DNA from: a gamma proteobacterium HdN1
GTDB taxonomy: Bacteria; Pseudomonadota; Gammaproteobacteria; Pseudomonadales; Ketobacteraceae
Length of the DNA: 64,000 nucleotides
Direction of reading: 5' to 3'
Assembly (NCBI GenBank): GCA_000198515.1
Contig: FP929140.1
Location: forward strand, 470,527-534,526
Part shown: one piece after another, positions 1 to 64,000 of the stretch
Position numbering within the stretch: position 1 is the first letter of the stretch
How the letters are laid out: every line of letters starts with the position of its first letter
Notes under the pieces: generated by a model
Told to the model about the DNA's origin: nothing
What the model saw: the letters and a program-made list of their open reading frames with translations, nothing else
The model's database searches: none
Program-made: the position numbers and the translations under genes

Positions 1-157
1 CACCTTGCGTGCGGATATTGATTACGCAACCGCACGTGCGGAAACAACCTATGGGTCCATCGGCGTAAAAGTGTGGATTTTCAAGGGTGAAGTTCTTGGT
101 GGCGTCGAGCCCGTTGAAGACACTAAAGTTGCGCCCAAGCGGACGCGTGCGAATTAA
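1..157 (+). CDS. rpsC: 30S ribosomal protein S3, C-terminal end (partial)
   Basis: This is the 3' end of rpsC, cut by the window edge; the reading frame begins at base 2 and ends in TAA at 155-157. The visible residues include the conserved tail around [14 protein letters not shown], typical of the S3 C-terminal domain that binds the 30S head near the mRNA entry channel. A short charged tail (PKRTRAN) closes the protein. The gene order rpsC-rplP-rpmC that follows is the standard S10/spc order, which supports the call. Confidence 0.95.
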
Positions 158-168
158 GGGTTGCTGAC

Positions 169-582
169 ATGTTACAGCCAAAACGAACGAAGTTCAGAAA
201 ACAGCATAAGGGCCGTAATCGGGGGCTGGCGCTTCGCGGCGCTAAGGTATCCTTCGGTACTGTTGGTTTGAAGGCGCTAGAGCGCGGCAGACTTACAGCT
301 CGGCAGATTGAGGCAGCTCGGCGCGCAATGACGCGGCATATCAAGAGAGGCGGCAAGATTTGGATTCGAGTGTTTCCCGATAAGCCTATAACTGAAAAGC
401 CACTTGAAGTGCGGATGGGAAGCGGAAAGGGGAATGTGGAATATTGGGTAGCTCTTATACAGCCAGGCAAAGTGCTCTACGAAATGGAAGGTGTGGCACC
501 AGACGTTGCCAAAGAAGCGTTTGCTCTTGCTGCAGCAAAGTTACCGATTAAGACAGCTGTTGTTACGCGCACGGTGATGTAA
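169..582 (+). CDS. rplP: 50S ribosomal protein L16
   Basis: 137 aa, the usual length of L16. It starts [12 protein letters not shown] and carries the family-typical segment [12 protein letters not shown]. L16 sits near the A-site tRNA elbow on the large subunit and helps organise the peptidyl transferase centre. The stop codon overlaps the rpmC start by one base (TAATG), so the two genes are likely translationally coupled. It is part of the long ribosomal-protein transcript that enters the window from the left. Confidence 0.98.
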
Positions 583-782
583 TGAAATCAAATGAACTGA
601 GAGAAAAATCGGTAGATCAGCTGCAAGAGCAGTTGATTAAGCTGCTCAAAGAGCAGTTTGAATATCGAATGAAGCAAGCTACCGGGCAACTCGGCCAAAC
701 CCATGTTATTAAACGGGCTCGCAAGGACATTGCGCGGTTGAAAACGATTCTCGGCGAGAAGACGCGGGGTAGCCAGGTATGA
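582..782 (+). CDS. rpmC: 50S ribosomal protein L29
   Basis: 66 aa, a normal L29 length. The protein is a two-helix hairpin (N-terminal [14 protein letters not shown], central [17 protein letters not shown]) located at the exit of the peptide tunnel, where it helps dock trigger factor and SRP. It overlaps rplP by 1 bp and rpsQ by 4 bp, consistent with tight operon coupling. Confidence 0.97.
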
Positions 783-1042
783 CTGAACAACAAACTACAG
801 CGCGTACGGTCACTGGCCGTGTTGTTAGCGATAAGCGTGAAAAAACAATAACGGTCTTGATCGAACGCAAGGTCAAGCATCCAGTGTATGGCAAATACGT
901 GAGACATAGCACGAAGTTGCATGCTCATGACGAAGACAACGCCTGTGCCATTGGTGATCTCGTTACAATCCAAGAATGCCGACCGATTTCTAAATCCAAG
1001 TTCTGGAATTTAGTAAAAATCGAGGAAAAGGCAAAGGGTTGA
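779..1042 (+). CDS. rpsQ: 30S ribosomal protein S17
   Basis: 87 aa OB-fold protein with the family signature region [18 protein letters not shown] followed by HPVYGKYV. S17 is a primary 16S rRNA binding protein needed for early 30S assembly. It overlaps the end of rpmC (ATGA) and is followed after 40 bp by rplN, in canonical order. Confidence 0.98.
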
Positions 1043-1082
1043 ACCCGCGGGGTCGCCTAGGACATAAGTTTGGAGATAAACC

Positions 1083-1451
1083 ATGATTCAGACCGAGACC
1101 ACACTTGATGTGGCTGATAACAGCGGCGCGCGTCGCGTGCAGTGCATAAAGGTTCTGGGCGGCTCACATCGGCGCTATGCGAATGTTGGTGATGTGATTA
1201 AAGTTTCCGTAAAGGAAGCGAGCCCGAGAGGAAAAGTTAAGAAAGGTGATGTGCTGAATGCGGTCGTGGTTCGCACTCGCTCCGGCGTGCGTAGGAGCGA
1301 CGGGTCGCTAATTCGTTTCGATGAGAACGCGGCCGTACTCCTTAATAATCAGAAGCAGCCGATCGGCACGCGTATTTTCGGGCCGGTTACTCGCGAGTTG
1401 CGTGGGGAGCAGTTCATGAAAATTATTTCTCTGGCGCCTGAAGTGCTCTAA
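1083..1451 (+). CDS. rplN: 50S ribosomal protein L14
   Basis: 122 aa, the standard length. It opens [18 protein letters not shown], the hallmark L14 N-terminus, and contains the [15 protein letters not shown] segment. L14 lies on the subunit interface and contributes to intersubunit bridges and to the docking site of RsfS. A good ribosome binding site (GGAG) precedes the ATG. In enteric bacteria this gene opens the spc operon. The 40-bp gap here leaves little room for a promoter, and I did not identify one. Confidence 0.98.
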
Positions 1452-1464
1452 AAACGGGAGTTGG

Positions 1465-1788
1465 ATGATGCGTAAGATTAAGAATAACGATGAAGTCGTC
1501 GTTATAAGCGGAAAAGACAAGGGCAAACGAGGCAAAGTAAGTCGCGTGCTAGGTGAAAAGGTCCTTGTATCCGGCGTCAATATAGTAAAGAGACACCAAA
1601 AGCCTGTTCCGCAGCGCGGTACGCAGGGGGGTATTCTTGAGAAGGAGGCGCCAATTCACATTTCAAATGTGGCGATCTGGAACCCGAATACAAGCAAAGC
1701 GGATCGTGTTGGGTTTCGCGTGAATGGAGAAGGCGCAAAAGAGCGTTTCTTCAAGTCCACAAATGAAACCATCGTCACCAAGGTATAG
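1465..1788 (+). CDS. rplX: 50S ribosomal protein L24
   Basis: 107 aa with an N-terminal KOW motif ([19 protein letters not shown]), the diagnostic feature of L24. L24 initiates 50S assembly by binding domain I of 23S rRNA near the tunnel exit. Two in-frame ATGs stand at 1465 and 1468. The upstream GGGAG fits either start, so the N-terminus is uncertain by one residue. Confidence 0.97.
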
Positions 1789-1803
1789 GTTTAGGGGCCT
1801 GCA

Positions 1804-2340
1804 ATGAGCGGTTTAAAAGAGTTTTACAAAGCCCAAGTTGTTGAAGATCTCAAGCAACAGTTTGGGTATAAAAGCGTAATGGAAGTCCCCCGGATTACCA
1901 AGATTACGCTAAACATGGGGGTTGGTGAGGCTTCCCAAGATCGTAAGGCGATAGAAGGTGCTGTTACTGACTTAACGGCGATTTCGGGTCAAAAGCCGGT
2001 TGTTACTAAGGCACGTAAGAGCATCGCAGGCTTCAAAATCCGTCAAGGTTGGCCGATTGGCGTCAAGGTTACCTTGCGGGGCGAGCGGATGTATGAATTT
2101 CTGGAGCGCTTAGTTGGCTTCGCTATCCCACGAGTGCGAGACTTTCGTGGGTTAAATCCGAAAGCGTTCGATGGCCGCGGGAATTACAGCATGGGTCTTC
2201 GAGAGCAAATCGTTTTTCCCGAGATTGATTACGATAAAATTGATAAAATTCGTGGTCTGGATATTACGATCACAACTACAGCGAAGACAGATGAAGAAGG
2301 GCGCGCGTTGCTTCGTTCATTCCGTTTTCCATTGAAATAG
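1804..2340 (+). CDS. rplE: 50S ribosomal protein L5
   Basis: 178 aa, typical L5 length. The conserved stretches [26 protein letters not shown] and [15 protein letters not shown] are visible. L5 binds 5S rRNA and, with L18 (rplR in this operon), docks the 5S particle into the central protuberance. It contacts the P-site tRNA T-loop. Position between rplX and rpsN is canonical. Confidence 0.98.
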
Positions 2341-2353
2341 CTAGGAATTGGTC

Positions 2354-2659
2354 ATGGCAAAAACTTCTATGGTGGAGCGCGAAAAGAAACGTGCGAAGGC
2401 CGTTGAGAAATTCGCAAAAAAAAGAGCTGAGCTTAAGGCGCTTATTTCCGGCCCAGCAACGTCAGATGAGGATCGTTGGGCCGCAATGATCGCGTTGCAG
2501 AAACTCCCACGCAATTCTGCAGCTGTGCGCGGGCACAATCGCTGTGGAGTTACGGGTCGACCACATGGCGTTTATCGGAAGTTCCGTCTCGGGCGAAATA
2601 AGCTTCGGGAACATGCGATGAATGGTGATGTTCCTGGGTTGGTTAAGGCCAGCTGGTAA
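2354..2659 (+). CDS. rpsN: 30S ribosomal protein S14 (zinc-free type)
   Basis: 101 aa from the ATG at 2354 ([13 protein letters not shown]); the in-frame upstream GTG adds two residues with no family support. The C-terminal region [20 protein letters not shown] is the S14 signature. The length and the absence of a CxxC pair of pairs place it in the long zinc-independent class usual in proteobacteria. It is a late-binding 30S head protein next to S3 and S10. Confidence 0.97.
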
Positions 2660-2675
2660 TATTGAGGAATTTAAA

Positions 2676-3068
2676 ATGAGCATGCAAGACCCACTGGCCG
2701 ACATGTTTACCCGTATACGCAACGGGCAAATGGCGAAAAAGGCAAGCGTAACGATGCCTTCGTCGAAACTTAAAGTTGCAATCGCTAGAATCCTAGTCGA
2801 AGAGGGTTACGTTGGCGGCTTCAATGTGCATGAAGGGGTCAAACCTGAACTCCAGATTGATCTTAAATATTATCAAGGGAAAGCTGTAATTGATTCCCTG
2901 CAAAGAGTGAGCCGCCCGGGGCTTCGGATTTATAAGGGCGCGGACAAGCTTCCTAAAGTTTTAGGCGGGCTAGGCGTTGCGATTGTTTCGACATCGCAAG
3001 GCCTCATGACTGATCGGGCCGCTCGTGCGGCCGGGGTTGGCGGCGAAGTCCTGTGCTTGATATCTTGA
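2676..3068 (+). CDS. rpsH: 30S ribosomal protein S8
   Basis: 130 aa from ATG 2676 ([17 protein letters not shown]), the family-standard start; a longer open frame upstream overlaps rpsN and is not used. S8 binds helix 21 of 16S rRNA. In Escherichia coli it also represses translation of the spc operon by binding the mRNA near the rplE start. I did not test whether that RNA site is conserved here. The ending GEVLCLIS is close to the common S8 C-terminus. Confidence 0.98.
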
Positions 3069-3086
3069 GATTAGGTGTATAAGCAA

Positions 3087-3617
3087 ATGTCTAGAATTGC
3101 AAAGAACCCCATCGCCTTGCCGGCTGGTGTTAAGGCGGAGTGCTCTAGTGACCAGGTTCGTATTTCTGGCCCGCTCGGAGCGCTTGAGTTTAGATTTAAT
3201 AGCGATGTTGCGGTTGCCGTAGATGGTAATGCACTTCGTATCACAGCGACCGAATCAGCAGAAAATAGCGCGATGTCTGGAACCACGCGTGCCATATTGA
3301 ATAATATGGTCACTGGTGTGTCCAAAGGATTCGAGCGTAAGCTTGAGCTGGTTGGTGTCGGATATCGGGCCCAAGCAAAGGGGAATGTCGTCAGTTTGTC
3401 GCTCGGATTGTCTCATCCTCTGGATTACGAATTACCGGTTGGCGTTTCCGCTGCTACGCCTACTCAAACTGAGATCGTCCTGAAGTCGATTGATAAGCAC
3501 CTTCTTGGACACGTCGCAGCGCAAATTCGGTCATTTAGGCCACCCGAGCCATACAAGGGCAAAGGTGTTCGCTACGCTGGTGAAGTAATTCGTCAGAAAG
3601 AAGCGAAGAAAAAATAA
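3087..3617 (+). CDS. rplF: 50S ribosomal protein L6
   Basis: 176 aa from ATG 3087 (MSRIAKNPI), the usual L6 start. The conserved C-terminal segment [16 protein letters not shown] is present. L6 binds the sarcin-ricin loop region of 23S rRNA and is needed for late 50S assembly and for GTPase factor binding. It lies between rpsH and rplR as in most bacteria. Confidence 0.98.
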
Positions 3618-3637
3618 TTTCGACGGAGTTTATTGGT

Positions 3638-3985
3638 ATGAATGCAAAGAAAGTTGCGCGTGTCCGGAGAGCGAAGAAAACGCGCCTTCGCGTTCGCGAG
3701 CTTGGCCAAGTGCGGTTGGCGGTTCACAGAACCGGCCAGCACATTTATGCTCAGGTAATATCTGGGTGTGGCGGGAAGATTATTGCTGCAGCTTCGACGG
3801 TAGAGGCTGGTTTTGGGGCGCTAGGTAGCAATAAGCAAGCGGCTGCTAGTGTTGGAAAACTGATTGCCGAACGTGCTCGTGAGAAGGGAATTGAAAAGGT
3901 AGCGTTTGATCGCTCCGGATTTAAGTACCACGGCCGGATTCAGGCGCTTGCTGATGCTGCTCGCGAAAGCGGCCTCCAATTCTGA
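3638..3985 (+). CDS. rplR: 50S ribosomal protein L18
   Basis: 115 aa with a basic N-terminus ([15 protein letters not shown]) and the conserved body [14 protein letters not shown] and end [22 protein letters not shown]18 binds 5S rRNA together with L5 and L25. Gene order and length are standard. Confidence 0.97.
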
Positions 3986-3997
3986 GGAATGTTACAG

Positions 3998-4498
3998 ATG
4001 GCGAAGACCGATGAGAAGGCCGAAGGCTTTCAAGAGAAACTTGTCCAAGTAAACCGCGTTGCCAAAGTGGTAAAAGGCGGTCGAATTTTTGCCTTTACCG
4101 CGCTGACCGTTGTTGGGGATGGCAAGGGCAAAGTGGGATTTGGAAGAGGTAAGGCGCGCGAAGTCCCGCAAGCGATTCAAAAAGCACTTGAGTCAGCACG
4201 TAAGAATATGATTCGCGTTGAACTTAACGGTACGACTCTACAGCACCCTGTGCGCGCGCGTCACGGTGCTTCTGCAGTGTTTATGCAGCCAGCGTCTGAA
4301 GGCACCGGAGTCATTGCTGGTGGTGCAATGCGGGCAGTGCTAGAGGTGGCGGGTGTGCAAAACGTGTTGGCGAAGTGTTACGGTTCAACGAACCCGGTGA
4401 ACGTTGTTCGCGCAACATACGAGGGCCTCAAGGCGATGAAATCTCCAGAAGACATCGCTGCCAAACGCGGTAAGACCGTTGAACAGATCCTAAGCTGA
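3998..4498 (+). CDS. rpsE: 30S ribosomal protein S5
   Basis: 166 aa from ATG 3998 ([11 protein letters not shown]). It shows the double-stranded RNA-binding signature [18 protein letters not shown] followed by [18 protein letters not shown]5 sits at the mRNA entry channel with S3 and S4 and affects decoding fidelity. A short in-frame extension of three codons upstream is possible but lacks family support. Confidence 0.98.
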
Positions 4499-4506
4499 GG
4501 TGCCCT

Positions 4507-4686
4507 GTGAGCGATTTTGTTACGATTAGGTTGGTTAAAAGCACGAGTGGTCGTCTAAAGAAGCATCAAGGAACCGTAAAGGCGCTTGGGCTTCGTAGAA
4601 TTGGACACTCGACACAGGTTAGGGACACGGTTGAAGTTCGGGGAATGATCAACAGTGTTTCCCATTTGGTAAAGGTTGAAGGGTGA
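4507..4686 (+). CDS. rpmD: 50S ribosomal protein L30
   Basis: 59 aa, GTG start at 4507, TGA at 4684-4686. The translation begins [15 protein letters not shown] and contains [18 protein letters not shown], the L30 signature. It fits exactly between rpsE (8 bp gap) and rplO (4 bp gap). L30 is a small ferredoxin-like protein on the 50S solvent side. The GTG start is chosen because no ATG or other start gives the conserved N-terminus. Confidence 0.95.
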
Positions 4687-4690
4687 AATA

Positions 4691-5125
4691 ATGAAGTTGA
4701 ATTCATTAGCGCCGGCGCCAGGTTCAAAGCCAGCAAAGAAGCGCCTCGGGCGTGGTATCGGAAGTGGTCTAGGCAAGACGAGCGGCAAGGGTCACAAAGG
4801 GCAGAAGGCACGTGCCGGTGGTGGAATAATGCCTGGCTTTGAGGGTGGTCAAATGCCGATCCAGCGCAGGCTTCCGAAATTCGGCTTTACCTCGCGTAAA
4901 TCCTTAGAGAGCGCCGAAGTTCGGTTGTCTGAGCTGGCAAAAGTAGAAGGCGATGTGGTTTCAGTTGAGACTCTAAAGGCAGCCGGTGTCGTACGCAAGG
5001 ATAAGCGTTTCGTGCGCATAATGGCTTCAGGGGCTGTTACCAAGCCGTTTACGGTGCGCGGCGTTTCTTTAAGCTCAGGCGCGAAGACTGCGATCGAAGC
5101 AGTAGGCGGAAAAGTCGAGGCGTAG
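4691..5125 (+). CDS. rplO: 50S ribosomal protein L15
   Basis: 144 aa from ATG 4691 ([14 protein letters not shown]). The glycine- and lysine-rich N-terminal extension ([20 protein letters not shown]) that threads into 23S rRNA is clear. A longer frame starting at 4676 overlaps rpmD and is not supported. It is followed 3 bp later by secY, the common arrangement. Confidence 0.97.
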
Positions 5126-5128
5126 GTT

Positions 5129-6469
5129 ATGGCGAAAAATCTGCCTGCGAAAGCGCAAGGCGGGCCGACACAGGGTGTTTCTTCTGAGTTGATTGCCCGC
5201 ATTAAGTTTTTGCTGCTTGCAATGGTAGTGTACCGAATAGGGGCTCATATTCCGGTTCCGGGGATTGACCCGGAGCAGCTGAAGCATATGTTTCAGCAAC
5301 AGGCGGGCACAATCCTTAGCTTGTTCAATATGTTCTCCGGCGGTGCATTAGAAAGAATGAGCGTTATGGCGCTCGGAATCATGCCGTACATTTCGGCTTC
5401 TATTATCATGCAATTAATGCAGGCGGTTTCTCCCCAGCTTGAACAGCTTAAGAAGGAAGGCGAAGCGGGACGGCGGAAGATCTCCCAGTACACGCGCTAC
5501 GGTACGCTTGGGCTCGGAGTGCTTCAGTCGTTCGGAATGAGCTTGGCGCTTCAGAGTCAAGGTGTCACCTTGGCGGTTGGGTTGGCTTGGATTCTCCCTG
5601 CCGTGCTCACGCTCACTACGGGAACAATGTTCTTAATGTGGTTGGGAGAGCAGATTACTGAGCGGGGAATCGGTAACGGTATCTCAATGATTATTTTTGC
5701 GGGTATCGTTGCGGGCCTTCCTCAGGCGATTGGTCAGTCCCTTGAGTCTGCTAGGCAAGGAGAGCTGAGCGAAATTTTGCTTGTCGCTCTCTTGGGAGTT
5801 GCGGTTCTCGTGGTTGCTGGTGTGGTCTTTATGGAGCGTGCGCAGCGCCGAATCACTATCCATCACGCCAGAAAGCAGCAAGGACGTGCTGTTTATCAAG
5901 CGCAGCAAAGCCACCTTCCGTTAAAGATCAACATGGCGGGCGTTATCCCACCTATTTTTGCGACGAGTATCTTGCTGTTTCCTGCAAGTCTCGGGCAATG
6001 GTTCGGCGAAACAGAGTATGCGTCTTGGCTGCAGGATGTTGCTAACGCGCTCAATCCGGGTCAGCCGTTGTATGTCATATTGTTTGCGGCGGCAAACGTG
6101 TTTTTCTGCTACTTCTATACGGCGATCATGTTTAACCCTAAGGATGTGGCGGAGAATCTTAAGAAGTCTGGTGCGCTTGTTCCAGGCATTCGCCCCGGAG
6201 AGCAAACTGCGCGGTATATTGACAGCGTACTTGGGAGGTTAACCTTCATTGGTTCGATTTACATTACGTTGGTTTGCCTTCTTCCGCTTATTTTGCAGGC
6301 GTTTGGGAATGTGCCGTTCTATCTGGGTGGTACGAGCCTCTTGATTGTTGTGGTTGTGGTGATGGATTTTATGTCTCAGGTACAATCCCACATGCTTTCT
6401 CATCAGTACGAACCATTGATGAAGAAAGCGAATCTCAAGGGCTATGGCTCTAGCGGCATTACTCGTTAA
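5129..6469 (+). CDS. secY: Protein translocase subunit SecY
   Basis: 446 aa polytopic inner-membrane protein, the channel of the SecYEG translocon. Family segments seen are the N-terminal [13 protein letters not shown], the plug region [23 protein letters not shown] (split over two blocks), [17 protein letters not shown], and the cytoplasmic loop GVIPPIFA. About ten hydrophobic segments are present. It is co-transcribed with ribosomal proteins, as in nearly all bacteria, and is followed by rpmJ. Confidence 0.98.
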
Positions 6470-6484
6470 GATTTGGAGAAGAAA

Positions 6485-6601
6485 ATGAAAGTTAGGACCT
6501 CGGTTAAAAAGTTGTGCAGGAATTGCCGCATTATACGTCGTGGCGGGGCTGTTCGAGTAATCTGCAGCGCTGAGCCTCGACACAAACAACGTCAAGGCTA
6601 G
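6485..6601 (+). CDS. rpmJ: 50S ribosomal protein L36 (zinc-binding type)
   Basis: 38 aa, ATG 6485 to TAG 6601. The protein reads [14 protein letters not shown], then [20 protein letters not shown]. The CxxC, single C and H pattern is the zinc-ribbon form of L36. It is the last gene before a 97-bp gap that holds a likely promoter for the alpha operon. Confidence 0.96.
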
Positions 6602-6617
6602 TTAGGCTGAGCGTATA

Positions 6618-6646
6618 TTGTTTTTTACATTATATTCGGCTATGCT
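6618..6646 (+). promoter_or_regulatory. Probable sigma-70 promoter of the alpha operon
   Basis: In the only sizeable gap of the ribosomal-protein block (6602-6698) there is TTGTTT at 6618-6623, a 17-bp spacer and TATGCT at 6641-6646. This would start rpsM-rpsK-rpsD-rpoA-rplQ with a leader of about 45 nt. In E. coli the equivalent leader folds into a pseudoknot that S4 (RpsD) binds; I have not established such a fold here. Readthrough from rpmJ is also likely. Confidence 0.5.
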
Positions 6647-6698
6647 CTGCCCCCTTTAGTTTAGGGCAACTTGCCGAGACAAACCCGGAGTAAACTGA

Positions 6699-7055
6699 AT
6701 GGCTCGTATAGCCGGCGTAAATATTCCAGATAACAAGCATGCTGTCATCTCTCTGACGTACATATATGGCGTTGGTCGGACAACTGCTCAGTCTATCTGT
6801 TCTGCAGTTGGGATTGATCCCGAGGTCAAGATAAAAGACTTGGCGGAAGCTAAGTTGGACGAGGTGCGCAATGAGGTCGCAAAATATACTACCGAAGGTG
6901 ATTTGCGGCGCGAAATTTCAATGAGCATTAAGCGTTTGACGGATCTCGGGTGTTACCGTGGTCTTCGCCATCGCAGGGGCTTGCCTGTTCGCGGGCAGCG
7001 CACTAAGACCAACGCTCGCACCCGCAAAGGGCCGCGTAAGCAGATTCGCAAATAA
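6699..7055 (+). CDS. rpsM: 30S ribosomal protein S13
   Basis: 118 aa, standard length. Begins [19 protein letters not shown] and ends in the basic tail [15 protein letters not shown], which contacts P-site tRNA. S13 forms the intersubunit bridges B1a/B1b with L5. It opens the alpha operon here. Confidence 0.98.
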
Positions 7056-7076
7056 TTGAGGTGGTTGGGTAGATAA

Positions 7077-7472
7077 ATGGCAAAGGCAAAGGCTGCGGCG
7101 CGCGTTCGCAAAAAAGTCAAAAAAACCGTTGTGGATGGTGTTGCCCACATCAACGCCTCTTTTAATAATACGATTGTCACTCTGACGGATCGCCAAGGGA
7201 ACACCCTGAGTTGGGCGACCGCCGGCGGGTCAGGGTTTCGCGGCTCAAGAAAGAGCACGCCCTTTGCCGCGCAAGTTGCGTGTGAGAAGGCTTGCCAGCT
7301 CGCATCAGAGTATGGGTTAAAGAATGTGGATGTCATGGTGAAGGGGCCGGGGCCAGGGCGAGAGTCCGCCGTTCGAGCGCTACATTCCAGCGGCATAAAA
7401 GTTAACAGCATTACCGACGTCACGCCGATACCGCACAACGGTTGCCGGCCGCCCAAAAAGCGTCGCGTTTGA
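7077..7472 (+). CDS. rpsK: 30S ribosomal protein S11
   Basis: 131 aa. The conserved core [20 protein letters not shown] and the C-terminal [16 protein letters not shown] are diagnostic. S11 lies on the 30S platform beside the Shine-Dalgarno helix. The ATG at 7077 is preceded by GAGGTGG at a normal distance. Confidence 0.98.
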
Positions 7473-7486
7473 GGGGGGAATAGAAA

Positions 7487-8107
7487 ATGGCACGTTATTT
7501 GGGCCCAAAATGTAAGCTTTCACGCCGCGAAGGTGTGGATCTTGGACTTAAGAGTGGCGTTAGAGCACATGAGAGCAAGTGTCGTTCTGAGAAGGCGCCA
7601 GGACAGCACGGCGAGCGGCGTGGTCGGTTGTCTGATTACGGCACGCAGTTGCGTGAGAAGCAGAAAGTAAGACGTATTTACGGAATCCTTGAGAAGCAAT
7701 TTCGCGGATATTATGCGGAAGCGAGTCGGCGTAAAGGCTCAACGGGTGAAAACCTGCTCCAGTTGCTGGAATCCCGTTTGGATAACGTAGTGTTTCGCAT
7801 GGGGTTTGGTGCAACTCGCGCCGAAGCAAGACAGCTTGTTAGCCATAAGGCAATTTTGATAAACGGAAAGACTGTGAACATTCCGTCTTATCAACTCGCT
7901 GCAGGGGATGTTGTTTCAGTTCGCGAAAAATCGAAGTCTCAGCTTCGGATCGGTGCCGCCCAAGAGCTTGCGGAACAACGGGGTTTCGCGGCGTGGATCG
8001 AAGTGGATACGAAAAAGAGGGAAGGTGTTTTTAAATCTGTTCCTGAACGCATTGATCTGCCGTCTGACATAAATGAAAACTTAATCGTTGAGCTTTACTC
8101 TAAATAA
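7487..8107 (+). CDS. rpsD: 30S ribosomal protein S4
   Basis: 206 aa with the S4 N-terminal domain ([16 protein letters not shown]) and a C-terminal S4 RNA-binding domain ([23 protein letters not shown], shown in the usual position). S4 nucleates 30S assembly and, in enteric bacteria, represses the alpha operon. It lies directly upstream of rpoA, the conserved order. Confidence 0.98.
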
Positions 8108-8132
8108 GTAAGAGCTTTGAGGTGGACACCGT

Positions 8133-9137
8133 ATGCAGCGTTCTGTTTCAGAATTTCTAACACCAAAATCCATAGCGGTTCAGCAGGTTACTGCCACGCA
8201 GGCAAAGGTCACCTTGGAACCGTTAGAAAGGGGGTTTGGTCATACTCTAGGCAACGCTTTACGCAGAATATTGCTTTCAAGTATGCCAGGTGCGGCGATC
8301 GTTGAGGTTGAGATCGACGGTGTGCTTCACGAGTACAGCACGATTGAGGGTGTTCAGGAAGATGTGCTTGACGTGTTGTTGAATTTGAAAAACGTCGCAG
8401 TAAAGATGCAGGACCGGGACGAAGCATTCCTTAGTATCAGCAAGGAAGGTCCCGGTTTGGTGACTGCTGGTGATATAAAGTGTGATGCGAGCGTAGATAT
8501 CGTCAACAAAGCGCACATTATCGCGAATTTGAGTGCCGGCACTAAGCTCAACATGCGAGTTAAGGTTGTGCGTGGAAGAGGATATTGCCCAGCTGAGGCG
8601 CAACTGGAGGCAGACGAGTCTAAAACTATCGGCCGCTTGATGCTGGATGCCTCTTTTAGCCCCGTACGGCGTGTAGCGTATGTTGTCGAGAATGCGCGTG
8701 TTGAGCAGCGAACCGATCTCGATAAACTGGTGATTGATCTAGAGACGAACGGAACGATTGATCCCGAGGAGGCGATACGGCGCGCGGCTACGATTTTGCA
8801 GCAGCAGCTTTCGATTTTTGTCGATTTGGAAAAGGAATCGCTTCCTGAGCCCGTTGAGGAGCGGGAGGAGATTGACCCCATTCTGTTGCGTCCGGTGGAT
8901 GATCTTGAGTTGACCGTTCGTTCCGCCAATTGCCTCAAGGCGGAGAATGTATACTACATCGGCGACTTGGTTCAACGGACGGAAGTCGAGTTGCTCAAAA
9001 CTCCGAATCTTGGAAAGAAATCACTTACCGAGATAAAAGACGTGCTCGCGTCCAAGGGGTTGTCATTGGGCATGAGGCTTGAAAACTGGCCGCCCGCAAG
9101 CCTCAAGGATGACGATAGAGTCCTTAAGAAACGTTAA
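8133..9137 (+). CDS. rpoA: DNA-directed RNA polymerase subunit alpha
   Basis: 334 aa. The N-terminal assembly domain has [19 protein letters not shown], and the C-terminal domain (from about residue 245) has the helix-hairpin-helix segment [20 protein letters not shown] that contacts UP elements and activators. Length and order (rpsD-rpoA-rplQ) are standard. An in-frame open region on the opposite strand is only a shadow of this gene. Confidence 0.99.
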
Positions 9138-9179
9138 TTTCGCGCGGTTGCGAGGCCGCGCCAAGGTTAGGAAACCCTC

Positions 9180-9566
9180 ATGCGACACGGTAAAAGTGGT
9201 AGAAAATTTAACATAAACAGCAGTCACCGCTCTGCGTTATTCCGTAATTTGGCAGTTGCTTTGATTTCGAACGAAGTGATTAAAACTACACTTCCAAAGG
9301 CGAAGGAGTTGCGGCGAGTTGCGGAGCCGTTGATCACTTTGGCAAAGGAAGATTCGGTTGCAAATCGCCGACTGGCTTTTTCCCGCACGCGCGATAAGGC
9401 TGCTGTTGGCAAACTCTTTACAGACCTTGGGCCGCGCTTTAAAGAGCGTCCAGGCGGTTATATTCGTATTTTGAAGTGTGGATACCGCGCTGGCGATAAG
9501 GCTCCAATGGCGTTGGTTGAGTTGGTCGATCGGCCTAGCGTTGATGAATCGTCCGAGAACGATTGA
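9180..9566 (+). CDS. rplQ: 50S ribosomal protein L17
   Basis: 128 aa. Starts [11 protein letters not shown] and carries [14 protein letters not shown], the L17 signature, then [21 protein letters not shown]17 lines the outside of the peptide tunnel exit. It closes the alpha operon and is followed by a strong terminator. Confidence 0.98.
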
Positions 9567-9603
9567 TTTTCGCGAAATCGGCCGAGAAAATCGGTAGGTT
9601 AAC

Positions 9604-9629
9604 AAAGCGGCACTGTTCAGTGCCGCTTT
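9604..9629. terminator. Bidirectional intrinsic terminator between rplQ and uvrA
   Basis: Perfect inverted repeat AAAGCGGCACTG / CAGTGCCGCTTT with a T run on the plus strand and an A run (T run on the minus strand) on the other side. rplQ (plus) ends 38 bp before it and uvrA (minus) ends a few bases after it, so it probably terminates both convergent transcripts. Confidence 0.9.
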
Positions 9630-9633
9630 TTGT

Positions 9634-12522
9634 TTATTGAGCACTGCGTTTCCTAGACGGCTTTTTCTCCTTTTTTGGGTTTCGGATTCCCGCGTTGTGC
9701 TGGTCTATATGCCGTGCGAGGTAGATGCCGGTAGAATTTGTTTTTATTTGGATCAGATCTGCTGGCGATGCCTCGGCGATGATTTGGCCGCCGCCTTTTC
9801 CACCCTCGGGGCCCAAGTCGACAATCCAATCGGCGGTTTTAATTACGTCTAGGTTGTGTTCAATGATTACTATGGTGTTGCCCGATTCGCGTAAGCGCTG
9901 CAGAACTGCGAGCAGCTGCTTTATGTCGTGAAAGTGTAGGCCTGTGGTTGGCTCGTCTAGGATGTAAAGGCTCCTGCCTGTACTTCGCCGAGAAAGTTCC
10001 TTTGAAAGTTTTATTCGCTGCGCTTCGCCGCCGGAGAGTGTGGTGGCCGATTGACCTAAACGGACATAGGAGAGCCCCACGTCTACTAGCGTTTTTAGTT
10101 TTCTCGTCACGGTGGGGATGTTACTGAAGAATTCGTGCGCAACTTCGACGGTCATTTCTAGAACGTCGTGTATTGTTTTTCCTTTGTAGGAAATCTCCAA
10201 GGTTTCTCTGTTGTATCGCTGTCCTTTGCAAACGTCGCAGTGAACATACATGTCAGGGAGAAAGTGCATTTCGACCTTGATTAATCCGTCGCCTTGACAA
10301 GCCTCGCATCGCCCACCTTTTACGTTGAAGCTAAATCTTCCCGCTGTGTAGCCGCGAGACCGCGCTTCCGGCGTACTGGCGAACAGGTCGCGAATCGGTG
10401 CGAACAGGCCGGTATATGTGGCCGGGTTGCTTCGTGGCGTGCGCCCGATAGGCTGTTGGCTGATATCAATTACGCTATCAAAGTGTTCTAAGCCAGAAAT
10501 TGCTTCGTAGGGCTCGGCGTGTGTGGTTGTTGCGCCATTGAGCGTTTGCGCTGCGATGGGATAGAGAGTCCCATTGATTAATGTAGACTTTCCGGATCCG
10601 GATACGCCTGTGATACAGGTAAGTAGTCCGACAGGGATGCGTAGCGTGACGTCTTTTAAGTTGTTCCCATTGGCGCCCGTGAGGACAATCATGCGCTCGG
10701 GGTTGGGGGCGAGGCTTTGAGTCGGGATTTCTATTTTTTCTTCGCCGCTTAGATAGCGACCTGTTAGCGATAGGGGCTGGTTTAGAATATCTTCTATCTT
10801 ACCTTCTGCGACGACGTTTCCGCCGTGGACACCTGCACCGGCGCCCATGTCGATAATGTGGTCAGCACTTCGGATCGCATCTTCGTCGTGCTCAACCACA
10901 ATAACGGTGTTGCCGAGGTCGCGCAGGCGTAAAAGTGATTTTAGCAAGCGGTCGTTGTCTCGTTGGTGGAGCCCAATGGATGGCTCGTCAAGAATGTAGA
11001 GGACGCCCACGAGGCCGGCGCCGATTTGACTCGCTAGGCGTATGCGTTGCGCTTCGCCTCCAGAAAGGGTTTCTGCGCGGCGGTTTAGGGTTAAGTAGCC
11101 TAAGCCGACGTTTGCCAAAAACTGTAGCCGTTCAATGACTTCCTTTAGGATTTTATCTGCGATTGCTTTCTTTTGGCCGGTGAAGTGCTGGGAGCTGAAG
11201 TGCTCAAGTGCATCTGTTACTGCAAAATTTACGATTGTCGGAAGGTTGTAGCTATTCACGTATACATTTCTGGCGGATAGGTTGAGCCGTGAGCCGTTGC
11301 AATCAGGGCAGTCGGTGGTGCTCATGTAGTGCGATAGTTCTTCGCGCACGGACTCGGATTCGGTTTCTTTGTAGCGGCGCTCAATGTTTGGGATGATTCC
11401 TTCGAACGCATGATGTCGGGTTACGAGGTCTCCGCGCTCGTTGCTATACCTAAATTGTATGCTCTCTGTTCCGCTGCCATGGAGTATGGTGGATTGGATC
11501 TTGGCTGACAGCTGGTTAAACGGCGTTGAAATATTGAACTGGTAGTGGCGTGATAGCGATATGAGCATTTGGTGATAAAAAAAATTCTTTTTGTCCCATC
11601 CGCGAATGGCGCCATTTTCGAGGGAGCTACTGGGAGCTGTGATAACACTTTTTTCGCTAATGTACTGACTTATTCCGAGACCGTCGCAGGTAGGGCATGC
11701 GCCGCTTGGGCTGTTAAATGAGAACAGGCGTGGTTCGAGTTCTCCTAAACTATAATTGCAGTGTGGGCATGAAAAGCTGGACGAAAATAGGCGCTCGGCG
11801 CCGGTGCCGTCCATTGTTGCAATAATTGCGATGCCGCCGCTGAGCTTGAGTGCGGTTTCAAATGACTCTGCGAGGCGCGTTTGTAGGCCATCTTTTACTT
11901 TGAAGCGATCGACAATTACTTCAATTGTGTGCTTTTTATTTTTGGATAAGCTGGGGGCTTCGTCTAGCTCGATCACTGCGCCGTCTATCCTAGCTCGAAT
12001 AAACCCTTGTGCTTTTAGGTTTTCGAAAAGCTGTTGATGTCCACCTTTTTTTTCTTTAATGACGGGGGCGAGTAGCATGAAACGTTGCTTTTCGCTGAGT
12101 GCCATGACTTCGTCAACCATTTGGCTGACGGTTTGTGCTTCGAGCGGTTGATGGTGTTCTGGGCAGTATGGGGTGCCAACTCGTGCGAAGAGTAAGCGTA
12201 GGTAGTCATGAATTTCGGTGACGGTACCCACAGTAGAGCGGGGGTTGTGGGATGTGCTTTTTTGTTCGATGGATATAGCGGGTGAGAGGCCTTCGATATG
12301 GTCGACATCCGGTTTTTCCATGATGGAAAGAAATTGTCGCGCGTAGGTTGAGAGCGATTCGACGTAGCGTCGTTGTCCTTCGGCGTATAAGGTATCGAAC
12401 GCAAGTGAGGACTTGCCACTGCCGGAGAGGCCGGTGATGACGACAAATTTATCCCTTGGTATCACAAGATTGATATTCTTTAGGTTGTGAGTTCGCGCGC
12501 CGCGGACGATAATCTTGTCCAT
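9634..12522 (-). CDS. uvrA: Excinuclease ABC subunit A
   Basis: 962 aa, within the usual UvrA range. Two ABC ATPase modules are visible: Walker [10 protein letters not shown] near residue 33 and GVSGSGKST near 640. Signature motifs are LSGGEAQRI, seen twice. Zinc-finger cysteines appear in the first module (CPHCN, CPTCDG) and again in CEACQGDG with CDVCKG. UvrA recognises bulky DNA lesions and loads UvrB in nucleotide excision repair. The gene diverges from ssb across a 319-bp gap, an arrangement shared with Pseudomonas and relatives. The C-terminal tail is lysine-rich. Confidence 0.98.
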
Positions 12523-12841
12523 CTATCTATCCCGTCTACTGAAAGTCATGCAGTATACGCTTGTACAGGTGTCGGTTGTTAGGTGTCAGCAGCCAATTCA
12601 AAATAACTCTTTTGTGATCGGGCGCGCCTTTTTGTTGGTGCTTATGGCGCAATCTGTGTGCATCTTTGTGTTGTGAGGCTCTGGCTATTGCATGCGCTTT
12701 AAAGGCGTTCTTGGTTGGGTTTCCGGTGAATGCGCTGACCCGATCACATGCAGTATGGGTGCCCCGATAAAGTAAGCGCTTGATTCGGTTTGGGCGCTTG
12801 AGGCAAGTTCAACTTAGTTCTAGATTTAGAGGAGAGCCGGT
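12523..12841. promoter_or_regulatory. Divergent uvrA/ssb control region
   Basis: This 319-bp gap must hold the promoters of uvrA (minus) and ssb (plus). On the minus strand TATACT at about 12551-12556 is a good -10 candidate for uvrA. Near it CTGTACAAGCGTATAC only half-matches a LexA box, so SOS control is not supported by eye. On the ssb side GCGCTTGA occurs twice (12776-12783 and 12794-12801), and AGGAG precedes the ssb ATG. I see no gene here. Confidence 0.45.
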
Positions 12842-13378
12842 ATGGCAAAGGGTGGGATTAACAAGGTAATTTTGGTGGGCAATTTGGGTAATGATCCTGA
12901 AACCCGTTATCTACCTAGTGGCGGCGCGGTTACGAATATTTCGCTTGCGACCAGTGAAAGCTGGAGAGACAAGGAAACTGGGCAGACCCAAGAGCGCACC
13001 GAATGGCACAGAGTGGTTTTTTTCAATAAGCTTGCGGAGATCGCAGGGGAGTATCTTCGCAAGGGTGGTAAGGTATACGTCGAAGGTGCGCTAAGAACTC
13101 GAAAATGGCAGGATCAAAACGGCCAAGATCGTTGGTCTACTGAGATCGTAGCGAGTGATATGTTGCTGTTGGGAGGTGGGCGTTCCGGTGAGGGTGGCGA
13201 TTTTAGGTCCGGTATGGACGAATATGACAGAATGCCGGAAAGGTCGCGTGATGTTGATCGGGATGCCGGCCAGCGGCGCGCGCCTGCTGCTGCGCCCCAA
13301 AAACGAGAGGACACAAGCTCGCAGCGGGCGTTAGAGGGTGCAGGAGCGGATTCTTTTGATGATGACATCCCGTTCTGA
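12842..13378 (+). CDS. ssb: Single-stranded DNA-binding protein
   Basis: 178 aa. The N-terminal OB fold (residues 1-110) begins [20 protein letters not shown] and includes [20 protein letters not shown] low-complexity linker rich in G, R and D follows, and the acidic tip ends DDDIPF, which docks partner repair proteins. SSB coats single-stranded DNA in replication, repair and recombination. The gene is chromosomal and well conserved. The accessory island begins just after its terminator. Confidence 0.98.
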
Positions 13379-13460
13379 ATGATATAAGGTAGTTATTGTT
13401 AAGTAAATCATGATCAGATTTATGTAAGAGATTGGTTTTACTGACAATAAATGAAAAATA

Positions 13461-13498
13461 AAGCCCTTTGAGTGTGTAAACATTTGAAGGGCTTTTTT
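13461..13498 (+). terminator. Intrinsic terminator of ssb
   Basis: AAGCCCTT (13461-13468) and AAGGGCTT (13487-13494) pair across an 18-nt loop and are followed by a run of T. It lies 83 bp after the ssb stop and marks the last clearly core-genome element before the island. Confidence 0.8.
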
Positions 13499-13509
13499 GT
13501 TTTGCATAG

Positions 13510-13527
13510 TTTTGCTTACTTGCAAAA
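13510..13527. repeat. Inverted repeat at the left side of the island
   Basis: TTTTGC-TTACTT-GCAAAA, 6-bp arms around a 6-bp centre, in an AT-rich stretch just after the ssb terminator. Arms of this geometry resemble core-type binding sites of tyrosine recombinases, so it may be part of the left attachment site. I found no matching sequence at the right side, so this is only a candidate. Confidence 0.3.
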
Positions 13528-13543
13528 TCTCATAAATTAAATA

Positions 13544-13572
13544 TTGTAAAGATAGGATTTTATGGCTATCCT
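13544..13572 (+). promoter_or_regulatory. Possible promoter of the recombinase operon
   Basis: TTGTAA (13544-13549), 17-bp spacer, TATCCT (13567-13572), ending 24 bp before the first recombinase ATG at 13597. An imperfect inverted repeat (GATAG/CTATC) overlaps spacer and -10 and might be an operator. Moderate match only. Confidence 0.4.
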
Positions 13573-13596
13573 TGTTTTGTCAATAAGGGTGGTGTA

Positions 13597-14778
13597 ATGA
13601 AAATAGAGCTAGTCACACACAAAACGGGTGAACAAATTCCAATGATGCTGGATGCTTCTGGTATGCCAGTTGTCTTACCCAATGAGTTTGTCCTTTCCAG
13701 ACGATCCCTTAGTACCAATACATTGGTTCGGAATTTGAGAGAGCTGTCAGTGCTCTATCGTTGGCTGGATAAATCAAATTGTGACTTATCTGCGAAATTA
13801 CTGGCTCAAAACTCATTCAATGAAGCGGAATTAAAAGGTGGTTTGGTCGAAGCGTTAAGAATCGATCAGGCAAATGGGCGTATAAGTGCAGTAGCGCCTA
13901 ATACCTTCAATCAACGGTTAACAACTATCCGACAATTTTTCAGTTGGTGCATGGACGTTCTGACTAGTCAGTTGCCCCTATCTTCCTTGGACTATGAGCG
14001 TTTAAGGGAGAGAAAGTCATTTTTGCTTAAAACGCTCGATGGTAGCTTTATGTCTGCCACACCAATGAGAAAGAGTATTCGAAAGGGCCTAAATGAGGCA
14101 GAAGTTGATTTCTTGCTTGCGGTATTGCACCCCGATGCTGAACAGGGTTATGGGCGAGATTCTGCTGTAAAATTTAGAAATTATGTATCTGTTGGGCTGA
14201 TGCTATTTTGTGGTTTAAGGCCAGGTGAGCTGCTTAGCCTCAGGGTAGAGGATGTCCAGGTTGGTGCGATTTCGGCGATAAAGGTTGAGCGTAGACCAGC
14301 GGACCCGCTAGATGTAAGACGACCGAGGCCTCAAATAAAGCGCAATGGTCGAGTCATTCCGATTGAGAATAGGCAGCTTGCATTTGCTTTGAATGAGTAC
14401 ATTGTTACTTGGCGTGAAGTGCTTGAAAGTAAAAGCCAAAACGAATCGGACTATTTAATCTTGAGTGATGAGGGTTCGCCTTTGTCACAATCCTCAATTA
14501 CACAGTTCTTTCAATTGTTGCGATCGCAATACGCTGACCATCTTCCTGAAAACTTAACGGCCAAGTCTCTCAGGCATACATTCTCATCTAGGCTTGAACG
14601 GGTGTTGCGTGCTTCAGGAATGGATGAGCAGCGCAGAAGAGAAGCCCTAGCCTTGCTTCGTGGCGACAGTAGTTTGGATTCACAAGATATTTACATAGCG
14701 CAGGAAGTGGAGGAGCAGGCAATCAAGTCACTGAAGCGGTACCAGGCTGAAATAATGTCAGGGAGGATGCCGGAGTGA
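13597..14778 (+). CDS. Tyrosine recombinase, first of the trio (TnpA/integrase-like)
   Basis: 393 aa phage-integrase-fold recombinase. An N-terminal SAM-like core-binding region (residues about 30-130) precedes the catalytic domain. Box I Arg is in FCGLRPGELLSL. Box II reads AKSLRHTFSS, with Lys where His is usual, followed by the Arg. The probable nucleophile Tyr is in SQDIYIAQE. It is the first of three recombinases in a row whose genes overlap (GTG of the next at 14775), which implies one transcript and a joint complex. Such sets act in Tn554-like and recombinase-in-trio elements that move by site-specific recombination without terminal inverted repeats. Strand exchange competence of each member is unproven. 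Confidence 0.85.
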   Translation: MKIELVTHKTGEQIPMMLDASGMPVVLPNEFVLSRRSLSTNTLVRNLRELSVLYRWLDKSNCDLSAKLLAQNSFNEAELKGGLVEALRIDQANGRISAVAPNTFNQRLTTIRQFFSWCMDVLTSQLPLSSLDYERLRERKSFLLKTLDGSFMSATPMRKSIRKGLNEAEVDFLLAVLHPDAEQGYGRDSAVKFRNYVSVGLMLFCGLRPGELLSLRVEDVQVGAISAIKVERRPADPLDVRRPRPQIKRNGRVIPIENRQLAFALNEYIVTWREVLESKSQNESDYLILSDEGSPLSQSSITQFFQLLRSQYADHLPENLTAKSLRHTFSSRLERVLRASGMDEQRRREALALLRGDSSLDSQDIYIAQEVEEQAIKSLKRYQAEIMSGRMPE

Positions 14779-16358
14779 ACAAAATATTATCGAAACCACA
14801 GGCCGTCGAGCAGTCTTGGCCTGAAATAGAGAAACTAATTACCCGTGAAGGAAAGGAAGTTGATATATCCGGTGATACTTGGAGATTGCCCTATTCTGCG
14901 AGGGATAATTCAACCCTGAATTTCACAAAGATAACTAACTCTGAAATCAGAGAAGCGTTCAAAGACCATGTTGCTGACCGACTTAAACGAATATCTACCC
15001 ATGCGGGTTATGCTGCGTATCAGGATGTTTGGAGAGAAGTTCTGAGACATTGGGGGAGCCCAGTATCTCAAGTTGATACGGAGTCGCACTTAATTGGTCT
15101 GTTTGAAACCGCTATCAATCGCGCCCGCTCACGAAAAAGGTTGTGGGCAATGTACAGGCCCATACAGTGGTACATTTGGAGTGCGGACAACAAGCCAGAA
15201 TGTGGCTTTTCGGAAATTTATGCGCAAGAACTTGAGGCATTAGAGTTGCCAGGGAATCCGAAAGGAGAGGCTGTTCGGATGGAAGATCCCGAAAGTGGTC
15301 CTCTGCACAAGTCTCTTGAGCTACCTCTGTTAATCAATGCACTTAAATCGGATGAGGGGCGATCATTAGGGTATTTGCAGCAGAGGGTTGTGGTTGCGCT
15401 CTCAATAGCATTTGGACGCAATCCAGCTAACTTAACTTTTCTGCGTGAGTCTGATTTTGAATGTCTGGTTCCCGGAGGTGAGGACCCCTGCTACATCATT
15501 CGCATGCCGAGAATTAAAAAGCGATTTGTAAATCCAAGAGACGATCTTTTGGATGAATATCTCGATCCGCATTTTGGTGCCATGATTGAGCAGTTGATAG
15601 AAATCAGTAAGTTGGTGCCGTTGAGTTTTGCAGATAGGGCCTTTGTTATTCCGGAAGAGCGACCATTGCTTATTAACAGGAATGGAAACAAAGCCGCCAT
15701 TTTATCCAAAGACATTGATAACGTATTTAATCTGACAAGCAGCGATATAGCGCGTTTGCTTAGTGCGTTCGTAAAACGTCACAACATTATCTCGCCGCTT
15801 ACTGGCGAATTATTGCATGTCACGCCAAGGCGGCTGCGATATACCTTGGCAACTGGGCTGGCTGCTGAGGGAATCAGTAAGCGTGAGCTGGCCAGAATAC
15901 TGGACCATACAGATACCCAGCACGTGAATGTCTATTTTGAGATGGCTGGAAAAATAGTTGAACACCTAGACAAAGCAACGGCGAAAGGTTTCTCGAAGTA
16001 CCTCAGTTTTTTCAAAGGCAGGCTAATCGATAATGATGAAGATGCTGTCAATGGAGAGCGAGATGACAAGCATCTAACGTTTGTCGATGAGCAAAACCCT
16101 AATGATCAAGCTGATATTGGTGTGTGTGGCGAATCCAGTGTTTGCCACCTTGATCCGCCTTACTCATGTTATTTGTGCCCCAAGTTTCAGCCATATCGTC
16201 ATGCTGATCATGAGCATGTCTTGGAGTGCCTTCTGGCCGGTCGCGAAGAGCGTTTAAAAAAGTACGAGAATGCGCGATTAGGCATACAGCTTGACGAGGT
16301 GATCGCTGCGGTCGCACAAGTGGCCAAACTCTGTGAGAAGGGAGTGCACAATGTCTGA
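14775..16358 (+). CDS. Tyrosine recombinase, second of the trio, with C-terminal Cys/His cluster
   Basis: 527 aa, GTG start at 14775 overlapping the previous stop. Catalytic-domain motifs: box I Arg in FGRNPANLTFL; box II reads TPRRLRYTLAT, where Arg stands in the usual His position; then LDHTDTQHVNVYFEM with the His and candidate Tyr. After the catalytic domain a Cys/His-rich segment (CHLDPPYSCYLCPKF, later HADHEH and C) suggests a zinc-bound tail. It is probably DNA binding or protein contacting. The altered box II raises the possibility of a structural rather than catalytic partner. The third gene overlaps its end by 8 bp. Confidence 0.8.
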   Translation: MNKILSKPQAVEQSWPEIEKLITREGKEVDISGDTWRLPYSARDNSTLNFTKITNSEIREAFKDHVADRLKRISTHAGYAAYQDVWREVLRHWGSPVSQVDTESHLIGLFETAINRARSRKRLWAMYRPIQWYIWSADNKPECGFSEIYAQELEALELPGNPKGEAVRMEDPESGPLHKSLELPLLINALKSDEGRSLGYLQQRVVVALSIAFGRNPANLTFLRESDFECLVPGGEDPCYIIRMPRIKKRFVNPRDDLLDEYLDPHFGAMIEQLIEISKLVPLSFADRAFVIPEERPLLINRNGNKAAILSKDIDNVFNLTSSDIARLLSAFVKRHNIISPLTGELLHVTPRRLRYTLATGLAAEGISKRELARILDHTDTQHVNVYFEMAGKIVEHLDKATAKGFSKYLSFFKGRLIDNDEDAVNGERDDKHLTFVDEQNPNDQADIGVCGESSVCHLDPPYSCYLCPKFQPYRHADHEHVLECLLAGREERLKKYENARLGIQLDEVIAAVAQVAKLCEKGVHNV

Positions 16359-18360
16359 TGGTCGCTCTAATCGCAAGGCCAAGGTCGTCCCTTTCGTTGA
16401 TCGTCTTGAGCGTGACAGGAATGAAAATCTCAACTCTTTAGTCAGCAAAGCAAAGCTAATTAAGCTGGAAGGGTTTGAGTCGGTTGTTTGGGAAGACCCC
16501 GAGTGGCAAGTCAATGCAGGGCGCCTAGTCAAGTTGACAGGTAAAAACACGAAATCAGTTTCTTTTGGTTTTTCGCTGTCACCGAGGCTGGGTTCTGAGC
16601 CACTAGTCGGTTGCTGGGAACTGGTTGCCAAAGCATTGTTTGTTCTCAGGTTCCACAGGAAACATCAATCAGCACCGAATCAGCGCAGTTTCATTACCGC
16701 TATTGGATATGTCTCATATGCAGCTGAACAGCTAGGGCAGGAGTTAGTTGGGCTTACGCCAGAGGCTCTGGATAATGCGTCTGGTTTAATTTCAAAACAC
16801 TACAGTGAAACCACTGCCTACAACCTTCACAAGCATGTTGCAGAGTTCGCAGCGCATTGTGATTCGAATGGTCTATGTCGGGTTTTATTTCAGTACAAAT
16901 ACGCCAAAATGAAGCGTCCCGCGAGCACGGGGGGAATAAATTATAAAAGGTTAGATGATCCTGAGGTTCTGGATACGAAGTCGGACAAACTTGTCGATCC
17001 CGCTGTGTTTCGAGTCATTGGCGAACTCTACTTAAACGTTCCCAAAGAGCATAAGTATCGCTTCTATATTCTGATGTTGACGCTACTTGCTTGCACAGGA
17101 AGGCGATTCAGTGAGATTTCACTATTACCAAATCAGCAATTGTCTTCTGATGAAGATGGTAACGCCTATATCGAATACTTTCCGCGGAAGGCAAGTCGTG
17201 GTGACGTTTTCACACCTAAGCGTAGACTTTACTTGCCGTCAGAAGTGACCCCCATCGTTGGTGATGTGCTCGTTGAGTTAGCGGAAATTACATTTGAAGC
17301 GCGTTTAACAGCGGAAGAAACTCACAAAGTTGGTGAGCCTGATCTAAGGTTTCTGGATGGCATACCTGAAGATAAAAAGCTCTACGCGGCTGATTTAACT
17401 GAATTGGGGATCAGTCATACTCTTTTGGGCACAACTGGCTGGCTCAGGAAGCAAAACCTCGCGTGGCCAGATCATAGCGCATTAACCAAGCAGGGAATTA
17501 AGCCTGCAAACCCCATTTTTTACACTTACAAAGGTGGATTGGTTGAATACTGTTTCCGTGATTTCTCGGGAGCATATTTATCGGCTCTTCATACGGACCA
17601 ATTTGGTAAAGAATACTACCTAAAAGATCTTTTATTCATTCGTTCTCTTGGACTTTCCAGCGGAAGCTACGCTCATTGGCTGGCCACAAGTTGTAGCCAG
17701 TCCATGTTTACTACCTTTCTCCGATATTTCCCCGCGCTTGCCGCCGAGTACGCATCCAGCAGTATCGAGGTGGACTTCACCAGTCACCACTTTCGTCACA
17801 CGCTTAATACCCTGCTTGATGAGGGCGGGTTAAGTGACCTGCTGCAAACCGAATGGTTTGGTCGAACTAACCCAAGAGATACCAAAGCCTATCAGCATAC
17901 ATCCCGCGAAAAACGAGCACTGATGCTCCGTGACGACATCAAAAAAGGTCTGGTTGGAGGCCAGTTAGCTGAGCAAATCAAAGTGGTTCCGGTAGAAGTC
18001 CAGGATGCCATTCTGAAAGCGCGAATTCAGGCCGTACATGATGTCGGCACGGGTATCTGTATCCACAATTTCTCTCAGACACCCTGCGAGCGCCATTTGC
18101 AATGCTCGGCGGACTGCAAAGACTATGTGTGGGCTAAGGATGATAAGGGGCGTCTGGACGAGCAGAAGCGCCAGTATGCCCTTACTGCGCTGGCACGAAA
18201 AAATGCTGAAAAGCAGTTGGATAGCGCCAAGCCGAAAAAGAGTGCCGACTGGCTGGCACACAGCGATAAAAAACTTAAAACACTGGCTTCCCAACTGGCC
18301 GACAACGGGGTGGAGCACTTTGATCCCGAACAATATTTACACGAGGTAGAGCATGGTTAA
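16351..18360 (+). CDS. Tyrosine recombinase, third of the trio (TnpB-like)
   Basis: 669 aa from ATG 16351 (MSDGRSNRKAK); the earlier in-frame start at 16333 lies inside the previous gene. It has a long N-terminal region, then box I Arg in ACTGRRFSEISLL, box II SHHFRHTLNT, and EWFGRTNPRDTKAYQH with the likely nucleophile Tyr. This is the most canonical active site of the three. The C-terminal part has cysteines in TPCERHLQCSADCKDYVW, a pattern common in large Tn554 TnpB-type recombinases. It overlaps the next gene by 8 bp. Confidence 0.82.
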   Translation: MSDGRSNRKAKVVPFVDRLERDRNENLNSLVSKAKLIKLEGFESVVWEDPEWQVNAGRLVKLTGKNTKSVSFGFSLSPRLGSEPLVGCWELVAKALFVLRFHRKHQSAPNQRSFITAIGYVSYAAEQLGQELVGLTPEALDNASGLISKHYSETTAYNLHKHVAEFAAHCDSNGLCRVLFQYKYAKMKRPASTGGINYKRLDDPEVLDTKSDKLVDPAVFRVIGELYLNVPKEHKYRFYILMLTLLACTGRRFSEISLLPNQQLSSDEDGNAYIEYFPRKASRGDVFTPKRRLYLPSEVTPIVGDVLVELAEITFEARLTAEETHKVGEPDLRFLDGIPEDKKLYAADLTELGISHTLLGTTGWLRKQNLAWPDHSALTKQGIKPANPIFYTYKGGLVEYCFRDFSGAYLSALHTDQFGKEYYLKDLLFIRSLGLSSGSYAHWLATSCSQSMFTTFLRYFPALAAEYASSSIEVDFTSHHFRHTLNTLLDEGGLSDLLQTEWFGRTNPRDTKAYQHTSREKRALMLRDDIKKGLVGGQLAEQIKVVPVEVQDAILKARIQAVHDVGTGICIHNFSQTPCERHLQCSADCKDYVWAKDDKGRLDEQKRQYALTALARKNAEKQLDSAKPKKSADWLAHSDKKLKTLASQLADNGVEHFDPEQYLHEVEHG

Positions 18361-18829
18361 GCGCTTCAGACGCATGTCCGACAGTGACATCAATACAATC
18401 GTTGCCGATTTGGATCGCTGGGCGTTGGGTGAGCTTGGATCAAAACTCACCTGGGCGGTGCTAGAAGAGCGCTTTGGCTTTAGTCGCCAATCACTCCAAG
18501 CTAAAACAGAGATTAAGGCTGCATACGACAACGCCAAACAAGCATTGTCGGGCGGATTGGTGAAAACCAAAGAGCAGGCCACTAAAGAGGCCGAAGAGCT
18601 TCAGGTAGAGGTAGATCGCCTCAAAGCGGAGCTAGATGCCTACAAGCGAAAAGAAGAGCAATGGCTGCGCCGCTGGCAGCAAATCGCCTTTCATGTGCGG
18701 CAGAAAGGCATACAGATGGCTAGCGTTGATAAGGTCCCGCCAGAAGGGGCTGATCTGCCCTCTAATACTGAAACCGCACAGATACTCCGGCCGTTTGATA
18801 AGGAAGTTCCACCTTCAGGGAGGGTTTAG
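18353..18829 (+). CDS. Small coiled-coil accessory protein of the recombinase operon (TnpC-like)
   Basis: 158 aa. Residues about 10-65 look like a helix-turn-helix region (WAVLEERFGFSRQSLQ). Residues about 75-105 form a heptad-rich coiled coil (KEQATKEAEELQVEVDRL and on). A charged, proline-containing tail follows. Position as fourth gene after three recombinases matches the TnpC slot of Tn554-type elements, where it influences orientation and efficiency of transposition. Assignment is by position and architecture, not sequence identity. Confidence 0.6.
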   Translation: MVKRFRRMSDSDINTIVADLDRWALGELGSKLTWAVLEERFGFSRQSLQAKTEIKAAYDNAKQALSGGLVKTKEQATKEAEELQVEVDRLKAELDAYKRKEEQWLRRWQQIAFHVRQKGIQMASVDKVPPEGADLPSNTETAQILRPFDKEVPPSGRV

Positions 18830-18855
18830 TAGGCACTAGTCTGGAGATTTTAAAC

Positions 18856-18883
18856 TTGACAAAACTTGACTGCTGAATATACT
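18856..18883 (+). promoter_or_regulatory. Near-consensus sigma-70 promoter with overlapping direct repeat; likely leaderless start
   Basis: TTGACA (18856-18861), 16-bp spacer, TATACT (18878-18883). The expected start point, 7 bp after the -10, coincides with the A of the ATG at 18890, and no Shine-Dalgarno sequence lies before that ATG. The direct repeat AACTTGAC occurs twice (18853-18860 and 18863-18870) across the -35 and spacer, a good place for autorepression by the HTH protein encoded downstream. Confidence 0.65.
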
Positions 18884-18889
18884 TCGCGC

Positions 18890-20035
18890 ATGCAAAAAAG
18901 ACTAAATACAGATAAAGCACAGCAGGCAATCGATAAGGCAGGCTTAACCCAAACTGCCGTCGCTGATGCTCTAGGCGTAACCAAAGAAGCCGTTTCCCAA
19001 TGGCTTTTGCACAAGTCTTTTCCTCGGCCTAACAAACTACTTCAGTTAGGCAAGTTGTTAAATCTTGCTTTTGATGATTTGATCATCAAGGAAGATCCGC
19101 ATGCCCCGAAGGTGGCATTCCGCAAAATGCGCGGCACCAAAACCAGGGATCACCATATCGAAAAAGCGCAAGAGATTGGTCGTTTTCTCCGTCATCTCGT
19201 GCCTTATCTGCCGTTTGACACCTTTGAGATGCCGCCGGTGCTTAAGTCTCCGAGTTGTGATTACGACTACCTTCGCACGGTTACAGCGAAAGTCAGAGAA
19301 GACATAAATCTTGGCCCAATAGAGTGTGTGGATTTCACGCATCTAATTCACCGCTTCAGCGAACTACAGGCCGTTGTGGTTCCCGTTATGTGGGGAGCAA
19401 AACAGCGCCATGAAAATGCGGTACATATACATCTTCCCGATTCGGGCAGCACTTGGGTTTACCTGAATCTGGATACCAATATCCATGACTTCAAGTTCTG
19501 GATGGCCCACGAGTTAGGACACTGTCTTTCGCCAAGTCTTGAGGGCGATGACGCGGAAGACTTCGCCGATGCGTTCGCCGCGAGCTTGCTTTACCCTCAT
19601 GAGTTGGCGGAGCAGGCATACGCCTCAATCATGTCGCAAGCCTCTCCTGCGGCCAAAATCACCCATGTCATCGGTTTGGCTGATCAGTTAACCATATCGC
19701 CTTGGACAGTGATTGGGCAGGTGAATAAATATGCCGAGTCCGCAGGGCAGCCTCAAATACAGCTCAGCAAATCGGCTTTCCCTGGTGCGGTGACCAACTT
19801 CAATAAGAAGTATAAGAACCTCAGCGAAGCCCTGTTTGGCAATACCGAGCTCGACGAACACGGCCACCCAAGCGCCCGTGACTATATTGAAAAGGCAGAA
19901 GGTGCTTTCGAAACCCCATTTTTCGACTTGCTCCGGAAATACCTGAAAGAGCACGATAAGGGGCCGGGTTATGTTCAAACTGTGCTGGATATGCCACTCC
20001 TCGATGCCCGGAGTATCCACGCAGAGTTGATCTGA
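18890..20035 (+). CDS. XRE-type HTH protein with ImmA/IrrE zinc metallopeptidase domain
   Basis: 381 aa from ATG 18890; a TTG 8 codons upstream is an alternative but would lie within the promoter. Residues about 5-60 form an XRE helix-turn-helix (GLTQTAVADALGVTKEAVSQW). The middle and C-terminal part carries WMAHELGHCLSP with the HExxH zinc motif and a downstream EDFADAFAASLL glutamate region, typical of ImmA/IrrE peptidases. Such proteins cleave or inactivate repressors or antitoxins in phages, ICEs and toxin-antitoxin pairs. The next gene (PIN domain) overlaps by one base, so the two form a coupled unit. Most likely it regulates or neutralises the PIN protein. Confidence 0.75.
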   Translation: MQKRLNTDKAQQAIDKAGLTQTAVADALGVTKEAVSQWLLHKSFPRPNKLLQLGKLLNLAFDDLIIKEDPHAPKVAFRKMRGTKTRDHHIEKAQEIGRFLRHLVPYLPFDTFEMPPVLKSPSCDYDYLRTVTAKVREDINLGPIECVDFTHLIHRFSELQAVVVPVMWGAKQRHENAVHIHLPDSGSTWVYLNLDTNIHDFKFWMAHELGHCLSPSLEGDDAEDFADAFAASLLYPHELAEQAYASIMSQASPAAKITHVIGLADQLTISPWTVIGQVNKYAESAGQPQIQLSKSAFPGAVTNFNKKYKNLSEALFGNTELDEHGHPSARDYIEKAEGAFETPFFDLLRKYLKEHDKGPGYVQTVLDMPLLDARSIHAELI

Positions 20036-20586
20036 TGCCGCAATCGAAAATCCTCGTTGATACCAACGCCTACCTAAGGTTAGCCAAAACCATACGCCCC
20101 TTACTGTTTGTGCCCTTTGGTGACAACGTGTATTGCCTGTACATCCTGCCTGAACTGAATGACGAGCTGGGTACCAGAAAACTGCAAAGTAAGTTCCCAT
20201 GGGTGGATGACGAGGAATTCGCGGAGAATCGCAAACACTTCCCCCAAATCGGCAAGAGGCAAAAGAAATCCATTCAGCAAAGCTTCGAATATGTCTGGGA
20301 TCATGTGCAAACCGAATTGCTCGGGCCGTCCCGTGTAGACGCCTGGTATATCGCCTATGCATTGGAGTTGGGTGTTCCGGTAGTGACGGACGATCAGGAT
20401 ATGACTGAGTTGGCCAAAGCCTTCGATGCGCAAGTCATGCCGACCTTAGAACTGCTTAAGATCATGTTGGACTGCGGCCATACAGACATGAAAACCATTA
20501 ATGGCTTGGTCGAGTACTGGAAGTACTTTTCTGATATGCCTGCCAACTTCAAGGTCGACTACCAGCGCCTGTTTGGCGATCAATGA
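20035..20586 (+). CDS. PIN-domain protein, probable ribonuclease toxin
   Basis: 183 aa. The N-terminus KILVDTNAYLRLAK carries the first PIN acidic residue. VDAWYIAYALELGVPVVTDD supplies the later acidic cluster of the active site. PIN proteins are metal-dependent RNases, often toxins. The start overlaps the stop of the HTH-ImmA gene (TGATG). This HTH-peptidase plus PIN pairing looks like an addiction or phage-response module within the island. Toxicity is inferred from the fold, not shown. Confidence 0.65.
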   Translation: MPQSKILVDTNAYLRLAKTIRPLLFVPFGDNVYCLYILPELNDELGTRKLQSKFPWVDDEEFAENRKHFPQIGKRQKKSIQQSFEYVWDHVQTELLGPSRVDAWYIAYALELGVPVVTDDQDMTELAKAFDAQVMPTLELLKIMLDCGHTDMKTINGLVEYWKYFSDMPANFKVDYQRLFGDQ

Positions 20587-20605
20587 ACCTGAAAACCGTT
20601 CTTAC

Positions 20606-20633
20606 TTGATCTCCCTCCCAGATCCTATATACT
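20606..20633 (+). promoter_or_regulatory. Probable sigma-70 promoter of the restriction-modification operon
   Basis: TTGATC (20606-20611), 16-bp spacer, TATACT (20628-20633) in the 97-bp gap between the PIN gene and the small HTH gene. The predicted leader is about 44 nt. It would drive the HTH gene and, by readthrough, hsdM onward. Confidence 0.6.
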
Positions 20634-20683
20634 GACAGCCTTGTACTTTTCCGACACCTCCGACATAGCTGAGATATCTCGTC

Positions 20684-20908
20684 ATGAGTGACCCCATATT
20701 GACCATCAAAGACGTGGCCGATTACCTCAAGGTGAATGAACGGACCATATACCGGCTGGCTGCAAGCGGCGAATTACCGGGCTTTAAAGTGGGTAACTCC
20801 TGGCGATTCAAACAGAGCGAGCTGGAGCAGTACATCGCGGCCCAGCACAACCGCGCCAGTGTCAGCGAAGCAATGAAATCAGCAAACAGTAAATCAGAAG
20901 ATAACTAG
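20684..20908 (+). CDS. Small excisionase/MerR-type HTH protein
   Basis: 74 aa helix-turn-helix domain protein: LTIKDVADYLKVNERTIYRL followed by GELPGFKVGNSWRFKQSELE is the classic excisionase-family (AlpA/MerR-like winged) pattern. It lies 12 bp before hsdM. Such genes often precede type I RM operons and may act as the local regulator; alternatively it could serve as a recombination directionality factor for the trio recombinases. Confidence 0.75.
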   Translation: MSDPILTIKDVADYLKVNERTIYRLAASGELPGFKVGNSWRFKQSELEQYIAAQHNRASVSEAMKSANSKSEDN

Positions 20909-20920
20909 GAATCCGGCCCC

Positions 20921-23062
20921 ATGGCACAACTGGAAAACATCGAAGCAATTGAAAAACGCCTGTGGAAATCGGCTGATACCCTACGCGCCAACTCCGAGCT
21001 AGCCAGTAACGAATACTTTTTGCCGGTGATGGGGCTGATCTTTCTGCGCCATGCCTACAGCCGCTATCTCTCGGTGAAAGACGAGATTGTCGCCACCCTG
21101 CCAAGTCGTGGTGGTAAAACACGCGAACTCACCAAAGAAGACTTCTCTAAAAAGAGCGCTATCTATCTCAAGCCAGAAGCACAGTTCGACTATCTCATTG
21201 CTCTGACAGATGCTGATAATCGCGCCGAAGCCATTATTCATGCCATGGACTCCATCGAGGCCGATTACACCAACCTCCGTAACCAGCTGCCGAAGCAGGA
21301 ATACAACAATATTCCTAACGACGTACTGGGCATGCTGCTGCGTACGCTAAACCCAGAGGAGTTAAAAAAGGCTACGGGCGATATCTTTGGCCGTATTTAT
21401 GAATACTTCCTAACCCAGTTTGCCGATCAGGGTGCACACGATGGGGGTGAATTTTTCACGCCGGTATCGTTAGTGCAGTTGATTGTGAATGTGCTGGAAC
21501 CGGATCACGGCAAAATTTTTGACCCGGCTTGCGGTTCCGGCGGCATGTTCGTGCAAAGCGCCCATTTCATGGAGCGCCACGCGCAAGACCCACACGAACT
21601 GACGTTTTACGGCCACGAGAAAAACCGGGTGACCACACGCCTGGCCAAAATGAACCTCGCAGTACATGGCCTTGAAGGTAATGTGGAAGGTGGTGAAGCA
21701 GCTATTACCTACTATAACGACCCTCACGAAGGCCTGTTCGGCACTGTCGACTATGTGATGGCCAACCCACCTTTCAACGTGGATGAAGTCGACGCTGATA
21801 AAATCAAAGGCGATAAGCGCCGCCTGCCTTTTGGCTTGCCGGGCGTGAATAAAAACAAAAAAGTCAGCAACGCTAACTATCTGTGGATTCAGTATTTCTA
21901 TAGCTATCTCAACGATACGGGCCGAGCCGGTTTTGTCATGTCATCCCAGGCTTCCAGCGCTGGGCGGGACGAAGCCAAGGTGCGCGAGCAGTTAGTCAAA
22001 ACCGGCCATGTGGACATCATGGTCGATATTCGCGGTAACTTTTTTTATACCCGCACCGTGCCCTGCCAGCTGTGGTTTCTGAATAAAAACAAGCCCGCGC
22101 ACCTGAAAGACAAGGTGTTAATGCTGGATGCCCGCAACGTTTACCGCAAAGTCACCCGCAAGATTTACGACTTCAGCCCAGAGCAGCAACAGAACCTGAC
22201 TGCCGTGGTCTGGCTCTACCGTGGCGAAGGCGAACGTTTTGTTGAGCTGGTGCAGCAGTATATCGACAAGTCAATTTTCGAAGCTCGCTCCTGTGAACAA
22301 TCTGAGGCGTTAGCTTGCGAGCCTGTACCAGACTTTATCATTCAGTTGGAAAAACTCAGCCAAGCCTTTCAGCCTTTTATGGACAAGCTGGAGCAAAATG
22401 GCGTGAGTGTTGAGCCCTATGTCGACTTCCTCAATGCCAAAGGCTCGGTCGAAGGCGGTTGGTCCGCGTTTCAAATCCTGACCAACGACCTGCAAAAATG
22501 GTGGAATGAATATGAGTATAACGATGCTGCCAGCCTGCTTGACTTTATCGATAAAGATGTCTGCCTGAAAGACCTAGCCGAACAAAGCCGGAATCTGATT
22601 AAAGAAATTGATCTGGCTTATAAGCTGGCAACTCGCGTGATTGAACTGGCCGAAGTGAATGACGCTAAAGATAGCGAACTCTGGGATAACACACTGTTAA
22701 ATGGTCGTGGTCGCAGCAACCTGAAGAAGAACGCCGATGAGGCCCGCAAGCTGGCGGTGGAGCAACTCAAACAAGTACGATACTTCTACAAACAAGCCCA
22801 TTGGTTATTAAGCCGCTTCCCGGAAGGCAAACTCTGCGATGTGGAAGGCCTTGTCAAACTGGTGGACATCAAAGACATTGAAGCCGCTGACTGGAGCCTG
22901 ACGCCGGGCCGCTATGTGGGTGTAGCACCGGAAGAGGTGGATGAAGACTTCGATTTTGAAGAAGCCCTGCGCGATATTCATATTGAACTGCAAGGCTTAA
23001 ATGCCGAAGCCGCAGAACTGGCTGAAAAAATTGCCCGTAACTTTGAGGAGTTGGGGGTATGA
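20921..23062 (+). CDS. hsdM: Type I restriction-modification system methyltransferase subunit HsdM
   Basis: 713 aa. N-terminal helical domain (residues 1-150), then an N6-adenine methyltransferase domain with motif I DPACGSGGMF and motif IV NPPFN. The C-terminal region (from about 470) is helical and longer than in compact HsdM proteins. It modifies adenines in the site read by HsdS and forms the M2S core. The hsdS ATG overlaps its stop (ATGA). An in-frame 40-bp stretch with 6-bp inverted arms at 22283-22322 looks inserted (see findings). Confidence 0.95.
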   Translation: MAQLENIEAIEKRLWKSADTLRANSELASNEYFLPVMGLIFLRHAYSRYLSVKDEIVATLPSRGGKTRELTKEDFSKKSAIYLKPEAQFDYLIALTDADNRAEAIIHAMDSIEADYTNLRNQLPKQEYNNIPNDVLGMLLRTLNPEELKKATGDIFGRIYEYFLTQFADQGAHDGGEFFTPVSLVQLIVNVLEPDHGKIFDPACGSGGMFVQSAHFMERHAQDPHELTFYGHEKNRVTTRLAKMNLAVHGLEGNVEGGEAAITYYNDPHEGLFGTVDYVMANPPFNVDEVDADKIKGDKRRLPFGLPGVNKNKKVSNANYLWIQYFYSYLNDTGRAGFVMSSQASSAGRDEAKVREQLVKTGHVDIMVDIRGNFFYTRTVPCQLWFLNKNKPAHLKDKVLMLDARNVYRKVTRKIYDFSPEQQQNLTAVVWLYRGEGERFVELVQQYIDKSIFEARSCEQSEALACEPVPDFIIQLEKLSQAFQPFMDKLEQNGVSVEPYVDFLNAKGSVEGGWSAFQILTNDLQKWWNEYEYNDAASLLDFIDKDVCLKDLAEQSRNLIKEIDLAYKLATRVIELAEVNDAKDSELWDNTLLNGRGRSNLKKNADEARKLAVEQLKQVRYFYKQAHWLLSRFPEGKLCDVEGLVKLVDIKDIEAADWSLTPGRYVGVAPEEVDEDFDFEEALRDIHIELQGLNAEAAELAEKIARNFEELGV
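22283..22322. repeat. Inverted repeat within hsdM, possible in-frame insertion
   Basis: GCTCGC (22283-22288) and GCGAGC (22317-22322) flank about 28 bp coding for residues around RSCEQSEALACE. The cysteine-containing peptide is unlike the surrounding helical sequence and could be a small palindromic element that inserted in frame. The arms are short, so chance is possible. Confidence 0.3.
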
Positions 23063-24258
23063 GTTGGATAAGTGCACCGCTTTCAGATTTTTGCATAGAT
23101 GTAAAATCTGGGGGAACTCCATCTTCGCATGTGGAAAGTTACTATGGAGGAGAAATTCCATGGTTGAGAACGCAGGAAGTTGTTTTCAAAAAAATATTAG
23201 ATACTGAACTTAAAATCACAGATGAAGGTTTGAATAACTCTTCGGCAAAATGGATACCTGAAAACTCAGTGATTGTTGCTATGTACGGCAATTCCGCCGG
23301 TCGCTCAGCAGTTAATAAGATTCCGCTGACAACAAATCAGGCATGTTGTAATTTAATCATTGATGATGAGACAAGTGATTATAGATATGTTTTCTACGCA
23401 TTATGTAAAAGTTATGAAGAGTTAAAATCTCTATCAAAGGGGGCCGCGCAAAACAATTTGAATGCCGCTCAGGTTAAGTCTTTCAATATTCCTAAGCCGC
23501 CTAAGAAAGTACAAGAAAAAATTGGCGATATATTATCTTCTTACGACGACCTAATCGAAAACAACCGCCGCCGCATTCAATTGCTGGAAGAGTCTGCTCG
23601 CCTGCTGTACCAAGAGTGGTTTGTTCATCTGCGTTTTCCTGGTCATGAGCAAGTAAAGATTATTGATGGTGTGCCTGAGGGGTGGAGCTCAGGAGTGTTA
23701 TCCGATTTTTTCGAAACGTCATCCGGCGGAACGCCAAGTCGTAAAATTCCTGAGTTTTACGCGGGAGATATTCCATGGGTAAAAACTCAGGAGCTAAACG
23801 ACAGCTATATATTCAATACATCAGAGAAGATTTCAGAAGAAGCAATTATAAAGTCTTCAGCGAAGTTGTTCCCTGCCGGTACGGTATTGATTGCAATGTA
23901 TGGTGCTACCATTGGAGAGACGGGAGTCTTAGCAATTAGTGCCGCTTCTAATCAAGCATGTTGTGCGTTGTTTCCTAAAAATAAAGAATTAACAACAGAG
24001 TTTACCCACTTATTTGCAATGAATAGCAAGCAAGGATTAATAAACTTATCGCAAGGAGCCGCACAAAATAATATTAGTCAGCAAATTATCAGGAATTTCC
24101 CATTCGTGCTGCCGTCAGAGCTTATTCTCAAAGAATTCAATGATGTCGTTTCAAATATTTATAATCAGAAATTCAATCTAGAAAGGCAAAATATTTCTCT
24201 ATTAAAAGCCCGCGACCTACTACTACCAAAATTAATGAGCGGTGAACTCACCGTATAA
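23059..24258 (+). CDS. hsdS: Type I restriction-modification specificity subunit HsdS
   Basis: 399 aa with two target recognition domains, each followed by a helical spacer. TRD1 (residues about 1-150) has SGGTPSSHVESYYGGEIPW; TRD2 (about 205-350) has SGGTPSRKIPEFYAGDIPW. Conserved spacer helices follow each (LIENNRRRIQLLEESARLLY; ISLLKARDLLLPKLMSG). It reads the bipartite DNA target for HsdM and HsdR. The two TRDs share a motif set, so the two half-sites may be similar. The base composition is visibly more AT-rich than hsdM, as is common for exchanged hsdS genes. Confidence 0.95.
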   Translation: MSWISAPLSDFCIDVKSGGTPSSHVESYYGGEIPWLRTQEVVFKKILDTELKITDEGLNNSSAKWIPENSVIVAMYGNSAGRSAVNKIPLTTNQACCNLIIDDETSDYRYVFYALCKSYEELKSLSKGAAQNNLNAAQVKSFNIPKPPKKVQEKIGDILSSYDDLIENNRRRIQLLEESARLLYQEWFVHLRFPGHEQVKIIDGVPEGWSSGVLSDFFETSSGGTPSRKIPEFYAGDIPWVKTQELNDSYIFNTSEKISEEAIIKSSAKLFPAGTVLIAMYGATIGETGVLAISAASNQACCALFPKNKELTTEFTHLFAMNSKQGLINLSQGAAQNNISQQIIRNFPFVLPSELILKEFNDVVSNIYNQKFNLERQNISLLKARDLLLPKLMSGELTV

Positions 24259-24272
24259 ATCAAGGAATGAAT

Positions 24273-26405
24273 ATGAACCGAACCCAAGCCCAACAACTAT
24301 TAAAAACTGCGCTGGCTAATCCCGCTGCTGAATTTCGTGATGGTCAGTGGGAAGCGATTGATGCCTTGGTAAATCATCGACAAAAATTGTTGGTGGTGCA
24401 GCGCACTGGTTGGGGCAAAAGCTCGGTTTACTTTATCAGCACCAAAATATTCCGCGACCGAGGCATGGGCCCAACCATTATAGTTTCGCCCCTGTTGGCC
24501 TTGATGCGCAACCAGATTGAATCGGCGCAGCGTTTGGGCATTGTTGCGGAGACCATGAACTCCACCAATCAGAACGACTGGCAGGCGGTGACACAGCAGA
24601 TTTTGAATAATCAAGTCGACGGCTTGCTGATTTCCCCTGAGCGCTTGGCTAATGACAACTTTATCGAGTCGGTATTGCAGCCTATTGCCGACCGTATTGC
24701 CCTGATGGTGATTGACGAGGCGCATTGTATTTCAGACTGGGGTCATGATTTTCGTCCTGACTACCGCCGTATCGTGAATATTCTTCGCCAGTTGCCTGCT
24801 AACACGCCGGTACTGGGCACTACAGCCACGGCGAATAACCGCGTTGTCGAGGACATTCAAGCCCAGCTTGGTGATATTCAAATTCATCGCGGTCCGCTGA
24901 CTCGTGAGAGTCTTGCTCTACAAACTATGATACTGCCTGATCAGGCCTCACGTTTGGCTTGGTTAGCGCAAGTGATACCTACATTGCCTGGCACAGGAAT
25001 TGTGTATGTTCTGACCCAACGTGATGCCGATATGGTTGCAAAATGGCTCAATCAACAAGGTGTTTCTGCGTTTGCATATTACAGTGGGGTCACTCATCCC
25101 AATTTTGTTAATAATGCCGGGAAAGAGGATACGGATCTCTATCGTCAATTTCTGGAAACCCAGTTACTAGAAAACAACATAAAGGTTCTCGTTGCAACTA
25201 CTGCATTAGGGATGGGTTATGACAAACCTGACCTAGGCTTTGTGCTTCATTACCAAGCCCCAAGTTCGATTGTTGCTTACTATCAACAAGTAGGTCGCGC
25301 CGGTCGTGGAATCGAAAATGCTATTGGCGTACTAATGTCAGGTACTGAGGATAACGACATTCATGCTTTCTTCCGCCGAACAGCCTTTCCAAGTCAAGAT
25401 GATGTTCAGCGTCTACTTGCAGCATTAGACGATGCAGACGGATTGTCACTTGAGAAGTTGGAGAAAGAAGCAAACCTGCCGCAAAAGCGAATAGAGCATG
25501 TTTTGAAATATTTGCGTACTGAGAGTCCATCGCCTGTCATTGCGATTGGAAAGACTTGGTTTAGAGCTCCTGTTCGCTACCAAATGGATCTAGAGCATAT
25601 TCGTAAAATTACAGCAATTCGTGAACGCGAATGGAGCGAGATTAATGATTATCTCAATACTTCAGGTTGTTTAATGTTGGCTTTACGTAATGCGCTTGAT
25701 GACCCTTCACAAGAAGCTTGTGGCAAATGTGAGAACTGTATTGCGGAGCCAGTGCTTACCAAGGTTTTCGATCAAGAAATTGGAATAAGAGCAACTCAGT
25801 TTTTAAGGCACTCAGAAGAAATTATTAAGCCCCGTAAGCAAATAGCAGCATCGAATGATGAGGCAGCGAGAACATTTGTTGAATATGAATTTCCGCGTAA
25901 TCTCGGTGACTTAGTCGCTCAAGAGGGCCGTGTTTTATCCCGCTGGGGTGATGCCGGTTGGGGGCGGACGGTTGCTGATAACAAACATGCCGGGCGTTTC
26001 AGTGATGAATTGGTTGAAGCCATGGCAGAAATGATTCAGCAGCGTTGGCAGCCCGATCCTGCTCCTCAGTGGGTGTGCTGCGTGCCGTCGCGTAATCATC
26101 CTGAATTGGTACCGGATTTTGCGCGCCGTCTGGCTGCACGATTGGATCTACCGTTTGTGGATGCAGTTAGCAAAGTCAAAGACAACCAGCCGCAAAAAGG
26201 CCAGCAGAATCGTTTCCATCAATGTCGCAATCTGGATGGTGCGTTTGCTGTGACTCAGCTTTATCAGGGGCAACCGGTTTTGTTAGTGGATGACATAGTG
26301 GATTCCGGCTGGACGCTAACGGTCGTCGCGGCACTCTTACAGCAAGCTGGCAGCGGCGTGGTTTACCCCGTCGCGCTGGCTTCATCTTCGGTGAAAGACT
26401 CATGA
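24273..26405 (+). CDS. RecQ-like DNA helicase fused to a phosphoribosyltransferase domain
   Basis: 710 aa from the ATG at 24273, chosen because AAGGA ends 6 bp upstream; the ATG at 24267 abuts it. The helicase core shows QRTGWGKSS (Walker A), VIDEAHCISDWGHDFRP (motif II), GTTATA, and motif VI QQVGRAGRG. The RecQ zinc cysteines are present (CLMLALRN then CGKCENC). The C-terminal 150 residues carry PVLLVDDIVDSGWTLT, the PRPP-binding signature of type I phosphoribosyltransferases. This is not housekeeping RecQ. It sits between hsdS and a DprA-like gene, suggesting a role in defence or DNA processing linked to the RM complex. Confidence 0.85.
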   Translation: MNRTQAQQLLKTALANPAAEFRDGQWEAIDALVNHRQKLLVVQRTGWGKSSVYFISTKIFRDRGMGPTIIVSPLLALMRNQIESAQRLGIVAETMNSTNQNDWQAVTQQILNNQVDGLLISPERLANDNFIESVLQPIADRIALMVIDEAHCISDWGHDFRPDYRRIVNILRQLPANTPVLGTTATANNRVVEDIQAQLGDIQIHRGPLTRESLALQTMILPDQASRLAWLAQVIPTLPGTGIVYVLTQRDADMVAKWLNQQGVSAFAYYSGVTHPNFVNNAGKEDTDLYRQFLETQLLENNIKVLVATTALGMGYDKPDLGFVLHYQAPSSIVAYYQQVGRAGRGIENAIGVLMSGTEDNDIHAFFRRTAFPSQDDVQRLLAALDDADGLSLEKLEKEANLPQKRIEHVLKYLRTESPSPVIAIGKTWFRAPVRYQMDLEHIRKITAIREREWSEINDYLNTSGCLMLALRNALDDPSQEACGKCENCIAEPVLTKVFDQEIGIRATQFLRHSEEIIKPRKQIAASNDEAARTFVEYEFPRNLGDLVAQEGRVLSRWGDAGWGRTVADNKHAGRFSDELVEAMAEMIQQRWQPDPAPQWVCCVPSRNHPELVPDFARRLAARLDLPFVDAVSKVKDNQPQKGQQNRFHQCRNLDGAFAVTQLYQGQPVLLVDDIVDSGWTLTVVAALLQQAGSGVVYPVALASSSVKDS

Positions 26406-27787
26406 ATGTATCCCGCTTTTCATCAGCTGATGGCTCTTTACCAGCTAACGGCTCTTTGTCACCCACAGCGCAAGCGACCTTGCTGTTGACCAGCTATTTC
26501 TCAAAAGCCAGCAGCGAAAGCGCAAAGCCGTTGACCAATGCGGAATGGGGTCGCTTTGCCTTGTGGTTAAAGGAAAAGGCCACCACACCTGCCGACCTGT
26601 TGGTGAGCGATCCGAAAGCCTTGCTGCAAGGGTGGCACGATGCGCGTATCAGCGCGGAGCGAATTATTAAATTGCTGAACCGTGGCCACAGCCTTGCACT
26701 CGCCATGGAAAAATGGCAACGGGCTGGCCTCTGGGTAGTGACCCGCTCTGATCCAGAATATCCAAAGCGCTTAAAGCAGCGGCTGAAAACAGATTCCCCG
26801 CCAGTGCTGTTTGGTTGTGGTAACAAAGCCTTATTGAATACCGGAGGCTTGGCGGTTATTGGCTCGCGCAATGCCAGTGAGGCTGATTTGGCTTTTACCG
26901 ACCAAGTGGGTGCCAAAGCAGCAAAAGAGGGTATTGCCATTGTCTCTGGTGGTGCTCGGGGTGTCGATGAAACGGCAATGCTGGGTGCTATGAAACAAGG
27001 TGGTGTGGTGATCGGCGTGATGGCCGATAGCCTGCTAAAAGCAGCGACCAGCAGTAAGTGGCGCAAAGGCTTGATGGATGATCATGCCGTGTTGGTATCG
27101 CCTTTTTATCCAGAGGCAGGATTCAGTGCTGGAAATGCCATGGCCCGCAATAAATACATCTATTGCCTGGCAGACAGCTCTCTGGTGATTCATTCGGGCA
27201 AAAAAGGCGGCACGCTAAACGGTGCGGAAGAAAATCTGAAAAAAGCATGGGTACCGCTGTGGGTTAAGCAGACAACGGACAAAGATGCGGCCAATGCTGA
27301 TTTGGTCACCAAAGGTGGCCGTTGGCTGGAGGCTGATACTCAAGCCTTCAAGATTGCGGAATTAATGTGCAATGAAGGTGGGCCTGTGAATCAGGTGAAG
27401 GAACAAATGGGCGATCTCTTTTCCATGCCTGCACAGCCCGAATTGTTTTTTGAGCCTGAATCTAATCCTGAGCCAGAATCTGGGCCTGAAGAAGTTATAG
27501 AGTCAGAGCGCGAGATAGTCGTTAGCGAAAGCCAGACAAAGATTCAGGCTATTCCAGAGCAGACTGCCGAAAGCGAAGCTGCCCCATCAGGCCCTGTCGA
27601 TTTCTATCAGATGTTTATCTCCGAACTTCAACACTTGGCTGAAAAGCCAGTAACCGTTGATGCGCTGATTGAAAGCACTCAGCTTAATAAATCTCAGTTA
27701 ACTGAATGGCTGAAACGAGCTGTTGATGATGAGCAAGTAAAGAAGCTCAATCGCCCTGTACGCTATCAAGTTAAGAACAAGAAATAG
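26402..27787 (+). CDS. DprA/Smf-like protein (SLOG-type Rossmann fold)
   Basis: 461 aa; its ATG overlaps the RecQ-like stop (ATGA). The central DprA fold is marked by LAVIGSRNASEADLAFT and IVSGGARGVDETAMLGAM. A Glu/Pro-rich linker (residues about 345-400) leads to a small C-terminal winged-helix-like domain (DALIESTQLNKSQLTEW). Chromosomal DprA loads RecA on incoming single-stranded DNA. Members in defence loci may bind nucleotide signals or DNA ends. Tight coupling to a RecQ-phosphoribosyltransferase implies that the two act together. It is longer than housekeeping DprA and divergent in its N-terminus. Confidence 0.8.
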   Translation: MNVSRFSSADGSLPANGSLSPTAQATLLLTSYFSKASSESAKPLTNAEWGRFALWLKEKATTPADLLVSDPKALLQGWHDARISAERIIKLLNRGHSLALAMEKWQRAGLWVVTRSDPEYPKRLKQRLKTDSPPVLFGCGNKALLNTGGLAVIGSRNASEADLAFTDQVGAKAAKEGIAIVSGGARGVDETAMLGAMKQGGVVIGVMADSLLKAATSSKWRKGLMDDHAVLVSPFYPEAGFSAGNAMARNKYIYCLADSSLVIHSGKKGGTLNGAEENLKKAWVPLWVKQTTDKDAANADLVTKGGRWLEADTQAFKIAELMCNEGGPVNQVKEQMGDLFSMPAQPELFFEPESNPEPESGPEEVIESEREIVVSESQTKIQAIPEQTAESEAAPSGPVDFYQMFISELQHLAEKPVTVDALIESTQLNKSQLTEWLKRAVDDEQVKKLNRPVRYQVKNKK

Positions 27788-27799
27788 AGGGATTTGCTC

Positions 27800-30700
27800 A
27801 TGGCCATGACTGAAGAAACCCTAGTTCAGGAAGTCACCGCAGACTACTTGCTGAATCAGTTACATTGGGATGAATCTGTACTTGGCATGTATGAAAAGCT
27901 GGGCAAGGAAGGTGATTTAGGGCGGCTTTCAGAGCAAGAGGTGGTGTTAACCCGCTATTTGGGCGAGAAACTGATAGAGCTCAACCCTGGCTTGCCGGAT
28001 GTCGCCTACCAGGAGGCATTGCGCGTGGTCTGTGAGATGCCAGCATCCACCAATATTGTTGCCGTGAATAAGGAGAAATACTCCCTTCATAAGAATGGCG
28101 TAGAGGTGAGCTTCCATAACGACAAAGGTGAACGGGTAAAGAAACGGCTTCGCCTGTTTGATTTTGACAACTACGAAAACAATCACTTTTTACTGGTCAG
28201 AGAGTTTTGGATCAAAGGCGATATTTATCGTCGCAGAGCAGACCTTGCGGGCTTTGTGAATGGTATTCCGCTGCTGTTTATGGAGGTGAAAAACGTTCAC
28301 AAGGATATCCGTGCTGCCTATGAGCAAAATCTTGCGGACTACAAAGACACCGTCCCGCACCTGTTTTATCACAACGCCTTTATTATCTTGGGCAATGGTA
28401 TTGACGCCAAGATTGGCTCCGTTTCGAGTAAATTTGAGCATTTCAATGACTGGAAGCGATTGAAAGAGAATGAACCAGGCGTTGTGGATATGGAGACCTT
28501 GCTGAAGGGAACTTGCTCTAAGCCCAACCTTATGGACATCTTTGAAAACTTCACCTTGTTTGACCAGAGCTCTGGCCGTTTGGTGAAAATCGTTGCCCGC
28601 AATCACCAATACCTCGGTGTTATCCGTGCAATTGATGCCGTTGTTAATCGAGGTGAGCGTTTGGGTAAATTGGGGGTTTTCTGGCATACTCAGGGTTCTG
28701 GAAAGTCCTATTCGATTGTCTTTTTCGCTCAGATGGTGCATCGAAAACTGGGTGGGAACTATACCTTTGTAGTGCTGACTGACCGAGAAGATCTCGATAC
28801 ACAGATTTATAAAACCTTTGCAGGCTGTGGCTTGGTCGACAACGATAAAGACCCGTGCCGCGCCGATAGTGGTAAAGACCTTAAGGCGCTGATCGGCCAG
28901 CAAAAAGCTTTTGTGTTCACCCTCATTCAAAAATTTAACGAAAAAGTCGACCCTAAAAAGCCTTATTCCGAGCGCGACGACATTATCGTCATCACCGACG
29001 AAGCTCACCGCACACAATATGGCACCTTGTCGCTAAACATGCGCAACGCCTTGCCCAATGCCAGCTTTATCGGCTTCACCGGAACGCCATTATTTAAAGA
29101 TGATGAAATAACCAAGAAGGTTTTTGGTGATTACATCTCTACCTATGACTTTCAGCGGGCTGTCGAAGATAAGGCGACAGTGCCCTTGTACTACGATGCC
29201 CGTGGTGAAGAGTTAGTGTTTACCGATGAGGATGGCAATGAGCATACGGTTGCGGACCCCAAAGGCATCAATGAGCGCATAGCGGAAAAGCTGGATGAGT
29301 TGGAAATTGAGGATGTAGACGTTCAGCAAAGGTTGGAGCGAGAGTTGAAGCGTGATTATCACATCATCACTGCAACCAGCCGACTGGATCAGATAGCACG
29401 TGACTTTGTGACTCATTATGCCAACGCTTGGGAAACCGGCAAGGCGATGTTTGTGTGCCTCGACAAGATCACTTGTGTACGGATGCACAAATTGATCAAT
29501 TTTTACTGGCAACAGGAAATTAAAACCAAAGAAAAAGCACTTTTGTCGGCTACGGATGAACAGGAGTTGGCCTGGCGAGAGCGCCAATTGGCGTGGATGA
29601 AAGAAACGCTGATGGCAGTTGTGGTCAGTGAAGAGCAAGGTGAAGTTGCCAAGTTCGAAAAATGGGGATTGGATATAAAACCACACCGCCAGTTGCTCAA
29701 AGCCGGATTTGAACTGGCTGATGGCTCTCGACTGGATATGGAGGAAGCCTTTAAATCAAACGAGCACCCATTCAGAGTGGCTGTCGTGTGTGCCATGTGG
29801 TTAACCGGGTTCGATGTGCCAACACTTTCCACCCTTTATTTGGACAAGCCGTTGAAGGCACATACCTTGATGCAAGCCATTGCTAGGGCAAATCGCGTGG
29901 CGGAAGGCAAAAACAATGGTTTGATCGTGGATTACTGCGGAATACTGAAAAACCTGCGTAAAGCCTTGGCGACCTTCGCCGGTGCTAGCGATGAGGGGCA
30001 CGGCGGTGGTGAGGGCGAAAATGAACCAGCCAAGCCTAATGAAGAGTTGCTGGAAAGTCTGAACGAGTCGATCAGCTTTGTAGCCGACTTTTTGCGAAAG
30101 CATGATTTTGAACTAAGCCGGATTATTACAGAAACAGGTTTTGCTAAAAATGCAGCGATTGCTCAAGCCAAGGAAATCATCAATCAAAATGACGAAACAC
30201 GGAAACGTTTCGAGGTAATGGCCAGAGAGGTGTTCAACAAGTTTAAAGCCTGCATTAACGTGCCTGGCGTTAATGGTTATCGTGATATGCGTGATGCAAT
30301 CAACGTACTCTATAAGAGTTTGCAGGCAGATAAAGAGAAAGCCGACATCTCCGACATCATGAAAGAGCTGTACGAAATTGTTGCCGGTAGTATCGATACC
30401 ACACATAAAGTCAAAGAGCCGAAACCGGATGGTGATCGAATTTACGATATCAGCAAGATCGATTTTGAACGACTCCGCCAAGAGTTTTCTAGGTCAGAGC
30501 GAAAGAATACTACAGTGCAATCGCTCAAGCACGCGGTTGAGAAGAAGCTAGCCCGGCTCATGATGCAAAATCCGTTACGTACCGATTATCAAGAGCACTA
30601 CGAAAAATTAGTTAAGGAATATAATCAGGAAAAGGATCGCGTTGTTATTGAAAAAACCTTTGAGGCACTGCTAAAACTGAATGAAGAGCTTTCTCATGAA

Positions 30701-31042
30701 GAGAGGCGAGCAATCAGGGAAGGCCTGGATGAGGAGTCTTTGGTATTGTTTGATCTCCTCAGTAAGCCGAGTTTGCAGCCAAAAGAGATTGCTAAGATCA
30801 AACAGGTCGCCACTACTTTGCTGGCAACGCTAAAGGCAGAGCGGCTGAAAGTTGCGAACTGGCAGCAAAAAGAATCTACTCGCGACGCGGTTAAGCAGCA
30901 GATATTTGATTTTCTTTACGATGAAAGAACAGGGTTGCCCGTTGAGCAATATGAAGAGGATGAGATTTCTCATATCACTGAGAGGGTATTTCTTCACATA
31001 TATAGGGCGTACCCCGAACTGCCATCGCCTATTTATAGGTGA
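27800..31042 (+). CDS. hsdR: Type I restriction endonuclease/translocase subunit HsdR
   Basis: 1080 aa from ATG 27800. N-terminal nuclease domain with the PD-(D/E)xK-type stretch RRADLAGFVNGIPLLFMEVK. Then the two RecA-like motor domains: Walker A HTQGSGKSYS, DEAH box ITDEAHR, motif III FIGFTGTP, and motif VI-like MQAIARANRV. A helical C-terminus contacts the M2S core. It cuts unmodified DNA after translocation. It lies 12 bp after the dprA-like gene and is in the same operon as hsdM and hsdS. Confidence 0.95.
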   Translation: MAMTEETLVQEVTADYLLNQLHWDESVLGMYEKLGKEGDLGRLSEQEVVLTRYLGEKLIELNPGLPDVAYQEALRVVCEMPASTNIVAVNKEKYSLHKNGVEVSFHNDKGERVKKRLRLFDFDNYENNHFLLVREFWIKGDIYRRRADLAGFVNGIPLLFMEVKNVHKDIRAAYEQNLADYKDTVPHLFYHNAFIILGNGIDAKIGSVSSKFEHFNDWKRLKENEPGVVDMETLLKGTCSKPNLMDIFENFTLFDQSSGRLVKIVARNHQYLGVIRAIDAVVNRGERLGKLGVFWHTQGSGKSYSIVFFAQMVHRKLGGNYTFVVLTDREDLDTQIYKTFAGCGLVDNDKDPCRADSGKDLKALIGQQKAFVFTLIQKFNEKVDPKKPYSERDDIIVITDEAHRTQYGTLSLNMRNALPNASFIGFTGTPLFKDDEITKKVFGDYISTYDFQRAVEDKATVPLYYDARGEELVFTDEDGNEHTVADPKGINERIAEKLDELEIEDVDVQQRLERELKRDYHIITATSRLDQIARDFVTHYANAWETGKAMFVCLDKITCVRMHKLINFYWQQEIKTKEKALLSATDEQELAWRERQLAWMKETLMAVVVSEEQGEVAKFEKWGLDIKPHRQLLKAGFELADGSRLDMEEAFKSNEHPFRVAVVCAMWLTGFDVPTLSTLYLDKPLKAHTLMQAIARANRVAEGKNNGLIVDYCGILKNLRKALATFAGASDEGHGGGEGENEPAKPNEELLESLNESISFVADFLRKHDFELSRIITETGFAKNAAIAQAKEIINQNDETRKRFEVMAREVFNKFKACINVPGVNGYRDMRDAINVLYKSLQADKEKADISDIMKELYEIVAGSIDTTHKVKEPKPDGDRIYDISKIDFERLRQEFSRSERKNTTVQSLKHAVEKKLARLMMQNPLRTDYQEHYEKLVKEYNQEKDRVVIEKTFEALLKLNEELSHEERRAIREGLDEESLVLFDLLSKPSLQPKEIAKIKQVATTLLATLKAERLKVANWQQKESTRDAVKQQIFDFLYDERTGLPVEQYEEDEISHITERVFLHIYRAYPELPSPIYR

Positions 31043-31044
31043 AG

Positions 31045-31115
31045 AATTACGCGGAGTTACGCATGTGACGCGTAATTGTGCGTAATTTGAGGTAACTCTA
31101 TCTCAAACCTCAAAT
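31045..31115. repeat. Nested inverted repeats after hsdR, candidate right end of the island
   Basis: Three overlapping inverted repeats lie directly after the hsdR stop. AATTACGCG (31045-31053) pairs with CGCGTAATT (31069-31077), with another GCGTAATT at 31080-31087. GAGTTAC (31054-31060) pairs with GTAACTC (31092-31098). ATTTGAGGT (31085-31093) pairs with ACCTCAAAT (31107-31115). No T run follows, so it is not a plain terminator. Clustered recombinase-binding sites at an element end are a reasonable reading. Confidence 0.4.
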
Positions 31116-31758
31116 GGGCCGGTTACATTCTAGATGGAGCCTTGGTCTAAGGAGCTCTTAGCCGGTGATGTCTTGAAATCGGGTGTAAATACCAAGGTTT
31201 GACATAGAGTTGATGGCAAGAGCGGGAAATGGATTTTATTTCTCCGAGATCTTGCTAGAATGCGGTTCAATGTTTGGTAGAAACAACCAGCCTTCCAATA
31301 CCCGCCTTTTTTGATTTTGGGTGTTGGAGCCGCCTGAGTTGATCAGGTGCTGTCGCTGAAAGTGTCAAGATCCTTTCTTTACACTTGGCGGCTAATACTC
31401 CCACAGTACCTGCCCAGAAAGTTGACAATATTGGGCTTAACTTAACAGTTTTGGCTTTGTTTATGTTGAAAACCAATAATATCAATGAGTTGAATGGTTT
31501 GTTCCCTTGTTTATGTGAACTACCGTTCTAGTGCTCTGCCGGCCAGCTTGCGTCGCGCTTGGTCACGGTAGATGCGAGCGTAAGTGTGAGGTTTCGCAGA
31601 TTTTTTGCATAGAGCACCAGATTCGTGCTGGTGCTCTTTCGTTTCTATCGTAAACTTGCACCTAATCAGACTTGCATTGCACGCTTACGTAATTGCGTGT
31701 GAGTGAAAATGATGTCTGGGCTCCATTGTGAATGGAGTTATGTTTGTAAGGGGCGTTA
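31116..31758. other. Gene-free stretch between the island and gspN
   Basis: About 640 bp without a credible gene; a 72-codon minus-strand open frame at 31267-31485 has no family features. It probably holds the junction of the island with the chromosome and the gspN promoter. A strong hairpin lies at 31611-31637. No tRNA or insertion sequence is visible. Confidence 0.5.
31611..31637. terminator. Hairpin upstream of gspN, probable terminator
   Basis: AGAGCACCAG pairs perfectly with CTGGTGCTCT across a 7-nt loop. On the plus strand it is followed by TTCGTTT, and on the minus strand by a T-rich run (ATGCAAAAAAT on plus). It would insulate gspN from upstream island transcription or terminate antisense transcripts. 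Confidence 0.6.
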
Positions 31759-32502
31759 ATGAAAATAGGCACTTATTTGCTGGTAGGTGGGTTTGCGCTG
31801 GTGCTTTTCGGCATTGCGCTGCTGCCTGCTTCCCTCATCTGGCAGATGGTTGGGCCGGGCGTTGCTGCGAGTATTCCATTCAAAATTGAGAAAGTCGGTG
31901 GCACAGCGTGGGATGGTTTTGTTGTAGGGCGTCCAATTGGCGCTTTTACAGATCGTGTTGCTGTGCAATGGGAGTGGCTGCCCGCGCGCTTGGTAACTGG
32001 GAAACTTGGTTTTTATCTCGAAGCTGAATCTGCGGATTTTCGTGCCTCTGGCGTGGTTTATAAGGGTGTTTCTGGCGAGGGAGCACACAACGTGTCGGGG
32101 GTAATGAACGTGGCGATGCTGGACCCTTTTTTGAAGGGATTAGGGGCATCTGCTACTGGGGCAGTTTCAATCGGGGATGGTGTTGTTGTGGTGAATTCCG
32201 AACGGCAGATTACGGAAGCGGGTGGTGAGCTTGTTTGGCGGGAGGCGTCTGTGCGCACTTCCCTTGGCGACGGCTTGCAGACCTACACTTTGCCAGCAAT
32301 CTCTGGTGTGGTCGCGCAGCGGCCGGAAGGCACCTTTGTGGAGGTGAAGCAAGTGGATGGGGGCTTGCCGCTTGGCGAGCTCGGCATTTCATCAGATGGA
32401 ATTTTTAGTGCGACGGTGTTGCAGCGCGTGATGAAGCTCGTTGGAATGCAGACGAGCGACGAGAACAAAGTGCTTATTAGGACGCAGCAGCCCCTGTTTT
32501 GA
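31759..32502 (+). CDS. gspN: Type II secretion system protein N
   Basis: 247 aa bitopic inner-membrane protein. One N-terminal membrane segment (residues about 5-28) is followed by a periplasmic domain with the T2SSN-typical early stretch GTAWDGFVVG. GspN is an accessory component of the type II secretion platform. It is the first of three secretion genes here (gspN, gspC, gspD), and no gspE-M genes follow in the window. The first ATG, with GGGG upstream, is used. Confidence 0.8.
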   Translation: MKIGTYLLVGGFALVLFGIALLPASLIWQMVGPGVAASIPFKIEKVGGTAWDGFVVGRPIGAFTDRVAVQWEWLPARLVTGKLGFYLEAESADFRASGVVYKGVSGEGAHNVSGVMNVAMLDPFLKGLGASATGAVSIGDGVVVVNSERQITEAGGELVWREASVRTSLGDGLQTYTLPAISGVVAQRPEGTFVEVKQVDGGLPLGELGISSDGIFSATVLQRVMKLVGMQTSDENKVLIRTQQPLF

Positions 32503-32628
32503 TTCTGGCGCATTGTGGTCTCGTGTGGAGCGGTGGGCAGTGTGAACAGTTGAAGGTGTGGAGGCGGCAGTGTGTGCCATCATGTGCTGGGGCGCATGAG
32601 TGGTAATTTTGGCTTAGAATTGCTCTAG

Positions 32629-32648
32629 ACTTACTGCATTAAGTAAGT
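32629..32648. repeat. Inverted repeat in the gspN-gspC gap
   Basis: ACTTACT-GCATTA-AGTAAGT, 7-bp perfect arms, within the 269-bp gap between gspN and gspC. It may be a regulator binding site for a gspCD promoter. It is too weak in GC to be a convincing terminator. Confidence 0.35.
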
Positions 32649-32771
32649 TTCGCGCAGCCGTCGGTTGGTTGTTGGTTGCCCAAGCCGTGTGCTGGGGTGC
32701 ATTTTCGAGTGTTTTTGTGCTATTTGGTCTAATAAGACTGGCGATAACAAGTAAATTCCGAGGATTACAGG

Positions 32772-33758
32772 GTGGCTCAAACGCCTGCGGCGTCTCAAGT
32801 ATGGATAAATCGGGCTTTCAGCTGGCTGAGTCTTGCTCTCGTTGTGGCGATTGCATACTTGCTCGTCAAGCTGACTTACCTTTTTTGGATGCCGAGTGCA
32901 ACGGATGTGCCCCCGTCGTTCTATTCCCAATCTTCTGGTAAGCAGGGCGGCCCAGCGGTGAGTGCGCTGCGCGTTGATACAGCGGCAATTCCGTTGTGGA
33001 ATTTGTTTGGGCGTGAAGGTGCGGGGAACGTTGCTGCTGTTACGCCCGCAAACGTGGATGCGCCGATAACGAGCTTGCAGCTGGAGCTGCAAGGTGTGTT
33101 TGTTGCCCCTAATGAAGATAACTCGGCAGCGATTATCGCTGAGAAGATGCGTGAAGCTAATTTGTATCGGATTGGTGAGGCAGTGCCTGGCAACGCGACG
33201 CTTGCGGCGATATTGTCTGATCGGGTGTTGCTAAATACGCAAGGGCGAACCGAGGCGCTTTATTTTCCTGATGGTGGCGCCAATGCGGGGGGTGGGGCGA
33301 AAATCCTGTCTCGTTCTGGTGTAGGTGCCGCTGCGGCTGCGCAAGGTGCTGGTGGGGGCGGGGCTTCCACGATGAGTTCGCTTCGTTCTGGTGGCCCCGC
33401 GACGCCTGTTCCAAGTGGCGGTGGAGCGCTTGGCCTAATGAGTGGCAATATTACGTCTACAGAGGATCTTGCTCGCGCAGTTCGAGAAGAACTGGGGAGC
33501 AATCCTCAGCAGGCCTTAAAGGAGTTGGGGTTGGAGATGAACGCAGGGAATGGCTATAAGGTTGGCGCAAGTGGAAATCCGGTTTTTTCGGCGTTAGGGG
33601 CAAGGCCCGGAGATGAAATTTTGTCGCTCAATGGTCGCCCTTTAGGGAACCCAGAATCTGATCTCAATATGATTGAATCTGCCTGTGATTCTGGCTCAAT
33701 TACGATTGAGCTAAGTCGCGGTGGAAAAAGATTTTCTACGCAAGTGCCCTGCCCATAA
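32772..33758 (+). CDS. gspC: Type II secretion system protein C
   Basis: 328 aa with a GTG start at 32772. One N-terminal membrane helix (residues about 13-40), then the homology region (LFGREG and following, about 75-165) that contacts GspD. A Gly/Ala-rich linker (about 170-215) and a C-terminal PDZ-like domain (GARPGDEILSLNGRPLGNP) follow. GspC links the inner-membrane platform to the outer-membrane secretin and helps select substrates. It precedes gspD by 18 bp. Confidence 0.88.
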   Translation: MAQTPAASQVWINRAFSWLSLALVVAIAYLLVKLTYLFWMPSATDVPPSFYSQSSGKQGGPAVSALRVDTAAIPLWNLFGREGAGNVAAVTPANVDAPITSLQLELQGVFVAPNEDNSAAIIAEKMREANLYRIGEAVPGNATLAAILSDRVLLNTQGRTEALYFPDGGANAGGGAKILSRSGVGAAAAAQGAGGGGASTMSSLRSGGPATPVPSGGGALGLMSGNITSTEDLARAVREELGSNPQQALKELGLEMNAGNGYKVGASGNPVFSALGARPGDEILSLNGRPLGNPESDLNMIESACDSGSITIELSRGGKRFSTQVPCP

Positions 33759-33776
33759 GAAGAGGCTGATTGATAA

Positions 33777-35942
33777 ATGTTTAATTCATGGATACGCGAT
33801 GTTGCGCCCGCTTGGGTTCGGGGTTCTTGTTTGGCTGTAATGCTAACCTTTACCGCTGGGGTGCTTGCTTCTTCGGCAATTGCGGAGGAGCCGGAGCCAA
33901 CGTGGCGAATTAACATGAAGCAGGCAGATATTCGCCAGCTGATTGAGCTGGTGTCTGAAGCGACCGGGAATAGCTTTATTGTCGATCCTCGGGTAAAGGG
34001 TAATATCACTGTGATTTCTGATACTGAGATGTCGAAAAAAGAAATCATGGAAATGTTTGAGTCGGTGCTAAAAGTTCATAACTTTGCCACAGTTCGTACT
34101 GGCAAAATGCTCAAAATTATTCCTACCCAGATGGCAAAGCAGGACAATGTTCCAATAGAGAAGCCAGACCGTGATAGCGATTTGTTTATTACGCAAGTGA
34201 TTCCCGTCCGTTTTGCCAGCGCTACCGAGTTGGTGCCGATCCTGCGCCCTTTAATCCCCCAGTATGGCCATTTGGCTGCCGTAACCTCTGCCAATGCGCT
34301 GATCATTTCCGATCATTCGGATAACGTGCAGCGGATGATCGACATTGTTCGTCGCTTGGACACGTCTGAGAGCGAGGAGTCTGAAGTGATCCAGCTCAAG
34401 AATGCATGGGTGGGAGACGTAGTGAAGATGCTGGAGCAGCTTGGGAGTGGTGGAAGCAAGGCGGGGGGGGGCAGCGCTGGAGGCAGCGGGCGCGTTAAGG
34501 CTGTGGCAGATGAAAGAACCAATCGTCTGATCCTTCGCGGTGACCGCGACGCGCGCCGGAAGCTACATGCTTTGGTTTTGGATCTTGACCGGCCTGGGGA
34601 GCACTCTATTAGCACGCGGGTAATTTATTTACGGTATGCGGACGCAGTTAAAATTTCAGAGGTATTGCGAGGTATTGTTACGGGACAGGCGACTACGCCG
34701 ACGTCTACTACGGCTGGCGGAATGCAGACGGCGTCTCGAACACCGGGATCTAGCTTTGGGAACAGCAGTGCTGGACTTGGCGGAAACTCTTCGATGGGGA
34801 TGAGTGGTGCAGGCGTGTCCTCGTCTACTAGCAGGCAGCGCGGAACCTCTACTCCGATACAGGCGGGGAATATTACAATCCAAGCTGATGATACGCTGAA
34901 CGCCCTAGTGGTGCGTGCGTCTCCTTCCGATATGGGAGAAATTCGCTCGCTTATCAAGCAGCTCGATGTGAGGCGAGCGCAGGTGTTGATTGAGGCTGCC
35001 ATTGTTGAGGTCACGGGTTCGGCCGGAAATTCTTTGGGAGTTCAGTGGGGCGCCGCAAACGAGAATCGCGTGGTGGGTGGCACCAATTTTTCTAACGTTG
35101 GGAACAGTATTAGTGCGCTGCTAGGCGCTGCGTTATCGAGTTCTGGTTCAGATTCGACGGGCACGACTTCTTCGACGACCACCACGATGCCTACGCTATC
35201 GAACGGTATTACCTTGGGTGGTGGGCATCGTAACTCTGCAGGCAAAGTTGATTTCGGCCTGATTTTGCAGGCGGTAAATACCGCAAGCAATACGAATGTG
35301 CTTTCTACTCCTAGCATTATGACGTTGGATAATGAGGAAGCTGAGATTTTGGTGGGCCAAAACGTTCCGTTTATTACGGGAAATCAGCTGAGTTATTCCG
35401 GTACGAACCCGTTTCAGACTGTAGAGCGCAAGGATGTGGGGCTTAATCTTAAGGTCATTCCGCAGGTAAATGCGGGGGATACGATCAGTTTGCGCGTTAC
35501 TCAAGAGGCGAGCAGTATCGCGGACTCGTCCAACGTGAAAACGACCGACGTGATTACCAATAAGCGCTTGATCAACACAACGATTTTGGCAAGTGATGGG
35601 CAGGTGATTGTGTTAGGCGGTTTGATGGAAGATACGCTTTCTGACGCGGTGCAAAAGGTTCCGTTGTTAGGTGATATCCCGCTGATTGGCGCCTTGTTTA
35701 GGAGCACGTCAAAGGTACAAGAAAAGCGCAATCTTTTGCTCTTCTTGCGCCCAACGGTGATCCGTGATGATGCAAAGGCGGAAAGTGTTATGGATCGGAA
35801 GTATGGCCAGATTCGCGGGGCCGCGCTTGATCGTGACTCGATTGGGGAGATTGAGTTGGACGTGAATGAGCTGCTAAATAAGACCGCGCATGAAACACTG
35901 GATCGAGGGAGTGATGCATTTTCGGCGGGTGGTCGCCCTTAG
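33777..35942 (+). CDS. gspD: Type II secretion system secretin GspD
   Basis: 721 aa. A signal peptide ends near residue 38 (AIAEE). N0-N3 domains follow: N0 has MKQADIRQLIELVSEATG, and N1-N3 repeat the secretin short-domain pattern with a Gly/Ser-rich insertion around 315-365. The C-terminal secretin domain carries VPLLGDIPLIGALFRS and NLLLFLRPTVI. GspD forms the outer-membrane channel for folded exoproteins. A strong terminator follows, so the operon ends here without gspE. Confidence 0.95.
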   Translation: MFNSWIRDVAPAWVRGSCLAVMLTFTAGVLASSAIAEEPEPTWRINMKQADIRQLIELVSEATGNSFIVDPRVKGNITVISDTEMSKKEIMEMFESVLKVHNFATVRTGKMLKIIPTQMAKQDNVPIEKPDRDSDLFITQVIPVRFASATELVPILRPLIPQYGHLAAVTSANALIISDHSDNVQRMIDIVRRLDTSESEESEVIQLKNAWVGDVVKMLEQLGSGGSKAGGGSAGGSGRVKAVADERTNRLILRGDRDARRKLHALVLDLDRPGEHSISTRVIYLRYADAVKISEVLRGIVTGQATTPTSTTAGGMQTASRTPGSSFGNSSAGLGGNSSMGMSGAGVSSSTSRQRGTSTPIQAGNITIQADDTLNALVVRASPSDMGEIRSLIKQLDVRRAQVLIEAAIVEVTGSAGNSLGVQWGAANENRVVGGTNFSNVGNSISALLGAALSSSGSDSTGTTSSTTTTMPTLSNGITLGGGHRNSAGKVDFGLILQAVNTASNTNVLSTPSIMTLDNEEAEILVGQNVPFITGNQLSYSGTNPFQTVERKDVGLNLKVIPQVNAGDTISLRVTQEASSIADSSNVKTTDVITNKRLINTTILASDGQVIVLGGLMEDTLSDAVQKVPLLGDIPLIGALFRSTSKVQEKRNLLLFLRPTVIRDDAKAESVMDRKYGQIRGAALDRDSIGEIELDVNELLNKTAHETLDRGSDAFSAGGRP

Positions 35943-36005
35943 GTTTCGCTTAATTCTGCACGACATCCTTTGACGCGCTGATTCTCTATGGATCGCGTTC
36001 ACTCT

Positions 36006-36032
36006 AAAAAACGGGCCCTCGGGCCCTTTTTT
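36006..36032. terminator. Intrinsic terminator after gspD
   Basis: A6-rich left arm, GGGCC(C)/GGGCCC stem and a T6 tail on the plus strand, 64 bp after the gspD stop. The symmetrical A and T runs make it usable from both sides; comF ends convergently 75 bp further on. Two copies of GTGGGCGCCGATT follow immediately (36034-36046 and 36049-36061). Confidence 0.85.
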
Positions 36033-36107
36033 GTGGGCGCCGATTGTGTGGGCGCCGATTTTGTGAGTGCTCATCGTGGCAGAACGATCAGATTGGATAG
36101 GCCGTTT

Positions 36108-36878
36108 CTAGCTAAGGGGTGTTTTGGCAAGTGCCCATAAGCTGACGCTATTCGCGCCCGCTTTGAGAAGGCAGTGGGCGAGTTCTGCGCTGGTGGCACC
36201 AGTTGTGACGACGTCGTCGATCAGTATTACATTCGCAGAGCTGATTTGCAGGTAGGTGTTGCCTTTGGGGGTGACTTCAAATGCGTCAATCAGGTTGACG
36301 TGTCTTGCGCCAGCGTTGAGGGTTCGTTGATTTGCGGTGTTGCGTACTTTTTTGGTTAGTGAGAAATCGATGGGCAGCTGCAGTTGTTTTGCGACGTGTC
36401 GTGCGAGTAGCTGGCTCTGGTTGTAGCCTCGCTGGCGTTGTTTTTGTGGGTGGCTAGGGATTCCGCTAATAATTGTGGGTGTGCAGTTGGGGGAGCGTGG
36501 CAGGAAGCCAGAGCCACGGGCGAGGACCTGCTCGCTTAGAATTTGCGCCAACCAGAATGCCATCCCGGGTGCGGTTTGGTATTTGAAGGTTCCAATCCAG
36601 TGGTTGATTGGGAAATCGTAACGCAGCGGAATGATGACTTCTAGAAAAGGCAGCGCTTGTTGTTTGCAGCGTGCGCATAGTGTGTGGTTTGTAATTGGTT
36701 CGCCACAAGAACGGCAACTGCGGGAAATCCATGGTAGTTGCTGCTTGCAATTGGAGCAAAGCGGCACGGTGCTGTTTGTGTTGCTTTTGTGAGCGCTTGC
36801 ACGACAGATCTCGCACCGTTGAGAAAGCGCGAGCCACTTTGCCGCGTAATGCTGGAGGGTATTGTTTGGAGTTTTCAT
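36108..36878 (-). CDS. comF: ComF family phosphoribosyltransferase-like protein
   Basis: 256 aa from the ATG at 36878 (MKTPNNTLQHYAAKWL); a longer frame starts at 36941 without family support. N-terminal cysteine pairs (CEIC, CSNC, CRSC, CARC) form a double zinc finger. The C-terminus has VILIDDVVTTGATSAELA, the PRPP-binding loop. ComF proteins assist inward DNA transport or single-stranded DNA handling in natural transformation. It is divergent from bioB, as in Pseudomonas. Confidence 0.9.
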   Translation of the reverse strand: MKTPNNTLQHYAAKWLALSQRCEICRASAHKSNTNSTVPLCSNCKQQLPWISRSCRSCGEPITNHTLCARCKQQALPFLEVIIPLRYDFPINHWIGTFKYQTAPGMAFWLAQILSEQVLARGSGFLPRSPNCTPTIISGIPSHPQKQRQRGYNQSQLLARHVAKQLQLPIDFSLTKKVRNTANQRTLNAGARHVNLIDAFEVTPKGNTYLQISSANVILIDDVVTTGATSAELAHCLLKAGANSVSLWALAKTPLS

Positions 36879-37130
36879 AAGATATTGATCTAACAATAGT
36901 TTTACATGTCGTAAACTTTTCTTGTGGGTTTTGGTTGACACGAGGTGTGGCCGAACAGGAAGATGCTACGAGCTGCACGCGGTAGCGGGCGGAGTGAACG
37001 GTGGATTATGTATCTTTTGCTTGTGCAGGGGTACGACGTCGCGCGAGAGCTCTGTTGCTTTGGACTAGACAGGGTTGCCGCAAATAAGCACTTTAACTAC
37101 GAAGAGATGTGTTGAGAGAGAGGTATTGTA

Positions 37131-38192
37131 ATGACGCTGCGCCATGATTGGACTGTGAACGAAATTGAGGCGTTGTATGCGCTGCCGTTTAACGATCTGT
37201 TGTTTCGGGCGCATACCGTGCACCGCCAATACCATGACCCCAATGCGGTGCAGGTCAGCACACTATTAAGCATCAAGACGGGAGCATGCCCAGAGGATTG
37301 TAAATACTGTTCGCAGAGCGGCCATTACAATACCGGTTTGGAAAAAGAGAAGCTGCTTGAAATTGAAAAGGTGGTTGATCAGGCCAAGAGTGCGCAGGCG
37401 GGTGGTGCGTCACGGTTTTGCATGGGGGCTGCGTGGCGTTCCCCGCGTGAAAAAGATATGCCGTATGTGCTGGAAATGGTTCGACAGGTGAAAGCTTTGG
37501 GTTTGGAAACCTGTATGACGCTCGGAATGCTAAGTCACGATCAGGCTTTTGCGCTGGCGGAGGCGGGGCTGGATTACTACAACCATAATCTGGATACCTC
37601 TCCAGAACACTACAAATCCATTATCACCACGCGCACGTACCAGGATCGTTTGGACACATTGGCGCATGTGCGGGATGCAGGAATGAAGGTCTGCTGTGGA
37701 GGCATTCTTGGGCTCGGGGAAGCACGCAAAGATCGTGCAGGCTTACTAATGGCGCTCGCGAACTTGCAGGTACATCCGGATAGCGTGCCGATTAATATGC
37801 TCGTTAAAGTGGCGGGCACGCCCTTGTCAGGCGTGGAGGATCTTGACCCGTTTGAATTTGTGCGAACCATTGCGGTGGCGCGCATACTCATGCCGCAATC
37901 GTTTGTGAGGCTGTCTGCAGGCCGTGAAAAGATGAATGAGCAGATGCAGGCGATGTGCTTTTTTGCCGGTGCGAATTCTATTTTTTATGGGGATAAACTG
38001 CTGACAACGTCAAATGCTGAGACGAGTGCGGATCAGCAGCTTTTTGAAAAACTCGGCATTCACCCGCTGCACCCAGTGGCACAACCTTCTGACGAGGCTC
38101 ACGTTGCTGCAATTGAGCGGGCGGTAGAGCAACAGAAGTTTCAGCATCTTGTAACGGATGCGGCGGCCGGGCGCTCGGCGAGCGTTAATTAG
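37131..38192 (+). CDS. bioB: Biotin synthase
   Basis: 353 aa radical SAM enzyme with the CxxxCxxC cluster ligand motif in [13 protein letters not shown]. It inserts sulfur into dethiobiotin, using a second Fe-S cluster as donor. Conserved [10 protein letters not shown] and the later RLSAGRE segments are present. It leads the five-gene biotin operon bioB-F-H-C-D, spaced 9 bp from bioF. Confidence 0.98.
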
Positions 38193-38201
38193 GGTTGCGC
38201 A

Positions 38202-39386
38202 ATGGCGAAGCCGTTTGATTTTCGCTCTGAACTTGATGCCTTGCTTCAACGGCAGCGTTATCGGCGGCGACGTATTTTATCCAGCGCGCAGGGTGTAAAC
38301 GCTCTTGTAGGCGGGAAGTCTGTGCGTGTGTTTTGCAGTAATGATTATCTTGGCCTAGCTTCGCATCCGAAGGTTACCAAGGCATTTCAAGATGCGGCAG
38401 GGCGGTTTGGGGTCGGGAGTGGAGCTTCTCACTTGGTGGTTGGCCATCATGCTTTGCATCACGAGCTAGAAGAAGCCTTGGCCGCTCGCGTGGGTGCTCC
38501 GCGTGCGCTGTTGTTTTCGTCAGGTTATGCGGCAAATTTGGGTGTGATCGCGGCGCTAGTGGGGCGGCGTGATGTGTTGTTGCAAGATAAATGGAACCAC
38601 GCTTCTTTGCTGGATGGGGGGCAGCTTTGCGGCGCTAAGTTTCACCGTTATGGGCACTTGGATCTCGATGGTTTGCAGCGTCGGTTAGATGCCGTGGATG
38701 AACAGCAGCATTGTTTGGTTGCGACGGATTCCGTGTTCAGTATGGATGGAGATATTGCCCCGCTTCCCCGTATTTCTGCGCTGTGTGCGTCGCGGAATGC
38801 GTGGCTGATGGTGGATGATGCGCATGGTTTTGGTGTGTTGGGCGAGGGACGGGGTACGCCGCAGGCGCTAGGTTGTGCAGAAGGTGTTCCTGTGTATATG
38901 GCGACGTTGGGCAAGGCGATCGGGGTGGGTGGCGCTTTTGTTGCTGGAAATGATTCGCTGATCGAGTATCTGATACAGCGAGCGCGCACTTACATTTATA
39001 CGACGGCGTTGCCGCCTGCGATGGCTGCAGCGTGCTTAGCCAGTTTGCGCCTTCTGGATGAGGAGGCGTGGCGGCGTGATCATTTAAGGATGCTGATTGA
39101 GCGTTTTCAGCGCGGAGCCCAACATTTGGGGTTGCGTGTGGGGGCGTCACAAACGGCGATTCAACCCTTGATGCTTGGAGCGGATGCTGCGGCGGTTGAG
39201 GCGAGTGAGTGGCTCTGGGAGGAAGGTTTTTTCGTCTCGGCAATTCGCCCGCCGACGGTGCCGGAAGGTTCGGCGCGCCTTCGAATTACTCTATCTGCGG
39301 ATCATTCAGAGCAGGATGTGGATGATCTGTTGTGTGCACTCGCAGCGCTCCCGCTTGAAAGCGGCGAACCCCACGGCAATGAGTAG
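38202..39386 (+). CDS. bioF: 8-amino-7-oxononanoate synthase
   Basis: 394 aa PLP-dependent alpha-oxoamine synthase condensing pimeloyl-ACP/CoA with alanine. Motifs: FCSNDYLGLASHP near the N-terminus, VDDAHGFGVLGEGRG, and the PLP lysine in TLGKAIGVGGAFV. Ends overlapping bioH by 8 bp. Confidence 0.97.
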   Translation: MAKPFDFRSELDALLQRQRYRRRRILSSAQGVNALVGGKSVRVFCSNDYLGLASHPKVTKAFQDAAGRFGVGSGASHLVVGHHALHHELEEALAARVGAPRALLFSSGYAANLGVIAALVGRRDVLLQDKWNHASLLDGGQLCGAKFHRYGHLDLDGLQRRLDAVDEQQHCLVATDSVFSMDGDIAPLPRISALCASRNAWLMVDDAHGFGVLGEGRGTPQALGCAEGVPVYMATLGKAIGVGGAFVAGNDSLIEYLIQRARTYIYTTALPPAMAAACLASLRLLDEEAWRRDHLRMLIERFQRGAQHLGLRVGASQTAIQPLMLGADAAAVEASEWLWEEGFFVSAIRPPTVPEGSARLRITLSADHSEQDVDDLLCALAALPLESGEPHGNE

Positions 39387-40212
39387 CGTGATTATGGGGG
39401 GAGGATGCGATTCATTTGGCGGCCAAGATCCTCTTGCTGTGAGCGAATACGCAATCGTGCTTCTGTCGGGTTGGGGTGTGCGCTCTTGCGTATGGGATGC
39501 GGTGCGCCCTACGTTTGAACGTTATGCGCGGGTTTTCCGTCTTGATCTCGGGGAGCTTGCTAGCTGTGCTGCCGCGCAGGGCCGTAGTATCACCTTGGAC
39601 GTGTTGGTTGATCTGCTGGCGGAGGCGACACCTGAGCGTGCGGTATGGATTGGTTGGTCGCTGGGCGGGATGGTGGCTGCACGCTTTGCGGTGCGGTGGC
39701 CAGAGCGTGTTGCGGCGTTGGTAACGGTAGCCACAAATCCATGTTTTACGGCGCGTGAGACTTGGCGACAGGCGATGCCTGAGGCGGAGTTTCTGGATTT
39801 TTCACGGCGTTTTGAGCGAGATGTAGAGGGCGCGTTGCAGCGATTTTTGACGTTGCAGTGTTCCGGCAGTGAGACGGCTCGGGTGGATGCGAGGGCGTTG
39901 AAAGCCTGTGTTTCGCCTTGTGATGGCGATACTCTAAAGTGGTTGCAGGATGGGCTAAGGATTCTGCGGGATGCCGATTTGCGTGAAGATTATCAGCGGA
40001 TAGACGTTCCGAGTATGCATCTTTTAGGCGAGAACGATGCTTTGGTGCCAGCGGGGGTTGCTGAAGACATATTGCGGTTGCAGCCGGGTGCTCGTGTAAG
40101 GGTGATGCAAGGTTTGTCTCATGTGCCTTTTGTTTCTGCGCCGAGGGTTTTTGCGGGCTTGGTTGAGGAATTTTTAGGTGGGTGTTATGCGGGCCGTTCA
40201 AGTCGTGCGTAG
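39379..40212 (+). CDS. bioH: Pimeloyl-ACP methyl ester esterase
   Basis: 277 aa from ATG 39379 (MSSVIMGGGCDS), overlapping bioF; a longer frame upstream lies inside bioF. Alpha/beta hydrolase with the nucleophile elbow GWSLGG, an acidic residue in LLGENDALVP, and the His in LSHVPF. It removes the methyl mask from pimeloyl-ACP, so chain extension stops. It couples functionally to the adjacent BioC. Confidence 0.88.
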   Translation: MSSVIMGGGCDSFGGQDPLAVSEYAIVLLSGWGVRSCVWDAVRPTFERYARVFRLDLGELASCAAAQGRSITLDVLVDLLAEATPERAVWIGWSLGGMVAARFAVRWPERVAALVTVATNPCFTARETWRQAMPEAEFLDFSRRFERDVEGALQRFLTLQCSGSETARVDARALKACVSPCDGDTLKWLQDGLRILRDADLREDYQRIDVPSMHLLGENDALVPAGVAEDILRLQPGARVRVMQGLSHVPFVSAPRVFAGLVEEFLGGCYAGRSSRA

Positions 40213-41074
40213 GATGGATGAGGGCGAAAACTTGGAGAGCGAGGGACGCTTGGAGCAGAAGCCTGAGGGCGTTGTTCAAGTAGATAAAAGCCGAGTGGCG
40301 AGTTCTTTTGGCCGAGCCGCTGAACGCTATGATTCAGTGGCGTATTTGCAGCGCCTTGTCGCGGATCAGTTGCTGGAATGGGCGCAGTTAAGTGATGTAA
40401 CTGGCTTGGTTTTGGATGTTGGTTGTGGGACTGGGTATGTAGCGAAGCAAGTTCTACGGGATTACCCAGCGCTCGCCTGTTTGGGTTTGGATATCGCCGA
40501 AGGGATGCTTCAATACGCCCAGCGTGATCAGAGCAACGACGCGGGTAAGGTGCATTGGCTGTGTGCGGATGCGGAGCGATTGCCATTGGCAGACAGCAGT
40601 ATCGCTGCTGCGGTATCCAATTTTGCGCTGCAGTGGTGCCCCAATTTGAGTAACGCGCTTACTGAGGTGTTTCGCGTGCTGGTGCCCGGTGGTCGTTTGT
40701 TAATGACGCTTCCTGCGCATGATACGTTACGGGAATTGAAAGAGAGTTGGCGGCGCGCAGACACTTCGTATTCTCACGTGAATGAATTCCCTGATGAAGA
40801 AAGAGTCTTGCGCGATATTGCCGCAGGTGGTTTGCGAGTAAGGCGCGCCGCGCGAATTTCTCGTTGCGCTTATTACCCGAGTGTTGTCGATTTGACCATG
40901 GAGCTAAAAACGCTGGGTGCACAAAACGCAACGCTTGGGCGTAATCGGGCCATGACTTCGAAGCGGCGTTATCAAGACATGTTGGCTCACTATGAGCGGT
41001 TTCGTTGCGCAAATGGCAAGCTGCCGGCAACGTGGCGAATTCTTGCATTTGAACTGGAGAAACCACGTGATTGA
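40187..41074 (+). CDS. bioC: Malonyl-ACP O-methyltransferase
   Basis: 295 aa from ATG 40187; a GTG at 40178 is an alternative. SAM-binding motif VLDVGCGTGYVA, preceded by SFGRAAERYDSVAYLQR, the BioC N-terminal signature. It methylates malonyl-ACP to start the disguised fatty-acid route to pimelate. It overlaps bioH by 26 bp and bioD by 8 bp. Confidence 0.92.
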   Translation: MRAVQVVRRMDEGENLESEGRLEQKPEGVVQVDKSRVASSFGRAAERYDSVAYLQRLVADQLLEWAQLSDVTGLVLDVGCGTGYVAKQVLRDYPALACLGLDIAEGMLQYAQRDQSNDAGKVHWLCADAERLPLADSSIAAAVSNFALQWCPNLSNALTEVFRVLVPGGRLLMTLPAHDTLRELKESWRRADTSYSHVNEFPDEERVLRDIAAGGLRVRRAARISRCAYYPSVVDLTMELKTLGAQNATLGRNRAMTSKRRYQDMLAHYERFRCANGKLPATWRILAFELEKPRD

Positions 41075-41789
41075 GTTTGGGGTCTTCGTAACCGGTACGG
41101 ATACAGAGGTTGGCAAAACTTGGGTGAGTTGTACGGTGCTGGACGCGGTGCGGGCACTAGGGATCTCTGCGTTTGGTTTGAAGCCCGTTGCGGCGGGCGG
41201 TGAGGTTGTGGACGGCAAACTGTGTAACGAGGATGCGTTGGCACTCATGCGGCACTCTTTTCCCGTACCCGCTTATGATGAGGTGAACCCTTGTTTGTTG
41301 GCGTCTCCCATTGCACCCCATATTGCGGCGCGGGAGGAGGGGCGAACGCTGGCAGTGGAGCCGTTATTGCGGCATTGCCGTGATCAGCTGGCGGCGCGAG
41401 ACGGTTTTGCTTTGGTTGAGGGGGCTGGTGGCTGGCGCGTTCCGCTAAATGAGCGTGAATGTTTGTCGGATCTGGCGATTGCGTTGCGCTTGCCTGTGCT
41501 ACTTGTGGTGCCGATTCAGTTGGGTTGTTTGAACCATACGTTGCTTACGGCGGAGGCAATTCGTCGGGATGGTCTTACGATTGCTGGATGGGTTGCGAAT
41601 AAGGTTTCGCCAGTATATTCGCCTTCAGAGCAGAATATTCTGACGCTTGAGGATCGCCTAGGTTTGCCTTGCCTTGCAAGGTTCCCGTTGCTGTCTGCGA
41701 GTTATACCGATCTCAAGGAGGGCGATTTTAATCCGTTGCTGCCGTTTCTGGATGTGCGGCCTTTGCTGGAGAATTCGCGTATCGCTTAG
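41067..41789 (+). CDS. bioD: Dethiobiotin synthetase
   Basis: 240 aa from the GTG at 41067, which overlaps bioC; the longer frame upstream lacks similarity to the family. The P-loop FVTGTDTEVGKTWVS and VEGAGGWRVPL are typical of BioD. It closes the ureido ring using CO2 and ATP. The operon has no bioA, which must lie elsewhere in the genome. Confidence 0.93.
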   Translation: MIEFGVFVTGTDTEVGKTWVSCTVLDAVRALGISAFGLKPVAAGGEVVDGKLCNEDALALMRHSFPVPAYDEVNPCLLASPIAPHIAAREEGRTLAVEPLLRHCRDQLAARDGFALVEGAGGWRVPLNERECLSDLAIALRLPVLLVVPIQLGCLNHTLLTAEAIRRDGLTIAGWVANKVSPVYSPSEQNILTLEDRLGLPCLARFPLLSASYTDLKEGDFNPLLPFLDVRPLLENSRIA

Positions 41790-41830
41790 TTTTGCTTAGG
41801 CGGGGGAGCAGGAATCGGAGTGCAGGAATG

Positions 41831-41852
41831 AGGCGCGGTGTTTGCCGCGCCT
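41831..41852. terminator. Hairpin between bioD and serA, probable bidirectional terminator
   Basis: AGGCGCGG / CCGCGCCT with a 6-nt loop, between the convergent bioD (plus) and serA (minus) ends. On the plus strand GTATCGCTTTT follows. No strong T run is seen on the minus side, so termination may be partial there. Confidence 0.6.
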
Positions 41853-41861
41853 GTATCGCTT

Positions 41862-43091
41862 TTAGAATAATACGCGAGTGCGGATCGTGCCTTCGACTTC
41901 ACGCAGTTTTTGCAGAGCAACTTCACTGCTCCCAGCTTCTACTTCGATGACGACATAACCGATCTTGTCGTTCGTGCGCAGATACTGACCGGCAATATTG
42001 ATGTTGTTTTCTGAAAATACGCGGTTGATCGCAGACATTACGCCAGGCACGTTTTTATGAATGTGCAGTAAGCGGTGAACGTTGGCGTGACCGGCGAGCG
42101 AGACTTCAGGGAAGTTAACGGAGCTGATGGTAGTGCCGTTGTCGCTGTATTTGACGAATTTTTCAGAGACTTCCAAGCCGATGTTTTCTTGCGCTTCAAT
42201 CGTCGAGCCGCCAATGTGCGGGGTGAGGATGATGTTGTCAAACTCGCGCAGTGGGCTTACAAATTCTTCTTGGTTGTTGCGTGGTTCTACGGGGAATACG
42301 TCGATTGCGGCGCCGATCATTTTTTTGTCGCGAACCGCTTGAGCCAAGGCGTCTAGGTCTACGACAGTTCCACGTGATGCGTTGATGAAGATTGCGGTTT
42401 CTTTCATCAGGTCAAAATGCGCTTTGCCAATCATGTTGCGCGTTGAAGGAACGTCTGGAACGTGTAGGCTGACTACGTCGGAACGTTGGAAAAGCTCGTC
42501 CATTGTATGCACTTGGGATGCGTTACCCAGCGGTAGCTTGCTTACAACGTCGAAGAAAATAACGTGCATGCCGAGCGCTTCCGCAAGTACGGAGAGCTGT
42601 GAGCCGATGTTGCCGTAGCCGATGATGCCTAGCGTTTTGCCGCGGATTTCAAAGCTGTTTGTCGCGGATTTATCCCACTCGCCGCGATGCGCTTTGGCGT
42701 TCTTTTCTGGAATGCCGCGCAACAGCAGGATGGCTTCTGCGAGTACTAATTCTGCAACGCTGCGGGTGTTGGAGTAGGGGGCGTTGAATACGGGGATGCC
42801 GCGCACTGTGGCAGCGTTGAGGTCTACTTGGTTGGTTCCGATGCAGAAGCAGCCTACTGCCATGAGTTTCTGTGCGGCAGCGAAGACTTCTTCGGTGAGT
42901 TTTGTGCGTGAGCGCAAGCCTACGAAGTGGGCTTCTGCGATGCTCTTTTTGAGGTCTTCCAGTGGTAGGGCGGCTTTGTGGTATTCGATATTGGTGTAGC
43001 CGTTGCGCTCGAAGTTTTCGACCGCCAACTGGCTAACGCCTTCGAGCAGCAGGATGCGGATTTTGCTTTTGTCGAGGGAATGTTTGCTCAT
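41862..43091 (-). CDS. serA: D-3-phosphoglycerate dehydrogenase
   Basis: 409 aa. NAD-binding GYGNIGSQLSVLAEALG, catalytic-region Arg/Glu/His in NASRGTVVDLD and ILTPHIGGST, and a C-terminal ACT domain (VPGVMSAINRVFSENNINIA) that senses serine. It commits 3-phosphoglycerate to serine synthesis and can also make D-2-hydroxyglutarate from 2-oxoglutarate. It is divergent from the D-2-hydroxyglutarate dehydrogenase gene, a conserved pairing in pseudomonads. Confidence 0.97.
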   Translation of the reverse strand: MSKHSLDKSKIRILLLEGVSQLAVENFERNGYTNIEYHKAALPLEDLKKSIAEAHFVGLRSRTKLTEEVFAAAQKLMAVGCFCIGTNQVDLNAATVRGIPVFNAPYSNTRSVAELVLAEAILLLRGIPEKNAKAHRGEWDKSATNSFEIRGKTLGIIGYGNIGSQLSVLAEALGMHVIFFDVVSKLPLGNASQVHTMDELFQRSDVVSLHVPDVPSTRNMIGKAHFDLMKETAIFINASRGTVVDLDALAQAVRDKKMIGAAIDVFPVEPRNNQEEFVSPLREFDNIILTPHIGGSTIEAQENIGLEVSEKFVKYSDNGTTISSVNFPEVSLAGHANVHRLLHIHKNVPGVMSAINRVFSENNINIAGQYLRTNDKIGYVVIEVEAGSSEVALQKLREVEGTIRTRVLF

Positions 43092-43277
43092 GATTGGTTG
43101 CTTTTCCGTAAGTTAGCTGAAGATAAGGGTCGCGCCGTGTAAAAGTGCGCGGGCGGCCGGAAAAAAGTGGGCGTATGTTATCATAAGTGGCTAGTGTGGG
43201 ATTACCCCATTTTGACAGGCGTGGCCTGACCGTGTGGTCTGGATTGCTGACGCTTTATTTTTCCGAGATATTTTTTT

Positions 43278-44672
43278 ATGACGGATTCTTCTGCTGTGAT
43301 CCAAGGCCTTGCGGCCTTGTTGGACGATGGGCGCTTGAAAACCGATGCCGATTCTCTGGCTTTTTGGGGGTGTGATCGGACCAAAATGTATACGCCAGCG
43401 CCTTTGGCTGTGGTGTTTCCTAAGACGGTAGAGCAAGTCCAGGCGATTGTTCGGTACGCGAATGAGCATCGTTTGGCGCTGGTTCCCTCGGGTGGGCGAA
43501 CCGGGTTGAGCGCATCGGCGGTTGCTTGTCATGGCGAAGTGGTGGTGTCTTTTGATCTGATGAATCAGATTCTCAAGTTCGATGCGACGGATCGTTCGGT
43601 GGTTTGTCAGGCAGGTGTTGTTACCCAGCAATTGCAACAATTTGCGGAGGCACAAGGGCTTTATTATCCGGTGGATTTTGCCTCCGCCGGTTCTAGCCAG
43701 TTGGGGGGAAATATTTCAACCAACGCCGGTGGCATCAAGGTGATTCGCTATGGGATGACGCGCAATTGGGTTTCTGGCCTTAAGGTTGTGACCGGCGCGG
43801 GGGATTTGTTGGAGCTAAATCGCGGCCTTGCAAAAAATGCGACGGGTTATGACTTGCGCCAGCTTTTTATCGGCGGTGAAGGCACTTTAGGCTTTGTCGT
43901 TGAGGCAACGATGCAGCTGGCGCGCACGCCCAAGAACCTTACGGTGATGGTGTTGGGTGTGCCGGCTTTTGCTGCCCTTATGGAAGTGCTTGGCGCGTTC
44001 CAAGCAAAAATGGATCTGACGGCCTTTGAGTTTTTCTCGGATAAAGCAGTAGATTTGGTCTGCGCGCATAGTAATGTTCCGCGTCCATTTGCGACAGCAA
44101 CGCCTTATTATGCTTTGCTGGAGTTTGAAGCGACGAGCGCAGAAGTCGGTGAAACCGCAATGGCGGTGTTTGAGGAATGTGTCGAGAATGGCTGGGCGCT
44201 AGATGGCGTGATCAGCCAAAGCGAAACGCAGCTAAAGAATTTGTGGCGTTTGCGTGAAGATATTAGCGAGACTATTTCGGTGTTTACGCCGTATAAAAAT
44301 GATATTTCGGTTGTCGTATCGAAGGTCCCGCACTTTTTAGAAGATATTGACCGCATTGTGAGTGCGGAGTATCCAGATTTCGAAATCGTCTGGTTTGGCC
44401 ATATTGGGGACGGCAATTTGCATCTCAATATTCTCAAGCCTAAGGAACTCGCGCCATCGGTATTTTTTGAGCGGTGCAAGACTGTGAACCGCTGGGTGTT
44501 TGAAACTGTGCAAAAGTATGCGGGTAGTATTTCTGCGGAGCATGGCGTTGGGATGACGAAAAAGCCGTATCTGGAATACTCCCGCTCTGCACAGGAGATT
44601 GCTTATATGAAGGCGATCAAGCAGGTGTTTGACCCCAATGGAGTAATGAATCCAGGGAAAGTATTTGATTGA
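43278..44672 (+). CDS. FAD-linked oxidase, probable D-2-hydroxyglutarate dehydrogenase
   Basis: 464 aa VAO/GlcD-type flavoprotein. FAD-binding PSGGRTGLSASAVA and GGNISTNAGGIKVIRYGMTR (N-terminal half), and the C-terminal catalytic segments WFGHIGDGNLHLNI and ISAEHGVGMTKKPYL. Divergence from serA indicates the role of recycling D-2-hydroxyglutarate to 2-oxoglutarate with electrons passed to ETF or quinones, as shown for the Pseudomonas equivalent. A glycolate- or lactate-type substrate cannot be excluded by eye. Confidence 0.82.
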   Translation: MTDSSAVIQGLAALLDDGRLKTDADSLAFWGCDRTKMYTPAPLAVVFPKTVEQVQAIVRYANEHRLALVPSGGRTGLSASAVACHGEVVVSFDLMNQILKFDATDRSVVCQAGVVTQQLQQFAEAQGLYYPVDFASAGSSQLGGNISTNAGGIKVIRYGMTRNWVSGLKVVTGAGDLLELNRGLAKNATGYDLRQLFIGGEGTLGFVVEATMQLARTPKNLTVMVLGVPAFAALMEVLGAFQAKMDLTAFEFFSDKAVDLVCAHSNVPRPFATATPYYALLEFEATSAEVGETAMAVFEECVENGWALDGVISQSETQLKNLWRLREDISETISVFTPYKNDISVVVSKVPHFLEDIDRIVSAEYPDFEIVWFGHIGDGNLHLNILKPKELAPSVFFERCKTVNRWVFETVQKYAGSISAEHGVGMTKKPYLEYSRSAQEIAYMKAIKQVFDPNGVMNPGKVFD

Positions 44673-44711
44673 GCTTTTGTAACGCTTTAACGCTAGAGTA
44701 GGGAGATTTGA

Positions 44712-45389
44712 ATGAGTGAGTGTGGTTCCGGCCATTATCGGCATGTCTTAAATGATGCACCCTGTGAGTTGCCGGTAGGCAAGGTGGTCTGTGTGGGGCG
44801 CAACTATGCGGCGCATGCGAAGGAATTGAATAATCCTGTGCCGGAGAGCCCAATCATTTTTATCAAGCCAGCAACCTCGATTCAGCCGCTATCCGAGCCC
44901 ATTCGCTGGCCTGGCGGGCTTGGTAGCTGCCATCATGAACTGGAAATATCTATCTTGATCGGTGCTCGTGTTACGAAGCAATCGGCAAGTGAAGTGGTAG
45001 GCCATATTGCCGGCATCGGCCTTGGCTTAGACCTTACGTTGCGTGATCTGCAGAACCAGTTAAAAGCAAAGGGGCAGCCGTGGGAATTGGCAAAGGCGTT
45101 TGACGGAGCGTGCCCGTTGAGTGGTTTTGTGCTGCCCGCAGAGTTTCGCGATTTGAGCAATATCCAGTTGGCGCTGCGGATTAACGGTGAGCTGCGGCAG
45201 CAGGGCAACAGTAGCGACATGCTTACGCCGATTACCGAACTGATTGCATACATTTCGCAGTACATCACGCTAGAGGCGGGGGATGTTGTGCTGACGGGCA
45301 CGCCCGCAGGTGTAGGGCCTTTTCAATCGGGCGATCAGCTTACTTTGATTTTGGATGAGCGGTTTCAGTTTGGCGCAAAAGTGGCATAA
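44712..45389 (+). CDS. Fumarylacetoacetate hydrolase family protein
   Basis: 225 aa, the single-domain FAA-hydrolase fold. Segments VCVGRNYAAHAKELNNPVPE, PIIFIKPATS and a metal-site region HHELEISILIG are typical of acylpyruvate hydrolase/oxaloacetate decarboxylase (YcgM/FAHD1-like) members. It lies 39 bp after the flavoprotein gene in the same direction, so co-transcription is likely. The exact substrate is not predictable from sequence. Confidence 0.85.
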   Translation: MSECGSGHYRHVLNDAPCELPVGKVVCVGRNYAAHAKELNNPVPESPIIFIKPATSIQPLSEPIRWPGGLGSCHHELEISILIGARVTKQSASEVVGHIAGIGLGLDLTLRDLQNQLKAKGQPWELAKAFDGACPLSGFVLPAEFRDLSNIQLALRINGELRQQGNSSDMLTPITELIAYISQYITLEAGDVVLTGTPAGVGPFQSGDQLTLILDERFQFGAKVA

Positions 45390-45430
45390 GCATATAGCGA
45401 CTTATTCCTTTTTGAAATTGAGCGGCTGAT

Positions 45431-45436
45431 TATAAT
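45431..45436 (+). promoter_or_regulatory. Possible -10 element of cysH
   Basis: A perfect TATAAT with TG two bases before (GATTATAAT context) lies 31 bp upstream of the cysH ATG. No good -35 at 17 bp was found, as is usual for promoters activated by CysB-type regulators. Only the -10 is supported. Confidence 0.4.
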
Positions 45437-45467
45437 CGCGGGGATTTCATCCGATTTGGAGTTCGAT

Positions 45468-46193
45468 ATGACCATCACCGCTGCAGACGTTCAGGCTTGG
45501 AATGAGTCGCTAAAAGACGCATCCCCACGCCAGATTCTTGAATTTGCTTTCGATAAGTTCGACAACTACGCCATCTCTTTTAGTGGCGCAGAAGACGTTG
45601 TTCTGGTCGACATTGCGCATCGCATCAATAAAAACGTAAAAGTGTTTACCTTAGATACGGGGCGCTTGCACGTTGAGACCTACCAATACCTAGAAACGGT
45701 GCGCGATCATTACGGCATTGGGATTGAGGTGATGTTTCCAGAGCCTGCAGCGGTGGAGAGCCTCGTTAACGAGAAGGGCTTGTTCAGCTTTTATCGCGAA
45801 GGGCACAAGGAATGCTGCGGAATCCGTAAAGTGCAGCCTCTCAAGCGCAAGCTCTCAACGCTTGATGCTTGGGTGACAGGCCAGCGCCACGATCAGAGCC
45901 CAACGCGCAGCGATGTGCCGGTGGTTCAGTTGGATACGGGCTTGGCGGCACCGGGGCAGACCTTGGTGAAGTTTAATCCTCTGGCCAATTGGTCGAGCGC
46001 TCGCGTGTGGAATTATATTCGCACCAATGAAGTGCCTTTCAACCCTCTGCATGAGCGCGGTTTTATCAGCATTGGTTGCGCGCCGTGCACGCGCCCCGTT
46101 TTGCCGAATCAGCATGAGCGTGAAGGGCGCTGGTGGTGGGAAGATGCCACCAAGAAAGAGTGTGGCCTGCACGCGATTAATATTCACGACTAG
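45468..46193 (+). CDS. cysH: Assimilatory adenylyl-sulfate (APS) reductase, Fe-S type
   Basis: 241 aa from ATG 45468 ([12 protein letters not shown]); an upstream in-frame ATG at 45456 adds four residues. Substrate loop [10 protein letters not shown] and GRLHVETY are present. Cys pairs in [12 protein letters not shown] and IGCAPCTRP ligate a [4Fe-4S] cluster and mark the APS-using type found in pseudomonads. The catalytic Cys is in KKECGLH near the C-terminus. It reduces APS to sulfite with thioredoxin. Confidence 0.95.
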
Positions 46194-46229
46194 ATCGCCT
46201 GTAGGTATGACGTTATGTAGCGTTGTACC

Positions 46230-47174
46230 TCACCTTTTGTTGTCAATCTCTGTAGCGCCTAGCTTGTTCTTGCGGAACTGGCTGGGCGTCATTTCATATT
46301 TACGGCGGAATGCTTGGCTGAAAGCGGTTTCTGATCCGTAGCCTACCCGCTCTGCAATTTTGTTAATGCTTAGGTCACGCTGCGATAAGTGGCGTGCGGC
46401 TAGCCGCAAACGATGTTCTGTTAAATAGGTGAGCGGAGCCATTCCAATGGTATCCGAAAAGCGCTCATGAAATGCCGAACGCGACAGGCAGGCGAGCTCT
46501 GCGAGTTCCGCAACGCTCCAACTGCGTGCAGGATCGGCGTGAATTGCGCTTAAGCTTTGCGATAGATAGGGGTCGCGCACGGCACTGAGCCAATTGTTTG
46601 CGGCATCCGGAATCTGTTCGACATAATCCCTAACGCATTCAATCAGGAACATGCCAATCAGCCGATTGATGAGCGTATCGCGCCCAGCGCGAAATATCTC
46701 GGCTTCCAGCGAGAGAAAACTAAGCCCCAACTTAAGCCACTCTGGCCCGCTGCCATCCAGCCCTTGACGGATCAACATGCACGCGGGGAGTGAGGTCAGT
46801 AGAGGTTTTCCCATGTCGCTATCCAGCAGGCAGCGCACCGATAAGATCAGGTTTGTGTCTAGGCCTTCGCCAACGACAACGGGATCGTTGCGGTGCCCTC
46901 GAAATTCAGGCGCGAGCCAGTGGTAGGCAGTGGGGGGGGCAGATTGTAGATGGGTGAGGTGATGTTCATGGCCGGCGGGGATGAAGGCGATGTCGCCGGT
47001 TTCGAGAACGTGATCGCCATGCCCCGGTAGGCTTAAACGGGCGGGGCCTTTCAGGACGATATGAAACGTTGTTTGGCCTTTTAGGGCGACGCTCCATTCC
47101 CCCTTGCCGGCCACGTAGATGTATTCTGCGCCGCTGAGGTGGATGTCATCAAGAATATGGCTGAGTGCATCCAT
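46230..47174 (-). CDS. AraC-family transcriptional regulator with cupin sensor domain
   Basis: 314 aa. N-terminal cupin-type domain (residues about 10-190, LSLPGHGDHVLETGDIAFIP). Two helix-turn-helix motifs in the C-terminal 100 residues (WSVAELAELACLSRSAFHE; DLSINKIAERVGYGSETAFS). It is divergent from alkB across a 297-bp gap that contains a 21-bp spaced direct repeat of the AraC type. It probably senses a small hydrophobic or carboxylate ligand and activates alkB; other targets are possible. Confidence 0.88.
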   Translation of the reverse strand: MDALSHILDDIHLSGAEYIYVAGKGEWSVALKGQTTFHIVLKGPARLSLPGHGDHVLETGDIAFIPAGHEHHLTHLQSAPPTAYHWLAPEFRGHRNDPVVVGEGLDTNLILSVRCLLDSDMGKPLLTSLPACMLIRQGLDGSGPEWLKLGLSFLSLEAEIFRAGRDTLINRLIGMFLIECVRDYVEQIPDAANNWLSAVRDPYLSQSLSAIHADPARSWSVAELAELACLSRSAFHERFSDTIGMAPLTYLTEHRLRLAARHLSQRDLSINKIAERVGYGSETAFSQAFRRKYEMTPSQFRKNKLGATEIDNKR

Positions 47175-47287
47175 AGGGGGGGTGCGTTCTCCGTTGTGTG
47201 TTCAAACAGTATAGACCGCAGTATTTGCGCCGGCGGTTGTGAGCCAAAGGGTAAGTTCCTGAATCTTCTCATAACACGAACCCATAT

Positions 47288-47302
47288 TTACTGTGACAGT
47301 AA
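47288..47302. promoter_or_regulatory. Palindrome in the araC/alkB control region
   Basis: TTACTG-TGA-CAGTAA, perfect 6-bp arms, midway between the divergent genes. It may bind a dimeric regulator other than the AraC protein, or overlap the regulator gene promoter. No family could be assigned. Confidence 0.4.
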
Positions 47303-47310
47303 TCAATGGC

Positions 47311-47337
47311 GGATTCCAGATACATTTTGCTGGATTC
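47311..47337 (+). promoter_or_regulatory. Direct repeat, candidate AraC-type operator of alkB
   Basis: GGATTC occurs at 47311-47316 and 47332-47337, exactly 21 bp apart, within the similar contexts GCGGATTCCAG and CTGGATTCTGG. AraC-family dimers usually bind two direct repeats two helical turns apart, next to the -35. A poor -10 candidate (TATAGG) lies at 47372-47377. No consensus -35 is seen, as expected for an activated promoter. Confidence 0.5.
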
Positions 47338-47471
47338 TGGCAACTGGCCATTCGGGGTGAGCGGATTGCACTATAGGGGTATTCGGGCGGTCGCGGCGCG
47401 AGCTTGTTTTCGCGGGGTAGAGCGGTCGCAAATCCGAAGCTTGCAACGGTTATTTACGGGAGAGAGAACTC

Positions 47472-48743
47472 ATGAATGCAAAGACCCCTGATGATGTGCT
47501 GAACCAGACGGCAAATGAGCAGCGGAAAAGTAAGTGGAAAGATCCAAAGCGCTATAAGTGGCTGTTGAGCCCTGCGCTTCCGGTCATAGGCATCGCGGCT
47601 CTTTCCGCGTATGCCATTGCACCTAAAAAGTTGCGCGCGCTCGCGTGGACCGGCCCTTTGCTAGTGCACGGAGTAATTCCAGCTCTGGATCGCATGATTG
47701 GCGAGGATGAGACGAATCCGCCGGAAGATGCGATTCGTGAGCTTGAGAGCGACCCCTATTATAATCTGATTTCCAAGGCGTTCATCCCGTCACAATGGGT
47801 GATGACCATAATAGGTGCGTGGCTTGCGACTCGCAAAAATGTACCGATGATGGATCGCGTGGGTCTAACGCTTTCAGTGGGGGCGCTCAATGGGATTGCG
47901 ATTGTGACGGGCCATGAATTGGGCCATAAGCACGAGCGTCATAATCGCGTAAGCGCGATGTTTGCGCTCGCACCGACTTTCTACACGCACTTCGCGGTGG
48001 AGCATAACTTTGGCCATCATCGCCGCGTCTCTACTCCAGAAGATCCGGCATCAAGCCGGATGGGCGAGAGTTTCTGGAAATTTTTGCCACGTACCGTGAT
48101 TGAAGGATTCAAGTCAGCTGTTGAAATCGAAACCAAGCGCCTTGAGCGCAAGGGTAAGGGTTTCTGGACTCTTGAAAATGAGTTGTTGCAAGGTTGGGCA
48201 GTAACGGCGGGGTTTGTAGGCCTCACGACGGCGATTTGCGGGCCGCGCGCAATTCCGTTCCTTGTGGCACAAGGAGCTTACGGCGCGAGCCTGCTTGAAG
48301 TCGTAAACTACGTTGAGCATTACGGTTTGTTGCGGCAAAAAGATGAGAATGGCAAATACGAGCGTACGTCTCCAGAACATAGCTGGAATAGCAATTTCGT
48401 TGTCACCAATCTTGTACTTTATCAATTGCAGCGCCATTCAGATCACCATGCATTTCCGACCCGTAGCTTCCAAGCGTTGCGCCACTTCCCTGAAGCGCCG
48501 CAGTTGCCAGGTGGATACGCTTCAATGCTGCTTCCCGCTTATATTCCTTCGTGGTGGTTTGCGTTGATGGATCAGCGCGTGGTAGATCACTATCAAGGTG
48601 ATATTACCAAAGCAAATTTGGATCCGGAACGTCGTGAGGAGCTGATTAAAAAGTGGAGCAAAGTGAGCGAGGCGCAGATTGTTGATTCTGCGGAGGAGGG
48701 ATCACCAGCAGAGGATTCGATGGAGGGTGCTGCTGTTGCTTGA
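47472..48743 (+). CDS. alkB: Alkane 1-monooxygenase (AlkB)
   Basis: 423 aa integral-membrane non-haem di-iron hydroxylase. Histidine boxes: HELGHKHERH from residue 148, EHNFGHH from 177, and LQRHSDHHA near residue 316; the extra NYVEHYG motif is also present. About six hydrophobic segments are seen. It hydroxylates medium-chain n-alkanes at the terminal carbon using rubredoxin and rubredoxin reductase, neither of which is encoded nearby. An acidic, low-complexity C-terminal tail follows the catalytic core. It is divergent from the AraC regulator and convergent with the CrcZ-like RNA. Confidence 0.95.
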   Translation: MNAKTPDDVLNQTANEQRKSKWKDPKRYKWLLSPALPVIGIAALSAYAIAPKKLRALAWTGPLLVHGVIPALDRMIGEDETNPPEDAIRELESDPYYNLISKAFIPSQWVMTIIGAWLATRKNVPMMDRVGLTLSVGALNGIAIVTGHELGHKHERHNRVSAMFALAPTFYTHFAVEHNFGHHRRVSTPEDPASSRMGESFWKFLPRTVIEGFKSAVEIETKRLERKGKGFWTLENELLQGWAVTAGFVGLTTAICGPRAIPFLVAQGAYGASLLEVVNYVEHYGLLRQKDENGKYERTSPEHSWNSNFVVTNLVLYQLQRHSDHHAFPTRSFQALRHFPEAPQLPGGYASMLLPAYIPSWWFALMDQRVVDHYQGDITKANLDPERREELIKKWSKVSEAQIVDSAEEGSPAEDSMEGAAVA

Positions 48744-49048
48744 TCAGGCTTTTTAGGCATCTGTAGGTTTTTGAAGGCTTCTGTAAGTTGCAATAAGCCG
48801 CCGCTAGATCGTCCAATATCGAAAGGGAATCCTGCTCGATATTGGGCGACATCCGAGCTCTATCTACATATCAAGCTCTACGATATTCCGCGTATCTTTG
48901 CGAAATTCGTAAACGCCCTTAAATCAGCATCTTCCCCCACCCTGCACTGTCGCGGCAAGCTTCTGTTTTCATCCACAGCGGGCAAAAAGCATGAGCAAGC
49001 CCTGTGTGCTTTCCCTGTGCATCAAGGCTGGCTGATCACGTAGAAATC
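48744..49048. other. Gap between alkB and the CrcZ-like RNA terminator
   Basis: About 305 bp with no supportable gene; a 90-codon plus-strand frame (48771-49043) has unusual composition and no family features. It contains the inverted repeat CCAATATCGA (48813-48822) / TCGATATTGG (48836-48845), extendable to 12 bp with one mismatch. This could be an mRNA 3' stem-loop of alkB or a protein site. Confidence 0.4.
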
Positions 49049-49049
49049 A

Positions 49050-49074
49050 AAAAGGGAGGCAATGCCTCCCTTTT
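49050..49074. terminator. Bidirectional terminator between alkB and the CrcZ-like RNA
   Basis: AAAAGGGAGGC pairs with GCCTCCCTTTT across a 3-nt loop. A and T runs flank the stem on both sides, so it can stop alkB transcription from the left and the minus-strand RNA from the right. Confidence 0.88.
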
Positions 49075-49082
49075 ATAATTCG

Positions 49083-49108
49083 CGAGGGTGGGGCTAACCC
49101 CACCCTCG
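49083..49108. repeat. 11-bp GC-rich hairpin near the 3' end of the CrcZ-like RNA
   Basis: CGAGGGTGGGG (49083-49093) and CCCCACCCTCG (49098-49108) pair perfectly across CTAA. In the minus-strand RNA it lies just before the terminator hairpin and would protect the 3' end or form a second terminator stem. Confidence 0.8.
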
Positions 49109-49878
49109 TAGTATGTGCCGACTCTTTTTGTTGTTTTCGCAGTTTTTATTTTTGTTGCGCTGATTTTGTTATGGTTAGGATTTTATTGTTGTTTTTCAGA
49201 AGTTTTTCTTGTTATTCGTAATTTATTATTGTTAGCGTTTCTTGTTGTTTTTTATCGCGTGTTTCTTTTAGCGTTTTTTGTTGTTCTTGTTGTGTTGTGC
49301 TTATCTTATTGTTTTTAGCGTATCTTTTTCTTTGCGTCGTTTTGCTGCGTTTCGACCAGTGTGGCAGTTGGCTAGATCCGGAAGCTGCAAGTTATAGTTG
49401 TTCTGCGCAGTTCCTGCCTTTTGGCGCCTTGGGTAGCCACAATAAAATCTGATCTTTGTCGCCCGCTATGCTTTATTTTGTTCTTCTTGTTAGCAATCAG
49501 GGGTGATCGTTTTTTGTTGTTGTGTTGGTGTTTTTCTTGTTGTTATCAATTTGTCGCGCTGTCTTTGAGGCTTTTTGTTTTTGTTATCGCCTGTTTGACG
49601 GTTGTCTCTTTTTCTTATTGTTTTTGAAGCAGATTTCTTATTGTTTTAGGGTGGTTCTTATTGTTGTTTTTATGAACCTGTTTTTGTGAAGCAGGTGTGT
49701 GTCGCTGTTTTTTGTTCTTGTTATAAAAGCTCGTTTTTCTCGGTATCTTTGTTCTTGTTATGTTCTGAAGCCTTTGTTCTTGTTGTTATCGTTTTTCTTG
49801 TTCTTGTGTAGGCGTTCATCGAGTCTTCATGTTACCGAGCTTTTTAATAGTTGTTTTTCCCGGTTACGCCCAATACAT

Positions 49879-49894
49879 AGCAGGTTGCGTGCCA
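49879..49894 (-). promoter_or_regulatory. Sigma-54 promoter of the CrcZ-like RNA
   Basis: Read on the minus strand: TGGCAC-GCAAC-CTGCT. The invariant GG (-24) and GC (-12) are exactly 10 bp apart, and TGGCAC matches the -24 consensus fully. The predicted start is about 49868. An A/T-rich stretch (49897-49935) upstream could be bent by IHF. Confidence 0.85.
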
Positions 49895-49939
49895 AGATCA
49901 AATAATAAATAAAATCCTTATAAAACAACATGTTGAGAA

Positions 49940-50072
49940 TGTTACGGAGTGTAAGTAACGGAAATAGTCAAGAATCTGTTACCTGAACCGTGGCTGAGTG
50001 TTCCTGTATACCGGTAACACGGTAACGTTCCCGGTAACACGTAGGGACGATAGTGCCAGTTTTTGGGTAACA
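49940..50072 (-). promoter_or_regulatory. Array of GTTAC/GTAAC half-sites upstream of the CrcZ-like RNA, candidate CbrB enhancer
   Basis: Seven half-sites in 133 bp: TGTTAC at 49940 and 49977, and GTAAC at 49955, 50014, 50022, 50034 and 50067. Two GTAACA copies at 50014 and 50034 are 20 bp apart. They lie 45-190 bp upstream of the sigma-54 promoter, the position expected for an enhancer-binding activator. The nearest such activator is CbrB. I recall similar GTTAC-type sites being proposed for CbrB in Pseudomonas but cannot verify it here. Confidence 0.6.
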
Positions 50073-50300
50073 CGTTTGCTCAGGATTAGCCACGCAGCTA
50101 GGCCAATATGGATGGAGTGTAGGAGCGAAAATGCGGTTTTTTCCCCAAGAAACCGTGGCTTGCCGATCGTGGTGGCGTGTTAGGTCGGATTGGGGGAGTG
50201 ATGACGGTGGGAGATGGCGCGAAGGGAGGGAGCGCGAGGCGCGCTGCACGAGCTTACGATTGGAGTGGGGGCTATGAAGGAGGGAGGGCGGTTGGCTTGG

Positions 50301-50350
50301 GTTTCACAAAACATTGGCGGCGGTTTTTTGTCGCCAATGTTTTGTGAAAC
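50301..50350. repeat. Perfect 19-bp inverted repeat just after cbrB
   Basis: GTTTCACAAAACATTGGCG (50301-50319) and its exact complement (50332-50350) enclose a 12-nt loop, 10 bp after the cbrB stop (minus strand). No T run follows on the minus strand, so it may be a rho-independent-like 3' stem, an RNA stability element or a recognition site. The loop on the cbrB mRNA side is A-rich (ACAAAAAACCGC). Confidence 0.85.
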
Positions 50351-50359
50351 TGTGATGCG

Positions 50360-51796
50360 CTAAGCACCAGAGGCTGCGTTGCTGCCCCGCAGCTGCATTT
50401 TTCTGCGTGGAATTCCGAGGCGCTGGCGGCGTTCCCACAGGCATTTTCGGCTGATGCCCAGTTTTTGCGCGAGTTCGGTTTCCGTCATGTGGTGCTGATG
50501 TTCTAGCACAAAGCGCTGGAAGTAATCTTCCAAGGCTACATCTTCTTGTGGCTCCCCGTTGACGGCGGAGGTGGGGGGGAGAGGTTGGGTGTCTTGTTGG
50601 GTGAAGGGATCGTTGAACGCTTGATTCCGCAGCGGTGAATCCCGATCAGGTTCGATTGCCAAGAGTTCTGGGGTGATGGTGTTACTGTCGCAAAGAATAA
50701 CGGCACGCTCAATCGCGTTTTCCAGTTCGCGTACATTGCCCGGCCAAGAATACTGCCGAATGGCTTGAATGGTTGCGTCGGTGAGCTGCATGTCACCGTG
50801 ATTCATGCGCTGTGTGGTGCGAATCAGAAGCTCGCGTGCGAGTTTTTCAATGTCGTCGCCTCGTTCGCGCAGCGGTGGTAGGTAGAGTTCCACGACATGC
50901 AGACGATAATATAAGTCTTCGCGGAATTTGCGCGCGCGTGCGAGCATTTTTAAGTCGCGGTGAGTCGCGGCAATCAGCCGCACATCAACATTCTTGGCAT
51001 GAACGGCACCGACGCGGCGGATTTCTTTCTCCTGCAGCAATCGCAGTAGCCGCGCTTGTGCATCTAAGGGGAGTTCGCCAATCTCATCCAGAAACAGTGT
51101 GCCGCCGTCTGCGGCTTCCACGAGGCCCTTGCGCGCGGAGGTCGCGCCGGTAAAAGCACCTTTTTCGTGGCCGAATAGTTCGGCCTCAATTAGCGTTTCG
51201 GGGATCGCGGCGCAGTTCACTGAGATCATCGGGCCGTTGGCGCGCAAGCTTTGTGCATGCAGGGCGCGCGCAACGAGCTCTTTTCCGGTACCGGATTCGC
51301 CGCGTATTAGTACGGTGCTGTCAGTTGGGGAGACTTTGCTGATTTTACGAAATAGCTCTTGCATCGGCGCGCATTCGCCGATCATTCCAGAGGTTGGGTA
51401 GTCACGGTTTACTGTGCTGCGGAGCGCGGTGTTCTCGCGTTCTAGCGCTTTTTCTTTCAAAATACGCTCAATCGACATGAGCATTTCATCATGGTCAAAA
51501 GGCTTAGAGATGTAGTCAACTGCCCCCATTTTCATGGCGTCTACCGCAGATTTGAGGCTGGCGAAGCTGGTCATCACGAGAACGGGTGTGCCTTCTGCCA
51601 GCGGGATAATATCGGTGCCGGGGGCGCCAGGTAGCCGCAGATCGGTGATGATCAGATCAAAGTTGCTGAGCTGAAACTGGCTGCTCGCGTCGCCCACGCT
51701 GCCGGCTTCGTCCACTTTATATTTGTTGCGCTCCAGCAAGCGTTTGAGTGAATGCCGGATGATGCTTTCGTCTTCGATGATCAGAATATGAGCCAT
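50360..51796 (-). CDS. cbrB: CbrB, sigma-54-dependent response regulator
   Basis: 478 aa from ATG 51796, chosen because AGGAG ends 5 bp upstream; an in-frame GTG is at 51802. Receiver domain with phospho-Asp in DLIITDLRLPG (residues 1-120). AAA+ sigma-54 activator domain with Walker A GESGTGKELVA and GAFTGA. C-terminal Fis-type helix-turn-helix (TETELAQKLGISRKCLWERR). It pairs with CbrA and controls use of amino acids and poor carbon sources, in Pseudomonas mainly by activating crcZ. Here the CrcZ-like RNA lies directly downstream. It has its own candidate promoter region overlapping the cbrA end. Confidence 0.95.
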   Translation of the reverse strand: MAHILIIEDESIIRHSLKRLLERNKYKVDEAGSVGDASSQFQLSNFDLIITDLRLPGAPGTDIIPLAEGTPVLVMTSFASLKSAVDAMKMGAVDYISKPFDHDEMLMSIERILKEKALERENTALRSTVNRDYPTSGMIGECAPMQELFRKISKVSPTDSTVLIRGESGTGKELVARALHAQSLRANGPMISVNCAAIPETLIEAELFGHEKGAFTGATSARKGLVEAADGGTLFLDEIGELPLDAQARLLRLLQEKEIRRVGAVHAKNVDVRLIAATHRDLKMLARARKFREDLYYRLHVVELYLPPLRERGDDIEKLARELLIRTTQRMNHGDMQLTDATIQAIRQYSWPGNVRELENAIERAVILCDSNTITPELLAIEPDRDSPLRNQAFNDPFTQQDTQPLPPTSAVNGEPQEDVALEDYFQRFVLEHQHHMTETELAQKLGISRKCLWERRQRLGIPRRKMQLRGSNAASGA

Positions 51797-51859
51797 TGCC
51801 ACTCCTGCTCTTCATAGATGGGGCGCTGATTACAGATGGAGCGCTGGGCATCGCTTCGA

Positions 51860-51875
51860 TGCATGCGGGAGGCCG
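51860..51875 (-). promoter_or_regulatory. Candidate sigma-54 promoter of cbrB
   Basis: Minus-strand CGGCCT-CCCGC-ATGCA keeps GG and GC exactly 10 bp apart but diverges at several other consensus positions. The predicted start near 51849 gives a leader of about 53 nt to the cbrB ATG. The adjacent GTTAC array strengthens it. Confidence 0.45.
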
Positions 51876-51879
51876 AATC

Positions 51880-51950
51880 TGTTACCGTGCACGAACTATG
51901 ATGTTACCTGTGTTACCGGTAAAAGGGAACTAGGCAGTGTAACGGTAACA
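51880..51950 (-). promoter_or_regulatory. Second GTTAC/GTAAC half-site cluster, upstream of cbrB
   Basis: TGTTAC at 51880, 51902 and 51911, and GTAAC at 51939 and 51945, including the palindrome TTACCGGTAA at 51913-51922. The cluster overlaps the 3' end of cbrA. It matches the motif set upstream of the CrcZ-like RNA, which suggests CbrB autoregulation. Confidence 0.55.
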
Positions 51951-54847
51951 CGTGTTCCTGTTCCGTTTTCGTGTATGGGGCTGGCAATGCTGATTTGGCC
52001 GAAGTGTTCTTCCACCATGGTGTAAACCAGTGCCATGCCAAGTCCGGTGCCTTTGCCGGGCTCTTTTGTGGTTACGAAAGGCTCGAAGATCCGCTCCACC
52101 AGTTCCGGTGGGATGCCGCTGCCATGGTCTTCAACGTGAGTGATCACGCTGTGTTCCGATATTTGGCTGTAAATACGGATTGTTGTGCCCGGTGCGCTTG
52201 CATCACGGGCATTTCCTAATAGATTGATGAAAACTTGGGCAAGTTTTTGGGCGTCGCCCGTGACCCAGTGGGCTGAATCGCAATCGTTTTGGAACCGGTA
52301 TTCCGCGTTTTCCTTGTTTAGGTAGAGAAGATCTATGGCTTCTTGGACAACCACTTGCAAATGCACGGGTTCAAACTCGGTTTGGCGGGGGCCGCTGTGA
52401 CTGAAACTCACTAGGGAATGCACAATGCGTGAAATGCGCTTCGTCTGGTCGATAATTTGGTCGGCAGCCCAGAGCGTTTCGTGATCCTCGCTTTCTTCGC
52501 GGAGGTTTTGGGCAAGACAGGCAATGCCGGTGACTGGGTTGCCGATCTCGTGTGCGACGCCTGCCGCAAGGCGGCCGATGGAGGCAAGTCGTTCGGAGTG
52601 GGTAAGCTTTTGCTCCAATAGCCGCATTTCGGTCATGTCTTCCAGCACCACTACCCAGCCACTCTGTTGCAGAGTAGTGCCTTCTACTTGGATCAGCGCT
52701 TTGTGGCAGGAGAGCCAGCGGGGTAAGCCTCGGTGTTCAATCTTGATTTGCTGAGTGGTGGTGTCGCTGTTGAGAAATTCAACGATGAGTGAACCCCATG
52801 GCGGTGTAACGCTGGTGATGTGGGAGCCGACGATCTGGGCGGCATCTACCTCGGTCAGCGTTTCGATGGCTTTGTTCCAGCCGACGACTTCGCCATCGCT
52901 GCCAAGCGAGCACACGCCAATCGGAAGGTCTTGCAGGGTGCGGCGGTGAAAGCGGCGCAGGCTGTCTAATTCCGCCGCGAGGCCGGTAAGCTTGTCTTGA
53001 TAGTCCTCTAGGCGGCTCTCGATAAAGTGGATGTCTTTGAGGGAGGTGTCTTCCGGTTGGATTTCATAGGGCAAGGATTCCTCAATAATGTCGTGTGCAA
53101 CGGAGGGGCCCAGCAATCCAGAAAGGTTGTTTTCGAGCTGATCGCGCAGTCGGCGCAAAGCGTAGGGGCGCATTTCAGTTGTGTCCATCGACAAATCGAC
53201 CAGCGCGAGTTTGACTTCGCGTTCGGCGGTTGCGACTCCGAGAGGCCCGCTGAGGCGTTGGGTGATTTCGTTGACGTTCTTGACAGGCAATTCCCATCGC
53301 ATTGGGCGCCGTAGAGTATCCACGTTACAGGCGCTAGCGGCGTTGATCTCCTCTGGGGAGCTTGGGTTCGCAATTGAGACGATGGCAAATACCAGTGCGT
53401 TCAGAAAAATTGCAAAACTTGCCACCATGTAGCTGTTTTCAGAAGTCGGAAAATGATCATCCAGCAGCAAGGGAATGTTGATGTGGATTTGGAATCCAAA
53501 CAAAACCGGCAATAGCAATACAAAAAACCAGACGCCAAACCCTGCGGTGAGCCCTGCCAAAAAGCCACGGTGGTTGGCGCGCGTCCAGAGCAGAACGCCA
53601 ACCAGGCCAGGAACAAATTGCATTGTCGCAACAAATGAGAGGAACCCTAGCTCGGAAAGACTGTTGCGATTGGCAACTACGAAATAAAAGGCAAATGCGC
53701 TGAGAATGATGGCGGCGATCAAAATGCGTCGCGCCCAGATCAGCCAACTGTAGAGGTTTCGTTGCGTGTTGACAGGGGAGAGTGGCAAAACTAAGTGATT
53801 GAGAAACATCGCGGAGAGCGCGAGCGTGCAGACGATGATCAGTCCACTCGCCGCAGAAAGCCCTGCCATAAATACGATGACAGACAAGAGTTCTTGCTGC
53901 TCGGCGAGTGGAATCATTAGGGTAAGGTAATCAGGCGTATCGGTTTCGAGATTGATTGCTTGAGCACCCCAAACAATGAGCGGTACGAATAACGCTAAGG
54001 CGAGCAGGTAGAGTGGTAACGCCCAGCTTGCAGTAATCAGTGCGCGTGGGTTGATGTTCTCGGTAAAGCTCATATGAAACATGTGTGGCATTACCACAGC
54101 GGCAACAAAAAAGGCCGCGATCAAGCTGCGCCATGGGCCTTCTTGGAGCGGAGAGTAGAGTTGTGTGAGGGCTTCGGGGTGGTGGTCTAACCATTGATTG
54201 ACGCCTACCGGCCCATCAAAAATTCGAAATACAACGTACAAGCCGAGTGCAACCATAGCGCTGAGCTTGACGATGGACTCAAAGGCCATCGCAACCACGA
54301 GCCCTTCGTGCTTTTCGCGCAGCGAGATGTGGCGGGCGCCGAACAAAATGGCAAACAATATGATCGTGGCGCAAAACAAGAACGCGAGGGTGTCGGTGTC
54401 TGCACTGTCATTTAGAACCTGTGCGGAATCGGCCACAGCCTGAATTTGCAGAGCGAGCAGCGGAATTACGCCGATAAACATGCAAAGCGTTACAACAGCA
54501 CCCACGACTGGGCTGCGGTAGCGAAACGCAAATAAATCTGCAAGTGATGCGAGCTGATAGGTGCGAGTGAGGCGCATCATTGGGGCAAGAAGCACTGGCG
54601 CGAGCATGTAGGCGCCAGAGATTCCCAAGTAATAGGCGAGATAGTTGTAGCCGTGCTGATGAGCAAAGCCGACGCTCCCATAAATCGCCCATGCGCTTGC
54701 AAACACACCCAAAGATAATACGTAGGTGGCGGGGTGCCTGACGAGTTTCGACGGCAAATAGCCAAGCTCGGTGATGTAGGCCACCAGAAAAAATATCGCC
54801 AGATAGACGACGCCCATGGAGAAGACTTGAGTCAGGCTAAAACCCAT
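51896..54847 (-). CDS. cbrA: CbrA, sensor histidine kinase with sodium/solute symporter domain
   Basis: 983 aa from ATG 54847 (MGFSLTQVF), the start that matches pseudomonad CbrA; a GTG-type start 7 codons earlier is open. The N-terminal 490 residues form about 13 membrane segments of an SSS (SLC5-like) transporter. A linker and a PAS domain (around 625-735, GVCSLGSDGEVVGWNKAI) follow. HisKA has phospho-His in GVAHEIGNPVTGI, and the HATPase ends with GTGLGMALVYTMVEEHFG. It activates CbrB and in Pseudomonas also takes up histidine. Its start overlaps the end of the small cbrX gene. Confidence 0.95.
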   Translation of the reverse strand: MGFSLTQVFSMGVVYLAIFFLVAYITELGYLPSKLVRHPATYVLSLGVFASAWAIYGSVGFAHQHGYNYLAYYLGISGAYMLAPVLLAPMMRLTRTYQLASLADLFAFRYRSPVVGAVVTLCMFIGVIPLLALQIQAVADSAQVLNDSADTDTLAFLFCATIILFAILFGARHISLREKHEGLVVAMAFESIVKLSAMVALGLYVVFRIFDGPVGVNQWLDHHPEALTQLYSPLQEGPWRSLIAAFFVAAVVMPHMFHMSFTENINPRALITASWALPLYLLALALFVPLIVWGAQAINLETDTPDYLTLMIPLAEQQELLSVIVFMAGLSAASGLIIVCTLALSAMFLNHLVLPLSPVNTQRNLYSWLIWARRILIAAIILSAFAFYFVVANRNSLSELGFLSFVATMQFVPGLVGVLLWTRANHRGFLAGLTAGFGVWFFVLLLPVLFGFQIHINIPLLLDDHFPTSENSYMVASFAIFLNALVFAIVSIANPSSPEEINAASACNVDTLRRPMRWELPVKNVNEITQRLSGPLGVATAEREVKLALVDLSMDTTEMRPYALRRLRDQLENNLSGLLGPSVAHDIIEESLPYEIQPEDTSLKDIHFIESRLEDYQDKLTGLAAELDSLRRFHRRTLQDLPIGVCSLGSDGEVVGWNKAIETLTEVDAAQIVGSHITSVTPPWGSLIVEFLNSDTTTQQIKIEHRGLPRWLSCHKALIQVEGTTLQQSGWVVVLEDMTEMRLLEQKLTHSERLASIGRLAAGVAHEIGNPVTGIACLAQNLREESEDHETLWAADQIIDQTKRISRIVHSLVSFSHSGPRQTEFEPVHLQVVVQEAIDLLYLNKENAEYRFQNDCDSAHWVTGDAQKLAQVFINLLGNARDASAPGTTIRIYSQISEHSVITHVEDHGSGIPPELVERIFEPFVTTKEPGKGTGLGMALVYTMVEEHFGQISIASPIHENGTGTRVTVTLPSSLLPVTQVTS

Positions 54848-55013
54848 CGAGGTCACGGCTCCTTGCAATCCAATAGGTAATGGCGATCAACATGCTCCAG
54901 AACAAAAAGGGTCGGTACCAGACGACGCCGCCGTCAATCCACCATTGCATCAGTGCTGGCGAGAGCACATAGGCGCCGATAATAAAAAGGAGCACCAGTC
55001 GATCAATATACAT
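54837..55013 (-). CDS. cbrX: CbrX, small membrane protein upstream of cbrA
   Basis: 58 aa, ATG 55013 to TAG 54837. The sequence has two hydrophobic segments (residues about 5-20, LVLLFIIGAYVLSPALM; and 35-50, FLFWSMLIAITYW) joined by a short loop with WWIDGGVVWY. The last 11 bp overlap the cbrA start, so translation is likely coupled. A small ORF in the same position is, to my recollection, called cbrX in Pseudomonas putida. The function is unknown; it may assist CbrA insertion or simply set its translation rate. Confidence 0.75.
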   Translation of the reverse strand: MYIDRLVLLFIIGAYVLSPALMQWWIDGGVVWYRPFLFWSMLIAITYWIARSRDLDGF

Positions 55014-55087
55014 AAGATCGTTCCTGCGTGTATGTGAGTGCGGTAAATGTTTTAGTGTATGCGCTTTGGCTGCGTCCTACCAATTTG

Positions 55088-55966
55088 CTAGCGCGCTAAG
55101 GTGGGGTGGTGTGGAATATTTTTGGATTGCCAATGCGCAACGGCCCAGGCCAATACTTCGCTTACGGGCTCTTGCGCCAAACCGGCTTCAGGGTTTTGTC
55201 CGAGCCAAGCCAAAACAGCGACCAGCTGTTGGCTGCGTTGTTGCGTGGAGAGCGCCATGGCACCGGTCTGTTTGCTAAGCTTTTGCCCGAACGTATTGGT
55301 GATGACTGGCAGATGCATATAGTGAGGTGTGGGCAGCTGTAACCAGTCCTGTAAGAGGAGGTGGTAAGGGGTGGAATCCAATAAATCTGCACCGCGCACA
55401 ATGTGAGTGATATTTTGCGCGGCGTCATCGAGGACGACTGCCAGATGGTAAGCAATAAAGCCCTCTTTGCGTTGGATGACGAAATCCCCTGCATCCTCGC
55501 CAAACCGAAGCCCGAATCGCCCTTGCAGTGGGTCAATGAAGGAGTACTCGCGATGGGGAACCTCTGCTTTTAGTGCCCAAGCGATGCCTTCGGGTGGCCG
55601 CTTTTGGGGGCGGCATGTGCCCGGATAGATAACGTGACCTATGAGCTGCTTGCGTGAGCAGGTGCAATAGAAAAGGCGGCCTTGGCGAAGGAGAGTGTCA
55701 ATGGTGTCTTGATAGAGCGACAGGCGCTGAGATTGGAAAATCACCTCGTCATCCCAGTACAAACCAAAGCCTTCTAGAGTGTTTAGTATTGCGCTGCTAG
55801 CGCCGGCCACCTCACGCAAGGGGTCAATATCTTCAATACGAACCAGCCACTTGCCCTGCGATGCGCGCGCATCGCAGTAACTTGCGACGGCGGTGAGCAG
55901 GGAACCGAGGTGTAATAGGCCCGTTGGGGATGGAGCAAAGCGTCCAATGTAAGGCGATGGCGGCAT
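55088..55966 (-). CDS. gluQ: Glutamyl-Q tRNA(Asp) synthetase
   Basis: 292 aa truncated glutamyl-tRNA synthetase paralogue. HIGH-like HLGSLLTAVAS near residue 19, a KLSKQ-type KMSKS motif near residue 230, and zinc-site cysteines in CTCSRKQL and YPGTC. It lacks the anticodon-binding domain and glutamylates queuosine in tRNA-Asp. It lies between dksA and the cbr genes, as in Pseudomonas. Confidence 0.93.
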   Translation of the reverse strand: MPPSPYIGRFAPSPTGLLHLGSLLTAVASYCDARASQGKWLVRIEDIDPLREVAGASSAILNTLEGFGLYWDDEVIFQSQRLSLYQDTIDTLLRQGRLFYCTCSRKQLIGHVIYPGTCRPQKRPPEGIAWALKAEVPHREYSFIDPLQGRFGLRFGEDAGDFVIQRKEGFIAYHLAVVLDDAAQNITHIVRGADLLDSTPYHLLLQDWLQLPTPHYMHLPVITNTFGQKLSKQTGAMALSTQQRSQQLVAVLAWLGQNPEAGLAQEPVSEVLAWAVAHWQSKNIPHHPTLAR

Positions 55967-56046
55967 GGTGGGGCTGGCTGGTGAGGGGGCGGGTTTTGCG
56001 GCGAATGCGGTCAGGGTGTGCGCATGAGGTTCCAGCGGAAAACGAG

Positions 56047-56069
56047 AAAAGGCGCGAATGGCGCCTTTT
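56047..56069. terminator. Hairpin after dksA, probable terminator
   Basis: AAAAGGCGC pairs with GCGCCTTTT across a 5-nt loop, 42 bp after the dksA stop (minus strand). A and T arms make it usable in both directions. gluQ starts further downstream, so partial readthrough or a separate gluQ promoter is needed. Confidence 0.75.
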
Positions 56070-56110
56070 CTTGAGAGCGTATTTTCTAAGCTGCATGGAA
56101 AAGAGCTTGT

Positions 56111-56563
56111 TTAGGTGCCCCACTGCTTCTCTTTGATTTCTTCAATCGTTTTGCAATCAATGCATAGCGTTGCGGTTGGACGCGCTTCCAAACGCCGAAT
56201 GCCGATCTCTATGCCGCAGGAATCACAAAAGCCGTAGTCGTTTTTCTGAATGCGTTCAAGGGCTTGATTAATTTTGCGGATTAATTTTCGCTCGCGATCA
56301 CGGGTGCGGAGTTCTAAGCTAAATTCTTCTTCTTGCGTTGCGCGATCGGCTGCGTCGGGTAGGTTGTAGATTTCATCTTGCATGAGTTGCAGAGTGCTAT
56401 CGACTTCTTCCATTAGCTGTTGGCGCCAGTGGAGCAGGATGGCCTTGAAATGCTCAAGCTGTGGGTTGCTCATGTACTCTTCGCCCTCTGTTAGAGCGTA
56501 AGGGGTGTAGCTTGAGCGGGACAACTCGACAACAGTCTTCTTTTTTGCTTTCTTGGTTGGCAT
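56111..56563 (-). CDS. dksA: RNA polymerase-binding transcription factor DksA
   Basis: 150 aa. N-terminal lysine-rich extension, coiled-coil tip region (LPDAADRATQEEE) with the acidic tip residues, and a C-terminal zinc finger with CDSC and CIDC pairs. DksA enters the secondary channel of RNA polymerase and potentiates ppGpp, including control of the ribosomal-protein genes that open this window. It stands at the head of the gluQ-cbrXAB string. Confidence 0.96.
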   Translation of the reverse strand: MPTKKAKKKTVVELSRSSYTPYALTEGEEYMSNPQLEHFKAILLHWRQQLMEEVDSTLQLMQDEIYNLPDAADRATQEEEFSLELRTRDRERKLIRKINQALERIQKNDYGFCDSCGIEIGIRRLEARPTATLCIDCKTIEEIKEKQWGT

Positions 56564-56595
56564 GAGTAAACTCCTCGCAACTGCGGAACCCTAAA

Positions 56596-56624
56596 TGTAT
56601 ACCAGTGCTATTGACAATTTGCAA
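56596..56624 (-). promoter_or_regulatory. Probable sigma-70 promoter of dksA
   Basis: Minus strand: TTGCAA (56624-56619), 17-bp spacer, TATACA (56601-56596). The predicted leader to the dksA ATG is about 25 nt. Confidence 0.6.
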
Positions 56625-56698
56625 ATAGAAAAGTTGCAACTTAAAACAAATGCCTATAGAACAAAAAGGCAAAATGACAAAAAAGGAGTACTACATCG

Positions 56699-57871
56699 GT
56701 GAAAATCGCGCATAGGGTGGCAGATATTCAGCCGTTTCATGTGATGGCACTGTTAGCGCGGGCGCGCAGCTTACAGGAGCAGGGGTACGACGTCATCCAT
56801 TTAGAAGTAGGGGAGCCGGATTTCGATACTCCAGCGCCCATTGTCGCTGCGGGGGTTGAGGCGCTTCATCGTGGAAAGACGCATTATACACCGGCTACAG
56901 GCTTGCCGATTCTGCGTGAAGTCATCGCGGAGTACTACAGCGAGCGCTTCGGAGTGGATGTTTCGCCGCAGCGCATTGTTGTCACGACGGGGGCATCGGG
57001 TGCGTTGAGCCTTGTTACGGCGGCTTTGTTCAACCCGACAGATCGGGTGATGCTGGCGGATCCCGGCTATCCGTGTAACAGCCACTTTTTACGCCTAATT
57101 GGTGCCCGCTCGCAGTGGGTTGCCACCGATGCAGAAGCGCGCTTTCAGCTAAGCGCGGCTGCAGCGGTTGAGCATTGGCGCGATGATACTGCGGGGATAT
57201 TGGTGGCTACGCCTTCGAACCCTACGGGTACTTTGCTCTCTTTGGCGGAGCTGCACGACCTGCATGAAGTGGTGCGCGAGCGCGGTGGAGTTTTGATTGT
57301 GGATGAAATCTATCAAGGCTTAACCTATGGCGTAGAGTCTTGTACGGCGCTTTCACTGCCTCGTGCCGAGCAGGACATTGTGGTGATTAATAGTTTTTCT
57401 AAATATTTTGGTATGACCGGTTGGCGGCTTGGTTGGATCGTTGCGCCGCAAGATCTTGTTCCTGCGCTGGATAAGCTTGCGCAAAACTTCTATCTTGCGC
57501 CGCCTACGCCCAGCCAGTATGCGGCACTTGCTGCGTTTACGCCTTCAACACTTGCGATTCTGGATGAACGCCGTAACGAACTACATAAGCGTCGTGACTA
57601 TTTGCTTAAGGCACTTCCTGCGCTAGGGTTTAAGATACCGGTAATTCCCGAAGGCGCTTTTTATCTGTACTGCGATATTTCTGAGCTTGGCGATGATAGT
57701 TTCGCGCTCTGCGAAGCGTTGTTAGAGCAGGCGCATGTGGCAGTGACACCGGGAAAGGATTTTGGGTTTCGTGATGCCGCACGTTATTTGAGAATTGCCT
57801 ATACCGCACCGATTCCGCGTTTGCAGGAGGCGGTTGCCAGAATTGCTCGCCACCTAAAAGTGAGTGTTTGA
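56699..57871 (+). CDS. Pyridoxal-phosphate-dependent aminotransferase, class I
   Basis: 390 aa, GTG start at 56699 preceded by AAAGGAG. Class I/II fold: LEVGEPDFDTPAPI near the N-terminus, TPSNPTGTLLS, the PLP-binding Lys in SFSKYFGMTGWRLGW, and a C-terminal YLRIAYTAP. It is like the broad-specificity aspartate/aromatic class of pseudomonads; substrate unknown. The leader is A-rich (GAACAAAAAGG, GACAAAAAAGGAG), which could expose it to Hfq/Crc repression. Confidence 0.88.
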   Translation: MKIAHRVADIQPFHVMALLARARSLQEQGYDVIHLEVGEPDFDTPAPIVAAGVEALHRGKTHYTPATGLPILREVIAEYYSERFGVDVSPQRIVVTTGASGALSLVTAALFNPTDRVMLADPGYPCNSHFLRLIGARSQWVATDAEARFQLSAAAAVEHWRDDTAGILVATPSNPTGTLLSLAELHDLHEVVRERGGVLIVDEIYQGLTYGVESCTALSLPRAEQDIVVINSFSKYFGMTGWRLGWIVAPQDLVPALDKLAQNFYLAPPTPSQYAALAAFTPSTLAILDERRNELHKRRDYLLKALPALGFKIPVIPEGAFYLYCDISELGDDSFALCEALLEQAHVAVTPGKDFGFRDAARYLRIAYTAPIPRLQEAVARIARHLKVSV

Positions 57872-57999
57872 GCGTGCACGCGGCTGCATAGCGAATCGTG
57901 GGTGATGGCGGCGATCTTTTTGCCGCGCGGGAGATTGAAGCGAAGCACATTCTGCGCTTTCTGGTAAAGTGCAAAGACCTATAGGCTCGGAGCAAAACA

Positions 58000-58902
58000 G
58001 TGATTGATTATAACGAGATGGCGATCTTTGCAAAGGTAGTGGATGCAGGGAGCTACACCCGCGCTGCAGATAAGCTGGATTTGCCTAAGTCTACGGTAAG
58101 CCGAAAGATCACACAGCTGGAAGAGCGCTTGGGTGTGCGGCTATTGCATCGAACCACGCGGGCGATCAAGCCTACGGAAATTGGTAAGACTTACTACCGC
58201 CACTGCGCGCAAATGCTTGCGGAGGCCGAGGAGGCCCAGCGTTCGATCAATCAGATGCAGGCTGAACCCAGCGGCCTTTTACGTATTACAGCGCCGATTT
58301 CCTTCGGCGCGAGTTTTCTTGCGGAAACCATCAAAGAATATTTGGCCATGTACCCGCAGGTACGGGTGGATATCATGCTGGATAACAAGATCCTTGATTT
58401 GATCGACGATGAAATCGACGTGGCTTTTCGGGTAGGGCCGATGAGTGATTCATCGTTGGTTGCGCGCACCTTGGGGTCTATTCGGCTTATCTTGTGCGCA
58501 TCGCCTGTCTACGTTCAGGCGCACGGCGCACCACGCACGATCAGTGATCTGGCGGGGCATAATTGCGTAGCGCATAACAATATTTCCTGGCACCTCGTTG
58601 GCCCCAACGGGCCGGTGGATGTCGAGCTGGATGCGCGTCTGTTTTCGAACGATATGGAAATGACCAAGCGCATGTTGCTTGCCGGTTATGGCATTGGTTT
58701 ACTGCCGATTACGCTTGCCTACGATGAGATTCAGCAGGGGCAATTGCTGCAAGTGCTGCCCGAATATCACTTCCCGGATCGAGACGTTTATCTGGTGTAC
58801 CACAGCCGCCGCCAATTGCCCACGAAAGTGGCGGCATTCATCGACTTTGTGGCCGAGCGCTGCAAACCGGTTGCGCCGTGGGAAATGCACAAGCTCAAGT
58901 AA
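58000..58902 (+). CDS. LysR-family transcriptional regulator
   Basis: 300 aa, GTG start at 58000 with GGAG upstream. N-terminal winged helix-turn-helix (IFAKVVDAGSYTRAADKLDL, PKSTVSRKITQLEERLG) and an effector-binding domain from residue 90. It is of the CrgA/AphB-like subgroup, often involved in aldehyde or aromatic stress. The neighbouring genes do not reveal its target. It reads in the same direction as the genes on either side, with no divergent partner. Confidence 0.88.
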   Translation: MIDYNEMAIFAKVVDAGSYTRAADKLDLPKSTVSRKITQLEERLGVRLLHRTTRAIKPTEIGKTYYRHCAQMLAEAEEAQRSINQMQAEPSGLLRITAPISFGASFLAETIKEYLAMYPQVRVDIMLDNKILDLIDDEIDVAFRVGPMSDSSLVARTLGSIRLILCASPVYVQAHGAPRTISDLAGHNCVAHNNISWHLVGPNGPVDVELDARLFSNDMEMTKRMLLAGYGIGLLPITLAYDEIQQGQLLQVLPEYHFPDRDVYLVYHSRRQLPTKVAAFIDFVAERCKPVAPWEMHKLK

Positions 58903-58930
58903 TGAAACCTAAACAAAGGAGTGGCACATT

Positions 58931-59845
58931 ATGCTAACAGCATCGGGTATTACCGTATTGATTGCCTTGGGAATGATGGCCGTTTTGATCCTGAAGGGAA
59001 TACGCGCGGTACCACAAGGTTATCAGTGGACGGTGGAGCGCTTCGGGCGCTATACGCATACGTTACAACCCGGTTTTAATTTAATTATTCCGTTTGTTGA
59101 TGATATCGGAAGAAAGCAAAATATGATGGAGCAGGTCTTGGATGTGCCGCCGCAAGTGGTGATCAGTGCGGATAACGCACAGGTTACGACCGATGCAGTG
59201 TGCTTTTTCCAAGTGCTGGACGCAGCCCGTGCCTCGTATGAAGTCGCCGATTTGTACGATGCTCTGCGAAATTTGGTAATGACCAACATCCGCGCAGTGC
59301 TGGGTTCTATGGAACTGGACGAGATGCTCTCGAACCGTGATCGCATCAATCTTGCACTGTTGAAAAAAGTCGATGAAGCCACGGATCCTTGGGGTCTGAA
59401 AGTGACCCGAATTGAAATCCGCGATATTTCCCCACCTAAAGACTTGGTGGAATCCATGGCCAATCAGATGAAGGCCGAGCGGGAAAAACGTGCTGCCATT
59501 CTGAAAGCCGAAGGTGAGCGTGAAGCGGCGATCAAAGTGGCGGAAGGCGAGAAAAAGGCCGCTGTACTGCGCGCAGAAGGCGAAAAAGAAGCGGCTTTTC
59601 TAGATGCAGAGGCACGTGAACGCCTTGCAGAAGCCGAAGCGCGTGCCACCGATATGGTGTCCAAAGCCATTCAGGAAGGAAACCTTCAGGCAGTGAACTA
59701 TTTTGTCGCGCAGAAATACGTCGATGGTTTAATGCAGCTTGCCGCATCCCCTAATAGCAAGGTGATATTAATGCCGGTAGAAGCGACCTCTATCCTAGGT
59801 GCGCTGGAAGGTATTCGCGATTTGGTCAAGAAAACAACGAGCTAA
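58931..59845 (+). CDS. SPFH/stomatin-like membrane protein (QmcA family)
   Basis: 304 aa. One N-terminal membrane segment, then the SPFH/band 7 domain ([29 protein letters not shown]). A long Ala/Glu/Lys-rich helix (about 180-240, with repeated EGE/EKEAA) and a short C-terminal end follow. Such proteins assemble ring scaffolds in lipid microdomains and protect membrane-protein quality control. It is paired with the NfeD protein 35 bp downstream, the usual partner. Confidence 0.9.
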
Positions 59846-59880
59846 GTAGGTGCGGTTGGTTGCGTTAGAGGAATATTTTC

Positions 59881-60333
59881 ATGGCAGAGTGGCTGAATGA
59901 TGCGGGATGGTACTGGATCAGCGCTGGGCTTGTAATGATCGCGGCGGAGGCGCTGGGTGCTTCGGGTTTTTTGCTTGGCGCTGCGGTTTCCGCACTTTTG
60001 GTTGGAGTGCTGGCATTTCTGATGCCTGCGATGGGCTGGCAGGAACAATTTGTGGCCTTTGCCATTTTTGCGGGCTTTTTTACTTGGGTATATTGGAGGC
60101 GCTTTCGCGCGTTCAATGAAAAAACCGATAAGCCAAAACTCAACCATCGCCTGCTGCAAATGGTTGGAACTACGCATGTGCTGGACACGCCGATCGAAGA
60201 GGGCGTTGGTAAAGTACAGGCGGGGGATACCCTCTGGAAGGTGCAGTGCAAACAGGCGAATCTGCCTGCGGGTACGCGTGTGAAAGTGGTTGCGGTTAAC
60301 GGTATGTTTCTGATTGTGGAGGCTCTGCCATGA
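59881..60333 (+). CDS. NfeD family membrane protein
   Basis: 150 aa short NfeD (NfeD1b-like). Two or three membrane segments in residues about 10-75, then a C-terminal OB-fold domain (TLWKVQCKQANLPAGTRVKV). NfeD proteins partner with SPFH proteins in membrane scaffolds. The stop overlaps the folM start by 4 bp (ATGA). Confidence 0.85.
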   Translation: MAEWLNDAGWYWISAGLVMIAAEALGASGFLLGAAVSALLVGVLAFLMPAMGWQEQFVAFAIFAGFFTWVYWRRFRAFNEKTDKPKLNHRLLQMVGTTHVLDTPIEEGVGKVQAGDTLWKVQCKQANLPAGTRVKVVAVNGMFLIVEALP

Positions 60334-61085
60334 GTGCTGCAACATCGCTTGAATCCATTGCGCCGGCGGATCCGGCTCGCTTTGCGCTGATTACGGGAGC
60401 TGGGCGGCGGCTTGGCGCTACGCTGTGCCGTTATTGGCTCGCTCAGGGGTGGCAGGTAATTGGCCACTATCGCACAGAAACGGCGGAGGTGAGTGCTCTT
60501 CGAGCCTTGGGCGCGACCATGTTGCAAGCCGATTTTGAAAGGCCAGATGAGGTTGCAGGCATGGTGGAACAGCTTACTACGCAGCTGCCTTGGCTGGATC
60601 TGATTGTGCATAATGCGTCTAGCTTTTCCCCTGATGTTGATGATCTGGAACGCAATCTTGCGGCAATGGACGGTTTTTTCCAGGTACACATGAAGGCTCC
60701 CTATGCAATCAATCTGGGGCTGCACGATTTGCTCTTGGCTACGCCACGCACTAGCGCCGATATTATTCATATCACAGATATTTTTGCAGACCGCCCTGAT
60801 GCGCGTTATGCAGCCTATTGTGCGAGCAAAGCGGGCTTGGCGAATCTATCACTCTCTTTTGCCAAGCGGTTTGCACCTAAGATCAAGGTAAATGCGATTC
60901 AGCCGGGGCCGATCAAGTTTTTAGATAGCCATGCCGATGAAAACCGCGTGGCCATTTTGCGCGAAACGCTGTTGGGGCGAGAAGGAGGTTTTGAGCCCGT
61001 CGTGCAGATGATCGCTGCTTTGGTGGCCAATCCATTCGTTACCGGCGCGGCTTATAAAGTAGATGGAGGGCGCTCGCTCTCTTAG
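60330..61085 (+). CDS. folM: Short-chain dehydrogenase, probable dihydromonapterin reductase
   Basis: 251 aa SDR. NADPH-binding TGAGRRLGATLCRYWLAQGW (Rossmann Gly-rich turn), the catalytic YxxxK in YAAYCASKAGL, and the C-terminal TGAAYKVDGGRSLS. The N-terminus, TGAGRRLG with an early Arg pair, is that of FolM/pteridine-reductase types. It is convergent with folK, overlapping by 4 bp, which supports a pterin role. Confidence 0.78.
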   Translation: MSAATSLESIAPADPARFALITGAGRRLGATLCRYWLAQGWQVIGHYRTETAEVSALRALGATMLQADFERPDEVAGMVEQLTTQLPWLDLIVHNASSFSPDVDDLERNLAAMDGFFQVHMKAPYAINLGLHDLLLATPRTSADIIHITDIFADRPDARYAAYCASKAGLANLSLSFAKRFAPKIKVNAIQPGPIKFLDSHADENRVAILRETLLGREGGFEPVVQMIAALVANPFVTGAAYKVDGGRSLS

Positions 61086-61579
61086 TTTTCCGCAGTCGCG
61101 CGTTCGATTTGAATCTGACCCGCTACGCTACGTATTCTGAAAATCCCAAGGCCCAACCTGCGGCCGCCAAAAGGGAGGGTAATGGCGGAGACTGCAGGTG
61201 CTTTTCCTTGTAGGACAGGTGTTAGCGGCGCAAGATACGGGTCTTTGACGGCCAGTTCTGCGAGAGGCTTGCGCTCCCCAGCGTAGAGAATATCAAGGTC
61301 TATGGGGCGATCGCGGAGCTTTTTCTCTGGGTGATTTCGATCTCGCCCTAGCTTGATCTCGGTTTCGTTAAACCACGCTTTGATGGATTCGGGGGATTGC
61401 GTGGATTCAAACCAAAAGAGCGCGTTATAAAAAGGTTGTTGGCTTTCCATGCCGTGCGGCTTGGTCTGAATCAGCGGACTTAGCGTAAATTCTGCCAAAC
61501 TGCTTGCTAATGCTTGCAGCGCAAGCGCAACGTTGTGGGGCGGATCAATGTTGCTACCAAGGCTGCAAAAGTAAAACAT
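61082..61579 (-). CDS. folK: 2-amino-4-hydroxy-6-hydroxymethyldihydropteridine pyrophosphokinase
   Basis: 165 aa from ATG 61579 (MFYFCSLGSNIDPP); an earlier in-frame ATG gives 4 extra residues. HPPK signatures: SLGSN near the start, and GRDRNHPEKKLRDRPIDLDIL with the Mg-binding aspartates. It transfers pyrophosphate to 6-hydroxymethyl-dihydropterin in folate synthesis. It shares 4 bp with the convergent folM. Confidence 0.9.
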   Translation of the reverse strand: MFYFCSLGSNIDPPHNVALALQALASSLAEFTLSPLIQTKPHGMESQQPFYNALFWFESTQSPESIKAWFNETEIKLGRDRNHPEKKLRDRPIDLDILYAGERKPLAELAVKDPYLAPLTPVLQGKAPAVSAITLPFGGRRLGLGIFRIRSVAGQIQIERATAEN

Positions 61580-61688
61580 GAAGGCCCCCATTTCTCTTTT
61601 CTAGCATTCGGGAGTTGTTGATCTGGCTCGTGTTGTGCGAATCAGTTCGATGTTCCCCTGAGTTGAAGCCTGCACCTTAGCAGAGAAT

Positions 61689-62435
61689 CTAAAGATTTTC
61701 GATTGTGACGATTTGGCCTTGCTTGGCAAATCCGGCAAATTCCCGCTGGATTTGTGGTTCCCAGTCGCGCCAGTAATCTTCATAGCTCATAAGGTACATT
61801 TTTTTTCGCATTTCTGGCGTGTAGGCGGAGAGTAACGCGGGGACTGCGGCGTGAACGGGGTGTTCATCACGTAGGGTTACGTCATGAAAAATGGTGTGCG
61901 CGGGGAGCGTGGCAATTTGCTCTGGAATGGGGGTGGTATCGCTGGTAAAGATCACCTGTTCGTTGATGTGTAGCCCATAGCTGATTTTGTTGGGTGTATG
62001 GCGCGTTCGGAAAAGTTTGCAGTGAACACCCTGCCAGTCAAAGCGATCATCGCGCAGCAGTACCACATCGAAAAAATCGGCGAGCGTGTTCTCGCCTTCG
62101 CTTGCGCGTCCCATGGAGCCTTTGAGCGTTTGGTCCCAAAGCTCCTCTTGCAAGGATTCGTGAAGAATGAGTTGAACACGCTTGCCGTAGCGAAAGCGTG
62201 ATTCGTAGCCAACTCGCTCTAGGCCGAAAACGTGGTCGCCGTGAACGTGGGTGATAAAAATAGCGTCTATGTCGGGCAGGCCCAAACCGCGATCGCGCAG
62301 CGCATATTTAATGGTAAACCCACAGTCGATTAACAAACGCCGGCCCGATGAGACAATCATCGCGTTGGTGTTCCAGTGCTCCATGGCTTCGGAGTGACCG
62401 GTGCCAAGGATCTGAAGAAAGGGGTGATCTGCCAT
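61689..62435 (-). CDS. Metallo-beta-lactamase-fold hydrolase
   Basis: 248 aa. The metal motif THVHGDHVFGLE (HxHxDH), a leading LLIDCGFTIK strand, and later HTPNKISYGL and TSDTTP with the bridging Asp resemble RNase Z/phosphodiesterase-like members. No exosite or other RNA-binding arm is obvious. Function uncertain. It is read divergently from the lipoprotein gene across a 263-bp gap. Confidence 0.8.
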   Translation of the reverse strand: MADHPFLQILGTGHSEAMEHWNTNAMIVSSGRRLLIDCGFTIKYALRDRGLGLPDIDAIFITHVHGDHVFGLERVGYESRFRYGKRVQLILHESLQEELWDQTLKGSMGRASEGENTLADFFDVVLLRDDRFDWQGVHCKLFRTRHTPNKISYGLHINEQVIFTSDTTPIPEQIATLPAHTIFHDVTLRDEHPVHAAVPALLSAYTPEMRKKMYLMSYEDYWRDWEPQIQREFAGFAKQGQIVTIENL

Positions 62436-62698
62436 AAAACATTCTCACGGAAATGAAAGGCTCATATGTCGATGCTACTGATCGGGACGAAGCTCGGTCA
62501 AGCAATGCACAAAGATTTGGCTGCTGTTCATATAACATTCTGCAATATGTCACAAACTGCGACGGCATTTCGCCGGTAAACTAGCCTCCGCAACAGGGGC
62601 CATCGTAGAACAACCAGCCTGCGAGCTTTGAGTCCACGACTAGCGGATCGCTCAGAGCAGGGTTGGCAATAAGACAGTGCGAAATAAAGGAGTAGCGG
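62436..62698. other. Gap between the metallo-hydrolase and lipoprotein genes
   Basis: 263 bp with divergent promoters presumed. A GGAG (AAAGGAG) at about 62687-62693 is the ribosome binding site of the next gene. No RNA gene or repeat is evident. Confidence 0.4.
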
Positions 62699-63616
62699 AT
62701 GAAGCAGATGGTTTGGGTGGCTGGAGCAGCGGTACTGCTTACAGGCTGTGGCCTTGGTATGAATAACGGGCGGCAGATTCCAAAAGAAGGTGTGGCGGCG
62801 GCTATTCAGGTGAATTTGCCGAAAGCAAGCCAGGAAGCGCAGGTGGTGGCAACCGTTTATAAAGACGGAGTGGCGCAGCCGTTGGTGGGTGGAGATGTGA
62901 TACAGGCGCGCACGGCGCAGTCTCTCTCTACCTTGCGCGCGGAGAAAAATCTGGATGGCCATTACCAAGGCGTGCTCGCTGTGGATCATGCGGATACGCC
63001 GATTGATGTTGCCGTCAATTACGACGACAAAGCTTCTAGCGAACAACGTTGGTTTGCGAGCGACACCTTAACGGTAAGCCCAGGGCCTGGCAGCCTTGTC
63101 GGTTATGAGGTAACGGGAATGCGCTTGCCGCCGGAAATCTACCTAAGCGCTCCAATGGCGAATACTGTGTATCGCGATATGAGTGATACCGTTGAGCTGC
63201 ACTGGGATCCTTTGGCGCTAGGGCATCAAGTGCGTCTAACGGCGGCGGTCAGCTGCGTGGCAGCGGGCCTGCCCTTTAGCTACGGTCTGAGTTTTGATCT
63301 TGGCAAGGAAACGGATACCACAACGGGTAGCTATTCTTTGCGAATGAATAAGCTGGTGACGGCGGTTCCGGTCGTGGTTGCGCTGCGCAAGGTTCTGGAT
63401 TACCTATCGTTGTACGCAAGCCAACAGATGCTCGGCCAAGGTAATTTTCTGGCCATACTGGGTAGCCTGCCGAAGTCGGATAACGAGATTAATAAATGTG
63501 ATGTTGATTTAACCCTGATTCGAGAGCAGGAAAATACATTGCCCCCCGCATTCAGCGGCGGATACGCCATTACTAGCCGCAGTGACACAGTGAGAGTGCA
63601 GTATGTTCAACAATAA
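62699..63616 (+). CDS. Hypothetical lipoprotein
   Basis: 305 aa. A signal peptide with lipobox LLTGCG (Cys at about residue 17) indicates a lipid-anchored envelope protein; the residue after Cys is Gly, so outer-membrane sorting is expected. The mature part is Val/Ala/Asp-rich with regular beta-strand pattern and no recognised domain (stretches include YLSAPMANTVYRDMSD). The next gene overlaps by 14 bp, so the two are probably co-translated. No function is assigned. Confidence 0.6.
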   Translation: MKQMVWVAGAAVLLTGCGLGMNNGRQIPKEGVAAAIQVNLPKASQEAQVVATVYKDGVAQPLVGGDVIQARTAQSLSTLRAEKNLDGHYQGVLAVDHADTPIDVAVNYDDKASSEQRWFASDTLTVSPGPGSLVGYEVTGMRLPPEIYLSAPMANTVYRDMSDTVELHWDPLALGHQVRLTAAVSCVAAGLPFSYGLSFDLGKETDTTTGSYSLRMNKLVTAVPVVVALRKVLDYLSLYASQQMLGQGNFLAILGSLPKSDNEINKCDVDLTLIREQENTLPPAFSGGYAITSRSDTVRVQYVQQ

Positions 63617-64000
63617 AATGTTTAACAATCAACAGAGCAAAGGCGTTAAGCAGAACAAATGGGGGTGGATGGGCGCGACGTTGGTTGCCTTGTCTTTTGG
63701 CTGCGTTGCCGCGCAGGCAGATGTTGGCACTGCATCAAGCGCTTCGCGTGTTGGTGCAGGGGACGGTTGGGTGGGCTTGCAGCTTGGCACTAGCCGTTTG
63801 AAGTCGGAAGGTAGCGATTTTCGTCTTTCGGGGAATTACGGGCTGAGCGGAGGCTGGTGGCTCAACGAAAATATTGGCCTTGAGCTTGGTGCCAGCGCGT
63901 TGCGTAAGGGCGATGAGCGTGGTGAAGACAATCGCGGCACTTATGTGTTGTCGGTAGACGCGAATGACTATCACATCGGCCCCCGTTTTAGCAGTGGCCG
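63603..64000 (+). CDS. Outer-membrane beta-barrel protein, N-terminal part (truncated by window end)
   Basis: Open through the window edge (132 codons visible). The ATG at 63603 overlaps the lipoprotein stop; internal ATGs at 63618 and 63669 are alternatives. A signal-peptide-like segment (ATLVALSFGCVAAQADV) is followed by alternating strands (GWVGLQLGTSRLKSEGSDF, GLSGGWWLNENIGLELGAS), as in OmpA/OmpW/OprF-type barrels. The rest of the protein is outside the window. Confidence 0.6.
   Translation, partial: MFNNKMFNNQQSKGVKQNKWGWMGATLVALSFGCVAAQADVGTASSASRVGAGDGWVGLQLGTSRLKSEGSDFRLSGNYGLSGGWWLNENIGLELGASALRKGDERGEDNRGTYVLSVDANDYHIGPRFSSG

Follow-up and report, generated by a model that had tools for sequence, protein, structure and literature searches.

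A CrcZ-like RNA with 24 A-rich motifs is predicted downstream of cbrB in a gammaproteobacterium outside Pseudomonas

In passages of a 2022 review, the CbrAB-CrcZ arrangement is described as exclusive to Pseudomonas and Azotobacter (PMC8871633), and the abstract of a further paper likewise confines the system to Pseudomonadaceae or Pseudomonads (PMC6296734). The window analysed here, a 64,000-nucleotide (64-kb) stretch of DNA from the gammaproteobacterium HdN1 (positions 470527-534526 of a closed 4,587,455-base genome; family code f1), raises the question of whether this circuit reaches further: does the minus strand at 49048..49868 give rise to an enlarged RNA of the CrcZ kind, as a sequence-only reading had proposed? 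Passages of PMC5073097 report cbrA/cbrB transcripts in a mesopelagic community and leave CrcZ unnamed, which hints at an earlier sign of CbrAB beyond Pseudomonas, while those of PMC9049629 describe CbrB for P. putida only. A report of CrcZ together with Alcanivorax or Marinobacter was not found in the open-licence PMC literature; reports elsewhere are possible.

The candidate RNA has a predicted start at about 49868 and a predicted end at about 49048. As the sequence-only reading had held, no protein gene fits the stretch, the longest overlapping open reading frames spanning 34 aa on the minus and 68 aa on the plus strand; the unit is non-coding. A accounts for 400 of the 821 nt of its minus strand. 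Some twenty A-rich motifs had been claimed for this strand, and we counted 24 non-overlapping copies of AANAANAA, compared to a mean of 8.9 in dinucleotide shuffles, none of which (0/1000) reached 24. In 1230 other 821-nt segments (both strands of the 64 kb in 100-base steps) the highest count was 4. Runs of ARN triplets were similarly frequent, with 19 runs of at least four triplets (shuffle mean 5.2) and 14 of at least five (mean 1.8), each reached by 0/1000 shuffles, and three of at least six (mean 0.6; 22/1000). Under our own delimitation, which runs from 26 nt past the promoter's first base as far as the terminator, the RNA measures 817 nt, with 24 AANAANAA and 49% A.

The runs of at least four triplets are distributed over two arms. 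The 5' A-rich arm (49476..49868, minus) holds 11 of the 19, at RNA positions 64-378, and the 3' A-rich arm (49115..49344, minus) holds eight and ends in a GUCGGCAC box. Between the arms lies a motif-poor central part (49345..49475, minus) with a predicted UGUGGC/GCCACA closure. The predicted unpaired fraction was 0.92 for motif letters, 0.54 for other letters and 0.80 for other A. Short stems had been proposed to separate the motifs; they are predicted, and the RNA as a whole is more stable than its shuffles (z -5.65, 0/20), but the signal is weak within the 5' part (z -2.0) and the central part, which folds no better than shuffles (z -1.25; 21/200 equally stable). The 3' end lies far above shuffles in folding stability (z -6.5) and includes an intrinsic terminator of 11 pairs (49050..49074, minus); terminator-like sites showed no excess in the scan (2 found, 3.1 expected). 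Internal repeats of the RNA are short, or 62-94% alike. A fusion of two tandem copies as its origin was unsupported, the scans showing one sigma-54 promoter and one terminator. No second genomic copy was detected: as a DNA query the RNA matched its own locus and 25 nt from within its terminator palindrome, and the element model described below (R1) found one place in the genome, although a diverged paralogue could escape both searches.

The 3' end also carries a part specific to a clade of the RNA's relatives. The GUCGGCAC box (49115..49122, minus) occurred in 12/12 delimited f1 RNAs and in those of f22 (G035) and f33 (G046), and in 0 of the other 26 genomes when all delimited RNAs were scanned. 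GUCGGCA followed by C is present in all of these f1, f22 and f33 RNAs but that of G011, in which the last base is changed, with an A-rich run before it and a hairpin after it. In an alignment of 14 sequences this GC-rich hairpin (49083..49108, minus) shows two-sided changes in 7/9 pairs; the sequences were selected for GTCGGCA with C or T as the next base, which makes the box's invariance in this alignment partly a matter of construction, unlike its recovery in the scan of all delimited RNAs. Hairpin cells changed on both sides numbered 17, compared to 5.1 in shuffles (0/500 reached 17), and the covariation score was matched by 0/500. Two of the five helix measures were weak, namely the pairs changed on both sides (9/500 shuffles reach 7) and further pair types, which showed no excess (249/500 reach the count). 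Sliding the helix by one lowered the paired cells from 87% to at most 59% and the two-sided cells from 17 to at most 8. Relatedness among the sequences keeps the shuffles from being a strict test. R1 recovered 16/57 genomes at E < 1e-4. Fourteen of these had contributed to its alignment, and two, G006 and G013 (both f1), are independent; it missed one f1 genome, G009, which is 84% complete, and gave four more matches at E 0.01-0.05, one of them a second place in G008. We count the box and hairpin, which appear to be kept as an RNA element, as support for the sponge reading set out below.

This element would also suit an RNA that acts mainly by base pairing, with the GUCGGCAC box as a seed for target mRNAs and the A-rich runs only loading Hfq. 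Such a role would agree with the retention of GUCGGCA in all twelve delimited f1 RNAs while the flanks vary, and with the two f1 genomes that R1 found outside its alignment. A single short box, however, leaves the 19 ARN runs unexplained, and the box was not found in the Pseudomonas loci inspected, whose CrcZ is described as a sponge, and we consider a mainly base-pairing RNA improbable.

The neighbourhood points to a sponge of the CrcZ kind. As had been claimed, the unit is placed downstream of cbrB, on the same strand. This gene (50360..51802, minus) encodes an NtrC-type response regulator and is 65% identical to P. aeruginosa PA7 cbrB; cbrA (51896..54868, minus), for a membrane sensor kinase, is 56% identical to its PA7 counterpart over 910 aligned residues, and the order cbrA-cbrB is that of PA7. 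Pfam identified kinase and PAS domains in CbrA and detected no SSS-symporter domain, and hydropathy gave 12 membrane-like segments. A search of viral contigs with CbrB gave 21 distant relatives at 32-49% identity and was uninformative here. Right after the cbrB stop, at 50301-50350, lies a perfect 19-bp inverted repeat with a 12-nt loop.

A sigma-54 promoter and a terminator had been proposed as the bounds of the RNA. Both were found, the promoter just outside the stretch first assigned to it: TGGCACGCAACCTGCT (49879..49894, minus) has one mismatch to TGGCACGNNNNTTGCW. Within the window the pattern gave nine matches at up to two mismatches where 14.7 were expected and is thus no rarer than chance, so the promoter call draws on place and conservation in addition to the pattern. 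Upstream, on the same strand, follow five CbrB-type subsites, two of the R type (GTAACA; 49940..49945 at -51 and 49977..49982 at -88) and three of the F type (TGTTAC; 50014..50019 at -125, 50034..50039 at -145 and 50067..50072 at -178). Both types are described as non-palindromic, with two to three at each promoter, in passages of PMC6296734. Four TGTTAC/GTAACA sites also occur within 71 bp at the cbrA-cbrB junction (51880-51950), which may reflect autoregulation by CbrB.

A search for relatives downstream of cbrB in other genera had been suggested by the sequence-only reading. CbrB was detected at E <= 1e-100 in 51/57 genomes, and up to 3 kb of downstream sequence was fetched for 50, G013 being omitted with a CbrB match that ends at the contig edge. 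A unit, defined by a sigma-54 promoter with one to three mismatches and one or more motifs in the 150 nt that follow, was found after cbrB in 40/50 genomes and 29/38 families of the order. The 45 promoters carry one mismatch in 23 cases, two in 16 and three in six. At least two CbrB subsites (TGTTAC, or GTAAC followed by A or G) lie within 260 nt upstream of 43/45, with a density of 12.3 per kb in these 260 nt compared to 0.95 per kb elsewhere in the same stretches; at least two subsites are likewise present at 76/80 named loci (best 80 of 587). CbrB ends in an ETELA..LGISRK.LWERR-type sequence, with variations, in 49/50 genomes, the exception being the cut-off protein of G041. The unit had no match in G006, G015 and G041, which are cut short by contig ends, and in G020, G021, G027, G031, G048, G055 and G056; G020 and G056 contain motif clusters and lack a promoter passing the pattern. 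Five genomes (G025, G051, G050, G019, G042) have two tandem units. Tandem sigma-54 units with A-rich motifs after cbrB are seen at loci L091, L095, L098, L105 and L109, which are maybe CrcZ/CrcY-like pairs.

These data bear on the idea that the A-rich region belongs to the cbrB mRNA as a long 3' UTR, or is an A-rich spacer that has no function itself. In favour of it, the region shares the strand of cbrB and lies about 490 bp downstream. The recurrence of a sigma-54 promoter ahead of the unit in those 40 genomes and of subsites at 43 promoters argues against it, and so do the units of G003 and G023 (L085, L112), which are separated from cbrB by about 1.8 and 2.5 kb and still keep promoter, subsites and motifs. 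Taken with the covarying hairpin and the motif excess over shuffles, this makes a mere UTR or spacer very improbable.

Within this survey the window's RNA holds the record, with 24 motifs among the 50 genomes. Its eleven delimited f1 kin have 7-16 motifs in 255-406 nt, and units in other families have 2-16. Among the best 80 of 587 named loci, mostly from Pseudomonas, 64 have exactly six motifs in the first 450 nt, and the highest counts, 9 and 12, belong to MAGs of other groups. Outside f1 the lengths are rough, as the script stops at the first terminator-like hairpin; raw lengths above 817 nt were obtained for G017, G019, G042 and G050, whose low motif number (3-7) and low A content (25-28%) suggest that the script overran the RNA end. 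The 817-nt size is known from one genome, and the 15-genome family set holds no other member of its genus.

The motifs had been called Hfq/Crc-type. The Hfq half of this label fits, as the window's genome encodes Hfq (one match over the TIGR02383 cut-off), but a recognisable Crc is missing. TIGR00633 identifies one protein in this genome (G000), between rph- and pyrE-like genes, the same position as that of Crc in the Pseudomonas-type G034. All seven NEDNDDH nuclease residues are intact in it, and Gly and Ser occupy Crc positions 140 and 196. Its best solved match is 2jc5, a putative exodeoxyribonuclease (E 3e-101), with Crc (4jg3, 4e-76) second, while the control, Crc of G034, matches 4jg3 first (5e-159). 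According to passages of PMC6422490, the Crc variant R140E is repression-deficient and does not co-precipitate with Hfq. In a table of 56 proteins, all 28 whose nuclease site is changed, and which have residues at the relevant columns, possess Arg-Arg at 140-141, and we read these as Crc. The remaining proteins have intact sites except for the fragment in G041; four of them, in G026, G035, G041 and G044, likewise carry Arg-Arg. Given intact-site proteins with Arg-Arg in G035, where Glu occupies position 193, and in three other genomes, some such nucleases might also serve as Crc, which speaks against a clean Crc-less reading. In the rest of f1 (14 genomes), 12 genomes each have a single ExoIII-like match to the G000 protein, at 31-34% identity, and no match at E <= 1e-15 was obtained in G001 (54% complete) or G010; Crc proteins elsewhere scored about 1e-81 to 1e-46 in this search. 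Crc thus appears to be absent from f1, in which G001, G009 and G011 are each less than 90% complete. Several genomes contain both an intact-site nuclease and Crc, which suggests that Crc may stem from a duplication of the nuclease gene. At L131:1483-2316, the crc-locus protein between rph and pyrE is an intact-site nuclease.

Position 25 of Hfq is Phe in the window's genome (L143), and likewise in G002, G003 and G004 (f1), f22, f26 and the Crc-bearing f20 among those checked; it is Tyr in G034 (f21) and G047 (f34). The difference from the Tyr of the Pseudomonas-type G034 counts against the sponge reading, although the Crc-bearing G033 also has Phe. A decoy for a different A-rich-binding protein instead of Hfq would suit a partner set that, with no recognisable Crc, is unlike that of Pseudomonas, but it is hardly credible with Hfq present and ARN triplets being the described ligand of its distal face (passages of PMC4063720 and PMC6422490).

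We also compared motif numbers by Crc status, leaving out G001 and G016 for low completeness, the fragmentary G041, and all genomes in which no RNA had been delimited. For motif number, p was 0.038 and 0.032 in initial comparisons. Motifs per promoter had a median of 9 in six Crc-less families and of 4.75 in 22 Crc-bearing families (p 0.0037; 0.0016 GC-corrected), motif number itself tracking GC (rho -0.64). No difference was seen in runs of at least four ARN triplets (0.16), longest run (0.38), length (0.89) or promoter number (0.22). In a CbrB tree made by a quick method (no bootstrap, 7/47 inner branches starred), f1, f22, f26, f32 and f33, five of the six Crc-less families with an RNA, fall into one clade (SH-aLRT 87), so that the p-values overstate what amounts to about two contrasts. 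We treat the larger number of motifs per promoter in Crc-less families as a lead.

Taken together, our findings suggest that the window most likely encodes a non-coding sponge RNA of the CrcZ type, driven by CbrB and sigma-54. When carbon supply is poor, CbrA/CbrB would activate its sigma-54 promoter, and the RNA would then offer about 19 unpaired ARN-triplet runs, each able to dock the distal face of an Hfq hexamer. Hfq would thereby be removed from A-rich ribosome-binding sites of catabolic mRNAs, and carbon catabolite repression would end. Because no recognisable Crc is encoded in this genome, the RNA would titrate Hfq alone. From the sequence we infer that the RNA is transcribed under CbrB control, binds and titrates Hfq, has a physiological effect and is independent of Crc, and the site number would argue for a greater sponge potency. 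Tentatively, and with less than even confidence, we propose that CbrAB, a CrcZ-type sponge and Hfq-based repression operate without Crc throughout a clade of the order, either from a time before Crc or after its loss, that the sponge was enlarged, most of all here, to titrate Hfq that Crc does not retain on targets, and that the GUCGGCAC box forms another functional part of the RNA, restricted to this clade.

Stronger repression of alkane catabolism, which had been offered as a consequence, found no backing in the neighbouring gene. The convergent gene at 47472-48743 (plus) encodes a fatty-acid-desaturase-family protein, its identity as an alkane hydroxylase being a reading and not a family match; we rejected it as a direct target, as no AANAANAA occurs from -40 to +20 of its start. 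Elsewhere in the window, 5/53 kept open reading frames have a motif near a possible start (raw count), including those for hsdR (27794), an aminotransferase-family protein (56699) and ribosomal L18 (3638). In the hsdR start region (27773-27830), AAGAACAAGAAATAGAGGG extends across the likely ribosome-binding site, and hsdR is a possible Hfq target.

With the unit, its promoter and mostly also its CbrB subsites in 29 of the 38 sampled families, a main circuit of carbon choice seems to be much more widespread than has been reported. The apparently Crc-less clade would provide a natural test of what Crc contributes to Hfq, and the range of 2 to 24 motifs a natural dose series for how the capacity of a sponge RNA is set.

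How does the RNA compare with known systems? The Rfam family CrcZ (RF01675) gave no match at its gathering score of 95 bits; the best score was 23.5 bits (49161-49077, minus; E 7e-4, 1.6-kb search), so we do not file the RNA as a member of RF01675. In the same search, the unrelated Termite-leu obtained a better E-value (49047-49123, plus; 32 bits, cut-off 51; E 1.2e-4), antisense of the two 3' hairpins, which makes the RF01675 match weak evidence. Termite-leu and sraA matches over the terminator were rejected as below their cut-offs, the former being taken as chance. A 194-genome sample of the order, searched under stricter filters, yielded RF01675 matches in 49 genomes at E <= 0.01, nine above the cut-off, with no f1 genome among the 49. 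A CATACT piece common to the RNA and the Rfam consensus was dropped, as it occurs in one of the best 80 of 587 named loci, beyond the RNA. What the RNA does show is a place after cbrB, a promoter with subsites, an excess of predicted-unpaired motifs, a lack of coding capacity and a terminator. The proposal of an enlarged, CrcZ-like, Hfq-sponge-like RNA under sigma-54/CbrB control outside Pseudomonas is supported to this extent, and the RNA should work like CrcZ, being its counterpart in position, promoter, subsites and motifs rather than in sequence.

P. aeruginosa CrcZ, and CrcY/CrcX of other pseudomonads, are alike in place, sigma-54 promoter, CbrB subsites, motif chain and terminator. CrcZ had been said to have about five motifs in roughly 400 nt; passages of PMC4063720 agree on the length (407 nt) and give six A-rich stretches, through which PAO1 CrcZ binds Hfq, a 151-nt piece with three stretches producing three shifted bands. 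Pseudomonas CrcZ-type RNAs measure about 360-407 nt with six motifs, in contrast to 817 nt and 24 motifs here. A scan found neither the box nor its hairpin in the Pseudomonas RNAs inspected (G034, L162, L195), and the window's genome, unlike the setting of Pseudomonas CrcZ, has no recognisable Crc. Azotobacter vinelandii CrcZ and CrcY, sRNAs that govern how strong catabolite repression is (abstract of PMC6292655), also lie outside Pseudomonas sensu stricto and were compared by description alone; A. vinelandii belongs to Pseudomonadaceae and uses Crc-Hfq, whereas the window's genome lacks a recognisable Crc. Also close are the cbrB-linked units of other families (G007, G035, G045, G046 and others), with the same kind of promoter, subsites and motifs; next to their 2-16 motifs each stand the 24 of the window's RNA, and the GUCGGCAC box with its hairpin is common to f1, f22 and f33.
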